From assembly GCF_022271405.1 (NCBI RefSeq), contig NZ_JAJNAL010000003.1:1-64000 (forward strand): a DNA stretch of 64,000 nucleotides, written 5' to 3'. Below are positions 1 to 64,000 of the stretch, piece by piece. Source of the DNA: Rhodopseudomonas infernalis (GTDB lineage: Bacteria > Pseudomonadota > Alphaproteobacteria > Rhizobiales > Xanthobacteraceae). The stretch's first letter is position 1; each line of letters opens with the position of its first letter. The translations under genes and the position numbers were made by a program. Below the pieces are notes generated by a model that was not told the origin of the DNA, did not search any database, and saw only the letters and a list, made by a program, of their open reading frames with translations.

Positions 1-58
1 CCCCCCCACACCCCCCCCCCCCCCCCCCGCGGGGGGCCCCCCCCCCCCCCCCCCCACG
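1..58. other. Low-complexity poly-C edge
   Basis: The first 58 bases are almost entirely C, with a short G run and a few A. Nothing coding can be read here. It looks like a contig edge or a base-calling artefact rather than ordinary sequence of this genome, which elsewhere is GC-rich but complex. Confidence 0.6.
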
Positions 59-59
59 A

Positions 60-421
60 ACCCGGAATCTCGGCGGCGCGGCTGATACCGGGTGCCCTGA
101 ACCTCGGGATTCCGGGTTCGCTCGCTGACGCGAGCGCCCCGGAATGACGGTCGGTGGGGCCAAAGAGTTCGTGTCGCTTCGGCGCGCGGCGGGATGATGC
201 CCCGGGCTCGGCCCCCCGTCCCTCCCCGAGTCATTCCGGGGCGGCCGCCCCGCAGCGGCGGGCGAACCCGGAATCTCGCGCGGTGAAGCACCGTGCCCAA
301 GAACATCGAGATTCCGGGTTCGCACAGCTTCGCTGCGCGCCCCGGAATGACTCGCGGAGAGGATGGTGCTTCACCGCCAATGCTCTGGGATACTGGGTCG
401 CCCGCCTGCGCGGGCGATGAC
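60..421. repeat. Palindromic repeat cluster downstream of ligA
   Basis: This 360-base stretch has no convincing gene. It holds three copies of a palindrome with core GATTCCGGGTTCG...CCCCGGAATGAC at 108-148, 230-277 and 310-351, in both orientations. It also holds half of another element at 383-421, ending in a GC hairpin and GATGAC. The unit at 108-148 recurs almost identically at 3298-3338. The repeats lie just past the ligA stop and could act as RNA hairpins at the transcript end, which is inference. Confidence 0.8.
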
Positions 422-452
422 GATGTGGTGCGTGGCGATACTGGCCGCCCAA

Positions 453-3270
<2,818 letters not shown>

Positions 3271-3297
3271 GCGGACGCCGGCTGCCCTGAACGTCGG

Positions 3298-3413
3298 GAT
3301 TCCGGGTTCGCTCGCTGACGCGAGCGCCCCGGAATGACGGTGTTTGTGGCCGCCCCCTTCTCAACCAGTCATTCCGGGGCGGCCGCCGCGCAGCGGTGGG
3401 CGAACCCGGAATC
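3298..3413. repeat. CCGGAAT-type palindromic repeats between GIY-YIG gene and recN
   Basis: Two inverted copies at 3298-3338 and 3369-3413, tail to tail between two convergent genes. The first is nearly base-identical to the copy at 108-148. They may serve as bidirectional transcription-end hairpins, which is inference. Confidence 0.8.
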
Positions 3414-3444
3414 CCGAGATTCAGGGCACTGCTGCTGAGAAATT

Positions 3445-5130
3445 CTACCCCGCCGCCTTGATCAGCCGGTCCGCTGCAGCCCTCGCCTCGGCGGTGATCT
3501 CCGCGCCCGCCAGCATCCTCGCGATTTCTTCGCGGCGGTGGTCTTGTTCCAGCGCGCTGACGCGGGTGGCGACGCGTTTGCCCTTGTCGAGGGCGGCTTT
3601 TGAAATCAGCAGATGCTGGTCGGCGCGCGCGGCGACCTGCGGGGCGTGGGTGACGGCCATGACCTGGACCTTGGTGGCCAGCCGCGCCAGCCGGCCGCCG
3701 ATGGCGTCGGCAACGGCGCCGCCGACGCCGGTGTCGATCTCGTCGAACACCAGGGTCGGCGCCGAGCCCTTGTCCGACAGCACCACCTTCAGCGCCAGCA
3801 GGAAGCGCGACAGCTCGCCGCCGGAGGCGACCTTCATCATCGGGCCCGGGCGCGTCCCGGGATTGGTCTGAACCCAGAATTCGACGCGGTCGATCCCCTG
3901 CGGTCCCGCCGTGGCAGCGTCGGCCTCGACCTGGGTCATGAACTTGGCGCGCTCGAGCTTGAGCGGCGCCAGTTCGCCGTTCACCGCCTTATTGAGCTTC
4001 TCGGCCGATTTGATGCGGGCCGCGGAGAGCTTCGCGGCGGCGGCGCTGTAGCGGCCATCCGCTTCGCCAGCGGCTTTCTCGAACGCGACCAGCTGGTCGG
4101 CGCCGGCGTCGATCAGCGCGACGTCGGCGGCATATTGGGCCGCCAGTGCAGCCAGCCCGTCGACCGGCGTCGAGTACTTTCGCGCCGCCGCGCGCAGCGC
4201 AAACAACCGCTCTTCGATACGCTCCAGCTCGAGCGGGTCGAAATCGGCGGCGGCGAGCGCGGCGTTGAGATGCTGGTCGGCCTCTTCCAGCGCATTGAGC
4301 GCGGCGTCGATCGCCTTGACGGCCGGCTCGATCAGTTGCGGTGCGCTGCCGGCGCGGCGCTCCAGCCGGCGCACCGCGGAAGCCAGCGCAGCAACCGGCG
4401 AATGACGGCCGCCGACCACTTCCTGCGCCTCGCGCAGATCGGCAGCGATCTTCTCGCCCTGCATCATCGTGGTGCGACGCTCGGCCAGCGACGTCTCTTC
4501 GCCATCCTGGGGTGCGAGCTGCTTCAGTTCGTCGGAGGCGTGGCGCAGATAGTCGGCCTCACGCGCGGCGCGGGCCATGCCGGCCCGGTGCTCGTCGAGC
4601 GCGGCGCGCGCGCTGCGGCGGCCTTCCCATAATGTCTCGAGCGCCACGACGTCCTTCTCCAGCCCGGCAAAGGCGTCGAGCAGGCGGCGATGGGTGGCGG
4701 CGTCGACCAGCGCGCGGTCGTCGTGCTGGCCATGGATCTCGACCAGCGTCGCGCCGACAGCCTTCAAGGTCTGCACACTGACCGACTGATCGTTGATGAA
4801 AGCGCGGGTGCGGCCGTCGGCGAGCTGAACGCGGCGCAGGATCATCTCGCCGGCGTCTTCCTCGTCGCGATCATCGAGGCCATTGGCGGCCAGGATCGCG
4901 AATGCCGGGTGCCCCTTGGCGAGATCGAAGGTGGCGGTGACCTGGCCGTGCTCGGCGCCGTGGCGCACCAGCGCGGCGTCGCCGCGGCCGCCCAGCGCCA
5001 GCGCGAACGCATCCAGCAGAATCGATTTGCCCGCGCCGGTTTCGCCGGTGAGCACCGCGAGCCCACGGGAAAATTCGATGTCGAGCCGCTCGATCAACAC
5101 GATATCGCGGATCGACAGGCGGGCAAGCAT
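3445..5130 (-). CDS. recN: DNA repair protein RecN
   Basis: SMC-like ATPase of recombinational double-strand break repair, 561 aa, the usual length. Walker A GETGAGKS lies at residues 29-36, the ABC signature ASGGELSRFLLALK in the C-terminal third, and Walker B is TLVFDEIDTG. The middle is an alanine-rich coiled coil, as expected for the family. The gene follows bamD on the same strand with a 12-base gap, so the two are probably cotranscribed, an arrangement common in alphaproteobacteria. Confidence 0.97.
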   Translation of the reverse strand: MLARLSIRDIVLIERLDIEFSRGLAVLTGETGAGKSILLDAFALALGGRGDAALVRHGAEHGQVTATFDLAKGHPAFAILAANGLDDRDEEDAGEMILRRVQLADGRTRAFINDQSVSVQTLKAVGATLVEIHGQHDDRALVDAATHRRLLDAFAGLEKDVVALETLWEGRRSARAALDEHRAGMARAAREADYLRHASDELKQLAPQDGEETSLAERRTTMMQGEKIAADLREAQEVVGGRHSPVAALASAVRRLERRAGSAPQLIEPAVKAIDAALNALEEADQHLNAALAAADFDPLELERIEERLFALRAAARKYSTPVDGLAALAAQYAADVALIDAGADQLVAFEKAAGEADGRYSAAAAKLSAARIKSAEKLNKAVNGELAPLKLERAKFMTQVEADAATAGPQGIDRVEFWVQTNPGTRPGPMMKVASGGELSRFLLALKVVLSDKGSAPTLVFDEIDTGVGGAVADAIGGRLARLATKVQVMAVTHAPQVAARADQHLLISKAALDKGKRVATRVSALEQDHRREEIARMLAGAEITAEARAAADRLIKAAG

Positions 5131-5142
5131 GTGAGGTCAGTC

Positions 5143-6048
5143 CTATCCGAGACCGAGCTTTTTGAAGGACTTGCTGATCCAGGAGCCCTTGTTCTCGGTC
5201 GGTTCGAGTCCGCCCGACTTTACAAGATTATAAGCGTCTTTGTACCAGCGACTGTCAGGAAAGTTGTGGCCAAGCACGGCGGCCGCGGTCTGCGCCTCGC
5301 CGACGATGCCGATCGCCATATAGGCCTCGGTCAGGCGGGCCAGGGCTTCCTCGACATGGCGGGTGGTCTGATAGCGCGTGACCACGGTCTTGAAGCGGTT
5401 GATCGCGGCGGCGTAGTCGCGCTTCTTCATGTAATAGCGGCCGACATCCATCTCCTTGCCGGCGAGCTGGTCGCGGGCGCCTTCCAGCTTCTGCTTGGCC
5501 TGGTTGGCGTATTCGGAGGTCGGATATTTGCGGATCACCTCTTCGAGCGAGGCGATCGCCTTCTCGGTACGCCCCTGATCGCGGGAGATGTCGGGGATCT
5601 GGTCGTAATGCGAGGCCGCGATCAGATACTGCGCATAGGCGGCGTCCGGACTGCCGGGATGGAGCGTGACGTAGCGGGTCGCCGAGCCGATGCAGCTGTC
5701 ATAGTCGCCGGCTTGATAATACGAGTAGGCGGACATCAGCAGCGACTTGCGGGCCCAGTCCGAATACGGATGCTGACGGTCGACTTCCTCGAATTTCTTG
5801 GACGCGGCCTTGAGGTCCTTGTCCTTGTTCATCAGGTACAAGCCCTCGTTGTAGAGCTTGTCGGCCGGCTCGTCGTTGAACTTGTCGTCGTCCTTGGACG
5901 TGAACTTGTCCCAGATCGCGCCGGTGCCACAGCCGCCGAGCGGCAGCGCCATGATCGCCAGACTGGCCACCAGGGGAAGGCTGCGCCAGAAGCGGTGGCT
6001 TCCGCGCGAGTCCGACCTGTTTCGCAGTCCGAGCCGCTGTGCCGACAT
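5143..6048 (-). CDS. bamD: Outer membrane protein assembly factor BamD (ComL)
   Basis: Outer-membrane lipoprotein of the BAM complex that inserts beta-barrel proteins. From the ATG at 6048 the product is 301 aa with a signal sequence ending in lipobox LGGC. TPR repeats fill the rest (for example YNEGLYLMNKDKDLKAASKKF and the stretch ending HPYSDWARKSLLMSAYS). An in-frame TTG at 6066 would add six residues and is less likely. The gene lies directly upstream of recN and downstream of lpxC, a common alphaproteobacterial envelope order. Confidence 0.95.
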   Translation of the reverse strand: MSAQRLGLRNRSDSRGSHRFWRSLPLVASLAIMALPLGGCGTGAIWDKFTSKDDDKFNDEPADKLYNEGLYLMNKDKDLKAASKKFEEVDRQHPYSDWARKSLLMSAYSYYQAGDYDSCIGSATRYVTLHPGSPDAAYAQYLIAASHYDQIPDISRDQGRTEKAIASLEEVIRKYPTSEYANQAKQKLEGARDQLAGKEMDVGRYYMKKRDYAAAINRFKTVVTRYQTTRHVEEALARLTEAYMAIGIVGEAQTAAAVLGHNFPDSRWYKDAYNLVKSGGLEPTENKGSWISKSFKKLGLG

Positions 6049-6293
6049 CAATTCCAACCTGACCAACTGGAGAACGTTGCGCTCCGGCGCACGGTCGAGC
6101 CATGTTGGCTCGCTTGACCGGCCTGCCCCCGAAGCATCGAGTCAACCGTCCGGCTGTTTAGCCGAAAAAGTTTATCGGACCAACCGGGTAAGCAGGCATT
6201 CCGCCGGGAATAAGGCGACCGCGCGGCGACGTCCGTGGACGCAGAATGGCTTGCGCGGTGTGACTGCTAAAATGGTGTGACTTCTGAACAGTG

Positions 6294-6341
6294 CGACTTC
6301 TAGATCGAGCGACTTCTAGATCGAGAGACGTCTATATCGAG
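6294..6341. repeat. Three tandem 16-bp repeats in the lpxC-bamD gap
   Basis: Two exact copies of CGACTTCTAGATCGAG (6294-6309, 6310-6325) and a third degenerate copy ending TATATCGAG (6326-6341). They sit at the lpxC 3' end, upstream of the bamD promoter region. They could be a slippage-prone spacer or a protein-binding array; the sequence does not decide. Confidence 0.7.
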
Positions 6342-6362
6342 AGATGCCGGATCCGTCGCGGA

Positions 6363-7325
6363 TCAGGACATGTCCGGACCGTAGGCCGGCGCAACCATGC
6401 CGCCGACCAGACCGGTGACGGCTTCGGCATGCCCCCGCACCGCGCGGCGCGCCGGTTCGGCTTCGACCACCCGGAAGTTGGTGCGGTCCGCCAGCAGCGC
6501 GGTCAGCACCGAATGGTTGAGCTTGTGGCCGCCGCGGACGGAGCGATAAGCGCCCATGATCGGCAGTCCGGCCAGCGCCAGGTCACCGATGGCGTCGAGC
6601 AGCTTGTGGCGGGCGCATTCGTCCGCGTAGCGCAGGCCTTCGGCGTTTAGCAGACGCTCGTCGTCAAACACCACCGAGTTCTCGAACGAGGCGCCGCGGG
6701 CATAGCCCAGTTCCCACAGACGGGCCACGTCGCTCATGCAGCCGAAGGTGCGGGCACGGGCGATCTCGCGGCGAAACGCTTCCGGCTCGACGCCGAGGGT
6801 GTAGCTCTGCTTGCCGATCACCGGATTGGCGAAGTCGATCTCGACCTCGACTCGGAAGCCGCCGGCGTGGGGGCGCAGTTCGCCCACCGATTGGCCTTGC
6901 GTGACGCGAACGGGCTTGAGAACCTGGATGTAGCGGCGCGGCGCGGACTGTTCGCGGAGGCCGGCCTGATCGATGGCGGCGACGAACGGGGCGGCGCTGC
7001 CGTCCATGATCGGAACTTCGGCACCGTCGACTTCGATGGTGGCGTTGTCGACGCCCATGCCGCGCAGCGCGGCAAGAACGTGCTCGGCGGTAGAAACCAG
7101 TGGGCCGTCGCTGTCGCCCAGCACGGTGGCGAGCTCAGTGGCGACCACCGATTTGGCGCTCGCCTTGATCTCGCGATCCGCGCCGTCGAGGCCGGTGCGA
7201 ACAAAAATATAACCCGCATCAATAGATGCGGGCCCGATGGTAAGATTGACCGGAAGGCCAGAATGGACGCCGACGCCCGTCACCGTGGCTTGCGAACGCA
7301 GCGTCGTCTGCCGGCTGAATTTCAT
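6363..7325 (-). CDS. lpxC: UDP-3-O-acyl-N-acetylglucosamine deacetylase LpxC
   Basis: Zinc amidase of the committed step of lipid A synthesis, cytoplasmic, about 320 aa. The start chosen is the ATG at 7325 giving MKFSRQTTL, the family's usual beginning; an upstream TTG at 7340 adds only five residues. Zinc and catalytic residues are visible: His in TAEHVLAALRG, His and Asp in RHKLLDAIGDL, and the C-terminal GGHKLNH. It lies between ftsZ and bamD, as in many alphaproteobacteria, linking lipid A synthesis to the division cluster. Confidence 0.97.
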   Translation of the reverse strand: MKFSRQTTLRSQATVTGVGVHSGLPVNLTIGPASIDAGYIFVRTGLDGADREIKASAKSVVATELATVLGDSDGPLVSTAEHVLAALRGMGVDNATIEVDGAEVPIMDGSAAPFVAAIDQAGLREQSAPRRYIQVLKPVRVTQGQSVGELRPHAGGFRVEVEIDFANPVIGKQSYTLGVEPEAFRREIARARTFGCMSDVARLWELGYARGASFENSVVFDDERLLNAEGLRYADECARHKLLDAIGDLALAGLPIMGAYRSVRGGHKLNHSVLTALLADRTNFRVVEAEPARRAVRGHAEAVTGLVGGMVAPAYGPDMS

Positions 7326-7687
7326 GCGTAAACCGCCCAATAATGACCACCGCCAGTCGGCTCCGGACCACTTTCTGATCTTTTCTCAAGATCTTGTCCG
7401 GGCGACTCGATGCGTCCCCAAGTCCGAAAAACCATAGCACTGCCCCAAAGAGCGCCAACTCACGCTTTTTTACGGATTGTTACCCCAACTCCGCCGCATT
7501 ACCGCCGCCGCCGCCATGAACTCGGACGCAATGATGGCAACAGGCGATCCTCGCTATCGTTCCAGGATCTCAAAATACCCTTTCGAATCAATTACCTACG
7601 ATCATTTCGGCGATTTGCAGCGCACAAGAAAATGGCCCCGGAGGTGGTCCTCCGGGGCCTTGTCACGGGCTGAAATGTGGCGGGCGT
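7326..7687. other. Intergenic region between ftsZ and lpxC
   Basis: About 360 bases without a convincing gene. It contains the ftsZ terminator hairpin (7634-7659) and, nearer lpxC, a more AT-rich stretch that probably carries the lpxC promoter. No clear -35/-10 pair could be assigned. Confidence 0.6.
7634..7659 (-). terminator. Rho-independent terminator after ftsZ
   Basis: Read on the minus strand, a GC-rich stem (GGCCCCGGAG paired with CTCCGGGGCC, small loop) is followed by ATTTTCTTG. It lies about 30 bases past the ftsZ stop codon, so it likely separates the division operon from lpxC. Confidence 0.8.
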
Positions 7688-9466
7688 TCAGGTCGCCTGG
7701 CGCCGCAGGAAGGCCGGGATATCGAGATGGTCGTCGCCCTGTGGCGCTTGAGCAACAGGCGCCGGACGGCCATGGATGTCGAGGCCCTGCGGGCGCTTGG
7801 CATACTCCGACACCGGATCATGACCCATCTGCTCGGCGACGCTGCGCTGCTGCCGACGCTCCGGCAGCGGCGGCATCTGCGGCACCGCCGGGGCGGCGGC
7901 CACTCGGACGGGAGCCACCGGCTCCGATTCGTCGTCGCGGCGGCTGAGGCCGTTGGCCAGCCGCTGCAGCAGCGACAGGCGGGTCTTCTGCGGCTCGTCG
8001 TCGGTCTCACCGCGAGCGGCCTGACGGATCTCGTTCTGGGCCGGCACCGGCAGTTCGTCGAACCGCGGCATCCGCGGCGCGCGCATCGCGGCGCGGTCGG
8101 GCTGCTGCGGAATGAACGAATCGGGGGTCTCCGGCTCTTCGGACACCGCGCGGGTCTGCTCGTGGTCGGGGAACAGCGACGGCTTCTGCGGGATCGTGCG
8201 AACCGTCACATCGCCATAGGCGGCCGACTGCATCGGGGCCTGGGCGACCTGCGGGGCCGGCATCTGCTCGGTGCTGACCGCGGCGGCGATCGCCGCCAGC
8301 GCGGCACGTTCGACGTTCGGGTTGCGCGCCGCCGGGGCGGCCGGAGCGGCCGCCGGAGCCTGCGCCGAACGGGCGGCGGCGGCTTCGGCGATGCGCTGGT
8401 TGTCGGCGCGGAGCTTGGCAGTCAGTTCAGCCAGACGGCTGTCCGCCGGCGCAGCAGCCTGGGCAGCCGCGCCGGCCGCGGCTGCGTTACGCGACAACTG
8501 AGCCTGCTCGATGCCGGTCGCCACGACCGACACGCGGATGATGCCGTCGAGGCTCTCGTCGAAGGTGGCGCCGACGATGATGTTGGCGTCCTGATCGACT
8601 TCCTCGCGGATGCGGGTGGCGGCTTCGTCGACTTCGAACAGCGTCAGGTCCTTGCCGCCGGTGATCGAGATCAAGAGGCCGCGGGCGCCCTTCATCGACG
8701 AGTCGTCGATCAGCGGATTGGCGATCGCGGCTTCGGCGGCGGTCAGCGCGCGCTTCTCGCCGGAGGCTTCGCCGGTGCCCATCATCGCCTTGCCCATCTC
8801 GCGCATCACGGCGCGGACGTCGGCGAAGTCGAGGTTGATCAGGCCTTCCTTGACCATCAGGTCGGTGATGCAGGCGACCCCCGAATACAGCACCTGGTCG
8901 GCCATCGCGAAGGCATCGGCGAAGGTGGTCTTCTCGTTGGCGACCCGGAACAGATTCTGGTTCGGGATGATCAGCAGCGTATCGACGACTTTGTGCAGCT
9001 CGGTGATGCCGGACTCAGCGGTCCGCATCCGGCGCGCGCCCTCGAAATGGAACGGCTTGGTGACGACGCCGACGGTCAGGATGCCCATCTCGCGCGCGGC
9101 CTTGGCGATCACCGGCGCGGCGCCGGTGCCGGTGCCGCCGCCCATGCCGGCGGTGACGAACACCATGTTGGCGCCGGTGAGGTGATCGCGAATCTCGTCA
9201 ATGACTTCCTGCGCTGCAGCAGAGCCGACATCGGGCTGCGAACCGGCGCCGAGACCCTGGGTCACCTGCGTGCCCATCTGAATCAGCCGCTGCGCCTTCG
9301 ACATCGTCAGCGCCTGCGCATCGGTGTTGGCGACCACGAAATCAACGCCGTCGAGGCCGGCGGTGATCATGTTGTTGACCGCGTTGCCGCCGGCACCGCC
9401 GACGCCGAACACAGTGATCCGGGGCCGCAGCTCGCGAATGTCAGGAACGTTGAGATTGATGGTCAT
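7688..9466 (-). CDS. ftsZ: Cell division protein FtsZ
   Basis: Tubulin-like GTPase that forms the Z-ring, 592 aa from the ATG at 9466 (preceded by GAGAGGCAACC as ribosome binding site; an open frame extends further upstream but lacks family similarity). GTP-binding motif GGGTGTG is at residues 109-115, and the T7 loop reads [11 protein letters not shown]. The long alanine/proline-rich linker (about 330-575) is typical of alphaproteobacteria. The extreme C-terminus [10 protein letters not shown] is the conserved peptide that binds FtsA and other partners. It is the last gene of the dcw cluster and is followed by a strong terminator. Confidence 0.98.
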
Positions 9467-9559
9467 GGTTGCCTCTCGATTACGCGCGCGTTGGTTCGTG
9501 AAGTGCCCGGCAGACGGCCTGGACAATCTGTGATGGCGGAAGGGGGCGGAAAAGAGTCA

Positions 9560-10885
9560 TCAGAAGCCCTCGCGGAGCCAGCGACCGACCTTGCCGAAGT
9601 AACCGGCGTGGTCGGCACTGCGAACAGGGCGGGCGTGCCGCGGCTCGATGTGTTCCAGATGGGCGTATTGCGGATAGACCAGCAGGCCGGTGGGAACCGC
9701 AAAGGATGCGCTCTTTGCTTCGGTCGGAAGCCGGCCGAAGCCGAGCGGACGGCCGACCCGCACCGGGCGGCCGAGAATGCGGGTGGCGAGTTCGGGGATG
9801 CCGGTGAGTTGCGACGCGCCGCCGCTCAGAACCACGCGGGCTCGCGGCTCAGCAGCAAACGGCGAATCCGCCAGCCGGTCCCTGACCATCTCAAAAATCT
9901 CCTCGGCGCGATGCCGGATGATGTTCGCGATCGTGGCGCGGGAGATGAGCTGGGGCGTGTCCCGCTCGTTGTCTCCGGCGGCCGGAATCGTCATCAGTTC
10001 GCGCGCGTCAGAACCGCCGGTTAGTACCGTGCCATATAACGTCTTGATTCGCTCTGCATCCGCAATGCACGCGCTTAATCCGCGAGCGAGATCCATCGTG
10101 ATGTGGTGACCGCCGAGCGCGAAGCCGCTGGCATGCACGAAGCGGCCGCCCGAATAGACCGCCATCGTGGTGGTGCCCGCCCCCATCTCGATCAGCGCCG
10201 CGCCGAGATCGGCTTCGTCGTCGGTCAGCACGGAAAGGCCTGCAACGTAAGGGCTCGCCGCCATCGCCTCGACGTTGAGATGGCAGCGCTCGACCGCCAG
10301 CATGATGTTCTTGGCGACGGTGGCGTCGGAGGTGACGACATTCATGTCGACGCCGAACTGCCGCGCCACCATGCCCTTCGGATCGCGGATGCCTTTGACG
10401 CCGTCGAGCGTGTAGCCGACCGGCAGCGCGTGCAGCACGGCGCGGCCGGGCGCGGTGGCGTGATGCATGCCGGTCGAGGTGACCCGGCTGACGTCGTCGG
10501 AATTGACCGCGCCGCCCTTGATATCTGCAGCCGCTTCGATCAACTGCCCCTGCAGCCGGCCGGCAGAGACCGACAGCAGCACGGATTCGACCCGCACCTT
10601 GGCCATGCGCTCGGCGAGCGCGACGGCATGGCGGATCGCCTTCTCGCACTCGACCATGTCAACGACCGCGCCGGCCTTGACGCCGCGCGACTGGATCTGG
10701 CTGTAGCCGACGAGTTCGATGGCGTGACTGCGACCGCGCAGCGCGTCCTTCGGCGGGCACGGCTTGAGCCGCGCGATCATGCAGGCGATCTTGCTGGTGC
10801 CGATGTCGAGCGACGCCACCATCGCGGTGCGATGCGGCGGCATCGGGCGGGTCTTCGGCGTCTGAGTACGATCGAAGCCGGTCAC
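9560..10885 (-). CDS. ftsA: Cell division protein FtsA
   Basis: Actin-like ATPase that tethers FtsZ to the membrane, 441 aa. Visible are the phosphate-1 motif SLDIGTSKIACMI, phosphate-2 type sequence ALIEMGAGTTTMAVY, and the adenosine motif VVLSGGASQLTGI. The C-terminus GYFGKVGRWLREGF fits an amphipathic membrane-targeting helix. It starts at a GTG (10885) whose bases overlap the ftsQ stop codon (GTGA), indicating translational coupling. A 93-base gap separates it from ftsZ. Confidence 0.97.
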   Translation of the reverse strand: MTGFDRTQTPKTRPMPPHRTAMVASLDIGTSKIACMIARLKPCPPKDALRGRSHAIELVGYSQIQSRGVKAGAVVDMVECEKAIRHAVALAERMAKVRVESVLLSVSAGRLQGQLIEAAADIKGGAVNSDDVSRVTSTGMHHATAPGRAVLHALPVGYTLDGVKGIRDPKGMVARQFGVDMNVVTSDATVAKNIMLAVERCHLNVEAMAASPYVAGLSVLTDDEADLGAALIEMGAGTTTMAVYSGGRFVHASGFALGGHHITMDLARGLSACIADAERIKTLYGTVLTGGSDARELMTIPAAGDNERDTPQLISRATIANIIRHRAEEIFEMVRDRLADSPFAAEPRARVVLSGGASQLTGIPELATRILGRPVRVGRPLGFGRLPTEAKSASFAVPTGLLVYPQYAHLEHIEPRHARPVRSADHAGYFGKVGRWLREGF

Positions 10886-11874
10886 GCGTCACCAGCCTTC
10901 TTTTTGGACTTCTTGTCCTTGAACAGGTCTTCGCGCGCCTTCGCGGCCGCGTCGGACAGCCGCACCGTGAGCCGGTCCGGCAACCGCATGTCGATCGTGG
11001 TGATGTCGCGCGAGAACAGCTTGTCTTCCTGATCGAGCCTGGTGAGCGTCGCCAGCGAGTTGCCGACTTCCTGCTCCGGCAGCCGGATCACCAGCCCCGT
11101 GCTCAGCCAGACATTCCAGCGCCGTTCACCGACCAAGGCGATGGCGCGAATCTGCGGCTTCACCTGCGGATAGCGATCGAGCAGCGCGAGGAAGTCCTTG
11201 GCGCGGGTCTCCGCGCCCTTCCCGACCACCAGAGGCAGCGACATGAAGCGCTTCGCCACATAGGGCTCGAGTACGGCGCCGTCGTCGGCGATCACGACGG
11301 TGCGGCCTTCGAGCTGCCAGCGCGCGAAGGCGGTGCGCTCGACGATGTCGATCTGCAGCTCACCCGGATAGAATTTCAGCACCGTGGCATCGGCGATCCA
11401 CGGATTGGCCTTCAGCTTGTCGCGCACCGCCGCGGCGTCCAGGAACAGCAGCGACGATCGGCCGGTGACGCCGCCGATCGCCAGCACTTCGTCCTGCGTG
11501 AGCTGCTTGCGGCCGCTGATCGCGACCTGGTGAATGCGAAAGCCGGCGATGTTGGCGACCGCGTTGCGGGCATCGTCGAGCCCCTGCACGAACTCGTCGA
11601 CGTGGCCGCCCTTGACGATGCCGAGGCCGGCGCTGCCGAGCAGGATGAACAGCGTTGCGAACACGCCGATCCGCCGGGGCGTATATTTCTCCAGCGTGGC
11701 GATGAAGCCGGGCACGGGCTCGGGACGGACCAGACGAGTCGGACGCGCTTCCGGCCGTTTGCGGCGCGCCCAGCGATGGCGCAGCAGTGCGACGATCGCA
11801 ACCGCGACCGCTTTCAGGTCAGACTGAAACCCCGACAGCCGCGACGACCGGGCGAGGCGCCCTCCACCATCCAT
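10882..11874 (-). CDS. ftsQ: Cell division protein FtsQ
   Basis: Bitopic inner-membrane divisome protein, 330 aa, with the alphaproteobacterial pattern of a long basic cytoplasmic N-terminus. It has one membrane segment (about residues 69-90, VFATLFILLGSAGLGIV) and a periplasmic POTRA domain beginning FRIHQVAISGRKQLTQDEV, followed by the FtsQ/DivIB beta domain. It links early divisome proteins to FtsL and FtsI. The 3' end overlaps ftsA. Upstream is a 278-base gap to ddl that could hold its own promoter. Confidence 0.95.
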   Translation of the reverse strand: MDGGGRLARSSRLSGFQSDLKAVAVAIVALLRHRWARRKRPEARPTRLVRPEPVPGFIATLEKYTPRRIGVFATLFILLGSAGLGIVKGGHVDEFVQGLDDARNAVANIAGFRIHQVAISGRKQLTQDEVLAIGGVTGRSSLLFLDAAAVRDKLKANPWIADATVLKFYPGELQIDIVERTAFARWQLEGRTVVIADDGAVLEPYVAKRFMSLPLVVGKGAETRAKDFLALLDRYPQVKPQIRAIALVGERRWNVWLSTGLVIRLPEQEVGNSLATLTRLDQEDKLFSRDITTIDMRLPDRLTVRLSDAAAKAREDLFKDKKSKKKAGDA

Positions 11875-12152
11875 TGCACAAGCTCATACACGTTAGGCCC
11901 GCAACCAACCGGGCTCAGGCGCAAGGGACATCTCGGTGCCGCTCGAGAATCGATCGCGGGACGGAATGTCCGCCCGGTCGCGCCTCGGCAGCCGAGCGCC
12001 CGAATGCGCGGCCAGCGTTAACCTTCGGCCCTACTGGTAAACAAAAAGTAAAGGTCGCCGACTCAGGGCTGGATTTGTTGCGATTCATGAGGGATTTGGG
12101 CTCCGCAGCGGCAATTCTGCAGCGGTTCCGCAGCGATCCGGCAACGCGGTCG

Positions 12153-13142
12153 TTAACGCCGGAGAGCCTGCTCCGCGAGCGCAATCTGGCCGTCCAGGAA
12201 GTCGGCGAATGCGACGCCCTGCGCTTGCAATGCCTTGGGATACAGCGAAGCCTTGGTCAGGCCGGGCAACGTATTGGTTTCCAGGAAGATCGGCCCATCG
12301 GGGGCGACGATGAAATCGGACCGCGAGTAGCCCCGGCAGCCCATCACCCGATGCGCCCTCACGGCATAATCCATGATCACCGCCGAGACCTCGGGAGCGA
12401 ACCGCCCTGGGCAGATCTCCTGGGTCGATTTGGCGAGATATTTCGCCGTGTAGTCGAACCCGCCCTCCGCCGGCACGATCTCGATCGGCGGCAGCGCCAC
12501 CAGCGAGCCATCCGCCTGCTCCAGCACCCCGCAGGTCGCCTCGATGCCGGAGACGAACGTCTCGATCAGATAGTCTTCCGTCCTGGCGGCATTCCGCACC
12601 GCGACCAGATCCTGTTTGGCGTTGATGAAGAACAGGCCGTAGCTTGAGCCGTCGCGCGTCGGCTTGGCGATCAGCCGGCCGTGCGCTTCGAGCGCGGCCT
12701 CGGCCTCGGCCAGCGCGATGCTGACCGGCGCACGGACGCCGGCAATCGCGGCGAAGCGCTTGGCGGCGATCTTGTCGAACGCCAGATGCGACGCCGCTGC
12801 GCCGGAGCCGGTGAACGGCACCGACCTCATCTCGCACATCGCCTGCAGTTCGCCGTTCTCGGCGACGCCGCCGTGCAGGCCGAGCACCAGCAGCCGCTGT
12901 TCGGTGGCAGCGCGATCAAGCGCTTCGGCCAGCACGCCGAGCGCAGCGCCAGCAGGCCGAAAGGCTTCCTCGAACGGCCGGGTGTGCGCCAGCAGCGCCT
13001 CCGGCGTCACCGCATAAACATGGTCGTCGTCATTCCAGAACCACAGGTCGGCGTCCGGTAGCGCCGCGTGCAGCGCCTGCGCCGAAGCAACCGACACCAG
13101 CCGCTCCTTGCTGGTGCCACCGAAGAGAATCGTCTGTCGCAT
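12153..13142 (-). CDS. ddl: D-alanine--D-alanine ligase (Ddl), divergent
   Basis: ATP-grasp ligase that makes the D-Ala-D-Ala dipeptide for peptidoglycan, 329 aa. Supporting motifs are ILFGGTSKERLVSVASA at the N-terminus, the flexible loop DGSSYGLFFI, RGYSRSDFIV, and the metal/substrate segment FLETNTLPGLTKASLYPKAL. The position between murB and ftsQ also fits DdlB. The N-terminal domain and overall sequence differ from typical DdlB (for example SKERLVSV rather than SAEREVSL). It could therefore be a divergent Ddl, or a related ATP-grasp enzyme that has taken the DdlB position. Confidence 0.85.
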   Translation of the reverse strand: MRQTILFGGTSKERLVSVASAQALHAALPDADLWFWNDDDHVYAVTPEALLAHTRPFEEAFRPAGAALGVLAEALDRAATEQRLLVLGLHGGVAENGELQAMCEMRSVPFTGSGAAASHLAFDKIAAKRFAAIAGVRAPVSIALAEAEAALEAHGRLIAKPTRDGSSYGLFFINAKQDLVAVRNAARTEDYLIETFVSGIEATCGVLEQADGSLVALPPIEIVPAEGGFDYTAKYLAKSTQEICPGRFAPEVSAVIMDYAVRAHRVMGCRGYSRSDFIVAPDGPIFLETNTLPGLTKASLYPKALQAQGVAFADFLDGQIALAEQALRR

Positions 13143-13280
13143 AAATCGGTCCGCCGGGCGGTCCCTGTTGGATCAGTGTGGTCCGTGCAGCGCGGGCCGG
13201 CGCGGACGCAATGTCCCCGATTTGGTTGATTCGGAGAAGCCGAAGGGTACCGCTTCGGAACCTGTGACGTCGCAGGTTCC

Positions 13281-14633
13281 TCAGCGCGCGCGGCGCAGGC
13301 AGACGAATCCCCAGCCGAGCAGGACAACGATCGCGGGGGTCGCCAGCCCCACGACACGCAACGGCTGCCATAATCCGCCCTCGGTCGCGACCATGCCGAG
13401 CCACATCACGCCCGCCCACGCGATCAGCGCTGGCACGGCCCGTACCTCGCCGTTGCGCCGCCATTCGTCGAGTTGCACCACCGCGACCAGCGGCGCCACG
13501 AAGGCAACGTAGTTCGGTTGCGACACCGACAGCAGCACGGGCAACGAGGCGCACACAATCGCGCCACCGATCAGCAGCGCCTCCGACAGCGGCGGCTGCG
13601 GACCTTGCAGTCGCCAGAACTTCCCGTGACCGAACCGCAGCAAAGCGGCCACGAACACGGCGTCGAACGCCAGCTGACCGAACGTCGCGAAGGCCGGCAG
13701 CTTGTCGTCGACTGGTAGTCCGCCGGCACCTATCCGGGCGAGCATCGCGCCGATGCTCAGCATGTCGTAGGAAGTGAATGTGATCTCGGCGGCGATCTTG
13801 TCGTTCGGAGTTCCCGTAAAAATCCCGCTGAGGTGCTGCGTCCACATCGCCGTGTAGAGCTTCGCCACTTCGGCCGGGCCGAGGCACAGCATCGGCACGA
13901 CAAACAGAAACACTATGCTGAAGCCAGCGGTCGCAAGCAGGGTTTTGACGTCCCGCCGCAGCAATGGAAACATCAACAGCACCAGCGGAAACAGTTTGAT
14001 GGTGAACCCGAGCGCCAGCGCCAATGCGGCGCTGTAGATCCGGCCGCGCACATAAAGAGCCAGAAAAGCCACCATCGTCAGCAGCACCAGCGCGCTCGGT
14101 TGGCCGCGGCCGAAGCCGTCGCCGATGAACGGCATCAGCGCCGCGATCGGGCCGAGCCGCAGCATCCACCAGCCGCTCCACGCGGTCTGGGCAAGCGCCG
14201 GCGCGCTGCGCTCGAGAGCCCTCGCCCACCAATCGACGGCCATCAGCAAAGCCGCGACGCTGAACGTGTACCAGACCGCGACCGACATCGGCAGCGGCAT
14301 CGTCCAGGATGGCTTCGGATAGCCATCGAGCGGGTGGCCGAACGGCCCCATCAACAGCGCGAAAAATGGCGGATAATGGTAGGTCCAGCCGTGATGATCG
14401 GCGACCTCGTACAATGGATAGCCGGTCCACACCGCCCAGCCGGCGCGGAAGAAGACCTGCACGTCGCCGAGGCCCTGCACGGCCGAACGCTTGACCACGA
14501 TCGGCAGATAAATGCCTAAAGCAAGCCCCACCAGGCCGATGAACGCGATTTCGTACCAATGCAAGTGCCGCAGTCGCGGCGCAAATTGTCGATCCACAAG
14601 ATCGCTCCAGTCCGTCGGTCCGGGGAGTGCCAC
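13281..14633 (-). CDS. GT87-like (DUF2029) multi-pass membrane glycosyltransferase
   Basis: Integral membrane protein of 450 aa starting at a GTG, with about ten hydrophobic segments. Features of polyprenol-phosphate-dependent GT-C mannosyltransferases (DUF2029/GT87) are visible. There is an early periplasmic loop with acidic residues (LGDVQVFFRAGWAVWTGYPL), then HYPPFFALLMGPFGH, and later GRGQPSALVLL and ALGFTIKLFPLVLLMFPLL. Family knowledge suggests sugar transfer to a lipid or glycan on the periplasmic side; the substrate is unknown. It lies upstream of ddl (138-base gap) and interrupts the dcw cluster. Confidence 0.8.
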   Translation of the reverse strand: MALPGPTDWSDLVDRQFAPRLRHLHWYEIAFIGLVGLALGIYLPIVVKRSAVQGLGDVQVFFRAGWAVWTGYPLYEVADHHGWTYHYPPFFALLMGPFGHPLDGYPKPSWTMPLPMSVAVWYTFSVAALLMAVDWWARALERSAPALAQTAWSGWWMLRLGPIAALMPFIGDGFGRGQPSALVLLTMVAFLALYVRGRIYSAALALALGFTIKLFPLVLLMFPLLRRDVKTLLATAGFSIVFLFVVPMLCLGPAEVAKLYTAMWTQHLSGIFTGTPNDKIAAEITFTSYDMLSIGAMLARIGAGGLPVDDKLPAFATFGQLAFDAVFVAALLRFGHGKFWRLQGPQPPLSEALLIGGAIVCASLPVLLSVSQPNYVAFVAPLVAVVQLDEWRRNGEVRAVPALIAWAGVMWLGMVATEGGLWQPLRVVGLATPAIVVLLGWGFVCLRRAR

Positions 14634-14894
14634 GCCGGCCCGGCAGAAACATGGCGTCGATCAGTCAGTCTAGGTGAAGGAGACGACGCTCCACAACCCG
14701 GACCAATTCCGTGCTTCCGCAGCCGAGAGCTGCGCCCACATCGCTTCCCAAACGCGAAAGTCAACGCGACCAGCCACGGTGGACGACGGCAGCTAATCGG
14801 GTCAATGTTCGCCGCCTGAGAAGCAGATTAGACCGCGCGATTCGCTGCATGAATTATGGGCAGCAGATCGAACGACCGAGTTACGGGAACCACG

Positions 14895-15728
14895 ATGATC
14901 AGGGCTTGGCTCGACCTCTCCACCACCGGTACCTTTGTGACGTTGGCGCTGCTGTATTATGGCGTCGCACTCACGCTGGTCCTTGTGACTTTCGTCTCCC
15001 CGATGCGTGGATCGATCTCGAAGCTCAACGGCGTCGTGGCACCGTTCTTTTCGTCGGTTGCCGTGCTGTTCAGCCTGCTCACCGGCTTTCTCGGCTACGA
15101 GGTCACCGAGCGCAACCGCCGGGCGACCAGCGCGGTGCAGAGCGAGGCCGGCGAATTGCAGAACCTCTATACGCTGAGCGTCGCGTCGGTCACCGACATG
15201 CACAAGATCCGCATCGCATTGAAGGATTACGCCAAGTCGGTGGTGCACGAGGAGTGGCCAGCCTCACGCGGCGAGAGCGCGCCAATCACCACGGAAGCTT
15301 ACGACGAACTTCTGACGCAGCTTAGCGATCCCGGCATCAGCCGTGACGCGAGCGCGGCGGTGCATGTCGCGATGCTAAGCGCCGCGGTCCGGGTCGGAAC
15401 CGCGCGGAACTCGCGGCTCAGCCTGTCCACCGATCGCACGAGCGAGCTGAAATGGATTTCGGTGCTGCTGCTCGGCATCATCACGCAGGTTGCGCTAACG
15501 CTGGTGCATCTGGAGAAACCGCGGGCGATGGCGGCCGCGCTGTCGGTGTTCGCGACCGGAGCCGTCGTCGCGCTCGGACTGATCGCATTGCAGGAGGATC
15601 CGTTCAGCGGCGTGTTTCGGGTATCATCGGCACCGCTCGAACACGTGATAACGCTGCCGGACACACCGGCCTTGCCGCCATCGGCCCAGCCCCCGGTGGC
15701 GCCGTCGCCGCCTCCGGCCGCGAAGTAA
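14895..15728 (+). CDS. DUF4239-like membrane protein
   Basis: 277 aa from the ATG at 14895, with GGGA a few bases upstream. Four hydrophobic segments are arranged as two N-terminal (about 10-30 and 45-66) and two C-terminal helices (about 190-235), around a cytoplasmic helical middle that includes GYEVTERNRRATSAVQSEAG. The tail is proline-rich. This matches the DUF4239 (bestrophin-like) family in plan, with function unknown. It runs opposite to the surrounding dcw genes and ends only 4 bases from the murB stop, so the two are convergent. Confidence 0.7.
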   Translation: MIRAWLDLSTTGTFVTLALLYYGVALTLVLVTFVSPMRGSISKLNGVVAPFFSSVAVLFSLLTGFLGYEVTERNRRATSAVQSEAGELQNLYTLSVASVTDMHKIRIALKDYAKSVVHEEWPASRGESAPITTEAYDELLTQLSDPGISRDASAAVHVAMLSAAVRVGTARNSRLSLSTDRTSELKWISVLLLGIITQVALTLVHLEKPRAMAAALSVFATGAVVALGLIALQEDPFSGVFRVSSAPLEHVITLPDTPALPPSAQPPVAPSPPPAAK

Positions 15729-15732
15729 TCGC

Positions 15733-16665
15733 TCAGCGAGCGGCGGCGGCAGCGACGCCGATGCGCTTGATCTCCCACTGCAGTTCGACGCCCGACTGCG
15801 CCTTGACGCGCTCGCGCACGGTGTCACCGAGCGTCTCGATATCGGCCGCGGTGGCTTCGCCGGTGTTGATCAGGAAGTTGCAGTGCATCTCCGAAACTTG
15901 CGCTCCGCCGATCCTGAGGCCGCGGCAGCCTGCGGCATCGATCAGTTTCCAGGCGCTGTGACCGGGCGGATTCTTGAAGGTCGAGCCGCCGGTCTTCTCG
16001 CGGATCGGCTGCGCCATTTCACGATGCGCCTGCACCTCGTTCATCTTGGCCCGGATCGCGTCCGCTGAGGCCGGCGTGCCGCGAAACCGCGCGGATGTGA
16101 AGATCAGTCCGGTGTCGGCGCCGCTATGTCGATAGGAAAACTGCATCGCCGCATTGTCGAGCACATGCTTACGGCCGCTGCGATCGATCGCCGTTGCATC
16201 GATCAGCACTTCTCGCGTTTCGCGTCCGTTGGCGCCTGCGTTCATCCGCAGCGCGCCGCCGACCGTGCCAGGGATGCCGTAGTAGAACTCCAGCCCGCCG
16301 AGACCGACCGCAGCCGCGGTTTCGGCCACGCGTTTATCGAGCGCCGCAGAGCCGGCATGAACCACCTCGCCGTCCGAACGCACCTCGCCGAAGCCGCGCG
16401 GCGCCAGCCGGATCACCACGCCCGGCAGTCCGCCGTCACGCACGATCAGATTGGATCCAACGCCGATACACAACACCGGCACCTCGGCCGGCAGCTGCGA
16501 CATGAAGTAACCGAGATCATCCGCATCTGCCGGCGTGAACAGCACCTGCGCAGGCCCACCGACCCGAAACCACGTCAGCGGCGCCAGCGACTCGTTGCCG
16601 AGGAGTCGCCCGCGCAGCTCCGGCATTGCGGCTTTCAGATCGGGAATGAGATCGGGAAAGCTCAT
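15733..16665 (-). CDS. murB: UDP-N-acetylenolpyruvoylglucosamine reductase MurB
   Basis: FAD enzyme reducing UDP-GlcNAc-enolpyruvate to UDP-MurNAc, 310 aa (type II MurB length). The FAD-binding segments [16 protein letters not shown] and [20 protein letters not shown] are present, with the catalytic Ser in [14 protein letters not shown] late Glu region follows. It sits 13 bases after murC on the same strand and ends against the convergent DUF4239-like gene. Confidence 0.97.
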
Positions 16666-16678
16666 GACGTCACGACCG

Positions 16679-18082
16679 TCATCCGAGTGCCTTCAGTTCG
16701 CCCGGCAGCGCGTAGGCCCATTGGGTGATGTTGCCGGCGCCGAGGCAGACCACGTAGTCGCCGCTCTTCGCCACCCCGGCAACGACCCCGGCGAGCGAAG
16801 CGGAGTCCTGCAGCGGAATAACTTCGCGGTGGCCGTGTGCGCGCAAGCCGAGCACGAAGTGATCGCGATCGATGCCCTCGATCGGCGCCTCGCCGGCCGC
16901 ATAGACGTCGGCGACGATCACGGTGTCGGCGTCGTTGAAGCAGGTGCAGAACTCTTCGAACAGCGACTGCAGGCGGGTGAAGCGATGCGGCTGCACCACG
17001 GCGACCACCTTGCCGGCGGTCGATTCACGGGCCGCCTTCAGCACCGCTGCGATCTCGACCGGGTGATGGCCGTAATCGTCGATGATGGTGACGCCATTCC
17101 ACTCCCCGGTCTTGGTGAAGCGCCGGCGCACGCCGCCGAATCCGGCCAGCGCCTTGCGGATGGTTTCGTCGCTCAACCCGAGCTCGTGCGCCACCGCGAT
17201 GGCCGCCGTTGCATTCAGCGCGTTGTGGCGGCCAGGCATCGGCACCAGCAGATCAGCGATTTCATGCGCCGTGCCGGCCTTGCGGTCACGGAAGGCAACC
17301 TTGAAGGTCGAGCCGGCGCCCGACGGCATGAGATCGATCAATCGCGCGTCTGCCTGCGGGTTCTCGCCATAGGTGATGATGCGGCGATCCTCGATCTTGC
17401 CGACCAGCGTCTGCACCACCGGATGATCGATGCACATCACCGCGAAGCCGTAGAACGGCACGTTCTCGACGAAGGTGCGGAACGCTTCCTGCACGGCGTC
17501 GAAGGTCTTGAAGTGATCGAGATGCTCGGGGTCGACATTGGTGACGATCGCCACGTCGGCGGGCAGCTTGAGGAAGGTGCCGTCGCTCTCGTCAGCCTCC
17601 ACCACCATCCAGTCGCCGGCGCCGAGCCGCGCATTGGTGCCGTAGGCGTTGATGATGCCACCGTTGATCACGGTCGGATCGAGGTCGCCGGCGTCGAGCA
17701 GCGCCGCCACCATCGAGGTCGTCGTGGTCTTGCCATGCGTGCCGGCGATCGCGACGCAGCTCTTCAGTCGCATCAGCTCGGCCAGCATCTCGGCGCGGCG
17801 GACCACCGGAATGCGTTGCGCCCGCGCTGCCAGCAGTTCCGGATTGTCGCGCTTGATCGCCGTCGACACCACCAGCACGTCGGCGCCGGTGATGTTGTCG
17901 GCCTGATGGCCGACGTGGATCTGAATGCCCTTCTCGCGCAGCCGGTTGACGTTGGCGCTCTCGGAGGCGTCGGAGCCCTGCACCGTGTAACCGAGGTTAC
18001 ACAGCACCTCGGCGATACCGCTCATGCCGATGCCGCCGATCCCGACGAAGTGAATGGGTCCGATCTCGCGCGGCAGTCTCAT
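16679..18082 (-). CDS. murC: UDP-N-acetylmuramate--L-alanine ligase MurC
   Basis: Cytoplasmic Mur ligase adding L-Ala to UDP-MurNAc, 467 aa. Present are the Rossmann-like N-terminus [20 protein letters not shown] loop [23 protein letters not shown], and the C-terminal domain motif [10 protein letters not shown]. It is followed closely by murB and preceded by murG after a 125-base gap. Confidence 0.98.
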
Positions 18083-18207
18083 GGCAAAAGTCTCTCAAGC
18101 TCGGTCGACTGGCCCGGATCTGGGCCGCGACGATTCAGGGCACTTCATGCAAGACGAGGATGGCCGGGACAAGCCCGCTCGGGACAAAAGCCCGAGACCG
18201 CGACCGA

Positions 18208-19308
18208 TCAGACCCGCGCCACCTGCATAACCAGATCCGCCAGCCGGTCGGCCGCGTCCAGCCGGCCGACCGTGCGGGCGGCGTCGGCCATGGCGGTGAG
18301 CTTTGCCGGGTCCGTGGCAAGCGCGGTGATCTCGCCGGCGAGCCGTTCGGGCGTGAAATCGTTTTGCACCATCCGGATCGCGCCGCCGGCATCGGCCAGC
18401 ACGCCGGCATTGGCGAACTGGTCCTGGTCGATCGCGCCGGGCAGCGGCACCAGGATGGAGGGCCGACCGATCGCGCCGAGTTCGGCGACAGTCCCCGCAC
18501 CTGAACGAGATACCACAAGGTGGCTGGCGGCGAGCCGGGCCGGCAGGTCGGTGAAGAACGGCGCCAGCTCGCAATTCAACTTCAGCCGATCGTAGACGGC
18601 GCGGACCCGCGCCATGTCCTCGTCGCGGACCTGCTGGGTCAGCACCAGCCGCGCCAGCAGCGCCGGGCCCAGTTGCTCGATCGCGCCGGGCACGATGTCC
18701 GCCATCACCCGCGCGCCCTGGCTGCCGCCGACCACGAGCAGCCGCAGCGGCCCATCCGCCTGGAGGGGCGCAAACGGCACCGCCGCAGCGGCGAGGATCG
18801 CCGGCCGCATCGGTGTGCCGGTCGTGGTCGTCTTGGCCGCGAGCGCCGGATCGCGGTCGAGCACACCGGGCAGCGAGGTGGCGATCGCACTGACGCGGCT
18901 CGACAGCAGCCGGTTGGCGCGGCCCATCACGGCGTTGGCGTCGTGGATCAGCGTCGGAATTCGCAGCGCGCTGGCCGCAAACAGCGGCGGCAGCGTCGGA
19001 TAGCCGCCGAAGCCGATCACCGCGGCCGGCTTGCGTCGCAGCATCAGCGCCAGCGCCTTGGCGGTGCCGCTGCCGAGTATGACTCCCGTGCGGGTCAGCG
19101 CCCATGGCGATTTGCCACGCACTGTCTCGCTCGGCACGACGTCGATCATGTCGGCCGAGAACAGCCCGCTGTAGCGCATCGCGCGGCTGTCGGTGACCAG
19201 ACGCACCCGCAGCCCGCGCTTCATCAGCACGACGCCGAGCGCCTCGGCGGGGAACAGATGGCCGCCGGTGCCGCCTGCGGCGAGAAGGATGAGGGGCGCG
19301 TCGCTCAT
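18208..19308 (-). CDS. murG: UDP-GlcNAc:lipid I N-acetylglucosaminyltransferase MurG
   Basis: Peripheral membrane GT28 enzyme that converts lipid I to lipid II. From the ATG at 19308 the protein is 366 aa, beginning MSDAPLILLAAGGTGGHLFP with the signature GGTGGH. The second glycine-rich loop LVVGGSQGARVM and the UDP-GlcNAc segment VVSRSGAGTVAELGAIGRPS are visible. The start lies 4 bases after the ftsW stop, so the pair is probably coupled. Confidence 0.97.
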   Translation of the reverse strand: MSDAPLILLAAGGTGGHLFPAEALGVVLMKRGLRVRLVTDSRAMRYSGLFSADMIDVVPSETVRGKSPWALTRTGVILGSGTAKALALMLRRKPAAVIGFGGYPTLPPLFAASALRIPTLIHDANAVMGRANRLLSSRVSAIATSLPGVLDRDPALAAKTTTTGTPMRPAILAAAAVPFAPLQADGPLRLLVVGGSQGARVMADIVPGAIEQLGPALLARLVLTQQVRDEDMARVRAVYDRLKLNCELAPFFTDLPARLAASHLVVSRSGAGTVAELGAIGRPSILVPLPGAIDQDQFANAGVLADAGGAIRMVQNDFTPERLAGEITALATDPAKLTAMADAARTVGRLDAADRLADLVMQVARV

Positions 19309-19312
19309 GGCC

Positions 19313-20455
19313 TTACGCGTAGCTGCCGGCGGCTTCGATCGCATGGATCTCGGTCCGCGGCCGCTGCCGCGTCAGCGCCAGCATCATGCCGACGCCGTAG
19401 GCCAGCGACACCATCGAGGAGCCGCCATAAGAGATGAACGGCAGCGTCATGCCTTTGGCGGGGATCAGTTGCAGGTTCACCGACATATTGATCGCGGCCT
19501 GGATGCCGAACAGGATCGCCAGCCCGGACGCTGCGAAACGCGCAAACAGATCGTCGGACTTGTAGGCGCGCGACAGCGTGCGCAGCACGATGAAGCTGAA
19601 CAGCGCCAGCAGCGCCAGGCAAAGCACGATGCCGAATTCCTCGGCCGCCACCGCAAACACAAAGTCGGTGTGGCTGTCCGGCAGGCTGCGCTTGGCGATG
19701 CCCTCGCCCGGCCCGAGCCCGAACCAGCTGCCGTTGCTGAACGCCTCGCTCGCCATGTCGACCTGGAAGGTGTCGCCCGAAGCCGGATTCATGAAGCGCT
19801 TGATGCGCCCTGCGACGTGCGGAACGAACAGATAAGCGGCGAACAGTCCGCCTGCGGCTGTCCCGGCTAACCCGAACACCCAGATCACCCGCATGCCGGC
19901 GATGAAGAACAGCGCGCCCCACACCATCGTCACCAGCATGGTCTGGCCGAAATCCGGCATCATCACCAACAGCGAGACCAGGGTCAGCACCAGCACCAGC
20001 GACATCGAGGTCGCCGGCATTTCAGGCCGCCGCGCGGCTTCCGAGAACAGCCAGGCGGCCAGCACCACGAACGACGGCTTGGCGATTTCAGACGCCTGGA
20101 TATTGATCCCGAGCAGTGTGATCCAGCGCCGCGAGCCCTTCACTTCCGGCCCGAACATCAGCGTCGCGACGATCAGTATGATCGCCAGCACGAACACGAT
20201 CAGCGCGCTGCGCCGGATCTGTCGCGGCGACAGAAACGACACGCCGATCAGCACGATCAGCGACGGCGCCAGGAACAGCACGTGGCGATTGAAGAAGTGG
20301 AACGGCTCGAGCCCGATGCGGGTCGCGACCGGCGGCGATGCCGCCAGCGACAGGATCACCCCCGCCAGCATCAGTGCGATCAGCGCCGCCAGCAACACAC
20401 GGTCGACGGTCCACCACCATTCACTGAACGGCGTGCGTTGTTCACGGGAAATCAT
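19313..20455 (-). CDS. ftsW: Peptidoglycan glycosyltransferase FtsW
   Basis: SEDS-family septal peptidoglycan polymerase with about ten membrane spans, 380 aa from the ATG at 20455 (MISREQRTPFSEWWWTVDR). An open frame continues upstream into repeat sequence without family similarity. SEDS motifs include GSRRWI, the catalytic-region Asp in MMPDFGQTMLVTM, and the C-terminal signature FISYGGSSMVSLAYGVG. It works with the transpeptidase FtsI. It lies between murD (repeat-filled gap) and murG. Confidence 0.96.
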   Translation of the reverse strand: MISREQRTPFSEWWWTVDRVLLAALIALMLAGVILSLAASPPVATRIGLEPFHFFNRHVLFLAPSLIVLIGVSFLSPRQIRRSALIVFVLAIILIVATLMFGPEVKGSRRWITLLGINIQASEIAKPSFVVLAAWLFSEAARRPEMPATSMSLVLVLTLVSLLVMMPDFGQTMLVTMVWGALFFIAGMRVIWVFGLAGTAAGGLFAAYLFVPHVAGRIKRFMNPASGDTFQVDMASEAFSNGSWFGLGPGEGIAKRSLPDSHTDFVFAVAAEEFGIVLCLALLALFSFIVLRTLSRAYKSDDLFARFAASGLAILFGIQAAINMSVNLQLIPAKGMTLPFISYGGSSMVSLAYGVGMMLALTRQRPRTEIHAIEAAGSYA

Positions 20456-20570
20456 CGGCAATCCTGGGCCAAGGGTCACTCCATTGGTGCGCCCGTGTGG
20501 TTGCCAAGCGGTTAACGGGATGCGCGGCAATTGAGGTTGTGAACGGAGGGCGCATGCCCCAACCTCCTCG

Positions 20571-20669
20571 GTCATCCCCAGCGCATGCGGGGGATCCGGT
20601 ATCCAGTGCATTCGTTGCTGATCGCAGGCGCTCTGGAATACTGGGTCGCCCGCATGCGCGGGCGATGAC
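20571..20669. repeat. Dual-hairpin GTCAT/ATGAC repeat between murD and ftsW
   Basis: Element bounded by GTCAT and ATGAC. The left hairpin (CCCCAGCGCATGCGGGGGAT) leads to TATCCAG, and the centre leads to ATACTGG and a right hairpin (CGCCCGCATGCGCGGGCG). The right half matches the sequence at 383-421. It lies inside a presumed operon, so transcription probably reads through. Confidence 0.8.
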
Positions 20670-20698
20670 GGTGAAGTTGCGGGGCGGGCGGACCCGCC

Positions 20699-22099
20699 TC
20701 ACACCACCGGCGTCACACCATCCAGCCCCAGCACCAGATCGCGAAACTTCGTGCCGCGGATTTCGAAGTTGCGGAACTGGTCGAACGACGCGCAGGCCGG
20801 CGACAGCAGCACCACCGGATCTGCCAGGCCCGAGATCGCCGCATCGCGTGCGGCGGCCGGCACGGCATTGTCGAGCGTTCGGCTGATCTCGTAGGGCACG
20901 CGGCCCTCCAGCGTCGCGGAGAATTCCGCCGCCGCCTCGCCGATCAGATAGGCCTTGCGGATGCGCGGGAAGTATTCGGCGAGACTCTCGATGCCGCCGG
21001 TCTTCGGCTTGCCGCCGGCGATCCAGAAGATGTCGCCGAACGACGCCAGCGCCTTGGCGGTGGCGTCCGCGTTGGTGCCCTTGGAGTCGTTGACGAACAG
21101 CGTCGTGTCCTTGCGGCCGACCTGCTCCATCCGGTGCGCCAGGCCGGGGAAGCTGCGCAGGCCCTTCTGCAGCGCATCCGGCGCGACGCCGAGCGACAGC
21201 GCGGCGCCCGCAGCAGCGGCGGCGTTCTGCGCGTTGTGCAGCCCGCGCAGCGAGCCGATGCCGCCGAGCCTGGCGATCTCGTGCGAAGCGCCGGCGGACA
21301 GGTGAGAAATGGCTTCGCGATCGGCGACGAGGCCGTCGGCCAGCGGCTGCTTCACCGAAATCCGCATCACGCGCTTGCCGGCGCGCTCCAGCCGGTCGGC
21401 GATGTCGCGGCCGAATTGATCATCGACGCCGATGATCGCGGTGCCGCCGTCCTGCACGCCGGCAACGAGACGCTCCTTCACCGCGGCGTAGTGCTCGATC
21501 GTGCCGTGGCGATCAATGTGATCCTCGGTGACGTTGAGCAGGATGCCAACGGTGGGATCGAGCGACGGCGTCAGGTCGATCTGATAGGACGACATCTCGA
21601 TCACATGCACGCGGCCGGCGCGCGGAGGCTCCAGCGACAGGATCGCGGTGCCGATATTGCCGCCCATCTGGGTGTCGAAGCCGGCCTCGCGCATCAGATG
21701 CGCGATCAACGCCGTGGTGGTCGACTTGCCGTTGGTGCCGGTGATGGCGATGAACGGCGCGTCCGGCGCATGCAGCTTGCGCTCGCGGCAGAACAGCTCG
21801 ACATCGCCGATCACCTCGACTCCGGCCTCCTGCGCCTTCAGCACGCTCCAGTGCGGCGCCGGATGAGTCAGCGGCACGCCCGGCGTCAGCACCAGCGCGG
21901 CAAAATTCATCCACGGCAGATTGCGCAGATCGGCGGTGATGAAATTGGCCTGCGTAGCTTCGACCATGCGGTCGAGATTGTCGTCGCAGGCGATCACTTC
22001 GGCGCCGCCGGCCCGCAGCGCATGGCAACTCGCCAGCCCCGACCCGCCGAGCCCGAACACCGCGACCGACTGACCGGCGAAAGACGTGACGGGAATCAT
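20699..22099 (-). CDS. murD: UDP-N-acetylmuramoylalanine--D-glutamate ligase MurD
   Basis: Mur ligase adding D-Glu, 466 aa. N-terminal domain [21 protein letters not shown] loop [14 protein letters not shown], central [17 protein letters not shown], and C-terminal segments [17 protein letters not shown] and [19 protein letters not shown] are all diagnostic of MurD. It lies downstream of mraY (166-base repeat-containing gap) and upstream of ftsW. Confidence 0.98.
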
Positions 22100-22123
22100 C
22101 GCGGACCCTCCCCGCGCACGACG

Positions 22124-22240
22124 TCATCCCCGCGAAGGCGGGGATCCATCCTCCCGGCGCTCGCGTCGGGAGCGCGGAGCCGAACACGTTCATCCCAATG
22201 ACCGCAGGGGTTATGGGTCCCCGCCTTGGCGGGGACGACT
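22124..22240. repeat. GTCAT-type palindromic repeat between mraY and murD
   Basis: A GTCATCCCCGCGAAGGCGGGGAT hairpin begins at 22124, and a matching TCCCCGCC-TT-GGCGGGGACGAC hairpin occupies 22214-22238. The two arms frame the gap of an otherwise compact operon and resemble the elements at 20571 and 57323. Confidence 0.75.
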
Positions 22241-22265
22241 CGTGGAGAAGTTCGCATCGCGCCTC

Positions 22266-23351
22266 TCACCGCAGCTTCAGCGTCGACAGACCGGCGAGTG
22301 CCAGGACGACGGCGATGATCCAGAAGCGGATCACGATCTGCGGTTCGGTCCAGCCCTTCTGCTCGAAGTGATGATGGATCGGCGCCATCCGGAACACGCG
22401 CTTGCCGGTGAGCTTGAACGACGCCACCTGCACGATCACCGACACCGCTTCGAGCACGAACAGCCCGCCGATCACCGCCAGCACGATCTCGTGCTTCACC
22501 GCCACCGCGATCGAGCCGAGCATGCCGCCGAGCGCCAGCGAGCCGGTGTCACCCATGAAGATCGAGGCCGGCGGCGCGTTGAACCACAGGAAGCCGAGGC
22601 CGGCGCCGAGCAACGCCCCGCACAGCACAGCCAGTTCACCGGTGCCGGCGACGTAGTTGACCTGCAGATATTCGGCGAACACCGCGTTGCCGACGAGATA
22701 CGAGATCATGCCGAAGCTCGCGGCCGCGATCATCACCGGCACGATGGCGAGGCCGTCGAGGCCGTCGGTCAGGTTCACGGCATTGCCGGCGCCGACGATC
22801 ACGAAGGCGCCGAAGATGATGAAGTACCAACCGAGATTGAGCACGACTTCTTTGAAAAACGGGATCACCAGCGAGCTCGACAGCGTGCCGCGCCCGAGCC
22901 ACACCAGCGCAAAACATGCCATGCCTGCGATCGCGAATTCGATCAGCAGCCGGGTGCGACCGGAGATGCCGGCGTGGGTCTGCTTGGTGACTTTCATGTA
23001 GTCGTCGTAGAAGCCGACGAAGCCGAAGCCGAGCGTCACCGCCAGCACGATCCAGACGTAGGGATTGACCGGATTGGCCCACAGCACGGTGCCGACCGTC
23101 AGCCCGGACAGGATCATCAACCCGCCCATGGTCGGCGTGCCGCGCTTACTGACGAGATGCGATTGCGGGCCGTCGGAGCGGATCGGCTGGCCCTTGCCCT
23201 GCCGCAACCGCAGATTGTCGATGATCCACGGGCCGCACAGGAACACAAACAGCGCGCCGGTCACCACGGCACCGCCGGTGCGGAAGGTGATGTAGCGGAA
23301 GACGTTCAAGGCCGGAAAAGAGCTGGAGAGGTCTACCAACCAATAGAGCAT
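22266..23351 (-). CDS. mraY: Phospho-N-acetylmuramoyl-pentapeptide transferase MraY
   Basis: Ten-span inner-membrane enzyme making lipid I from UDP-MurNAc-pentapeptide and undecaprenyl phosphate, 361 aa. Catalytic signatures are [32 protein letters not shown] and the C-terminal [14 protein letters not shown]. It starts 10 bases after the murF stop. Confidence 0.98.
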
Positions 23352-23361
23352 TCAAGCCGCC

Positions 23362-24801
23362 TTACACCGCAGCATCGTCGCGCGCGGCCTTGCCGGAAAA
23401 GCGCTTCTCGAGCGCGGTGACAATCGTTTTCATGCGCGATCCGAGCGAACCCTTGATCATCAGAACATCGCCGGGGCGGATCGCCGCGACGACCTGGGAT
23501 TCGAGCTCGGCCGCAGTCTCTGCATAGCCCCCTCGCCTTCCGGAGGAAAGGGCGTCCCACAGATGCCGCATCAGCGGCCCGCAGCAGAACACCAGGTCGA
23601 TGCCGTGGACCTTCACCGCCTCGGCGAGCCCGCGATGCAGTTCCGGGCCGGTCGGCCCGAGCTCGAGCATGTCGCCGAGAACGGCGATGCGCCGGCCCTG
23701 CCCTGAAATCTCGGCGCTGCCGAGCACGCCGATCGCCGCCGCCATCGAGGCCGGGTTGGCGTTGTAGCTTTCGTCGATCAGCGTCGCCTGCCCCTGCCGC
23801 AGTTCGAGCGGGCGCCGAACGCCGCGGCCGGCCGCGGGTTGCACCTGCGACAGCGCCAGCGCCGCCAGCGCCAGATCGGCGCCGACGAGTTCCGCCGCCG
23901 CCAGTACGGCCAGCGAGTTTATCGCGATGTGGCGGCCCGGAATGCCGAGCTTGTAGGTGACGTCGTGGCCGAGGATGTCGGCGTGGACCGCCGAACAGTC
24001 GGCATGCAGCGCGACGTCGAGCAGCCGGGCCTCAGCCTTCGGATCGGCGCCGAACGACACGATCCGCGCGACGCCGGCCTTGGCGGCGTTGTCGCACAGC
24101 CGACCGAACATCGGATTGTCGCGGTTCAGCACCACCGCCCCGCCCGGCTCCAGACCGGCGAAGATTTCCGATTTGGCATCGGCAATCGCCTCGACGCCGG
24201 AGAAGAATTCGAGATGCACCGGCTCCACCGTGGTGATGATCGCCACGTGGGGTCGCACCATCTTCACCAGCGGTTCAATTTCGCCGGCGTGATTCATGCC
24301 GATCTCGAACACCGCGTAGGCCGCGGTCGCGGGGCAGCGCGCCAGCGTCAGCGGCACGCCCCAATGATTGTTGAACGACGCGACCGAGGCATGCGTTTCG
24401 CCCTGGGGCCCGAGCACGCCGCGCAGCGCTTCCTTGGTCGAGGTCTTGCCGACCGAGCCTGTGACGGCGATCACGCGGCCCGTCAGCCGTGCGCGCGCCG
24501 CGCGGCCGAGATCGCGCAGGCCGCCCAGCACGTCGTCGACGACCAGCAGCCGCGCGTCGGCGGCGAACTTGTCGCGCTGCGCGGCTTCGACCACCGCCAG
24601 CGCGGCGCCGGCTTTGAGCGCGGCATCGACGAAGGCGTGGCCGTCATGCACGTCGCCCTTGATGGCGAAGTAAGCATCGCCCGGCGCCAGCGTGCGGCTG
24701 TCGATCGAGATGCCGAACACGTCGCGCGGCAGCGCGCCGTTGGTGACGGCGTGCATCGCCGTCGCCATCGCATCCGAGGTCCAAAGCGGCTGTTTGCTCA
24801 T
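23362..24801 (-). CDS. murF: UDP-MurNAc-tripeptide--D-Ala-D-Ala ligase MurF
   Basis: Mur ligase that adds the D-Ala-D-Ala dipeptide, 479 aa. ATP loop VTGSVGKTSTKEALRGVL, AVFEIGMNHAGEIEPL, and the C-terminal LIDESYNANPASMAAAI and GDMLELGP are typical of MurF. Its ATG overlaps the murE stop codon (ATGA), showing tight coupling. Confidence 0.97.
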   Translation of the reverse strand: MSKQPLWTSDAMATAMHAVTNGALPRDVFGISIDSRTLAPGDAYFAIKGDVHDGHAFVDAALKAGAALAVVEAAQRDKFAADARLLVVDDVLGGLRDLGRAARARLTGRVIAVTGSVGKTSTKEALRGVLGPQGETHASVASFNNHWGVPLTLARCPATAAYAVFEIGMNHAGEIEPLVKMVRPHVAIITTVEPVHLEFFSGVEAIADAKSEIFAGLEPGGAVVLNRDNPMFGRLCDNAAKAGVARIVSFGADPKAEARLLDVALHADCSAVHADILGHDVTYKLGIPGRHIAINSLAVLAAAELVGADLALAALALSQVQPAAGRGVRRPLELRQGQATLIDESYNANPASMAAAIGVLGSAEISGQGRRIAVLGDMLELGPTGPELHRGLAEAVKVHGIDLVFCCGPLMRHLWDALSSGRRGGYAETAAELESQVVAAIRPGDVLMIKGSLGSRMKTIVTALEKRFSGKAARDDAAV

Positions 24802-26261
24802 GCTGCACTCGCTGACAACGCCGCCGCGGCGGCTTCGTGATCGCTGAAATGCAGCACCGTGCCCTGCACGATCTGCCCGGTCTCGTGTCCCTTGCCGGCG
24901 ATCAGCAGCGCGTCACCCTGCTGCAATTCGCCGATCGCAATGCGGATCGCTTCGGCACGGTCGCCGATCTCGCGCGCGCCCGGCGCGGCGCCCAGAATGG
25001 CGGCGCGGATCGCGGCGGGATCTTCGCTGCGCGGATTGTCATCGGTGACGATCACGCTGTCGGCGTGCTCGGCCGCGATCGCGCCCATCAGTGGCCGCTT
25101 GCCGGCGTCGCGATCGCCGCCGGCGCCAAACACCACGACGAGCTTGCGCTTGGCATAAGGTCGCAGCGCCTGTAGCGCCTTGGCGAGCGCGTCCGGCTTA
25201 TGCGCGTAGTCGACGAACACCGGCGCGCCATTATGCGCACCGACAAGGTCGAGCCGCCCCGGCGCGCCTTCGAGATGTTCGAGCGCCGCGAACGTCGCCG
25301 CCGCATCGCCGCCGGTGCCGATCACTAGCCCGGCCGCGACCAGCGCGTTCTCGATCTGAAATTCGCCGACCAGCGGCAGCTTGATGGCGACGCGCTGGCC
25401 GGCATGTTCGATCAGCAGCTTCTGGCCGAAACCATCGATCGCCGCCTCGATCAGGTTGATGCCCTCACCGGGATCACCGTTGCGGCCGATGGTGATCAGC
25501 CGCAGGCCGCGGCTGCGCACCGCCTCGATCACTTCGGCCGAACAGTCATGATCGGCCGAGATGACCGCGGCCCCACCGTCCCGCACCAGATCGCGGAACA
25601 GCCGCAGCTTGGCGTTCAGATAGTGCGCGACGTCCGGATGATAATCCATGTGATCGCGCGACAGATTGGTGAAGCCGCCGGCCGCGACGCGGACTCCATC
25701 GAGCCGGAACTGATCGAGCCCATGCGACGACGCTTCAAGTGCCAGATCGGTGATGCCCTCGCCGGTGATCTCGTCGATCGAGCGATGCAGCGCGATCGGA
25801 TCAGGCGTGGTGAGCGAGCCGTAGACGCTGCGGGTCGGCGTCACCAGACCAATCGTGCCGATACTCGCGGAGGCGTGCCCGAGTCGCTGCCAGATCTGGC
25901 GCGTGAACGCCGCCACCGAGGTCTTACCGCTGGTGCCGGTCACCGCCGCGATCACCTGCGGCTGGCGCGGATAAAACCGCGCCGCAGCCAGCGCTAACCC
26001 GCGGCGCGCGTTGTGCAGCCTCAGGAATGGAACAGGGATGTTGCCGGCGGGCGCGTGCTCCCCGGCCACCGCCACCGCGCCGGCTGCGACTGCCGACGCG
26101 ACGAAGCGCGCGCCATCGGTCTTGGCGCCGGCCAGCGCGAAGAACAAATCGCCCGGCTTCGCCGCACGGCTGTCGACCGCGAGCCCGCCGATGGCGAGTC
26201 CCGCGGCCTCGGCCGGTAGCGCGGCTACGTCGGCGTCGCTGAAGAGGTCACTGAGCTTCAT
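24798..26261 (-). CDS. murE: UDP-MurNAc-L-Ala-D-Glu--meso-diaminopimelate ligase MurE
   Basis: Mur ligase adding the third residue, about 487 aa. ATP loop VTGTSGKTSVAAF, EASSHGLDQFRLDG, and the specificity motif DNPR in VIVTDDNPRSEDP indicate meso-diaminopimelate rather than lysine. Either the ATG at 26261 or a GTG two codons earlier (26267) may start it. It is separated from ftsI by a repeat-filled gap of about 230 bases and overlaps murF. Confidence 0.97.
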   Translation of the reverse strand: MKLSDLFSDADVAALPAEAAGLAIGGLAVDSRAAKPGDLFFALAGAKTDGARFVASAVAAGAVAVAGEHAPAGNIPVPFLRLHNARRGLALAAARFYPRQPQVIAAVTGTSGKTSVAAFTRQIWQRLGHASASIGTIGLVTPTRSVYGSLTTPDPIALHRSIDEITGEGITDLALEASSHGLDQFRLDGVRVAAGGFTNLSRDHMDYHPDVAHYLNAKLRLFRDLVRDGGAAVISADHDCSAEVIEAVRSRGLRLITIGRNGDPGEGINLIEAAIDGFGQKLLIEHAGQRVAIKLPLVGEFQIENALVAAGLVIGTGGDAAATFAALEHLEGAPGRLDLVGAHNGAPVFVDYAHKPDALAKALQALRPYAKRKLVVVFGAGGDRDAGKRPLMGAIAAEHADSVIVTDDNPRSEDPAAIRAAILGAAPGAREIGDRAEAIRIAIGELQQGDALLIAGKGHETGQIVQGTVLHFSDHEAAAAALSASAA

Positions 26262-26306
26262 GGTCACGCGGTCCGGCCGATCTGATTAAGCTCGCCCGCC
26301 AAGTCC

Positions 26307-26380
26307 GTCATTGCGAGCGAAGCGAAGCAATCCAGTTCAGTACACTGCGCTCTGGATTGCTTCGCTTCGCTCGCAATGAC
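26307..26380. repeat. Perfect 29-bp inverted repeat between ftsI and murE
   Basis: Arms at 26307-26335 and 26352-26380 are exact reverse complements of 29 bases, starting GTCATTGCGAGCGAAGCGAA and ending ATCCAG, with a 16-base centre. The same family occurs at 34483-34563 and 48828-48903 with imperfect arms. Here it lies within the dcw transcript. Confidence 0.9.
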
Positions 26381-26488
26381 GGGGCGAGTCATCGATTCCC
26401 CTCGGGCCGCTGACCGAAAGCCCGGCCCGTCTGCAAGTCCAACGCAAACCGCGCCTTTAAGCGCAAGCGTCCCCCCGGCGCAACTCGG

Positions 26489-28255
26489 CTAGCGCGGTTC
26501 CGCCTGGGCCGTCCGCGATGCCGCAAGAATGAGGCGGTCCGGCGGCGGCAGGTCGAAACGCGGCTCAATCCCGAGCAGGGGTGCAATGCGCGCGATCACG
26601 TTGCCCCCGGTGGGCACCGCGTTCCAGCCCGAAGTGATGAAGCCGTGGGTCTCCGGCAGCGCCTTCGGCTCGTCCAGCATCACCAGCACCTGATATTGCG
26701 GATTGTCGGCCGGCAGCACGGCAGTGAACGAGTTCAGCACCTGCTTCTTGGCGTAGCGGCCGTTGATGACCTTTTCGGACGTGCCCGTCTTGCCGCCGAG
26801 ATAATAGCCCTTGGCGATCTGATCGGCCGTCTTGGCGGTGCCGACTTCGGCATTCAGACGCATCAGATAGCGGATCTTGTCGCTGGTCTCTTTCTTGACG
26901 ACGCGCTTGGCCATCTTCAGCGCATCTTCCTCGGTGCGACGCAGGAAGGTCGGCGGGATCAGATAGCCGCCATTGACCATCGCGTTGATGCCCATCACCG
27001 CCTGCAGCGGCGCCACCGCGACGCCGTGGCCGAACGAAATGGTGATGGTGTTCAGTTCGCCCCAGCGCTTCGGCACGATCGGCGATGCGCTTTCCGGCAG
27101 TTCGGTGCGCAGCCGGTCGAGCTGGCCGACCTTCTTCAGGAACGCCTTGTGAGCGTCGACGCCCATCGACAGCGCGACGCGGGCCGCGCCGACGTTGGAC
27201 GAATAGGTGAACACTTCCGACAGCGAGATCGCGCGGCCCATATTGTGGGTGTCGTGGATCTTGAACTTGCCGTAGTGCAGCGGGCCGCGCGCGTCGTACA
27301 TCGTGTTCAACGTCGCCTTGCCGGCGTCGAGCGCCATCGCCAGCGTCAGCGTCTTGAAGGTCGAGCCCATTTCGTACACGCCGGTGGTCAGCCGGTTGAT
27401 GCGATCGGGATCGTTGGCTTCGCGCGGATTGTTCGGATCGAAGTCGGGCAGCGACACCATCGCGACGATTTCGCCGGTCCTGACGTTGGACACCAGCCCC
27501 GACGCCGCTTTGGCGCTGAACTTCTGCTTGGCCTTGATCAGTTCGTCGCGCAGCGCATGCTCGACGCGAATATCGACGGCGAGTTCGACCGGCTTCTGCA
27601 GGCGGTCGGATGCGAAGCCGGCTCGATGCAGATCGGCGAGGCCATTGGTATCGAGCCATTTCTCGATGCCGGCGATGCCCTGGTTGTCGATATTGACGAG
27701 GCCGATCAGGTGCGACACCTCGGGGCCGGTCGGATAGACGCGCTTGTTCTCGCGCAGGAAGCCGATGCCCGGAATGCCGAGCTTCTTGATGTCGGCCTGC
27801 TGACGCGGCGTGATCTCGCGCTTCAGCCAGACAAACCCCTTCTTCGACGCGAGGCGCTCTCGCACTTCCTGCGTCTCGAGATCCGGCAGCGTCGCGGTGA
27901 GCAGTTCGACCGCCTCGTCCTGATCGATGATGCGGCGCGGCTCGCCGAACAGCGACGGCGTCTTGACGTCGGTCGCCAGGATCGTGCCGTTGCGATCGAC
28001 GATGTCCGGCCGCGCCGTCGCGATCGCATCGGAGGCGGCGGTGCGCCGTGCGCCATGGCTGTCGCCGAGCACCGCGATCATGGTCAGCTTGAACATGATC
28101 ACGCCGTAGACGCCCGCGAAGGCGAGCATCGCCAGCCCGACGCGGGCACGCGCCTTGGCGTCTCGATCGACGTCGCGGCCGTAGATCAGGCTGCGGATCA
28201 TGCGCCGGCGCCAATTGACGTGATGGCCGACGAGGGGAAGCGGCGGTTGTGTCAC
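26489..28255 (-). CDS. ftsI: Septal peptidoglycan transpeptidase FtsI (PBP3)
   Basis: Class B penicillin-binding protein that cross-links septal peptidoglycan, 588 aa from a GTG at 28255 overlapping the ftsL stop (GTGA). An open frame extends to 28474 but only antisense to ftsL coding. A single membrane anchor ([21 protein letters not shown]) is followed by a PBP dimerisation domain and the transpeptidase domain. The active-site motifs are Ser in GSTFK, SSN in TYSSNVG, and KTG in GGKTGTSEK. Its partner is FtsW. Confidence 0.97.
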
Positions 28256-28635
28256 TGCGCTGGCTCCGGCCCCGGCAACGAGCCGGTGATGATGTCGGGA
28301 TCGATCTTCTCGATCATCGAGGCGATCGGATCGGGGTCGCCCGGATTGACGATGCTCGGCGGCCGCTCCGGCAGGTTCTTGAGCTGGTCGAACTGCCGTG
28401 CGTTGATCGGCTTCAGCTTGAGGTGGCGCTCGGCGAGCCCCTGCAGCCGCCCCGGCGCATCCAGCTTGGCCCATTCGGCGCGGAGCTGCGCAATCGCCTC
28501 GCGCTCCTTGCGCACTTCGGCGTGGAGCTGCAGCACCTTCTCGGTGCGCCCGGTCGATTCCAACTTGATGCGATAGACATAGGCGGCGGCGAACACCAGC
28601 GTGCAGATCACCGCCACATGAATGATGCGCATCAT
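28252..28635 (-). CDS. ftsL: Cell division protein FtsL
   Basis: Small bitopic divisome protein, 127 aa. One N-terminal membrane helix ([20 protein letters not shown]) is followed by a coiled coil (about 28-60, [20 protein letters not shown]) and an FtsL-type [16 protein letters not shown] segment. The function call rests partly on position: it overlaps rsmH by ATGA at its start and ftsI by GTGA at its end. Confidence 0.93.
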
Positions 28636-29642
28636 CGGCCGGCCCTCGCCCCGCCCGGTGCCATTACACGCGCCAGCGTCGGCCAGCCCGGCAGGTCATC
28701 CGGCACATGCGCCGGCGCGGCACTGCGTTCGCCGCCGCGCAGCTTGGCAGAGCGCGCGCGGGGGTTGGCGGCGATCTCGGCGGCATCCGCGACGATCGGG
28801 CGCTTGGTCAGCACGGTGAAGCTCGGCGCCGCCAGCGCCTGCTCGGGCACATGCCGAGAGCCGCCGCCAACGCGACTGCGCGCGGCGAAGAACGTCTTGA
28901 CGATGCGGTCTTCGAGCGAATGAAACGACACCACGGCGAGCCGGCCGCCGGGGCTTAGCACCCGCTCGGCCGCGGCCAGCGCCTGATACAATTCGTCGAG
29001 CTCTTCATTGACGAAGATCCGCAGCGCCTGGAACGTCCGCGTCGCCGGATGGATCTCGCCCGGCTTGCTGCGCACCACCTTGCCGATGATGTCGGCGAGC
29101 GCCCGGGTGGTGGTGATCGGCGCCTCGCTCCGGGCCGCGACGATCGCCTTGGCGACGTGGCGCGAATAGCGCTCCTCGCCGAAGATGTAGATGATGTTGG
29201 CGAGATCGGCCTCCGATGCGTGCGCGACCACATCGGCCGCACTCGGGCCGTCGCCGCCCATCCGCATATCGAGAGGTCCGTCCAACCGGAACGAGAAGCC
29301 GCGCTCGGCCTGATCGACCTGCATCGACGAGACGCCGATATCCATCACCACGCCGTCCACCGCATCGAGCCCCTGCGCGGCGCAGACCTCGGCAAGGTTG
29401 GAGAAACGGTCCTCGACCAGCGTCAGCCGGCCGCCGGCGCTCTGCACCAGGTCGAAGCCGCCGGCAATCGCCGTGCGGTCGCGATCGATCGCCACGACCC
29501 TAGTGTCGGCCGCGTCAAGAAGCAGCCGCGTATAGCCGCCGGCGCCGAAGGTGCCGTCGACATAGACGCCGCCGTCCCGCGGTGTCAGCAGGCCGACGGC
29601 CTCGGGGCCCAGCACAGGAATATGCGGCCGCTGCTCGGTCAT
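28632..29642 (-). CDS. rsmH: 16S rRNA (cytosine-1402-N4)-methyltransferase RsmH (MraW)
   Basis: SAM-dependent methyltransferase of the 16S rRNA decoding site. From the ATG at 29642 the protein is 336 aa, beginning [11 protein letters not shown]. Motifs are [16 protein letters not shown]-binding [35 protein letters not shown], and [14 protein letters not shown], with the late [13 protein letters not shown]. It is the first gene of the dcw cluster in this window. No mraZ was found immediately upstream. Confidence 0.97.
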
Positions 29643-30217
29643 GCCGGCTCCACAGCCGCGCGGACGCCTCCGACCTCTCGCCGCCGGCAACCGGCAGCCG
29701 GATCGTTGGGCAGCGACATCGTGGATAACCGGTGCATCGTGGTTCGAAACTCCCGGTTCGACGCGGATTTTCGCCAACAGGCCGGCCACCGACCCTGGCG
29801 AGCCCGCTGCTCCGGCGGAAATCTGTTGGATTGCCATCGGCTTAAGGGCTGTCCAGAGGGGGCTCGGCCGTTCCCGGCGACATGGCTCTTCACCCCTCAG
29901 TAACGTCTCTTAGCCTTAAGAAACCGTTGACGCAGACCGCTCACATGTCCGCGCTCAGCGCGATTTCAACACGTTGGCCAAGCGGTAGCGGGTGATGCTG
30001 ATCGTCCACACTCCACAGAAAACGTCAAAATCATGACAGCGGCGCGTTGCGACCGGCGGTCGTGCCCGGGATAGTGAACATGGCGCTGCGCCGTGTCGCG
30101 CCGGCGTCCTCGCCGTTCTCCTGCCGTTTGGATAGTGTGATGCCTGCTTCGTCCGCCTCTGCCGGTCCGGAGTCGAAACAACGACGTGTCATCCCACTGC
30201 CCAAGGGCATCGTGGCT
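29643..30217. other. Divergent intergenic region between rsmH and the amidase gene
   Basis: About 575 bases between two divergent genes. Open frames exist on both strands but show no family similarity, and mraZ, which often precedes rsmH, could not be recognised. The more AT-rich part around 29880-30030 is the likely promoter zone for the dcw cluster and the amidase. No MraZ-type TGGG repeat set was found. Confidence 0.5.
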
Positions 30218-30997
30218 ATGCGGACCTTCTTGCCCGATTCCTCGGTCGTCTCCGACATCATCCCGTCGCCGAATTTCGGCGAGCGCAACAGGGGCCGACA
30301 GCCCGACATGATCGTGCTGCACTACACCGGCATGCCGGACGTCGAGGGCGCGCTGACCCGGCTGTGCAAGGCCGGCACCGAGGTGTCGGCGCATTACGTC
30401 GTGCTCGAGGACGGCCGCATCCTGCAATGCGTGCAGGAATCCAAGCGCGCCTGGCATGCCGGGCTCGCCAAATGGGCTGGCGAAGAGGACATCAATTCCT
30501 GTTCGATCGGCATCGAGATCATCAACCGCGGCCATGATTGGGGCTACCCCGACTTCCCGCTCCGCCAGATCGCCGCGGTGATCGCGCTATGTCGCGGCAT
30601 CATCATCCGCCGCGGCATCGCCCCGCATCGCGTGCTCGGCCATTCCGACGTCGCGCCGGCGCGCAAGAAGGACCCCGGCGAGAAATTCCCGTGGCGCTCG
30701 CTCGCCGCCTCCGGAGTCGGCCACTATGTCGAGCCGGCGCCAATCGAATCAGGCGACGCGTTGCGGCTGGGATCCGATGGCGACGACGTCCGCGCGCTGC
30801 AGCAGGCGCTGGCCGACTATGGCTACGGCGTCGCCGTCACCGGGAAATACGACCAGGCCACCGCCGAAGTGGTCATCGCCTTCCAGCGCCACTTCCGCCC
30901 CGCAAAGGTCGACGGCATCGCCGACGCCTCGACGCTGGCGACGCTGCAGGCGTTGCGGGCGGCGCTGCCGGAATATCTCGAAGCGACCACGCGCTGA
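30218..30997 (+). CDS. AmpD/AmiD-like N-acetylmuramoyl-L-alanine amidase with PG-binding domain
   Basis: Amidase_2 domain protein with a C-terminal peptidoglycan-binding type 1 domain. Zinc/catalytic residues are visible in DMIVLHYTGMPD (His), KRAWHAGLAKWAG, and HRVLGHSDVAPARKKDPG (His and Asp). The PG-binding repeat is LRLGSDGDDVRALQQALADYGY. From the ATG at 30218 it is 259 aa and begins MRTFLPDSSVVSDIIPSPN. Upstream in-frame starts (30140, 30047) add sequence without family similarity. No signal peptide is evident, suggesting a cytoplasmic anhydro-muropeptide recycling role. Confidence 0.9.
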   Translation: MRTFLPDSSVVSDIIPSPNFGERNRGRQPDMIVLHYTGMPDVEGALTRLCKAGTEVSAHYVVLEDGRILQCVQESKRAWHAGLAKWAGEEDINSCSIGIEIINRGHDWGYPDFPLRQIAAVIALCRGIIIRRGIAPHRVLGHSDVAPARKKDPGEKFPWRSLAASGVGHYVEPAPIESGDALRLGSDGDDVRALQQALADYGYGVAVTGKYDQATAEVVIAFQRHFRPAKVDGIADASTLATLQALRAALPEYLEATTR

Positions 30998-31078
30998 TCG
31001 GCTCGCCGCTCGGCCGGCAAGCAACGCGGCGTTTCGTCCGCAGACGGCGCCATCGCCTCGACGCCGTGGTCTGCCCTA

Positions 31079-31822
31079 TCATCCGATCATGTGGTAATAG
31101 CGCGCATAGTTGGTCGGGCTGACGCCCCGCGTTGCCTTCAGCTCCCGATGCAGATGGGCCTGATCGGAAAATCCCGATGAGGCCGCCGTCATCGCCGGCG
31201 AGATGTGTTGCAGCAACAGCTCCTCGGCCGCATGCAGGCGCAATTGTTTGCGGAAGAACACCGCCGTCACGCCAAAATTGCGGCGAAAGGCGCGGGCGAA
31301 GCCCTGTCCGGTCATCGCCATGCGCGCCGCCGTCTTCTCGATCGAGCATGGCTCGAACGCGAAAGTCTGCATCCAATGCATCGCGCGCGATCGCCATGCC
31401 ACGGATGATCGCGCACCCGCGACGAAGCGTGCATCGTTGCGGAGGATCATGGAGGCGACCGACGAGATCGCGGTTTCGTCCGCGTGCGCGAAGGCCTGGG
31501 TCAGTCTGTCGGCAAGCTCTCCGCCGTCGATTACATGCGGCGCCCGCCAGCAGCCGTTCCATCGATCGTCGCCGCCGGGCAACCATCTGCGCATCCATGG
31601 GCCATCGAGATACACGCCCTTGTAGAGCGTTCCCTCACCGCAGCGGGCGGCGTGCACATGGAACGGCGGGATGATCGAGATCTGCCCGGCCCCGGCGGAA
31701 AATTGTAGTCCTTCGCACTCGAAATCACAGACGCCGCGCAGAGTGACGCTGATGAAGAACTCGGTATGGAAATGCGGAGCGAAGCCATGCGCCCGCCCCG
31801 GCCAATCGAGTAGCTTCATCAT
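31079..31822 (-). CDS. AraC family transcriptional regulator
   Basis: Two-domain regulator of about 247 aa. An N-terminal cupin-like ligand domain (HGFAPHFHTEFFISVTLRG...IIPPFHVHAA) is followed by a C-terminal AraC HTH pair with SGFSDQAHLHRELKATRGV and SPTNYARYYHMIG. The start is uncertain: ATG at 31822 or 31819, with the frame open to a TTG at 32023. It diverges from the BacA-like/MFS gene pair and is their most likely local regulator, which is inference from position. Confidence 0.88.
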   Translation of the reverse strand: MMKLLDWPGRAHGFAPHFHTEFFISVTLRGVCDFECEGLQFSAGAGQISIIPPFHVHAARCGEGTLYKGVYLDGPWMRRWLPGGDDRWNGCWRAPHVIDGGELADRLTQAFAHADETAISSVASMILRNDARFVAGARSSVAWRSRAMHWMQTFAFEPCSIEKTAARMAMTGQGFARAFRRNFGVTAVFFRKQLRLHAAEELLLQHISPAMTAASSGFSDQAHLHRELKATRGVSPTNYARYYHMIG

Positions 31823-32054
31823 CGACGAGAGTATCGCCGCAACATGCGATTCTCCTCCAGCCCAACTCCGGCGCGCAACGCGCGGCTCACCGCCATCGCG
31901 ATGACTGCAAGAAAGGGACCGCGTCCGTATCGGCACGCCACCCGCCCCCGCAGCGCCTCGCTTCGAGCGATGCTCGGCGATCGGTTCAATAATTTCAATA
32001 CGAACAGGCTTCCTTGTGACCAAAATTCAACACTTGGCTGCGAGAGGAATTCGC

Positions 32055-32663
32055 ATGTATCAATCGATTGGGCCCGACCAACAGTTTGCGCACGACAAAC
32101 CGCCGATTATCGGCAAGGTCGCCACGTTGTGCGACGAGCCGGCAGGCCTCACTTGCAGCGTCGACGCAGCCCGGCGGGCACGCATCGCGAACGAAGTGAT
32201 CTTCTGCGAGTCGTTTGAGATTGCCGCGGAGAAGGTAAAACAGGAGGATATCGACGCCCTACTGGTGCCCGCGGCCTATCCCGGCCTCAATCGCTTCATC
32301 ATGGACTCGTCGCTACAGGTCTTTCACTCCTTCGTTCAAAAGATACCGCCATTGGTTTACGCCATGCGTGCAGACGCAAGCGGCGAAGCGCACCGATCGG
32401 CTCCGACACGTTTGTATCATCATGTCGCCGTCACGCCCCTGATCGCCGAGATCGAGGTGATCGCGCCGGCCACGCGGTTCGTCCCGGTAAGTTCGAACAG
32501 CGAGGCCTGCAAAAAATTGCTGGCCGACGATGGCGACGGCGCTGCTTGCATTACCAATGAAATCTGCTCGTTGCATTACGGGCTGCACGTCGTCCAGGTG
32601 CTACGGCAGGGCATCGCGATGCCGTGGATCCTGTTCCGGCAGAGCCGCGGGAGCGTCGCGTGA
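32055..32663 (+). CDS. Prephenate dehydratase-like / BacA (prephenate decarboxylase)-like protein
   Basis: 202 aa from an ATG with good ribosome binding site GAGAGGAATT. It resembles the catalytic domain of the prephenate dehydratase superfamily, closest in pattern to BacA of bacilysin synthesis. Visible similarities are a KVATLCDEPAGLTCS start in place of the usual GPxGTxSE loop, SFEIAAEKVKQEDIDALLVP, AYPGLNRFIMD, ITNEICSLHYGL and MPWILF. No ACT domain follows. BacA-type enzymes decarboxylate prephenate without aromatising it; whether this one does is unknown, as the substrate loop is not canonical. It overlaps the following MFS gene by GTGA. Base composition is somewhat lower in GC than its surroundings. 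Confidence 0.65.
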   Translation: MYQSIGPDQQFAHDKPPIIGKVATLCDEPAGLTCSVDAARRARIANEVIFCESFEIAAEKVKQEDIDALLVPAAYPGLNRFIMDSSLQVFHSFVQKIPPLVYAMRADASGEAHRSAPTRLYHHVAVTPLIAEIEVIAPATRFVPVSSNSEACKKLLADDGDGAACITNEICSLHYGLHVVQVLRQGIAMPWILFRQSRGSVA

Positions 32664-33853
32664 CGACAACCGGCTCCGGTCTCTCCAGCTATGTCGGGCT
32701 GGTGCTGGGCATCGTCGTCGTCGGAGCCGATGCGTTGGCATTGTCGCCGCTACTGATCGACATCGCCGCGTCGTTTCACACGCCGGTCGAGACGGCAGGG
32801 CTGCTCGTTGCGGCTTATGGGCTGGCACTGGCGACGACGGCTCCTCTGGTTGCGCTGAAATTCCAAGACCGCCCGCGGCGGACACTGATGCTCGCCGGCC
32901 TGACGCTGCTGGCGCTGGCCGCTGCCTGCTGTGCCTTCGCTACGTGGTTCGGCGTGCTGCTGGTCGGCCGCACGCTCTGCGGCGTGGCAGCCGGGCTGTT
33001 TATCCCGGCGTGTTACGCATGGGTCGGCGACAATGTCCCCTACGAGGTCCGCGGCCGCGTCATGGGCCGCGTGATGGCCGGCTGGTCGATCGCGCTGATC
33101 TGCGGCATTCCGGCTGGGGCGTGGATCGCCGAGGCTTTTAGCTGGCGCGCGACGTTTCTGGCCGTGTCGTTCCTGGCTGCGGCCGCGGCGGTGTTCGTGC
33201 TGCGCATGTCCGAGCAGCGCCCGAGCGAGCAGGGTCAGGTCTCGATCAGCGGCCTGCTGCGCATCACTCTCAGCGCCGACGTCGTCAAACTGCTGAGCAT
33301 CAATTTCCTGGATATGCTGTCTTTTTACGGGTGCTACACGTTTCTGGGCACCGCCGTGCGCCGCGAACTGGGCGTGGGCAGCGGCGTGTTCGGCGGCCTG
33401 GTGCTGTTTTATGGCCTGGGTCTGCTGTGCAGCAGCCTCAACGCGGCGGTGCTCGATAAGGTCGGCAAGGCCGCCGCCTTACGGGCCGCTCTGATGCTGC
33501 TCGCGCCGCTTTTTCTGGTGATGCCGTGGGGTCTTTCCAGCACGCTGTCGGTTGCGGTGCTGATGACCCTCTGGGGCCTGCTGCAGGGCGCGATCCAGAC
33601 CAGTTCCGCGACCTTGATGACCCAGCGGGCCGCGACCGGCCGCGGCATCGGCCTGGCCTTGATGAGTTCGACCACCTACCTGGCGGTGGCGATCGGCTCC
33701 AGCCTCGGCGGACGGCTGATGACGGCTTACGACTTTGGCGCGCTGGCCGTGATGGCGTTCGCCGCGCTGCTGCTGGCCAGCCTGATCGCGTTGACGATCG
33801 CGGACAGTGCCGTCGGCAGCACCGTCCGGCCAGGCGGCCGGCCCGCCGACTGA
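32660..33853 (+). CDS. MFS transporter, probable efflux (DHA1-like)
   Basis: 397 aa with twelve predicted membrane segments, starting at GTG 32660 overlapping the upstream stop codon. MFS features include the loop RPRRTLMLAGLTLLALAAA after helix 2, the segment GRTLCGVAAGLFIPACYAWV, and RGRVMGRVMAGWSIALICG with a drug-exporter type GIPAGAWI motif. Coupling to the BacA-like gene suggests export of that enzyme's downstream product, much as bacE accompanies bacA in Bacillus; this is inference. Confidence 0.88.
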   Translation: MTTTGSGLSSYVGLVLGIVVVGADALALSPLLIDIAASFHTPVETAGLLVAAYGLALATTAPLVALKFQDRPRRTLMLAGLTLLALAAACCAFATWFGVLLVGRTLCGVAAGLFIPACYAWVGDNVPYEVRGRVMGRVMAGWSIALICGIPAGAWIAEAFSWRATFLAVSFLAAAAAVFVLRMSEQRPSEQGQVSISGLLRITLSADVVKLLSINFLDMLSFYGCYTFLGTAVRRELGVGSGVFGGLVLFYGLGLLCSSLNAAVLDKVGKAAALRAALMLLAPLFLVMPWGLSSTLSVAVLMTLWGLLQGAIQTSSATLMTQRAATGRGIGLALMSSTTYLAVAIGSSLGGRLMTAYDFGALAVMAFAALLLASLIALTIADSAVGSTVRPGGRPAD

Positions 33854-33961
33854 AGCTTGCTCGTTCAACGTCCGATGCGATCGACGCCATACCCGGCTTT
33901 TCTGCCCGCGCGGCCGCGACGCGGCTTGACGTCGCCGCGCACAGCCCGCATGGCTTGCCGC

Positions 33962-34420
33962 GTCAGTCGGCCGGACGGCCGCTCCGGCAAGCGCCGAAAG
34001 GCCGCCGGGGAGGAAAGTCCGGGCTCCATCGACATACGGTGCCGGATAACGTCCGGCGGGGGCGACCCCAGGGAAAGTGCCACAGAGAACGAACCGCTTC
34101 CTCTTTCTTCTCCCTCCCCCGCTTGCGGGGGAGGGTCGGGGTGGAGGCAAGTAAGGGTGAAAAGGTGCGGTAAGAGCGCACCGCGTCGCCGGCAACGGAG
34201 ACGGCATGGTAAACCCCACCGGGAGCAAAACCGAATAGGGATGGCATCGCGGATAGTTCGCTCTTCGGAGCGATAACTCCGCAGGGTGATGTCAAACCCG
34301 CCGTCCGGGTAGGTTGCTCGAGGCGCTGTGCAAACAGCGTCCCAGAGGAATGGCCGTCGCGTATCACGTCCGCAAGGAGGTGGTGCCCTCCAGAACCCGG
34401 CTTACAGGCCGGCTGATACC
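33962..34420 (+). ncRNA. rnpB: RNase P RNA (bacterial class A)
   Basis: Catalytic RNA of RNase P, which trims tRNA 5' ends. Closing helix P1 pairs 33964-33972 (CAGTCGGCC) with 34407-34415 (GGCCGGCTG). The conserved core is clear: GAGGAAAGTCCGGGCTCC, the GGGAAAGTGCCACAGAGAA region, AAGGGTGAAAAGGTGCGGTA, CAGAGGAATGGCCGTC and AGAACCCGGCTTACAGGCC. It is about 455 nt, longer than the roughly 400 usual. The extra length lies in P12, where a palindromic repeat forms the helix (34106-34152). Ends are accurate to a few bases. Confidence 0.95.
34106..34152. repeat. REP-like palindrome inside RNase P RNA helix P12
   Basis: An 11-bp perfect stem at 34112-34122 and 34125-34135 (CCCTCCCCCGC and its complement, TT loop) is followed by TCGGGGTGGAGGC. 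The same element with the same TCGGGGTGAGGGC-type tail occurs at 59059-59098, and in related form at 57449-57484, 57510-57550 and 58980-59022. In rnpB it replaces the normally short, variable P12 tip. Confidence 0.85.
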
Positions 34421-34427
34421 TATCAAT

Positions 34428-34457
34428 GAAGGGCTCGGCGGGAACGCCGGGCCCTTC
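34428..34457 (+). terminator. Probable terminator hairpin after rnpB
   Basis: A 13-bp near-perfect stem (GAAGGGCTCGGCG with CGCCGGGCCCTTC, GGAA loop) begins about eight bases after the end of the RNase P RNA. Only a short T run (ATTTGG) follows, so termination may be partial or the hairpin may mark a processing end. Confidence 0.6.
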
Positions 34458-34482
34458 GCCATTTGGCGACCGCCGCTTCCGC

Positions 34483-34563
34483 GTCATTACGAGCGAAGCG
34501 AAGCAATCCAGAAGCTCAGTGCGCTGGGCTGGATTGCTTCGTCGCTCCGCTCCTCGCAATGAC
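34483..34563. repeat. GTCAT/ATGAC inverted repeat downstream of rnpB
   Basis: Same family as 26307-26380: GTCATTACGAGCGAAGCGAA...ATCCAG on the left and CTGGATTGCTTCG...GCAATGAC on the right, with arms that have drifted. It fills most of the space between rnpB and the convergent efflux gene. Confidence 0.85.
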
Positions 34564-34629
34564 GAACAGCGTACTCATTGCCAATGATAGTAAAGGACCA
34601 GCAACGCGGCGGCATTCATTGAAATACCC

Positions 34630-36216
34630 TCAATGCCCCCCGCCGCCGGCCGCCGCCGGGTTCGCCGGCTTTGCCACCAGCACCACCATCGTGCTCAGGC
34701 CGATGTAGAAGATCGTCAGCAGGAAGAACGCGTCGCCGAAGCTCATCGTGACGGCCTGGCGGTGGACGATCTGATTGAACTGCTTCAGCGCCATCAGCGA
34801 GGCGTCGCCCATGCCCTGGAAGCGCTGGGTCAGCATGTTGAGGAAGTCGACCGCTTGGGCGTTGCCCCAGTTCACCTTGTCGTGCAGGCGCGAGATGTGG
34901 AAGTCGGTGCGGCCGTCGAGGATGGTGTTGATCAGCGCGAGGCCGAGCGCGCCGCCGAGGTTGCGGGTCAGGTTGAACAGGCCGGAGGCGTTCTTGACGC
35001 GCTCGGGCGGCAGCGTGCCGAGCGCGATGTTGTTGACCGGCACCATCGCCATCATCATGCCGACGCCGCGGAAGATCTGCGGCCACAGCAATTCATAAAA
35101 GTCGTAGTCGCGTGTGATCCAGGTCATTTGCCAGGTGCCGCCGGCGAACAGCAGCAGACCGATGGCGATCAGGATGCGCATGTCGACCAGCGTCATCAGC
35201 CGGCCGACCAGCGGCGCCGACAGGAACATCGCGATGCCGGAGACGAACATCGTCTCGCCGATCATCAGCGCGCTGTAGCCGCGCACTTCGGCGAGGTAGC
35301 GCGGATAGATGTAGGTCAGACCGTACAGGCCGATGCCGACGCAGAACGAGAACAGGCAGCCGAACGCGAAGTTGCGGTTGGTGAAGGCGCGGATGTCGAC
35401 GATCGGCTCGCGCGCGGTCAGCACCCGCCAGAAGAACGCCACGCCGCAGACCACGCAAATGATGGCGAAGATAAAGATCGACTCGTCGTTGAACCAGTCG
35501 TTGCGCGGCCCCTCTTCCAGCACGTATTCGAGCGAGCCGAGGAAGCCGGCCATGAAGCCGAGCCCCCACCAATCGAAGTGATCGAGCAGCTCGTAATGCG
35601 GCTCGTCGAAATCGACCAAGAACCAGACGCCGATGGTGATGCCGATGCCGGGGACGACGTTGATGAAGAACAGCCAGTGCCACGACATCAGGTCGGTGAT
35701 GTAGCCGCCGACCGTCGGGCCGATGGTCGGCGCCAGCGTCGCGACGAGACCGATGATCGGGCCGACCAAATTGAATTTGCTCCGCGGAAACACCGTATAG
35801 GCCGAGGCGAACACGGTCGGGATCATGCCGGCCCCAAGGAAGCCCTGGATCGCGCGCCACACGATCATCTCGGTGATCGACGAGGTGAAGCCGCACATCA
35901 GGCTGGCGAAGGTGAAGCCGGCCGCCGAGATGGCGAACAGGTTGCGGGTACCGAGCGCGCGCGATAGGAAGCCCGACAGCGGGATCGCGATCACTTCGGC
36001 GATCAGATACGCGGTCTGCACCCAAGAGACTTCGGACGACGACGCCGACAGGCCGGCCTGGATTTCGGAGAGCGATGCCGAGACGATCTGGATGTCCAGG
36101 ATCGACATGAACATCCCGAACACCATGATCAGGAACGCGATCAGCCGACTCGCCGGCACGTGCTCCGACGGCTCCTGCGGCACTGCTTCGGCAGTTGTGG
36201 TTGTCGATGCCGACAT
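34630..36216 (-). CDS. emrB: EmrB/QacA-type (DHA2) MFS drug efflux transporter
   Basis: 528 aa with 14 predicted membrane spans, the DHA2 topology. It begins with FGMFMSILDIQIVSASLSEI, the typical motif D1 region (LDxxIVNVAL-like). Also present are SWVQTAYLIAEVIAIPLSGF, the segment WRAIQGFLGAGMIPTVFASA, and motif C type LAPTIGPTVGGYITD. It works with the membrane-fusion protein encoded upstream (emrA-like, 190-base gap) and probably an outer-membrane channel elsewhere. The substrate is unknown. Confidence 0.9.
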   Translation of the reverse strand: MSASTTTTAEAVPQEPSEHVPASRLIAFLIMVFGMFMSILDIQIVSASLSEIQAGLSASSSEVSWVQTAYLIAEVIAIPLSGFLSRALGTRNLFAISAAGFTFASLMCGFTSSITEMIVWRAIQGFLGAGMIPTVFASAYTVFPRSKFNLVGPIIGLVATLAPTIGPTVGGYITDLMSWHWLFFINVVPGIGITIGVWFLVDFDEPHYELLDHFDWWGLGFMAGFLGSLEYVLEEGPRNDWFNDESIFIFAIICVVCGVAFFWRVLTAREPIVDIRAFTNRNFAFGCLFSFCVGIGLYGLTYIYPRYLAEVRGYSALMIGETMFVSGIAMFLSAPLVGRLMTLVDMRILIAIGLLLFAGGTWQMTWITRDYDFYELLWPQIFRGVGMMMAMVPVNNIALGTLPPERVKNASGLFNLTRNLGGALGLALINTILDGRTDFHISRLHDKVNWGNAQAVDFLNMLTQRFQGMGDASLMALKQFNQIVHRQAVTMSFGDAFFLLTIFYIGLSTMVVLVAKPANPAAAGGGGH

Positions 36217-36250
36217 CGGCGATTCCCTAGAGCCTCATGCTCCCACCTCC

Positions 36251-36338
36251 GTCATGGCCGGGCTTGTCCCGGCCATCCACGCCTTTCTCGAGGCTTCCCC
36301 AGCAAGGCGTGGATGCCCGGCACAAGGCCGGGCATGAC
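36251..36338. repeat. GTCAT/ATGAC repeat between emrA and emrB
   Basis: Inverted repeat with GTCATGGCCGGGCTTGTCCC at the left end and CCGGCACAAGGCCGGGCATGAC-type complement at the right. Inner arms (CCACGCCTT...AAGGCGTGG) also pair. It lies inside the probable emrAB transcript and could modulate the ratio of the two products, which is inference. Confidence 0.8.
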
Positions 36339-36406
36339 GAGCAACTCATTCTTTGCTCAGACGTCGACGCGTCGCCGGCAGGAAGCCTGCCGCCGCAGCA
36401 ATATGC

Positions 36407-37657
36407 TTACTTCCCCGTCCGCGTATCGACCTTGACGTAGACCGACATGCCGGCGCGCAGCAGGCCTTCGCGGGCGACGTCGGCGGGGACGCGGATGCGG
36501 ACCGGGACGCGCTGCACGATCTTGGTGAAGTTGCCGGTGGCGTTGTCGGGCGGCAGCAGCGTGAACACCTGCCCGGCTGCCGGCGCGAGGCTTTCCACCG
36601 TGCCTTCGATCTTGCGGCCCGAATAGGCGTCGACCGAGAGGTCGACGGTTTGTCCGGGCTTCAGCCGCGCGAGCTGGGTTTCCTTGAAATTGGCGTCGAC
36701 ATAGACGCCACTGAGCGGGACGATGTTGGCGAGCCGCTGGCCGGCGTTGATGTAGTCGCCGGTGTTGACCATCCGGTTGGAAAACACGCCGTCGACGGGA
36801 GCGCGCACATTGGTGAATTCGAGATCGCGCTCGGCCTTCGCCAGCGCGCTCTGCAGCTCTGCGAGCTGGGCACGAGCCTCGGCCTGTTGCGCCTTGGTAA
36901 CTTCGACATTGTCGCGCGCCGCGTCATAGGCGGCCTTGGCAGCGGCGACCGAAGCGACGCCCTGATCGCGGCTGGCCTGCGAGGTCTCGAACACGGCGCG
37001 GGAGGCGAAGCCCTTTGTGCTCAGCGACTGCTGGCGATCGAAATCCAGCGTCGCCCGCCTGGCGGCGGCTTCGGCGGAATCGCGCTGCGCCTGCGCCTGC
37101 TCGACCGCGCTCTGCTGCGCGGTGACCTGACGGCCGATCCGTTCGATCGTCGCCTGCTGGGTGGCGATCTTGGCACGTGCGCTGTCGACCGCGATCTTGT
37201 AGTCGCCGTCGTCGATCTTGAACACGACATCGCCGGCCTTCACCCGCGTGTTGTCGCCCGGCAGGATCGCGGCGATGTGGCCGGCGACGCGGGCGCCGAG
37301 CGTGGTGTTGTTGGCGCGGACGTACGCATCGTCGGTCGAGACCATGAAGCGGCCGACCAGCATGTATTCGGTGCCGAAGTAAGCGACCGCGGCCAGAACC
37401 GCGAGGCCGACGCCGAGCAGCACCATCCGCTTGCGCTTCGGCTTTTTCACCACCTGCGCCGGACGCCCGGCGGTGGCAACCGGCTCGGCTTCGCTGTCCG
37501 GCTGCGGCGGCTCGGCAAGCTTCAGCGTAGTGTCGTCATGCACGGATTTTCGGGCCTCGCCCGGCGCAGCGGCGGGCGGTTCGGCAGCCGGGACGACGTC
37601 GTCCGACTCAGGCTCTGACCTGATCACGCGGGCAGCAGCTTGGTCGCGTCCGGACAT
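36407..37657 (-). CDS. emrA: EmrA/HlyD-type membrane fusion protein
   Basis: Periplasmic adaptor of a tripartite pump, 416 aa. A cytoplasmic N-terminus rich in Pro/Glu is followed by one membrane anchor (KRMVLLGVGLAVLAAVAYFG). The biotinyl-lipoyl-like half (VSTDDAYVRANNTTLGARVA, a hallmark of EmrA) leads to a long alanine/glutamine coiled coil. The second lipoyl half then reads TNVRAPVDGVFSNRMVNTGD, with a beta-barrel after it. It is first in the pair with emrB and diverges from a TetR gene across a palindromic operator. Confidence 0.93.
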   Translation of the reverse strand: MSGRDQAAARVIRSEPESDDVVPAAEPPAAAPGEARKSVHDDTTLKLAEPPQPDSEAEPVATAGRPAQVVKKPKRKRMVLLGVGLAVLAAVAYFGTEYMLVGRFMVSTDDAYVRANNTTLGARVAGHIAAILPGDNTRVKAGDVVFKIDDGDYKIAVDSARAKIATQQATIERIGRQVTAQQSAVEQAQAQRDSAEAAARRATLDFDRQQSLSTKGFASRAVFETSQASRDQGVASVAAAKAAYDAARDNVEVTKAQQAEARAQLAELQSALAKAERDLEFTNVRAPVDGVFSNRMVNTGDYINAGQRLANIVPLSGVYVDANFKETQLARLKPGQTVDLSVDAYSGRKIEGTVESLAPAAGQVFTLLPPDNATGNFTKIVQRVPVRIRVPADVAREGLLRAGMSVYVKVDTRTGK

Positions 37658-37731
37658 GGGGGCTTCTCCCTGACTGGCTCACACGTGAGCACCTGCCGGG
37701 ATCTTGGTCCTGACAGTCAATCTCGATTATA

Positions 37732-37752
37732 TTGACCGAACGGTTCGGTCAA
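37732..37752. promoter_or_regulatory. Perfect 21-bp palindrome, probable TetR operator
   Basis: TTGACCGAAC-G-GTTCGGTCAA is an exact inverted repeat of 10-base arms around one base. It lies in the divergent space between the efflux operon (start 37657) and the TetR gene (start 37844), the usual place for an operator that controls both. It overlaps sequence resembling a -35 element (TTGACC). Confidence 0.8.
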
Positions 37753-37843
37753 GCTAGCGTACTGCGCAAAGCCTAGCAGCACTGCCAAAGCATTGTGCTT
37801 AAGGGCAGCGAGGCTGATCACTTTTTCGGGACACGCTGAACCA

Positions 37844-38485
37844 ATGGTTGCACCTGCTGTCCACCATTCCGGCCCGGACGACGACAGTGCCAAGCGCCGT
37901 CAGATCGTCAAAGGCGCCCGCACGGTGTTTCTCGAGCACGGCTTCGACGGCGCCAGCATGGGCGAGATCGCGCGCGCGGCGGGTGTGTCGAAGGGCACGC
38001 TCTACGTCTATTTCGCCGACAAGACGTCACTGTTCTGCGAGATCATGGAACAGGAAAGCCTGTCGCAGGGCGTGTCGGCGTTCGAGTTCGTGCCGACCCT
38101 CGACGTCGAAGCCTCGCTGAAAGTGTTCGGCGCCGCCTACATCAAACTGCTGTGCGACCCGCGCGGCGCCTCGGCGATCCGGACCGTGATGGCGATCGCC
38201 GAACGCATGCCGGAGGTAGGCCATCACTACTACGAGCGCGTGATCGCCAATTCGCTCGGCAAGTTCACGCGCTATCTGGAGCAGCAGGTGCAGGCCGGCA
38301 CGCTCCAGATCGACGACTGCCATCTCGCCGCGGCGCAATTCACCAAGCTGTGCCAGGCGACGCTGTTTCTGCCGTTCATCTTCCAGATGACCGGGGCGCC
38401 CTCCCCCGAGCGCATCGCCGAGGTGGTGGACAGCGCCACGCGGATGTTTCTGGCCACTTACCGGGCCAAGCCGGGGATCAACTGA
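37844..38485 (+). CDS. TetR family transcriptional regulator
   Basis: 213 aa from the ATG at 37844. The N-terminal HTH reads [20 protein letters not shown] then [19 protein letters not shown], a canonical TetR DNA-binding domain. The C-terminal half is a ligand-binding helical domain resembling AefR-like members ([20 protein letters not shown]). It most likely represses the divergent emrAB pair, and perhaps itself, through the palindrome at 37732-37752. Confidence 0.93.
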
Positions 38486-38514
38486 TCATTGCCGACTGAG
38501 CTTCATCCGCCGGA

Positions 38515-39717
38515 CTAATCGTCTTCCGCCTCGTCGCGGCTAACCGCCTTGCGCGCGGTCGGACGGCCGATCGAACCGGTCGGGCCGTTCCAGCCGGTCG
38601 ACGCATAGGGATTGCGCTGCTGCAGCCGCGCCGCGATCACTTCGCCCGGCACGGCGGCCGGCTTGCAGATGCTGCGGGCGCTGCGCCGGCGCATCAGGTC
38701 GACGTGGATGTGATCGTAGTGATAGACGTTCGAGCCCGGCGCCAGCACGGTGGTGAACATTCCGCAGGCCGAGTTCTGCACGTCGTGCAGGAACGCCTGC
38801 TCTTCCGGCAAGCCCTTCCAGCCGCCCTTCACGGTGACGCGCCGGCCATCCGCGAGCACGAAGGCCGCGATGTCGAGCGCATTGCCGAACGCGTGCTCGG
38901 AGATGTGCGCGTTGGGATTGCCGTTCATGCCGCGACACGAATAGGCCGAGATCTGCTTGATCTCGACGACCCGAACTCCGAACCAGCGCATCGCCGATGG
39001 CTGTACGGATTCCGCGAGCCAGCGATCCAGCGCCGAAACAATCGGGCACGCCAGCGTCGCCGCCGGCTTCACCGCCACCGGGCCGACCGAGCCGGTGATA
39101 TTGCCCTGCGACGGGCCGAGCCGCGGCAGCGGTCGCTGCTCTTCGGGATAGCGCGGCGCTCCGCTCGGTCCACGTGAATAGCCCGTGACGTTTTCGGCCG
39201 GCGGACGCTCGTCGGCTTCCGGCGGCAGATCGATATCCTGCGCGGCCGGCCCGGTCCCGGGCGCATTCAGCGACACCGGTCCACCGCGTCCATTGTCATA
39301 GCTTGCGTTCGCCCCATAGCCGCCCTGGGCCGTGCCGTAGGACGGCTGTTGCGCGGGCTGCGCCGGATAGTTGCGCGACTGTGCGCCATAGGCCGGCTGG
39401 GTGCCCGGCCAACGCGGCTGGCTCGCGCCGCCGACTGCAGCCGGCGGCCGCAGATCGTTGGCGAAACCCATCGCGCTGTTTTCGCCAAGCGCGGCGACCT
39501 TGAGGGGGAATTCGGCGCCGCATACGCCCGGCCCCGAGATCGGATCGATCCGGACCAGTTCGGGCGTCTCCTTGACGGCCCCCGATTTCATGCATGCGAC
39601 CTCGGCCTCGGTTCGCCACGGTTCGCGTTCGGCGGTCTGAAACAGACCGCGTCCACAACCAGCAAGCGACACAAGGACGAAGGAGCCGACGAGATACAAA
39701 CGAACTCCGCGCGTCAT
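38515..39717 (-). CDS. Extensin-like C-terminal domain lipoprotein
   Basis: About 400 aa from the ATG at 39717 (a TTG six codons earlier is less likely). The signal sequence ends in lipobox LAGC, so it is probably a lipoprotein. Residues about 90-220 are Pro/Gly/Ala/Tyr-rich and low in complexity. The C-terminus is an Extensin-like_C domain with HISEHAFGNALDIAAFVLAD and YHYDHIHVDLMRRRS. The HxxxxxxxD...HxH pattern resembles metal peptidases of the M15/VanY type, so a role in peptidoglycan cleavage is possible but unproven. Confidence 0.87.
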   Translation of the reverse strand: MTRGVRLYLVGSFVLVSLAGCGRGLFQTAEREPWRTEAEVACMKSGAVKETPELVRIDPISGPGVCGAEFPLKVAALGENSAMGFANDLRPPAAVGGASQPRWPGTQPAYGAQSRNYPAQPAQQPSYGTAQGGYGANASYDNGRGGPVSLNAPGTGPAAQDIDLPPEADERPPAENVTGYSRGPSGAPRYPEEQRPLPRLGPSQGNITGSVGPVAVKPAATLACPIVSALDRWLAESVQPSAMRWFGVRVVEIKQISAYSCRGMNGNPNAHISEHAFGNALDIAAFVLADGRRVTVKGGWKGLPEEQAFLHDVQNSACGMFTTVLAPGSNVYHYDHIHVDLMRRRSARSICKPAAVPGEVIAARLQQRNPYASTGWNGPTGSIGRPTARKAVSRDEAEDD

Positions 39718-39785
39718 GCGCGCACAGTCGCTCAATCTGATTAATGAGAATTGAATGGTATCAATTTAACGCTGCTTAACCATGA

Positions 39786-39812
39786 CGCCGCGAGAGCGGA
39801 ACTCTCGCGGCG
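39786..39812 (-). terminator. Hairpin between the chemoreceptor and extensin-like genes
   Basis: A perfect 11-bp stem (CGCCGCGAGAG with CTCTCGCGGCG, five-base loop) just past the chemoreceptor stop. No clear T run follows on the minus strand, so it may be a weak terminator or an RNA-stabilising hairpin. Confidence 0.55.
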
Positions 39813-39825
39813 CTGATACGCGTAA

Positions 39826-41781
39826 TCAGGCCGCGCGGACTTCGCGCAAAAAGGCCTGCACCTGAGTGTTGAGGGCCTCGCCGGTCTGCGACAGCTCGGT
39901 CGCGGCGTCCACCACCTGGCCCGCCGCGACGCCGGTCTCGCGCGCCGCATCGTTGACGTGCGCGATGTTGCTCGACACCTCGGTGGTCGATCGCGCGGCT
40001 TCGGCAACGTTGTGGGCGATCTCGCGCGTCGCGGTGCCCTGTTCGCGCACCGCGCTGGCAATCGCCGTGGCGATCTCATTGACGCGGCTGATGGTCGTGG
40101 TGATGCCTTCGATGGCCGTCACCGAGCTCTGCGTGGCGAGCTGGATCGCGCCGACCTGCGAGGAGATCTCCTCGGTCGCCTTCGAGGTCTGCTCGGCCAG
40201 CGCCTTGACCTCGGCAGCGACCACCGCGAAGCCGCGCCCCGCTTCGCCGGCGCGCGCCGCCTCGATCGTCGCGTTGAGCGCCAGCAGATTGGTCTGCGCC
40301 GCGATGTCGCTGATCAGCGTCACCACCTCGCCGATCTTCTGCGCAGCCTCGGCGAGACCCTTCACCTCTTGGTTGGTGCGCCCAGCCTGCCCCGCCGCTT
40401 CGCCCGCGACCTGCGCCGACTGATCGACGTGCTTGCCGATCTCCGCGATCGAGGCGTCGAGCTCCTCGACGGCGGCCGCGACGGCCTGCGCATTCGAGGT
40501 GGCTTCCGACGACGCGGCCGTTGCAGCATTGATCAGCCGCTGGGACTCCGTCGCGGTGCCCGCCATCGAATCCGCCGTGCCGCGCAGTTCGGTCGCCGCC
40601 GAGCCGACCAGATCGACCACGCTGCCGACGCTCGACTCGAACCGCGCCGCGAGTTCGAGCATCGCCTGGCGGCGCTCACTCTCGTTGGCGACGCGCTGCT
40701 CGTCCTGCGCGGCGCGCAGCCGCTCGGTTTCGATCAGGCTTTCCTTGAACACTTCGACCGTGCGCGCCATCGAGCCGACCTCATCGCGACGGTTGCAGCC
40801 GGGCACGTCGACGGCGTGACGCCCCTGGCTGATCTCGCGCATCGCGCCCTCCAGCGCCTGGATCGGCTTGGCCATGCCACGGCCGAGCCACACGGCGATC
40901 GCGGCCGCGGCCAGCGCAGCGCCGAGCGTCGCGAGCGCCAGCCATTGCATCGCGCTGTCCTTCAACGCCTCATAGGCGCTGGCGTCACGCACGATCTGCA
41001 ACACCGCGACCGGCGCGCCGGAATAGTTCTTGATCTGACCGAACGAGACGCCGGTCGCCTTGCCGCCGTCCTCGCCCTTGCGGATCACCAGTTCGCCGGT
41101 CATCGCCCGGCGCACCGCGTCGGCATCCGGCACCAGGCCGATGATCGACGACGCGATGACATTGGTCTTGTCGGCGGTCGGCTGCAGGATCGCGACATCG
41201 ACGCCGAACCGCGATTTCATCCGCTCGACGAAATTAGCGCCGAACGGCGAGCCGATATCCATCGTGCCGATCAGCCCCTTGCCGTCGACGATCGGCGCGG
41301 TGCCGAACACGGTGAGATTGTCGCGGCCGGGCTCGATGCCGCCCTCTGACTTGGCCTTCGACAGCGCTTCGAGGACCATCTTGCGGCGGCCTGAGATATC
41401 GTCGCCGAACGCATCCGGCTTGTGGACGCGGGCGAAGGTGGTCGACGGCGGAAGCTGGATAGTGATCAGATCGAGCCCGCGCGACGCCAGCTTGCCGTGC
41501 GCCTCCTTCAGCAGCGCGATCGTCGCGTCACGGTTACCCGCGCGAACCGCATCCTTGACCACCTGCATCGCCGCCATGGTCTCGCTGAGCGCCAGGACCG
41601 TGCGGGATTCGGCCTCGATTGCCCCGGTCAGATTGGCGTAATCGGCCCTCAGTTCGCGCTCCAGCGCGACATCGATGGTCGCCTGTTGGCGCCAGAAACT
41701 GAAACCAGCGAGCGTCGCGCACGAGCCGATGGCAACCAGCATGATCGCCACGATCATGCGTGCCGAAATGGATTTCAGCAT
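39826..41781 (-). CDS. Methyl-accepting chemotaxis protein
   Basis: Membrane chemoreceptor, 651 aa. Two membrane segments (about 8-28 and 287-308, [20 protein letters not shown]) flank a periplasmic sensing region of about 260 aa. That region contains [19 protein letters not shown], suggesting a Cache-type double domain. HAMP ([19 protein letters not shown]) follows, then the signalling domain with the tip sequence [20 protein letters not shown] in near form ([19 protein letters not shown]) and [19 protein letters not shown]. The ligand is unknown. It is monocistronic by position. Confidence 0.93.
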
Positions 41782-41998
41782 AAATAAACTCTCCCTGGTC
41801 CGGCCCGGCCGTTCTCGGCTTCGCCAAACAGATGTATCTGGGAGAAATGTGTAATTTCAGTCGGACAACATTGTATTAACGTAGAAATCTGCCTGATGTA
41901 TTCCAGAACTCCAACATATACTCGCCCGGTAAGGTTGATCAGTTAGGTTAAGCCTGCAATTTCGTTGACCCCCGCCGCCTGGATGGTCATCTGGCGGC

Positions 41999-42235
41999 AT
42001 GATCAAGGACGACGACTACGTACTCGACTCCTCGGGCAACAGGGTGCTGATCGGCCTCACTTCAGAAGAGACGGCCGAGTTCTTCCGGCTGGACGAGATC
42101 ATCAGCAAAAGCGGGCCACCACCCTCGACCGACGAGGAATGGTACAGGCCCGAGGACCGGCGCTGGCTCGAGCTCTACGAGAAACACGAATCCGCCCGTC
42201 GTCCATTTCTCAAAAGCAGCAAGACGATGCATTGA
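41999..42235 (+). CDS. Hypothetical small acidic protein
   Basis: 78 aa, soluble and charged, beginning MIKDDDYVLDSSGNRVLIGL with a C-terminal RRWLELYEKHESARRPFL. No known domain was recognised. Codon use looks coding. It converges with the autotransporter gene with a 24-base gap and is unpaired otherwise. Moderate confidence that it is a real gene. Confidence 0.6.
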   Translation: MIKDDDYVLDSSGNRVLIGLTSEETAEFFRLDEIISKSGPPPSTDEEWYRPEDRRWLELYEKHESARRPFLKSSKTMH

Positions 42236-42259
42236 GGCGACGAACGCAGCGCGGAGCGT

Positions 42260-45200
42260 TTACCACGCGTAGCGGACGACGCCCTTGCCAGCGTAGCTGC
42301 GGGTGACAGCCGAGAACTCGCCTTCGAAGCTGGCGCCGACCGAGAAGCCGTTCATCCAGTTCACATCCGCTGACACCGTGGTCAGCGCCGCATCGCGCGC
42401 CGGTCGGGCGCCACTGACCACGAAGCTGGCGCCCGGCAACGCCTGGAACGTTGCCGCGACCGAGCGGTCGATGTCGAACTCGTGCGCCCAGGCGGCGCGG
42501 CCGCGCAGCGTCAGCAGCGCGCCGGCGATCGCGAAGGATTTGTCGGCCCGAAGGCCGAGTTCGCTGCGCGTCGAGGTCGCGGTCCGGGCGTCGTAGCCGA
42601 GTGCGAACACGCCGGTGCCGCTCACCGCCTGCTCCGCATAGGCCGGCAGATCGAACGCCGTGACCTGCCCGGCGGCGTAGGGTGTCAGGCCGATGCCGCC
42701 GGCAAACGGCGCGACCCATCGATGGCCGGCCTCGACCCGCGCCGAATAGGCGTTGGCGTTGAAGCCGGCGCGAAGCTGATTGAAGCCGCCGAGCGCGACG
42801 GTGCGGTCGGTGGTGATGTCCTGCCAGCCATAGGCGGCCGCCGCGGTCAGATAGCCGGCGCCGACGCTGTGGCGGATGAAGCCGCCGACCTGCACCAGAT
42901 CGGACCGGCCCGAGCCGAGGCCGTTGGCGAGGCCGAACTGGGTCGCCCCGCCGGCCATCGCGAAGCCGGCCACGGTCTGCGGCGACAGCCAGTAATCGGC
43001 GCCCGCCGCGAGGCCGTACAGCCGGCTGGTCGAGGTGGCTGAGCCGAGCGAGGCATTGCCATCGGTGGTCTGCGCGCCGCCGAAGACGGCGCCCCAACTG
43101 ACCCAGCGCGACTCGAACGGCGCCGCGACACCAGCCTTGGCGATCATCGCCTGAGCGTCACGCACCGCGCCACCGCGACCGGCGGCGCCAGCCGCGTAGG
43201 ACATCGCTCCCGGCGAAGGATCCACCAACCCGCGGCCGTTGCTGAACGGCTCGGTCAGCACGCCCATGAACATATTCATGGCGTTGAAGGTCGCTTGCTG
43301 CGCGCCAGTCGGCGTCTCGCCCGAAGCGATGCTCAGTCCGGCCGGGGTCAGCGCACCGAACACGATCGGAATGCTGCCCTCGCGCGCGAAGTAACTGCTG
43401 AGCGCGTTCGCGACCTGGGTCTGATTGGCGTTGAGGCCGCTGTTGATGATCGGCGGCGTCGGCGGACCGGGGGGAGTCGGCGGCGTCGGCGTGTAGTCGA
43501 GCACCAGATTGAGGTAGGCGTTGTTGGAGTCGTAGCCGAGGCTCGACTTGAAGCCGGACGGCAGGTTGGTGTTGACCAGTGTGCCGAACGTGCCGACCAC
43601 CCCGCCTGTCGCGTTGACGATGGTGTATTGCCGGTCAACGTAGCCGCCATTGGCGAACGAGGCGTTCACCGTCGCGCCGCCGAGCGTCGCGGTACCCGAG
43701 ACGTTGACGCGGTCGGCGCTGGTCGGCGACACCTCGACCATGTAGCTCGACGCCGCCGTGAACGTCAGATTGCCGGTCACGCTGAGCGTGCCGATCGAAT
43801 TACCCGGCGCCAGCGCGCCGCCGTTGATGAGCGTAGTGCCCACGGTGCCGTTGCCGCCCAGCGCCGCACCGGCATTCACCGTGGTCAGCGACGACGATGC
43901 GATCGAGCCGTTGACGCTGAGCGTACCGTCCTCGAGCGTTGTTGCGCCTGTGTAGCTGCTAGTCCCGGTCAGCGTCAGGTTGCCGGCGCCGCGCTTGATC
44001 AGCGAGCCGGCTCCCGAGACCGCGCCGCCGAAGCTTGTCGCATCACCGCGATTGAACGCCAGCGTGCCGTTGTTGAAGACGTCTCCGGAGATCGAACCTG
44101 TGGTGCCGCCGTTGCCGATCTGCAGCGTGCCCGCCGAGATCGTCGTGCCGCCGGTGTAGCTGTTACCTCCCGTCAGCGTCAGCGTGCCGGCGCCCTGCTT
44201 GACCAGATTGCCGCTGCCGGAGATCAACCCACCGAAGCCGATCGCATCGGAGCGATTGAACGCCAGCGTCGCGTTGTTGGTGACGTCGCCGACGATCGAG
44301 CCCGAGCTGCCGCCGTTGCCGATCTGCAGCGTGCCGGCCGAGATCGTCGTGCCGCCGGTGTAGCTGTTGGCGCCAGTCAGCGTCAGCGTGCCGGCGCCCT
44401 GCTTGACCAGATTGCCGCTGCCGGAAATCAACCCGCCGAAGCCGATCGCATCCGAGCGATTGAACGCCAGCGTCGCATTGTTGGTGACATCGCCGGAGAT
44501 CGAACCTGTGGTGCCGCCGTTGCCGATCTGCAGCGTGCCCGCCGAGATCGTCGTGCCGCCGGTGTAGCTGTTACTACCCGTCAGCATCAGCGTGCCGGCA
44601 CCCTGCTTGACCAGATTGCCGCTGCCGGAAATCAACCCGCCGAAGCCGATCGCATCCGAGCGATTGAACGCCAGCGTCGCATTGTTGGTGACGTCGCCGG
44701 AGATCGAACCTGTGGTGCCGCCATTTCCGATCTGCAGCGTGCCCGCCGAGATCGTCGTGCCGCCGGTGTAGCTGTTACTACCCGTCAGCGTCAGCGTGCC
44801 GGCGCCCTGCTTGACCAGATTGCCGCTGCCGGAGATCACGCCGCCGAAGCCGATCGCGTCCGAGCGATTGAATACCAGCGCCGCGTTGTTGGTGACGTCG
44901 CCGATGATCGAACCGGTGGTGCCGCCGTTGCCGATCTGCAGCGTGCCGTTGCTGATCGTGGTGCCGCCAGTGTAGGTGTTGGCGCCGGTCAACGTCAGCG
45001 TGTCGGCACCGAGCTTGGTGACGCTGCCGCTGCCGGAGATCGCGCCGCCGAAGCCGATCGCATCCGAGCGATTGAACACCAGCGCCGCGTTGTTGGTGAC
45101 GTCGCCGGTGATCGAACCGGTGGTGCCGCCGTTGCCGATCTGCAGCGCGCCGTCCGAGATCGTCGTGCCGCCAGTGTAGGTGTTGGCGCCGGTCAACGTC

Positions 45201-46399
45201 AGCGCCTCGGCACCGAGCTTGGTGACGCTGCCGGTGCCGGAGATCACGCCGCCGAAGCCGATCGCGTCCGAGCGATTGAACACCAGCGCCGCGTTGTTGG
45301 TGACGTCGCCGGTGATCGAACCGGTGGTGCCGCCGTTGCCGATCTGCAGCGTGCCGTCCGAGATCGTCGTGCCGCCGAGGTAGCTGTTACTACCCGTCAG
45401 CGTCAGCGTGCCGGCGCCCAGCTTGACCAGATTGCCGGACCCGAAAACCACGCCGCCGAACGTCGTCGCATCCGAGCGATTGAACGCCAACGTCGCACTG
45501 TTGGCGACGTTGCCGGCAATCGATCCGCTCGTGCCGCCATTGCCGATCTGCAGCGTGCCCGAGGAGATGATCGTCCCCCCGGAGTAAGTGTTCTGCCCCG
45601 TCAGGGTGAGCGTGCCAGTGCCGACCTTGCCGACCACCAGCGGCGCGTCGCCGTCGACCATCGTCCCCGAGAACGTGGTCGATCTATTCAGGCTGCCGAT
45701 ATTCAGGGTTTGAACTGTGCCGGTCGTGCCCTTGAATGCCGCGACCGTACCACCGCCGGAGAGCGAGCCGATCTCGACTGTGCCGATGTCGGTCCGCAAG
45801 TAAAGAATTCCATTGTTTATGATCTGCGCCGTGCCGCCGGACGCGTTCTCGCTGAACAGCATTGCGCCGCCGGACGCCACATTGAAGCTTGCGTTGCCGG
45901 CAGTACTGGTGCCGCGAAAGTCCAGCTGGGCCCCCGCGGAGCCCACCTCGAAAATCTGCGGGATGCCGGAATTGTTCACGATCCCGGCGCCTAACATTGC
46001 CAAACTGGCAGCAGGCGCCAGCGAGATCGTGTAATACGGCACGTCCGCATCAAACGTGAAACCGCCTACGCCGAAATTGCCGGACACCGTCACCGAGATC
46101 GGCGCGCCGTTGTTGGTGAACACCGCCGTTGCTGACGGGTCCGGCACCGTGGCAGGATTGCTCCAGTTCGCAGCTGTGCCGTAATCCGTGCTGCTGATGC
46201 CGGTCCAGACCTGCTGCGCCATCGCCGGCTGCGCCAGCGCCACGAGCGCGGTCGACGTCAGCAGTGCGGCAAGCCTGAGGCTTCGGCGCCGCGCACAACT
46301 TGCAATCGACTCGACAGCTCCGCGGCCAAAACCCATCGCCCGCACGGCCGACGGCAGCGCCGCCGCAACATCCTGTCCGTCCTGCACGCGAAGCCCCAT
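42260..46399 (-). CDS. Large autotransporter (type Va) with eight 68-residue repeats
   Basis: Secreted outer-membrane protein of 1379 aa. An extended basic signal peptide ends near ALAQPAMAQQ. The passenger has autotransporter-associated beta-strand repeats (GxxTLTGxNxYxGGTTISxG). Eight tandem 68-aa units follow from about residue 279 to 822. A proline-rich linker (TPTPPTPPGPPTPP) precedes the last 280-300 residues, a 12-strand beta-barrel type domain ending in the aromatic VVRYAW, as BAM substrates do. The passenger is probably a beta-helix, and its function (adhesion, biofilm) cannot be told. A divergent LysR gene lies upstream. Confidence 0.93.
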   Translation of the reverse strand: MGLRVQDGQDVAAALPSAVRAMGFGRGAVESIASCARRRSLRLAALLTSTALVALAQPAMAQQVWTGISSTDYGTAANWSNPATVPDPSATAVFTNNGAPISVTVSGNFGVGGFTFDADVPYYTISLAPAASLAMLGAGIVNNSGIPQIFEVGSAGAQLDFRGTSTAGNASFNVASGGAMLFSENASGGTAQIINNGILYLRTDIGTVEIGSLSGGGTVAAFKGTTGTVQTLNIGSLNRSTTFSGTMVDGDAPLVVGKVGTGTLTLTGQNTYSGGTIISSGTLQIGNGGTSGSIAGNVANSATLAFNRSDATTFGGVVFGSGNLVKLGAGTLTLTGSNSYLGGTTISDGTLQIGNGGTTGSITGDVTNNAALVFNRSDAIGFGGVISGTGSVTKLGAEALTLTGANTYTGGTTISDGALQIGNGGTTGSITGDVTNNAALVFNRSDAIGFGGAISGSGSVTKLGADTLTLTGANTYTGGTTISNGTLQIGNGGTTGSIIGDVTNNAALVFNRSDAIGFGGVISGSGNLVKQGAGTLTLTGSNSYTGGTTISAGTLQIGNGGTTGSISGDVTNNATLAFNRSDAIGFGGLISGSGNLVKQGAGTLMLTGSNSYTGGTTISAGTLQIGNGGTTGSISGDVTNNATLAFNRSDAIGFGGLISGSGNLVKQGAGTLTLTGANSYTGGTTISAGTLQIGNGGSSGSIVGDVTNNATLAFNRSDAIGFGGLISGSGNLVKQGAGTLTLTGGNSYTGGTTISAGTLQIGNGGTTGSISGDVFNNGTLAFNRGDATSFGGAVSGAGSLIKRGAGNLTLTGTSSYTGATTLEDGTLSVNGSIASSSLTTVNAGAALGGNGTVGTTLINGGALAPGNSIGTLSVTGNLTFTAASSYMVEVSPTSADRVNVSGTATLGGATVNASFANGGYVDRQYTIVNATGGVVGTFGTLVNTNLPSGFKSSLGYDSNNAYLNLVLDYTPTPPTPPGPPTPPIINSGLNANQTQVANALSSYFAREGSIPIVFGALTPAGLSIASGETPTGAQQATFNAMNMFMGVLTEPFSNGRGLVDPSPGAMSYAAGAAGRGGAVRDAQAMIAKAGVAAPFESRWVSWGAVFGGAQTTDGNASLGSATSTSRLYGLAAGADYWLSPQTVAGFAMAGGATQFGLANGLGSGRSDLVQVGGFIRHSVGAGYLTAAAAYGWQDITTDRTVALGGFNQLRAGFNANAYSARVEAGHRWVAPFAGGIGLTPYAAGQVTAFDLPAYAEQAVSGTGVFALGYDARTATSTRSELGLRADKSFAIAGALLTLRGRAAWAHEFDIDRSVAATFQALPGASFVVSGARPARDAALTTVSADVNWMNGFSVGASFEGEFSAVTRSYAGKGVVRYAW
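43935..45566. repeat. Eight tandem 204-bp repeats in the autotransporter gene
   Basis: The period is 204 bp (68 codons; each unit begins near GTLQIGNGGTTGSI and ends GGTTIS). Units 5 to 7 are near-identical in DNA, while the outer units 1 and 8 are more diverged. Such arrays expand and contract by recombination and can collapse in short-read assemblies. Confidence 0.9.
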
Positions 46400-46653
46400 C
46401 GCAATCGCGGATCAAATCGATCCGTCCCCGCATACACCCTAAAGACGCATCGCGATGATGAATAATTGTGTCTGCGAATACAGAGCATCGACGCCGCGAA
46501 TGATTGGAACCCGTTCGCGACGACTCGAATCAAATCCCAAACATCTGCGACAATTCAACGGAGCGCGACGCGGTCGATGGGTTGAACGACTTGCAGTATT
46601 AGTCCGTGCACAGTACTGGCAGCAAAACCCCATCAACAACAAAAACGGTGCCA

Positions 46654-47601
46654 ATGGGGACGATCAACCTTCGTAACGTCGACCTCAATCTTCTGATCGT
46701 ATTCGATGCCGTCTATGCGACGGGAAACATCAGCCATGCGGCGAGACAATTGTCGCTCAGCCAGCCGGCGGTTTCGAACGCGCTGACGCGGCTGCGCGAG
46801 CACTTCGACGATCCGTTGTTCGTACGCGCCGGGCGCGGCGTCGAGCCGACACTGCGCGCGCAGCAGATGATCAATCCTCTGCGCGAGGCGCTGCGGCTGA
46901 TTCGCGAGCAGTTTGACGCCGACCGTAGCTTCGATCTCGGCTCCGACAAGCGCACGTTCCGGATCGTGCTCGTCGATCTTCTGGAGGTGCTGCTGATGCC
47001 GCCGCTGCTGCGCCACATCGCAGCGTACGCGCCGAACGTCAGCATCGAGTCCCGCCCCGCCTGGCCGTCCGGCGTCACCGAGGATATCATCGCCGGCACG
47101 CTCGATCTCGCCTGCACCACGCTTCCGGCGAGCGCGCCAGGGCTTGTGTTCGAGACGATCTGCCCGTGCGATTACATCGTGGTGTCGCGGCGCGGCCATC
47201 CGCGGATCGGCACGGAGCTCGACCTCGACACTTACCTGTCACTCGATCAGATCGCACCGATCCCGGAGTTGCGCAGCCACAGCGCGGTCGACCGCGATCT
47301 CACCGCGCGCTGCGGTCCCCGCCGCATCGCCTATATGGTGCACAAGATGGCGTCGATACCCGCCGTCGTCGGCGGCACCGATCTCGTCGCGATGCTGCCG
47401 CGGCGGTTCGCCGAATTGATGGCGCCAAAGTTCGGCCTGCAGATTCACGCTTCACCGGTGGCGATCTCGCCGCAGGACTATCACCTGATCTGGCACGAGC
47501 GCCAAACCGACGATCCCGGCCACCGCTGGTTGCGGGAGACCTTGCTGCAGGGGATGCAGCGCGAGGCGCACGACGCACTGGCCGCAGACGCTCGCCCGTG
47601 A
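46654..47601 (+). CDS. LysR family transcriptional regulator (NodD/DntR-like)
   Basis: 315 aa from the ATG at 46654; an earlier in-frame start at 46606 is not needed. The N-terminal HTH is NLRNVDLNLLIVFDAVYATG then AARQLSLSQPAVSNALTRLR. The effector domain follows with the NodD/DntR-like FRIVLVDLLEVLLMPPLL segment, then RPAWPSGVTEDIIAGTLDLA. It diverges from the autotransporter gene (254-base gap) and precedes a HAD hydrolase gene by 38 bases, so it could control either; the ligand is unknown. Confidence 0.92.
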   Translation: MGTINLRNVDLNLLIVFDAVYATGNISHAARQLSLSQPAVSNALTRLREHFDDPLFVRAGRGVEPTLRAQQMINPLREALRLIREQFDADRSFDLGSDKRTFRIVLVDLLEVLLMPPLLRHIAAYAPNVSIESRPAWPSGVTEDIIAGTLDLACTTLPASAPGLVFETICPCDYIVVSRRGHPRIGTELDLDTYLSLDQIAPIPELRSHSAVDRDLTARCGPRRIAYMVHKMASIPAVVGGTDLVAMLPRRFAELMAPKFGLQIHASPVAISPQDYHLIWHERQTDDPGHRWLRETLLQGMQREAHDALAADARP

Positions 47602-47639
47602 TAGCGGTTCCTGCAACAACAGCGGGGAGATGGAACGCG

Positions 47640-48278
47640 ATGGTCGAGGCGGTGATCTGGGATTTTGGCGGGGTGCTGACGACCTCACCCTTCGAGGCGT
47701 TCGCGCGGTTCGAGATCGAGCGCGGGCTGCCGGCGGACATCATCCGCAACACCAACGCGGCCAATCATTTCGAGAACGCCTGGGCCAAATTCGAACGCGC
47801 CGAGATCGATCTCGACACCTTCGACGAGCTGTTCGCGGCGGAGTCCCGCGCGTTCGGGGCCGAGGTGCGCGGCAGGGAGGTGCTGCCGCTGCTGTCCGGC
47901 GAGCTGCGACCCGAGATGGTCAATGCGCTGCGGATCATCAAGCAAAACCACAAGACCGGCTGCATCACCAACAATCTGCCCGCCAATGCGATCGGCTCGG
48001 CCTCGGGCCGCACGCTCTATGTCGCGGAGGTGATGGAGCTGTTCGACCACGTCATCGAATCCGCCAAGATCGGCCTGCGCAAACCGGACCCCAAGATCTA
48101 CCAGATGATGACCGACAAACTCGGCGTCGACCCGAAGCGTTGCGTTTATCTCGACGACCTCGGCGTCAACCTGAAGCCGGCACGCGAAATGGGCATGACC
48201 ACCATCAAGGTCGTCACCGCCGAACAGGCGCTGACCGAGCTGGAAGCCGCGACCGGGCTGAACTTACGCGGCGGCTAG
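47640..48278 (+). CDS. HAD-superfamily hydrolase (subfamily IA)
   Basis: 212 aa, with ribosome binding site GGGGAGA before the ATG. HAD motifs are I: IWDFGGVLTTSP (nucleophile Asp, but Gly in place of the usual second Asp); II: GCITNN; III: Lys in KIGLRKPDPKIY; IV: CVYLDDLGVNLKPA. The missing second Asp of motif I (DFGGV instead of DxD) is shared with epoxide-hydrolase N-terminal and ACAD10-type members, so phosphatase activity is uncertain. It follows the LysR gene closely and is probably cotranscribed with it. Confidence 0.87.
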   Translation: MVEAVIWDFGGVLTTSPFEAFARFEIERGLPADIIRNTNAANHFENAWAKFERAEIDLDTFDELFAAESRAFGAEVRGREVLPLLSGELRPEMVNALRIIKQNHKTGCITNNLPANAIGSASGRTLYVAEVMELFDHVIESAKIGLRKPDPKIYQMMTDKLGVDPKRCVYLDDLGVNLKPAREMGMTTIKVVTAEQALTELEAATGLNLRGG

Positions 48279-48515
48279 AGCGCTTGATCGATTGATTGAA
48301 GCAGCGCTGGCTTCAAGCCCGGAGTCGTCAACCTGCGGTGCGCGCGAAGCGCGCCTCGAAGGATGCGGCCAAGGGATGCGGCCAAGGGATGCCACCAAGC
48401 GACGTGTCCAAAGGCGCTTGTGGCTCATCCTTCGAGGCCCGCAGCGCCGCGCTGTGCACGAGGGCCTTCGCTGCGCATCGCACTGTCGATTTCGCCGCGC
48501 TGCTCCGACGGCGCT

Positions 48516-48716
48516 TCAGCCCTTCTTCGCCAGCTTCTTTTCGACTTTCTTCCGGACGTTGCCGACTTTCTTGACGGCCTTCTTCACCGCCGACTTCGAG
48601 CGACCGGTCTTCTTGGCCTCGTAGCTGACCTCATAATCCTGCCCGCCGGCGACCCGCGCCCGGTCCTGCTTGCGCCCGCGGGCGGTCGTCGTCTTGGTGA
48701 TCTTCTTCGCAGCCAT
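48516..48716 (-). CDS. Small lysine-rich DUF3606-like protein
   Basis: 66 aa, starting at an ATG with ribosome binding site AGGAGG. A central VAGGQDYEVSYEAKKTGRSK segment matches the DUF3606 pattern, followed by a lysine-rich tail (VKKAVKKVGNVRKKVEKKLA). The strong positive charge suggests nucleic-acid binding, but no function is established. The 237 bases between it and the HAD gene contain no gene, only a short tandem repeat GGATGCGGCCAA near 48360. Confidence 0.75.
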   Translation of the reverse strand: MAAKKITKTTTARGRKQDRARVAGGQDYEVSYEAKKTGRSKSAVKKAVKKVGNVRKKVEKKLAKKG

Positions 48717-48827
48717 GCTAGCCTCCTGGTGTTGCCGATGGAGCAACGCGCTGGGGAATCGCAGGTTCCGAGAACGGCGCACCGAGAGAGAATGTATGAC
48801 CTCGAGCGGTCGTGGCCCCTCCTCGCC

Positions 48828-48903
48828 GTCACTGCGAGGAGCGTAACGACGAAGCCATCCAGCGCAGTGCACCGCTGGATGGCTTCGCTTCGCTCGCAAT
48901 GAC
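48828..48903. repeat. GTCA..AATGAC repeat between DUF3606 and beta-lyase genes
   Basis: GTCACTGCGAGGAGCGTAAC...GCCATCC on the left and GGATGGCTTCGCTTCGCTCG...CAATGAC on the right. It is a member of the same family as 26307-26380 with partly mismatched arms, lying at the 3' end of the beta-lyase gene. Confidence 0.8.
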
Positions 48904-48925
48904 GATGTCTGGGGCGATGCACCGC

Positions 48926-50374
48926 TTACAGACTATCCCCGAAATCCTCGCGGAATTTCGCGACGAGATGATTCTGCCAGTCCGACACCGGCTTCAGCAG
49001 GCCGTAGAAGAATCGCAGCACCTGCGGCTCCTCGACGAAAGTCAGCCCGCCGATCAGGTGGCGGTTGTCGTACAACCAGGTGATGCGGTCGACTGCGTAT
49101 TTCACCTGCGACAGCGTGAACACCCGGCGCGGCAGCGCGAGGCGGACCAGCTCCATGTTGGCGAAGATCTCGGTGCCGTCCGGCTCGCGTTGCTCGGAAA
49201 GCGTGCCGCGCTCCATGCCGCGAATACCCGAGGCGATGTAGAGCGCGCTCGCCAGCGCGCCCGCCGGGTACTGTGACTGCGGGATGTGATCGACGAACCG
49301 CTTGGCGTCGACATGGCAGCCGAGCCCGCCGGCCGGCGTGATCACCGGCACGCCGCGCTCCTCCAACTGCTCGACCATGTAGCCGATGAACATCGGCCCC
49401 TGGTTGATCATCTCCTCGTCCATGGTCTCGTCGAGACCGACGGTGAGCGCCTCCATCTCGCGCACCGACATGCCGCCGTAAGTGAGGAAGCCCTCGTACA
49501 GAGGCACCAGCGGCCGCATCTTCTCGTACAGCGCGCGGTCGCGAATGCAGATGCCGCCGCCGCGGGCGCAGCCCAGCTTTCGCGCGGAGAAATAGATGAT
49601 GTCGCACAGGTCGGCGGTGCGGCGAGTGATCTCGCGGATCGACAGACTCTTGCAGTGATCCTCGCGGGTCTTGTTGAAGTACAGATTGTCAGCCAGCAGG
49701 CTGGCGTCGAGCACCAGCGGCACGCCATATTCCTTGCAGACGTTGCTGACGTCGGCGAGGTTCTGCAGCGAGAACGGCTGACCGCCGATCAGATTGGTGC
49801 CGCTCTCCATCCGCACGAACGCGATGTTGCCGGCCCTCGCCTTCTCGATCACCGCGCGCAGCTTCGCGATGTCCATGTTGCCCTTGAACGGGTTGACGCT
49901 GACGACTTCCAGGCCGGCGTCGGTCACCAGCTCCTCCACCGTGCCGCCCTGCAGCGTGATGTGCGCCTTGGTGGTGGTGAAGTGATAGTTCATCGGCACC
50001 ACCTTGCCGGGCGAGACGAACACCTTGGCGAGGATGTGTTCGCAGGCGCGTCCCTGATGCGTCGGCAGGAAGTAGTTCATGCCGAAGATTTCGCGCAGCC
50101 TGGTCTCGAGCCGGGTGTAGGTGGCGCTGCCGGCGTAGCTGTCGTCGGCGACCAGCATCGCGGCCTGCTGGCGGTCGCTCATCGCGTTGACGCCGCTGTC
50201 GGTCAGCATGTCGAGAAAGACGTCGTCGTTCTTCAGCAGGAAGGTGTTGTTGCCGGCCTCGGTGATCTTTTCCAGCCGGCGCTCGATCGGCGGCAGGCTG
50301 AGCTTCTGGACGATCCGCACCTTGTGCATCTCGAGCGGCACCGTTTCGTTGCCGTAGAACTTCACCGTCGCCAT
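48926..50374 (-). CDS. Tryptophanase / tyrosine phenol-lyase family beta-eliminating lyase
   Basis: PLP enzyme of 482 aa; the ATG at 50374 has GGGGAG upstream. Fold motifs are NTFLLKNDDVFLDMLTDSG, NAMSDRQQAAM, PTHQGRACEHIL and FVRMESGTNLIGGQPFS. The PLP lysine is in FSARKLGCARGGG. Known specificity positions point to the tyrosine phenol-lyase side: MERG (Arg381 of Citrobacter TPL, Ile in tryptophanase) and LRFF near the C-terminus (Phe448-449, His in E. coli TnaA). However the conserved GGHAxF reads GGLGCHVDA and the DATR Arg is Leu (LDASLL). It is a divergent clade, so the true substrate (Tyr, Trp, Cys) is open. Confidence 0.88.
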   Translation of the reverse strand: MATVKFYGNETVPLEMHKVRIVQKLSLPPIERRLEKITEAGNNTFLLKNDDVFLDMLTDSGVNAMSDRQQAAMLVADDSYAGSATYTRLETRLREIFGMNYFLPTHQGRACEHILAKVFVSPGKVVPMNYHFTTTKAHITLQGGTVEELVTDAGLEVVSVNPFKGNMDIAKLRAVIEKARAGNIAFVRMESGTNLIGGQPFSLQNLADVSNVCKEYGVPLVLDASLLADNLYFNKTREDHCKSLSIREITRRTADLCDIIYFSARKLGCARGGGICIRDRALYEKMRPLVPLYEGFLTYGGMSVREMEALTVGLDETMDEEMINQGPMFIGYMVEQLEERGVPVITPAGGLGCHVDAKRFVDHIPQSQYPAGALASALYIASGIRGMERGTLSEQREPDGTEIFANMELVRLALPRRVFTLSQVKYAVDRITWLYDNRHLIGGLTFVEEPQVLRFFYGLLKPVSDWQNHLVAKFREDFGDSL

Positions 50375-50638
50375 TCCCAACTCCCCAGCAGACCCGCACC
50401 ACGCGGCGGCCTTGGCTTACCGGGACGCCGAAAGATCGGAATTGCGTCCGATCAATCCTGCCCACGGCCGAATGGCGGGCGCCGGCCACGCCCACGAAAC
50501 AAAACCCCGCCGCGACGAAACCAAATCCGGGTGCCGACGAAAACGTCCTGAAACCGGGCGCGCGGTACTGATAGTGCCAACAAGTCGCCGAAAACGGCGC
50601 TGGCGAACAAAACAGGCGTTCAGAACAGGGAGCGAGCC

Positions 50639-51343
50639 ATGATCCGTTTGATGACCCATCTCCAGCATGCCGGCCGAGCAACCGCGCTGGCCGGCGTCGC
50701 GATCGCAGCCATGACCGCCGGCCCGGCCGATGCCGCCCAGCCGCTGCCCTTCCCGTTTCTGCTGATGCCGCAGCCGGCCGCGCTGCAACCGGCGCCCTAT
50801 GTGCCGCAGGTGCAAGCCGCACCGCAGGACGAGGAGGACGTCGCGCCGTCCGAATTGCCGGCCCGGTTGAAGCGCCAGATCGTCAGCTACGCGACCCGCG
50901 AAGCCCCCGGCACCATCATCATCGATACGCCGAACACCTATCTCTACTACGTGCTCGGCGGCGGCCGCGCGGTGCGCTACGGCATCGGCGTCGGGCGCGA
51001 CGGCTTCACCTGGTCGGGCGTGCAGTCGATTACCAAGAAGGCAGAGTGGCCGGACTGGACGCCACCGCCGGAGATGATCGCCCGCCAGCCCTATCTGCCG
51101 CGGCATATGGCCGGCGGCCCCGGAAATCCGCTCGGCGCGCGCGCCATGTATCTCGGCGGCACCATCTACCGCATCCACGGCACCAACGCGCCCTCGACGA
51201 TCGGCACACACGTATCGTCCGGGTGTATTCGATTGACCAACGAGGACGTCACCGACCTGTATGCGAGGGTCAACGTCGGCGCCAAGGTGATCGTGCTGCC
51301 CGACAACCGCCGCGCCGATAACAGCAGCGGCCGCCGCGGGTAG
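50639..51343 (+). CDS. L,D-transpeptidase (YkuD domain), secreted
   Basis: 234 aa with a signal peptide (about 1-32, cut near PADAA), ribosome binding site GGGAGCGAG. After a Pro-rich linker the YkuD domain begins at TIIIDTPNTYLYYVLGGGRA. The catalytic motif is HGTNAPSTIG...VSSGCIRLTNEDV, with the nucleophilic Cys in SSGCIR. It forms 3-3 cross-links or attaches proteins to peptidoglycan in the periplasm. It diverges from the beta-lyase gene (about 260 bases) and precedes the DUF4403-like gene. Confidence 0.93.
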   Translation: MIRLMTHLQHAGRATALAGVAIAAMTAGPADAAQPLPFPFLLMPQPAALQPAPYVPQVQAAPQDEEDVAPSELPARLKRQIVSYATREAPGTIIIDTPNTYLYYVLGGGRAVRYGIGVGRDGFTWSGVQSITKKAEWPDWTPPPEMIARQPYLPRHMAGGPGNPLGARAMYLGGTIYRIHGTNAPSTIGTHVSSGCIRLTNEDVTDLYARVNVGAKVIVLPDNRRADNSSGRRG

Positions 51344-51545
51344 CGGCTGCCAACCAGCCGACGGGAGCAGGCGACCGTGCCGTCTATGAGTCGGCCGGCG
51401 CCTGAGTGTCCGCTGCGACACATCGGCGTCGCTTCCGGCCGACATTGCGGCGATTTAACCTCGCCGAGCACCGGCGAACAGGCGCCCCGCTGGCGCCGCC
51501 GGGCGCGGGGCTGTATGGTCCCGGCCGTTTCAGCCCGGGGAATTG

Positions 51546-53084
51546 ATGCGTTTCAAGACGATCCTATTCGCGCTTGCCATTGTCGCGCTCTCATTCGGAA
51601 TCACGCTGGTGGGCTTCGAATGGCTCTCGCCGCGCGCGGTGAGTCCGCCGACGCTGCAGGCGTTGCCGCCGCTGCCGCCGATCCGTCAATCCTCGGTAGT
51701 GGTGCCAGTGTCTGTGCCGCTGACGGCGATCCGCGACCTCGTCGACCGCACCGCCCCGCGCAACTTCGCCGGCAAGGCCGACAACCCGCTGCCGCAGCTC
51801 GTGCAGAATGCCGATATCAACTGGACGGTGGCGCGCGGCGCGGTCGCCGTGAAGGGCGCCCCCGAACAGGTGACGGTGACGGCGCCGCTGACCGGTACGC
51901 TGTCGGCCAAGGGGTCGCTGTCCGCCAGCACGCAGAACAAGGTCGGCGATACGCTCGGGCGCATCTTCGGCGACAGGGTCGCCAAGCAGGTCGGCGTCAA
52001 CATCAAATCGCTCAGCGCCAGCGGTGAGATCAAGGGCACGATCGCCATCACGGCAAGGCCGAAGGTGCTGCCCGACTGGCACGTCGATCCCAACCTCAGC
52101 GCCCAGGTGCTGCTCGCCGATTCAAACGTAGGTGTCGCCGGCGCGCGCATCAACATTCCGGCGCAGGTCAAGCCGGTGATCGACAAGGCCGTCAACGAAC
52201 AGGTCGCGCAGCTGCAGCAGACCATCCGCAACGACGGCGCGCTGGAGCGCAGCGCCCGCCGCGAATGGGCGCGGATCTGCCGCTCGATCCCGCTGCAGGG
52301 CGCCGGCGTCCCGAACGGCTTCTGGCTCGAACTGCGGCCCACCAAGGCGCTGGCGGCGCAGCCGCACATCGATGCCGCGACCGTCGCGCTGACGCTCGGA
52401 ATTGTCGCCGACAGCCGTATCACCACCGCGCCGACCAAGCCGGAATGCCCGTTCCCGGCGGCGCTGGAGATGGTGGCGCCGAACAGCACGGGCGTGAAAG
52501 TCGCCGTGCCGATCGACATCCCGTTTCAGCAGCTCAGCCGGGTGATCGAGCCGCAATTCGTCGGCCGCACCTTCCCGGAGGCCGGCACTGGCGCCGCGGC
52601 CGTCACGGTGAAGAGCGTCAACGTCGCCGCTAGCGGCGACCGCCTGCTGGTGTCGATGCTGGTCGATGCGAAGGGGAGCAAGAGCCTGTTCAATTTTGGC
52701 GGCGAAGCGACGCTGCACATCTGGGGTCGCCCGGTGCTGAACCAGGAAGACCAGACGCTACGGTTGTCGGATATCCAGCTCGCGGTCGAGTCCGAAGCGG
52801 CGTTCGGCCTGCTCGGCGAGGCCGCGCGCGCCGCTGTGCCGTATCTGCAGAAGGCGATCGCCGAGCGGGCGGTGTTCGATCTCAAACCGGAATCGACCAA
52901 CGTGCAGCGCCGGATCGGCGCGGTGATCGCCTCCTATCAGCGCAACGAGGACGGGCTGCGGATCTCATCGGAAATATCGAGCTTGCGCCTGACCGATGTG
53001 GCGTTCGACTCGTCGATGCTGCGGGTGACCGCGGAAGCCAACGGCATTCTCGAAGTCACCATCACCAAGTTGAAGAATCCTTGA
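51546..53084 (+). CDS. DUF4403-like exported protein
   Basis: 512 aa from the ATG at 51546. An N-terminal membrane/signal segment (KTILFALAIVALSFGITLVG) precedes a large soluble region. It resembles DUF4403 in plan: a repeated amphipathic beta fold with SVVVPVSVPLTAIRDLVDRT at the start and a second half-domain beginning near GVKVAVPIDIPFQQLSRVIE. The two halves share a V-x-V-P-I/V-x-(I/V)P start, suggesting an internal duplication. The function is unknown; a lipid- or envelope-associated role is a guess. Confidence 0.75.
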   Translation: MRFKTILFALAIVALSFGITLVGFEWLSPRAVSPPTLQALPPLPPIRQSSVVVPVSVPLTAIRDLVDRTAPRNFAGKADNPLPQLVQNADINWTVARGAVAVKGAPEQVTVTAPLTGTLSAKGSLSASTQNKVGDTLGRIFGDRVAKQVGVNIKSLSASGEIKGTIAITARPKVLPDWHVDPNLSAQVLLADSNVGVAGARINIPAQVKPVIDKAVNEQVAQLQQTIRNDGALERSARREWARICRSIPLQGAGVPNGFWLELRPTKALAAQPHIDAATVALTLGIVADSRITTAPTKPECPFPAALEMVAPNSTGVKVAVPIDIPFQQLSRVIEPQFVGRTFPEAGTGAAAVTVKSVNVAASGDRLLVSMLVDAKGSKSLFNFGGEATLHIWGRPVLNQEDQTLRLSDIQLAVESEAAFGLLGEAARAAVPYLQKAIAERAVFDLKPESTNVQRRIGAVIASYQRNEDGLRISSEISSLRLTDVAFDSSMLRVTAEANGILEVTITKLKNP

Positions 53085-53110
53085 GCGCGTAGTTGGCATC
53101 GCACGAACAC

Positions 53111-53143
53111 GAAAAAGCCGGGCGGCAGATGCCACCCGGCTCG
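53111..53143 (-). terminator. Terminator between DUF4403-like and PRC-barrel genes
   Basis: The stem AGCCGGG-(T)GGCATCTGCC-CCCGGCT is followed on the minus strand by CTTTTTCG. This makes it a good rho-independent terminator for the PRC-barrel gene; on the plus strand it may also end the DUF4403-like transcript. Confidence 0.75.
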
Positions 53144-53202
53144 TTCGATCCGATCATTCGACCGACGATCATCGCCGGTCAGCCTGGATCAGACGTCTCG
53201 TC

Positions 53203-53760
53203 TTACGAGCGGCCGTACTTGAACTCCGGCATCGCCTTCAGCTGATCCTTGGTGGCGTCAAACACCGCATGGTCGGGGTACATCCGCTCCGCCGTGCTGT
53301 TGGTGTTCGACGTCGTGGTCGTGGTGGTGGTGGTCGCCGCACCCGTGGTCGTCGCTGGCGCAGTGGTGGTGGTCGCACTGCCAGCCGGGGCAGTGGTCGA
53401 CGCGGTGGTCGACTTGACCGGCGTATCGACGAATTTCAGCTGGTCGAACTTCACGGCGACGTCGTGCTGGCCGACGCCAAGGAAGCCGCCCACACCGATC
53501 ACGACGGCATGAACCTTACCCGCCTTGTCGAGCAGAACCTCGGAGATGTCGCCGAGCTTCTCGTTGGCCTGGTTGTAGACGTTCAGGCCGATCATCTTCG
53601 ACGCGCGCCATTCGGAATTGGCCGACATCGAGCTGGCGGCGGGAGCCGCAGTGGTCTTCGACATCGAGCTATCGGTCGCAGCCGGCGACTGCGCGAACGC
53701 GGCGGTCGCGATCAGCGTCGAGCCGAGCAGGCCAGCGAGAACGGTGTTGGTCTTCTTCAT
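53203..53760 (-). CDS. Exported PRC-barrel domain protein with Thr/Ala-rich insert
   Basis: 185 aa with a classic signal peptide (MKKTNTVLAGLLGSTLIATA, cut near AFAQ). A PRC-barrel domain (about 48-110) reads SKMIGLNVYNQANEKLGDIS and GKVHAVVIGVGGFLGVGQHD. A low-complexity Thr/Ala stretch (about 115-160, coded by runs of ACC/ACG) and a short C-terminal domain follow. PRC-barrel periplasmic proteins are common in Bradyrhizobium relatives; the role is unknown. Confidence 0.85.
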   Translation of the reverse strand: MKKTNTVLAGLLGSTLIATAAFAQSPAATDSSMSKTTAAPAASSMSANSEWRASKMIGLNVYNQANEKLGDISEVLLDKAGKVHAVVIGVGGFLGVGQHDVAVKFDQLKFVDTPVKSTTASTTAPAGSATTTTAPATTTGAATTTTTTTTSNTNSTAERMYPDHAVFDATKDQLKAMPEFKYGRS

Positions 53761-54075
53761 TGTGTAGTGCCCTCCGTATTGGTCATGGTCACCAACAAAC
53801 GAGCAACACTGCGCGCAGTTCCGGAAGTGGATCGCTTTAATTGCGTCGGGCTGCGCACCAAATCGTCACACAGCCGCCACATCGGACGCATCGCGTTCAG
53901 TGCGCCGTACAAAGCGACGCAGCATGCCGCCAGCTACAAACGCAAATCCCCGCCACGGTGACGTGGCGGGGATTTGGTTCCAACGGCGTCACTCGTCGGT
54001 GGGTAGCATCACGCATGACGAACGGCGACGAGCTGTTAGTTGTTCCGGCGGAACTTTAGAATTCGATAGAGGCGC
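53761..54075. other. Intergenic region between PRC-barrel and membrane-protein genes
   Basis: About 315 bases without a supported gene. It should hold the PRC-barrel gene's promoter and contains the strong hairpin at 53944-53975. Confidence 0.6.
53944..53975 (-). terminator. Perfect 14-bp hairpin, probable terminator
   Basis: AAATCCCCGCCACG and its exact complement surround a four-base loop (GTGA). Read on the minus strand it follows the multi-pass membrane protein gene by about 100 bases and ends in ATTTGCGTTTG, fitting a terminator. The symmetry would also work in the other direction. Confidence 0.65.
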
Positions 54076-55557
54076 TCAACGCGCCGGATCGATCTTCGGC
54101 TCGGCCGTGTGGGACGCATCCGGTTTGCGCAGATGGATGGTGGCGACATCGTCGCTGTAGACCTTCTCCCAGCCGTCGACGTGGTCGAGCAGCTTGGTGG
54201 CGGGATCTGCGGTGCCCAGCAGCGTGGCGTCGATACGATAGCTGTCCAGCAGTTCGAACAGCTTGGCGGGCGGCCGCAGCCGCACCGCGTCGTTCTGCGC
54301 GACGACGAAGCGCTCGCCGTACAGCTCGGTGCGGCCGTCGATGAACGGCGATACGCCGGAGGCGATCAGGTAGCCGCCGAAATCGTAGTCATTGAAAACG
54401 CGCTGCACGCCGAGCGTCTTCAGCGTCGCCACGGCCGCGACCGGCGTGTGGCTGCGCGGCGGCGCGAACGAATGCAGCGTTGCGAAAGCCAGAGTGCCGC
54501 CGATCGCCAGACTGAGGACCGCCGCGATGGCGCCGAACGCCGGCTGGGCCGGGCCGTCCGGAGTTTCGGCGCCGCCGATCTGCCGCGCCAGCGGCGCCGC
54601 GATGATCAGCGGCGTCAACAGCGCCAGCACTTCGAGATTGCGGTTGGCGCTGAGCGCCATATGCAGCAGGCCGAGCAGCATCAGGATGCGCAGCGGCGGC
54701 AGCGTGACGCCGCGCCACAGCGCAAGGCCGAGCCCGACCAGCAGGGTCACTTCGAGCGGGCCGATCCGCGAGAAATCGGTCGGCGCCCACTCCCCGATCG
54801 TTGCCAGCGCCTTGCCGAGATCGAGGATGCGCCGCGATGCCAGGATCGCCTCCCAGCCATAGGGATTGGCGCAGCTCGCGATCAGCGCCAGCACGCCGAA
54901 CAAGGCCCAGCGCAGCAGCAGCGACCAGCGCCGCTCCGGCGCGCCGAGCGCCGCGTCCAACCCGATCGGCGCCACCAGCGCGAGGCCGAGCACGAAGCCG
55001 CCGTGCAGATTGGCCCACAGCGCCATCAGCGGCAGCAGCCACAGCGACGGCGCCGCGCGCCGATCCGCCGCATCCATCAGCGCCGCGACCCACGCCACCA
55101 TCACCGGCATCGCCATCACATGCGGCCGCGCCACCATGTGCGGCGCCATCAGGATCACCGCGGCGATCACGAACACCAGCGCTGTGCTGTCGCGCAGCCG
55201 CCGGCCGAGCGCGCGCGCCATCAGCGCCAGCGTCAGCGCCAGCGATCCCGCCGCCACCACCACCGGCCCGGCCCAGCCGCCGACCGTGTAACTGATCGCA
55301 AGCAGCACCTGCGCCAGCCACTGCGTCGAGATCCAGGGTTGGCCGGCCATCGTGAAGGAATACAGATCGGTGCGCGGCACTGCGCGATGATCGATGATCC
55401 ACTGCCCGATCGTGATCTGCCACAGCGTATCGGGATCGTTGAGCAGCCGATCGCCGACGCTGATCAGCACCGCATAGACCAAGAGGCCGACCCACAGCGG
55501 CATCAGGCTGCGCCGCGCGCCGGCCAGTGCAGTCGTCTCGGCAGTGAGGATCGTCAT
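54076..55557 (-). CDS. Multi-pass membrane protein, glycosyltransferase-C like, unknown function
   Basis: 493 aa with about ten to twelve membrane segments. The N-terminal region GDRLLNDPDTLWQITIGQWI, then HRAVPRTDLYSFTMAGQPWI and STQWLAQVL, resembles the first periplasmic loop of GT-C/ArnT-like enzymes and related uncharacterised membrane proteins. A soluble C-terminal segment reads RVFNDYDFGGYLIASGVSPF then IDGRTELYG. No definite family function can be given. It diverges from the thi operon. Confidence 0.75.
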   Translation of the reverse strand: MTILTAETTALAGARRSLMPLWVGLLVYAVLISVGDRLLNDPDTLWQITIGQWIIDHRAVPRTDLYSFTMAGQPWISTQWLAQVLLAISYTVGGWAGPVVVAAGSLALTLALMARALGRRLRDSTALVFVIAAVILMAPHMVARPHVMAMPVMVAWVAALMDAADRRAAPSLWLLPLMALWANLHGGFVLGLALVAPIGLDAALGAPERRWSLLLRWALFGVLALIASCANPYGWEAILASRRILDLGKALATIGEWAPTDFSRIGPLEVTLLVGLGLALWRGVTLPPLRILMLLGLLHMALSANRNLEVLALLTPLIIAAPLARQIGGAETPDGPAQPAFGAIAAVLSLAIGGTLAFATLHSFAPPRSHTPVAAVATLKTLGVQRVFNDYDFGGYLIASGVSPFIDGRTELYGERFVVAQNDAVRLRPPAKLFELLDSYRIDATLLGTADPATKLLDHVDGWEKVYSDDVATIHLRKPDASHTAEPKIDPAR

Positions 55558-55700
55558 CGGCGCAGTCCGGTCACGGATCGGGTTCCGGGATCAAACACGC
55601 GACCGGATAATTTGAAGTAAACCCGTGCGGAGCGGAGCCGCACGCGGCGTGCGCTGGGCGCCGGGCAGGCCCCCGCGCCGCGCCCGCGCCGAAAGGCACG

Positions 55701-55728
55701 TTGACACCGGGGGTGATCGGCCTACATT
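55701..55728 (+). promoter_or_regulatory. Sigma-70 type promoter of the thi operon
   Basis: TTGACA (55701-55706), a 16-base spacer and TACATT (55723-55728) sit immediately upstream of the TPP riboswitch. The start of transcription would fall near 55735, just before the first riboswitch stem. Spacing and match are good; the call is by sequence only. Confidence 0.75.
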
Positions 55729-55736
55729 AGATTCGT

Positions 55737-55863
55737 TCCGAGGGGGGCTCCGACGAGGAGCTGAGATACTGCAAGCTCGCCGCTTCAACCGTTTGTCGCA
55801 TTGAAGCTGAGCGAGACCGCAGTGACCCTTTGAACCTGATCCGGGTCATGCCGGCGAAGGGAC
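55737..55863 (+). promoter_or_regulatory. TPP riboswitch (THI element)
   Basis: Conserved segments are all present: GGGGGGCTCC...GGAGCTGAGAT (P2/J with the pyrimidine-sensing CUGAGA), an optional stem P3a, then GACCCTTTGAACCTGATCCG and GGTCATGCCGGCGAAGGGA. It ends five bases before the thiO start codon, so it probably acts on translation by masking the ribosome binding site in GAAGGGACAGGG when thiamine pyrophosphate is bound. Confidence 0.95.
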
Positions 55864-55867
55864 AGGG

Positions 55868-57019
55868 ATGCACCAGAGACTCGAAGGCCTTCGCGGGGCC
55901 GAATCCGCTCATTCACCCGTATACGCATCTGCAGCAGTGACCTCCGCAGCAGCGACAGCTGCTGCGCCCCCCCGTTCGGCCACCGAGCCGAGCGCCGCGG
56001 CGCTTCGCAGCGAGAAGCCGGACCTGCGCAAGGACGCGCCGGTGTCGGTGGTCGGCGCCGGCATTTCCGGCGCCTGGCAGGCGCTGCTGCTGGCCCGCGC
56101 CGGCCGCAAGGTCACTCTGTACGAGCGCGGCGACCGGGCGATGACGCAGGCGACCAGCCATTGGGCCGGCGGCATGCTGGCGCCGTATTGCGAGGCCGAG
56201 GGCGCCGAGCCGATGGTCGGCCAGATCGGGCTGCGGTCGTTAGAGATGTGGCGCGCCGAATTCCCCGAGGCGGTGTTCAACGGCTCGCTGGTGGTGGCGC
56301 ATCCGCGCGACCGCGCCGATTTCGAACGCTTCGCCAAGATGACCTCCGGCCACAAGCGGCTCGACGCCGACGGCGTCGCCGAGCTCGAGCCGGCACTGGC
56401 CGGCCGGTTCCGCGAAGGCTTGTACTTCCCCGACGAAGGCCATGTCGAACCGCGGCTGGTGCTGGCGCGTCTGCACGAGCGACTGATCGAGGCCGGCGGC
56501 GAAATCCACTTCGAATCGGAGATGACGCCGGAACACCTCGACGGCCTGGTGATCGACTGCCGCGGCATGGCCGCGCGTGACAAAGCTCCCGAACTCCGCG
56601 GCGTCAAGGGCGAGATGGTGGTGATCAAGACCAGTGAGATCACGCTGTCGCGCCCGGTGCGCCTGATGCATCCGCGCTGGCCGCTCTACGTCATCCCGCG
56701 CGAAAACAATCACTTCATGCTGGGCGCCACGACGGTCGAGAGCGAAGATGAGCTGGTGATGGTGCGCTCGGCGCTGGAACTGCTCAGCGCCGCCTACGCG
56801 GTGCATCCGGCGTTCGGCGAGGCGCATATCGTCGAGATCGGCGCCGGATTGCGTCCTGCGTTTCCCGACAATCTGCCGCGGATCGCGATCGGCAACCGCC
56901 GCGTCGCGACCAACGGCCTGTATCGCCACGGCTTCCTGATGGCGCCATCCCTCGCCGAGAAGGTGGTGGCCTATGTCGAGCGCGGCGAGATCGATAATCA
57001 GGTGATGCGATGCTTGTGA
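55868..57019 (+). CDS. thiO: Glycine oxidase ThiO
   Basis: FAD enzyme that makes the iminoglycine (dehydroglycine) used in thiazole formation, 383 aa. The FAD motif is VSVVGAGISGAWQALLLARA (about residues 58-77), then THE-type YERGDRAMTQATSHWAGGML; the C-terminal GLYRHGFLMAPSLAEKV closes the fold. An Ala/Ser/Pro-rich stretch of about 45 residues precedes the Rossmann fold and is unusual. The start lies directly after the riboswitch. The gene overlaps thiS by 10 bases. Confidence 0.92.
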   Translation: MHQRLEGLRGAESAHSPVYASAAVTSAAATAAAPPRSATEPSAAALRSEKPDLRKDAPVSVVGAGISGAWQALLLARAGRKVTLYERGDRAMTQATSHWAGGMLAPYCEAEGAEPMVGQIGLRSLEMWRAEFPEAVFNGSLVVAHPRDRADFERFAKMTSGHKRLDADGVAELEPALAGRFREGLYFPDEGHVEPRLVLARLHERLIEAGGEIHFESEMTPEHLDGLVIDCRGMAARDKAPELRGVKGEMVVIKTSEITLSRPVRLMHPRWPLYVIPRENNHFMLGATTVESEDELVMVRSALELLSAAYAVHPAFGEAHIVEIGAGLRPAFPDNLPRIAIGNRRVATNGLYRHGFLMAPSLAEKVVAYVERGEIDNQVMRCL

Positions 57020-57207
57020 CGGTGAACGGTGAACAGCGCGAGACCGATGCGACCAGCGTCTCGGCGCTGATGCAGGAACTCGGCTGCACCGCCGGCCACT
57101 ACGCGGTCGCGATCAACTACGACGTCGTGCCGCGCGGCAAATGGGACGACGCCCCGGTGACCGCCGGCGACGAAATCGAAATCCTCACGCCGCGGCAGGG
57201 GGGATGA
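57010..57207 (+). CDS. thiS: Sulfur carrier protein ThiS
   Basis: Ubiquitin-like sulfur carrier, 65 aa, ending in the essential GG (TPRQGG), which is adenylated and thiocarboxylated to donate sulfur for the thiazole ring. EIEILTPRQGG is the typical end. The start overlaps thiO. The next gene, thiG, is separated by a repeat-filled gap. Confidence 0.95.
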   Translation: MLVTVNGEQRETDATSVSALMQELGCTAGHYAVAINYDVVPRGKWDDAPVTAGDEIEILTPRQGG

Positions 57208-57571
57208 GAATGGCCTCGCTCCACACGCCGCCGTGCTCGCATCGGGGTGACGCACAGCGCACGCCCCACACCCTGCCGTCATCGCATCGCGGTGAAGCAC
57301 AGCGCCCGCCCAACACCCCGCCGTCATCGCCCGGCTTGTCCGGGCGACCCAGTATTGCAGAGCGCTCGTGTTCAACCACTGACTCTCTGGGATACTGGAT
57401 CCCCGCCTTCGCGGGGATGACGGGTGTAGTTGGAGTGGGCGCCCCTGCTCCCCTCCCCCTTGCGGGGAGGGGTCGGGGTGGGGGTCCGCGAGTCGCAGTG
57501 CCTGTGTCGCCCTCACCCCAGCCCTCTCCCGCAAGCGGGAGAGGGAGCGCGCAGTGCTCGGAGCATAGCCC
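57208..57571. repeat. Palindromic repeat cluster between thiS and thiG
   Basis: The 364 bases carry no gene but three repeats. One is a dual-hairpin GTCAT/ATGAC element (57323-57421) with left TCGCCCGG-CTTGT-CCGGGCGA and right CCCCGCC-TTC-GCGGGG hairpins. The others are a CCCCTCCCC/GGGGAGGGG stem with TCGGGGTGGGGG tail (57449-57484) and an inverted CCCTCTCCCGC stem (57510-57550). Short direct repeats (CCGTCATCGC, CACAGCGC) precede them. Confidence 0.85.
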
Positions 57572-58354
57572 ATGGTGAAATTCTACGATCGCGAGATCGC
57601 CTCGCGCCTGCTGATCGGCAGTGCGCTGTATCCCTCGCCCGCCATCATGCAGGACGCGATCCGCGAGTCCGGCGCGCAGATCGTCACCGTGTCGTTGCGG
57701 CGCGAGGCCGCTGGCGGCAAGGCGGGCGATCAGTTCTGGTCGCTGATCCGCGAACTCGGCGTCACCGTGCTGCCGAACACCGCCGGCTGCCGCAGCGTGC
57801 GCGAGGCGGTGACCACCGCCAAGCTGGCGCGCGAATTGTTCGGCACGCCGTGGATCAAGCTCGAAGTCATCGCCGACAACGACACGCTGCAGCCCGACGT
57901 CGTCGGCCTGGTCGAAGCCGCGACGCTGCTGATCAAAGACGGCTTCGAGGTGTTCCCCTATTGCACCGAAGACCTCAGCGTCGCGCATCGCCTGGTCGAT
58001 GCCGGCTGCCGCGTCATCATGCCGTGGGCCGCGCCGATCGGCAGCGCGCGCGGCATCACCAATCGCGACGCGCTGAAGCTGCTGCGCGACCGCCTGCCCG
58101 ATATCACCCTCGTGGTCGACGCCGGGCTCGGCGCGCCGAGCCATGCCGCCGAAGCGATGGAGCTCGGCTACGACGCCGTGCTGCTCAACACCGCCATCGC
58201 CAAGGCCGAAGATCCGGTGGCAATGGCACGCGCCTTCAAGCTCGCGGTCGACGCCGGCCGCTCCGGATTCGAAGCGGGGCTGATGGGCGCCCGCGATTTC
58301 GCCTCGCCCTCCACTCCTGTCATCGGGACCCCGTTCTGGCATGCCGTATCCTGA
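57572..58354 (+). CDS. thiG: Thiazole synthase ThiG
   Basis: Forms the thiazole phosphate from DXP, ThiS thiocarboxylate and dehydroglycine; 260 aa TIM barrel. [20 protein letters not shown], the Schiff-base Lys in [31 protein letters not shown] and the phosphate loop [20 protein letters not shown] then [12 protein letters not shown] are diagnostic. The 3' end overlaps thiE by 14 bases. Confidence 0.97.
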
Positions 58355-58949
58355 CCGCTTCTATCCCGTCGTCGACAGCATCGCTTGGGTCAAGCGCCTC
58401 GCCGCGCTCGGCGTCGGCACCGTGCAGCTCCGCGCCAAGGATCTCGACGACGGCGCCGCGCTGCAGCTCGTCACCGACGCGCTCGACGCGGTGAAGGGCA
58501 CCAGCGTCAAGCTGATCATCAATGATTACTGGCGCGCCGCGATCGTCGCCGGCGCCCAGCATCTGCATCTCGGCCAGGAGGACCTCGCCGAGGCCGACCT
58601 GCACGAGATCAAGAGTGCCGGTCTGACGCTCGGCCTCTCCACCCACGACGACGCCGAACTCGAAACCGCGCTCGCCGCCGAGCCGGACTACATCGCGCTC
58701 GGCCCGATCTTTCCGACCACGCTGAAATCGATGCGGTTTGCCCCCCAGGGCATTCCGAAGATCACCGAATGGAAGAAGCGCGTCGGCAACATCCCGCTGG
58801 TCGCGATCGGCGGCATCAAGCTGGAACACGCCGAAGAGATTTTCGCCGCCGGCGCGGATTCGATCGCGGTGGTCAGCGACGTGACGCAGAACCCCGATCC
58901 CGACGCGCGCGTGCGGGCATGGCTCGATTTCGTCGCCGAGACGGCGTGA
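58341..58949 (+). CDS. thiE: Thiamine-phosphate synthase ThiE
   Basis: Joins HMP-PP and thiazole phosphate, 202 aa TIM barrel. Motifs are [56 protein letters not shown] and the phosphate loop [20 protein letters not shown]. It overlaps thiG and is followed by a repeat-containing gap before thiC. Confidence 0.94.
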
Positions 58950-58979
58950 TGATGAGCGTGAACGCTGCGACGCGCGGCG

Positions 58980-59098
58980 CCCTCACCCCAGCCCTCTCCC
59001 GCAAGCGGGAGAGGGAGCGCGCCGTGCGCGCGGCGCCGCCCAGACCGATGCGCTAATTCCCCCTCTCCCGCTTGCGGGAGAGGGTCGGGGTGAGGGCG
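58980..59098. repeat. Inverted pair of CCCTCTCCCGC palindromes between thiE and thiC
   Basis: 58980-59022 carries CCTCACCCCAGCCCTCTCCC with a GCGGGAGAGGG complement. 59059-59098 carries the same element in opposite orientation with the TCGGGGTGAGGGCGAC tail. Together they form a long potential stem in the thi transcript. This is the family found in rnpB P12. Confidence 0.85.
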
Positions 59099-59171
59099 AC
59101 ACGCAACGTGCCCTCACCACTCTGACGAACAGTTCACGAAACAAACAACGCTGCCCGATAACAACCGATAA

Positions 59172-61124
<1,953 letters not shown>

Positions 61125-61212
61125 GGACGGCGGACTGCCTCCTGCAATACATCATTCTCTATTGATCAGACGACAAGTCGCAGCTCAAGCCCTGCCGATC
61201 TAGGAGCATTGG

Positions 61213-62452
61213 ATGCCAATCCCTGCCACAAGATCTTGCTCGGAAGAGAAACAAGCCGTTCACATCGTTTTGGTGCACGGGACATGGGCGCGCGGAATCC
61301 TGGTGAAAACACCGGTTGCCGCGTGGTGCCACGAAGAAGCGGAATTCATAAGAGTCTTAAAACGTAAGATCTCCGAAATCATGGATAACACCTACCACAT
61401 CCACATTGAACCATTCAATTGGAGTGGTAGTAATTCGATATTCGCCAGAGAAGAGGCAGCCAAAAACCTAGCAGCAAAGCTCGATGAGATTCCTGCAGAT
61501 CACCTTTCCTTCGTAGTCGGACACAGTCACGGAGGAAATGTCGGCCTCTTGGCGATAAGCAGGACCGAACAATCGGGCCGACATTATCTCGCCACTGTCG
61601 CAACCCCCTTCTTAAAAATATACGCCACAAATCGAGACTACTCGCTTGGTGGATGGCTCCTAAGTTTATACATAGCTCTTCTTTCTATAAGCGCCGGCAT
61701 TTTTGCACATCGCAACATGGGATCTATTGAAATCTCAATGCCCCTCTATCTCATTTTACTATCTCTAGCAGCAACATTCGGCTGGCTCATTGGAGCCTCC
61801 GTCTACCGCTTCCTTATCAACCCCCCTCCAAAAAATCGGCTCTCATGGACTCCCTTTCAGATGAAACCTCGCCTACTGGAGAGAGCTACAGCGTATAACA
61901 CCAAATGCATTCCTCACCCCCTGCTCGTTGTTCGCGGAATCGACGACGAGGCCGGACTTGTCCTCAGCGCAGGCTTGATAGCAAATCGTGTTACCCGGCT
62001 AGTCTACGACTTCTCCACTGGCCAAACAGCGGCAATGATGATAAATCTCGCTTTTGCGATCAGCACTTTATTCAGCCCTGCCCACCCAACGAAATGGGAC
62101 TGCACCCCCCCGAAATTCTCTGACTGAGACCTGCGAATATATTGGCGACGCAGCACATCAACGATCTTCAATACTAAGCCTTCTAGAATTTGCCCCGTTG
62201 GTAAGTGCAATCTTGATTGCATCAGCTCTAATACTCCCCTCGATTTTAAGGGTCATTTTCGGCAGAGAACTAGCGTTCGGATCCGGCAGATGCGACATCT
62301 CAGTCGACGCCGTGCCTGACGGGAACGGCGCAACGGTCTTTACGTTACCTATACGCGCGAACCACCAATTTGTGCACAGCCTCTATCATCACGATCAATG
62401 CCCAACGCAATTAGCAAGATGGATCGCAGCTTGCACCGCATTGAAGCGATGA
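61213..62452 (+). pseudogene. Alpha/beta hydrolase gene split by a frameshift at a C7 tract
   Basis: The first frame (61213-62127, 304 aa, ribosome binding site AGGAG) begins with the hydrolase strand VHIVLVHGTWARGIL and has the nucleophile elbow VVGHSHGGNVG. Two membrane segments follow, and an acid candidate in VVRGIDDEAGLV. It then meets a stop just past a run of seven C (62105-62111). The other frame continues without a break to 62452 with SLTETCEYIGDAAHQRSS, a hydrophobic helix and HSLYHHDQCPTQLARWI, which looks like the missing catalytic-His region. Removing one C joins the two. The whole unit is clearly AT-richer than its neighbours, suggesting transfer. It may be a pseudogene, a phase-variable gene or a sequencing error. 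Confidence 0.75.
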
Positions 62453-62484
62453 TACTTCCTTACTATTTTCTGAACCTCCAGCCC

Positions 62485-62514
62485 GTAGGGCGGATTAGCG
62501 AAGCGTAATCCGCC
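62485..62514. repeat. GTAG-type REP, variant copy
   Basis: GTAGGGCGGATTAGCGAAGCG...TAATCCGCC: a tetranucleotide GTAG followed by a hairpin. It is a variant of the REPs at 62546, 63158 and 63792 with a GGATTA stem instead of GGGTTA. Confidence 0.8.
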
Positions 62515-62545
62515 ATTGCGCCGACGCAAGCAGTGCGTTTGGCCC

Positions 62546-62577
62546 GGCGGGTTACGCCTTCGGCTAACCCGCCCTAC
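62546..62577. repeat. GTAG-type REP next to RAYT gene end
   Basis: On the minus strand GTAGGGCGGGTTAGCCGAAG...CGTAACCCGCC, with stem GGCGGGTTA/TAACCCGCC. It lies 12 bases past the RAYT stop codon. Confidence 0.85.
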
Positions 62578-62589
62578 GGCCGGGTTCCG

Positions 62590-63119
62590 CTAAGCCTCAC
62601 CGAACTCACCTTCGGCACCGGCATCTCCCGCCCAGTCGACCGGAAACACCCCGAGCCGGACGTCGCGGTGAAACGACGAATATGGCCAATCCTGCACCCG
62701 GCCGACGAGGCCGTGCTTCACCGGATTGATCATGCAGTAGTCGACGTGCCGCGCGTAGTCGGCCTCGTCGCGGATCAGGTGCTCCCAGAACCGGCGCTGC
62801 CAGATGCCCCGCTCGCGGCGCCTTGCGCGGACTCTGCTCAGTCGTTCTTGCTTTGGTAGCCCCTTGGCGAAATGCGTCTTGATCAGCCGCCAGCGGGTGG
62901 AAAAATCGGCGTCCTCGGCGGCAAGGTCCAGACGGCGTGAAGATGGTCAGGAAGCACCACAACGGCATCGATCTCGAATGGAAGCCCCTGCCGCGTGCGC
63001 GCAACCGCGTCGCGCAGGATCGCGATGTGATCGACCAGCAGGGTATTGCGGCGTTCGAGCAGATTGTCGGTGAAGAACCAGCACCCGCCCGGGACGAAAG
63101 CGCGACGGTAGTTTGGCAT
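62590..63119 (-). pseudogene. REP-associated tyrosine transposase (RAYT), frameshifted
   Basis: The N-terminal frame (63119-62883) starts MPNYRRAFVPGGCWFFTDNL, LERR, and carries VVVLPDHLHAVWTLP, the HUH (His-x-His) motif of the Y1/TnpA_REP family. A one-base shift near 62930 moves the reading into another frame that runs to a stop at 62590. That frame encodes EDADFSTRWRLIKTHFAKGL, IWQRRFWEHLIRDEADYARH (the catalytic Tyr region is VDYCMINPVKHG) and VQDWPYSSFHRDVRLGVFPV. Joined, they give a full-length RAYT of about 175 aa. As read, the gene is broken. REPs bracket it on both sides. Confidence 0.88.
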
Positions 63120-63157
63120 GGCGCATGATAGCAGGATTGGCGCCAGCGTGCCTGGTC

Positions 63158-63188
63158 GGCGGGTTACGCCTTCGGCTAACTCGCCCTA
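63158..63188. repeat. GTAG-type REP upstream of RAYT gene
   Basis: GGCGGGTTACGCCTTCGGCT-AACTCGCCCTAC, one base different from the copies at 62546 and 63792. It lies 38 bases before the RAYT start codon. Confidence 0.85.
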
Positions 63189-63359
63189 CAAGCTTGCCTC
63201 GAACAACCATCGGCCATCCGGCCCGTCCGCATTAACACCGCCTCAACCATGCCTCGCGACCGGACGCCGTCCGACCCCGCCGTCAATTGTTCTGACAGCC
63301 CGCGGCCCGCATCATCGCGATGAAGCGATCCCGCTTCCAACAAACAACAAGGATCACCG

Positions 63360-63779
63360 ATGCGGCCCCAAACCTCTGTGGCGCTCGCCATGCTGGCCTA
63401 CGTCGGCCCCGCCGCCGCGCATGATGCGCCGCACGGCTACCCGGCGGTGCCGCTGCTCTCCACCGGCACGACGATCCTCGGCGAAACCATCCGCTACCCG
63501 GCCGGCGACGCCCATGTCACCGCCGCCATCGTCACCCTGGCGGCTGGCGAACGCACCATACTGCACAAGCATGAGGTGCCGCTGTTCGCCTACATTCTGG
63601 AGGGCGAACTGACCGTCGACTACGGCGCCCACGGCACACGGATCTATCGCACCGGCGATTCGCTGATCGAGGCGATGGGCGTCGCGCATTTCGGCCACAA
63701 CACCGGCGCCGTGCCGATGCGCCTGCTCGGCGTCTATATGGGGGCGACCGGGATCAAGGACGTCACGCCGGTCAATTAG
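63360..63779 (+). CDS. Exported cupin-domain protein
   Basis: 139 aa, ribosome binding site AAGGA, with a signal peptide (MRPQTSVALAMLAYVGPAAA). One cupin domain shows VTLAAGERTILHKHEVPLFA and YILEGELTVDYG (metal-site His, His, Glu) and then SLIEAMGVAHFGHNTG. Small periplasmic cupins of this kind are widespread and of unknown substrate. It ends just before a GTAG-type REP. Confidence 0.88.
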   Translation: MRPQTSVALAMLAYVGPAAAHDAPHGYPAVPLLSTGTTILGETIRYPAGDAHVTAAIVTLAAGERTILHKHEVPLFAYILEGELTVDYGAHGTRIYRTGDSLIEAMGVAHFGHNTGAVPMRLLGVYMGATGIKDVTPVN

Positions 63780-63791
63780 TGCGTTTGGCAC

Positions 63792-63823
63792 GGCGGGTTA
63801 CGCCTTCGGCTAACCCGCCCTAC
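63792..63823. repeat. GTAG-type REP near right edge
   Basis: Same 32-base hairpin as at 62546-62577. Its minus-strand sequence supplies the stop codon of the short reading frame at 63810-63947. Confidence 0.85.
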
Positions 63824-63947
63824 GGGCTACGAGCTGCGCGATCGACCGGCCGGTCGACAGCTGCAGCGGGCCGCCGGCGGCGTCGATCGCTCGTTGCCAA
63901 GCTGCGATGCTGGCGAGATGCCGATCCGACAGGACAAATAATTCCAT
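63810..63947 (-). pseudogene. Truncated gene start, ended by a REP
   Basis: 45 codons from an ATG at 63947 with GGGGGCGAG upstream: MELFVLSDRHLASIAAWQRA, then IDAAGGPLQLSTG, after which the frame runs into the REP and stops. It reads like the first 35 residues of an ordinary protein whose remainder has been lost. The family was not identified with certainty. Confidence 0.5.
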
Positions 63948-64000
63948 CGACCCGGCTCGCCCCCTACACGTACTTGAACTTCGACGCTAGATTTATGGTC

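Follow-up and report, generated by a model that had tools for sequence, protein, structure and literature searches.

Palindromic or repeat elements in RNase P RNA are already known, from the M1 RNA of Rickettsia and, in the form of STRR sequences, from cyanobacteria, in which, as Vioque reportedly found in 1997, they enlarge P12. Alphaproteobacteria are also host to the GTAG and CGTC families of REPs, whose 2013 description is said to be by Di Nocera and others. In its consulted sections, that description lists R. palustris and Bradyrhizobium among the hosts and reports REPs within protein genes; the word rnpB is absent from its main text (PMC3733652). Rickettsia palindromic elements (RPEs) occur in M1 RNA and tmRNA according to the consulted part of the review by Delihas (2007; PMC2229807), and the Rickettsia precedent for repeats in RNA genes, on which the original prediction drew, is thereby found in print. 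STRR repeats, in turn, have been described for heterocyst-forming cyanobacteria, whose RNase P RNA contains them (Vioque, 1997, as cited in the consulted part of PMC2858038). The same part of that source characterizes P12 as an end stem of the specificity domain, without universally conserved nucleotides and with a variable role, the helix being dispensable in cyanobacteria, for one (PMC2858038). A literature search covering an open library and few subscription journals found no report of REPs, or of the repeat described below, in rnpB.

The locus considered here lies in the window, that is, the whole stretch of 64,000 nucleotides that was analysed, and its features are collected in Table 1. 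The Rfam class A model (RF00010) matches rnpB at 294.1 bits (E 3.4e-95) over the full model length, the class A cut-off being 100 bits, so that the core and the helices of this class are present. Since this is the sole RF00010 match in the source genome, the gene is single-copy. A canonical RNase P RNA with a repeat in P12 had been proposed, and both parts of that description are borne out: the class A score is high, and palindrome and tail lie inside the P12 region, flanked by a core that is the same as in the relatives compared. The range originally marked is that of the whole rnpB gene, and the element proper occupies positions 34110–34148 within P12. The helix region is bounded by ...GAACGAACCGC and TAAGGGTGAAAAGG, and the stem CCCTCCCCCGC-TT-GCGGGGGAGGG (34112–34135) does have the 11 bp announced for it when read as DNA; when P12 is folded alone as RNA, a stem of 10 bp with a 4-nt CUUG loop is obtained. 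A CUUG sequence closed by a G-C pair is a stable RNA loop. The true presence of a repeat element inside the P12 of rnpB is confirmed. Just downstream of the gene, a separate inverted palindrome pair (34482–34510 and 34530–34564) starts with CGTCATT and ends with CCA, and fits the description of the CGTC REPs in the consulted sections of PMC3733652.

Table 1. Features of rnpB, its P12 helix and the dispersed repeat in the window.
Feature	Position	Strand	Basis
rnpB, RNase P RNA, bacterial class A	33963..34420	+	Rfam RF00010; single match in genome
P12 helix region, 54 nt long, against 17 nt in many relatives	34098..34151	+	Rfam alignment; comparison with relatives
Palindrome CTCCCTCCCCCGCTTGCGGGGGAGGG, core of the dispersed repeat, 26 nt	34110..34135	+	Pattern searches of window and genome
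Tail TCGGGGTGGAGGC, 13 nt, one base off the repeat's tail TYGGGGTGRGGGC	34136..34148	+	Pattern searches
Imperfect dispersed copy with tail TCGGGGTGGGGG	57448..57484	+	Sequence read
Dispersed copy upstream of an ORF that we take, as a gene name, to be thiazole synthase-like	57510..57547	-	Pattern searches
Dispersed copy, left half of inverted pair with 59059-59096	58980..59017	-	Pattern searches
Dispersed copy, right half of inverted pair with 58980-59017	59059..59096	+	Pattern searches

The element in P12 belongs to a family of dispersed copies. A 36-nt pattern covering hairpin and tail, searched with up to 3 mismatches, gave 93 matches in the source genome (48 on the plus and 45 on the minus strand, rnpB counted, with one two-tailed site scored on both strands), and the reversed pattern, used as a control in the same genome at the same threshold, gave 0. 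Within the window, the 26-nt palindrome was found at four sites including rnpB (≤3 mismatches), against 0 in 100 shuffles. The free copies predicted at 59059, 58980, 57510 and 57449 are all present, the last in imperfect form and starting at 57448. A TPP riboswitch (55731–55879, 66.2 bits) lies about 1.6 kb before the stretch with these four copies. When a 39-nt pattern taken from the rnpB copy was searched in the genome with ≤3 mismatches, only rnpB and two other sites were recovered, which makes the rnpB copy a minor, GC-richer variant of the repeat. Reading the copies by eye, the commonest form was found to be CTCCCTCTCCCGCTTGCGGGAGAGGGTTGGGGTGAGGGC, in which the tail follows on the right side of the CTTG loop; no constant GTAG or CGTC tag was seen, and CGACGC, which reads GCGTCG on the opposite strand, comes after many of the copies but not every one. 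By a raw hand count, 13 pairs in opposite orientation lie within 200 bp, 11 of them with tails pointing outward, which accounts for 26 of the 93 matches, and one site (C67:146691-146738) is a full palindrome with tails on both sides. Both the many copies of a 20–40 bp palindrome, as seen in the 93 matches, and their frequent pairing in opposite orientation, as seen in the 13 pairs, are features of REP-like sequences.

The best explanation, to which we assign a probability of about 0.8, is that a dispersed palindromic repeat of REP-like character is present once in P12 and extends this peripheral helix. It is based on identity with a dispersed family, an intact core, patchy presence among relatives, and closely similar rnpB genes that have and that lack the element. 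The original reading, by which a repeat became part of the RNase P RNA, is supported in substance as far as sequence comparison goes. The element would have entered at the DNA level, either by insertion or by exchange of P12 between rnpB genes through recombination across the conserved flanks, and would then be transcribed and kept in the mature RNA. As RNA, the palindrome pairs with itself, and it thereby lengthens a helix at the periphery of the specificity domain without changing the catalytic core. The element is probably tolerated rather than useful, and P12 seems repeatedly to acquire hairpins of this kind, to shed the inner palindrome and to be replaced.

Variation within Rhodopseudomonas agrees with the patchy presence just noted. 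One rnpB match was obtained in each of the 16 genomes of the genus, of which four (G000, G003, G004 and G014) have the repeat form of P12, seven a P12 of 17 to 28 nt, and five an unrelated P12 of 78 to 80 nt. The rnpB genes of G004 (L009) and G006 (L005) differ by 8 substitutions in 381 columns outside P12, and their P12s differ chiefly in the palindrome: in L009 the 26-nt palindrome is flanked by CTTCCTCTTTCTT and TCGGGGTGGGGGC, and in L005 similar arms enclose a plain loop. In L007 the palindrome is absent and the exact tail TCGGGGTGGGGGC is kept, which suggests that L007 lost its palindrome. A P12 shared by all relatives and without a match to the repeat family would have spoken against the original prediction; instead, P12 varies among relatives and the repeat match is specific. 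No genus tree could be drawn from neighbouring genes, since the 1400 bases upstream of rnpB match in 0 of the 15 other genomes and long downstream matches occur in 9 of the 15. The unrelated P12s of 77 to 80 nt are found in L012–L016 of this genus (g1) and in L216 and L234 of genus g27, with a patchy distribution in both. The 80-nt P12 of L012–L016 was considered as a second dispersed repeat and rejected, as its matches were confined to rnpB in 5 of 8 genomes and were none in the other 3.

Across the family, RF00010 matched at E ≤0.001 in 365 of 391 genomes, and a pattern for P12s of 34 to 64 nt matched in 31 of the 391. The hairpin is present in P12 at an edit distance of ≤5 in at least 18 of these genomes, belonging to nine genera; the count is a lower bound because the search pattern required exact flanks. 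From the family, 146 loci were taken as a non-random sample (16 from the genus, 30 top scorers, 20 chosen for a long P12 and 80 from the listed higher-scoring part), and P12 was parsed in all except L207 and L232. The edit distances of the resulting 144 P12s to the 24-nt hairpin are two-humped, with 18 at 0–5, three at 6 and 123 at ≥7, and shuffling each of the 21 P12s at ≤6 (300 times apiece) gave distances of 5 to 7 at best. Most P12s among the fetched loci are short with unrelated arms, and short P12s with repeat-like arms occur in L005, L007, L206 and L233. Four P12s of genus g20 (L150, L152–L154) look drifted and, lying at edit distances of 6 to 8, at or near the shuffle range, were excluded from the 18. 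The loop of the 18 strict P12s is CTTG in 16, CATA in one, CATG in one and CAAG in none, and stem mismatches are seen in the repeat P12s of L145, L158 and L159.

In addition, 55 loci were obtained when genome records were searched for the core of the hairpin upstream of AAGGGTGAAA; of these, 15 were read as long P12s of the repeat kind (about nine of them the same as in genomes already among the 18) and the rest as short P12s or as sequences other than rnpB. Long P12s of this type occur in records of Bradyrhizobium, Afipia and Pseudolabrys, as well as in an Anaerolineae bin (L103). Six further rnpB genes of the repeat type, one ending at a contig end, all score above the class A cut-off. In a Hyphomicrobiales bin (L120), P12 reaches 95 nt and contains a tandem of two such hairpins, and the RNA is still assigned to class A at 259.3 bits. 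The draft genome G030 contains two rnpB matches (C79:4165-4536 and C80:9262-9667), with the repeat in the P12 of the C80 copy; this may reflect either two genes or a mixed assembly.

The link between P12s and dispersed copies extends beyond the source genome. In G064, P12 with its two tails can be aligned with a free-standing palindrome, also two-tailed, elsewhere in that genome (45 of 50 columns agree, with 4 mismatches and 1 gap); against a dispersed copy from another genus, in G389, the agreement is 40 of 40 columns. The P12s that have the repeat's own tail, in genera g1 and g6, have dispersed counterparts in their own genomes. The A-rich arm type ATAAAGGGAGGGG, searched in 30 genomes, was confined to rnpB in five (G023, G046, G172, G360 and G389) and had dispersed copies in three (5 in G030, 2 in G066 and 7 in G095). 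As no other fitting copy was found in those five genomes, this arm type may pass between rnpB genes. All 18 genomes with a repeat P12 have a repeat match, which in G079 was seen, and in G046 is presumed, to be the rnpB copy itself; outside rnpB, neither repeat pattern has a match in G079. By hand count, the repeat occurs elsewhere in 16 of these 18 genomes and in 251 of the 373 without a repeat P12, and any association of repeat copy number with the state of P12 is weak at best. The frequent presence of the repeat elsewhere in genomes that lack it in P12 counts against the preferred explanation.

Close pairs and a tree of rnpB bear on how the element entered. The tree was built from 143 rows with P12 left out, 17 of them repeat rows (L157, which ends at a contig end, is not included). 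These 17 rows require at least 15 state changes, a count that does not separate gain from loss, and their grouping in a single clade is rejected (AU p 3.8e-11). With an earlier, looser labelling of 20 rows as repeat-bearing, 17 changes were counted on a quick tree, in which 56 of 139 inner branches were open; the tree of rnpB is a short one. Outside P12, pairs with and without the repeat are very similar: L142 and L056 differ by 3 substitutions in 379 columns and share no P12 stem, L144 and L238 by 4 substitutions and 2 gap columns, and L146 and L224 by 5 substitutions in 375 columns. In most such pairs, the whole P12 differs, arms and loop alike, rather than being interrupted, so that a swap of P12 from one rnpB gene to another must be taken seriously beside insertion; the pattern is equally compatible with an insertion that changed afterwards. 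This also stands against the preferred explanation, as plain insertion does not explain arms and loop differing together.

The strongest competing account holds that P12 moves as a cassette between species, swapped from one rnpB gene to another by short-tract recombination across the conserved flanks, and that the repeat entered rnpB only once or a few times and has travelled since. An entire P12 that differs while the remaining rnpB differs at 3 to 5 positions speaks for it, as do the occurrence of the A-rich arm type in several genera, the lack of another fitting copy in the five genomes whose P12 fits its pattern, and the patchy, rnpB-only 77- to 80-nt P12 common to g1 and g27. However, the own-tail P12s of g1 and g6 have dispersed counterparts at home, and a similar hairpin in the rnpB of a Chloroflexi bin would be hard to reach by rnpB recombination, with the proviso that bins can be wrong. 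This account is less likely than not. We think that both routes, insertion and exchange, occur and that the repeat entered rnpB more than once, because the A-rich type has no other copy in five genomes and the own-tail type has dispersed kin. A broader and more tentative proposal, which we consider rather unlikely, is that P12 is a hot spot taking up dispersed palindromes as well as unrelated hairpins, that whole arms pass between species as cassettes, and that the essential gene protects, in at least one genome (G079), an element now lost from the rest of that genome; the last part is suggested by the rnpB copy being the only remaining match of the repeat patterns searched.

Vertical inheritance of a repeat that was ancestral in the P12 of the family and lost in most lines is less probable still. 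The same position, the CTTG orientation in 16 of 18 P12s and similar arms in nine genera would fit such a history, and the short P12s with repeat-like arms (L005, L007, L206 and L233) resemble loss products; on the other side stand the short P12s with unrelated arms that prevail among those fetched, the 15 or more changes on the tree, which cannot tell gain from loss, and the rejection of a single clade. Convergence, in which GC-rich P12 stems with a CUUG loop arise independently and merely resemble the repeat, is highly improbable: short P12s with CCCGCTTGCGGG are indeed seen in distant bacteria, Alkalimonas and Microbulbifer among them, and 0 of 18 P12s are in the CAAG orientation, as expected if the RNA loop mattered, but the match extends through the hairpin into the tail (over 39 nt in the window's genus and at 45 of 50 columns in G064), the edit distances are two-humped, and shuffles are well off for most P12s.

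Selection on the element at the RNA level was approached through the strand asymmetry of pairing. In the genus, C-to-T differences in the 5' arm give 4 to 5 G.U pairs on the RNA strand (L001, L009 and L010), versus 0 or 1 on the other. Over 25 folded P12s (3 from the genus, 14 more strict, 4 doubtful drifted and 4 from named records, with L011 omitted as equal to L009), the mean asymmetry was -0.04 kcal/mol, the RNA strand being lower in 13 of 25. The corresponding mean for the other 123 P12s, L011 included, was -0.88 (RNA strand lower in 83), and for 75 dispersed copies, whose flanks are not comparable to P12, -5.3 (lower in 73). Selection at the RNA level via G.U pairs was rejected, as there is no asymmetry over the 25 P12s. 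Given the stability of the CUUG loop, the CTTG orientation may have been selected; common descent would explain it equally. We read the repeat in P12 as a tolerated extension of a peripheral helix, a view that fits because the RNA-strand test was null and several copies carry stem mismatches.

A candidate for moving the repeat was sought among transposases. The source genome has one match to the Y1 transposase family, a RAYT (NF047646, 191.7 bits, C41:251-865; locus L141), adjoined by a gene that is presumably katG-like. Two repeat copies lie near it, and immediately next to the gene, on either side, stands another palindrome, GTAGGGTGGGC, of the GTAG type. Among 20 relatives, 13 had transposase-model matches, and 30 of the 41 matches listed were taken as loci, with the repeat in one of the 30. 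Altogether, a directly flanking repeat was found in none of the 31 loci with transposase-model matches (L141 and L272–L301, some of which are pieces of one gene or below cut-off), and the repeat occurs in two of them: in L141, with the GTAG-type palindrome in between, and in L274, more than 400 bp from the gene. The RAYT was rejected as mobilizer, given its GTAG-type flanks and the distance of the repeat in the single positive locus from relatives. Of the proposal that a mobile repeat settled in P12, the repeat copy and its patchiness in relatives stand; its mobility is something we infer, with no transposase tied to the palindrome.

Through these rnpB genes, nature provides a set of closely similar ribozymes, some with and some lacking a self-folding element (26 to about 50 nt) at the same position. 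The set allows one to study directly what is tolerated in P12, whether insertion or recombination brings repeats into structural RNA genes, and whether peripheral RNA helices grow by capture of genome repeats. Among the known systems, the RPEs are set apart by their description, in the consulted part of PMC2229807, as Rickettsia-specific elements of 105–146 bp; the palindrome here has 26 to about 50 nt and, unlike those Rickettsia-restricted elements, resides in the P12 of several genera of other alphaproteobacteria. By their name, STRRs are short tandem repeats, unlike the tailed palindrome described here. Its tail GGGGTGAG agrees with the GGGGWSAS motif that the consulted sections of PMC3733652 give for the TIRs of TIRYT genes, and this is only a lead. 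Compared by the same text, the repeat differs from the GTAG and CGTC REPs in that neither tag was seen as a constant part, and it is like them in size, palindromic structure, high copy number and pairing in opposite orientation (PMC3733652).
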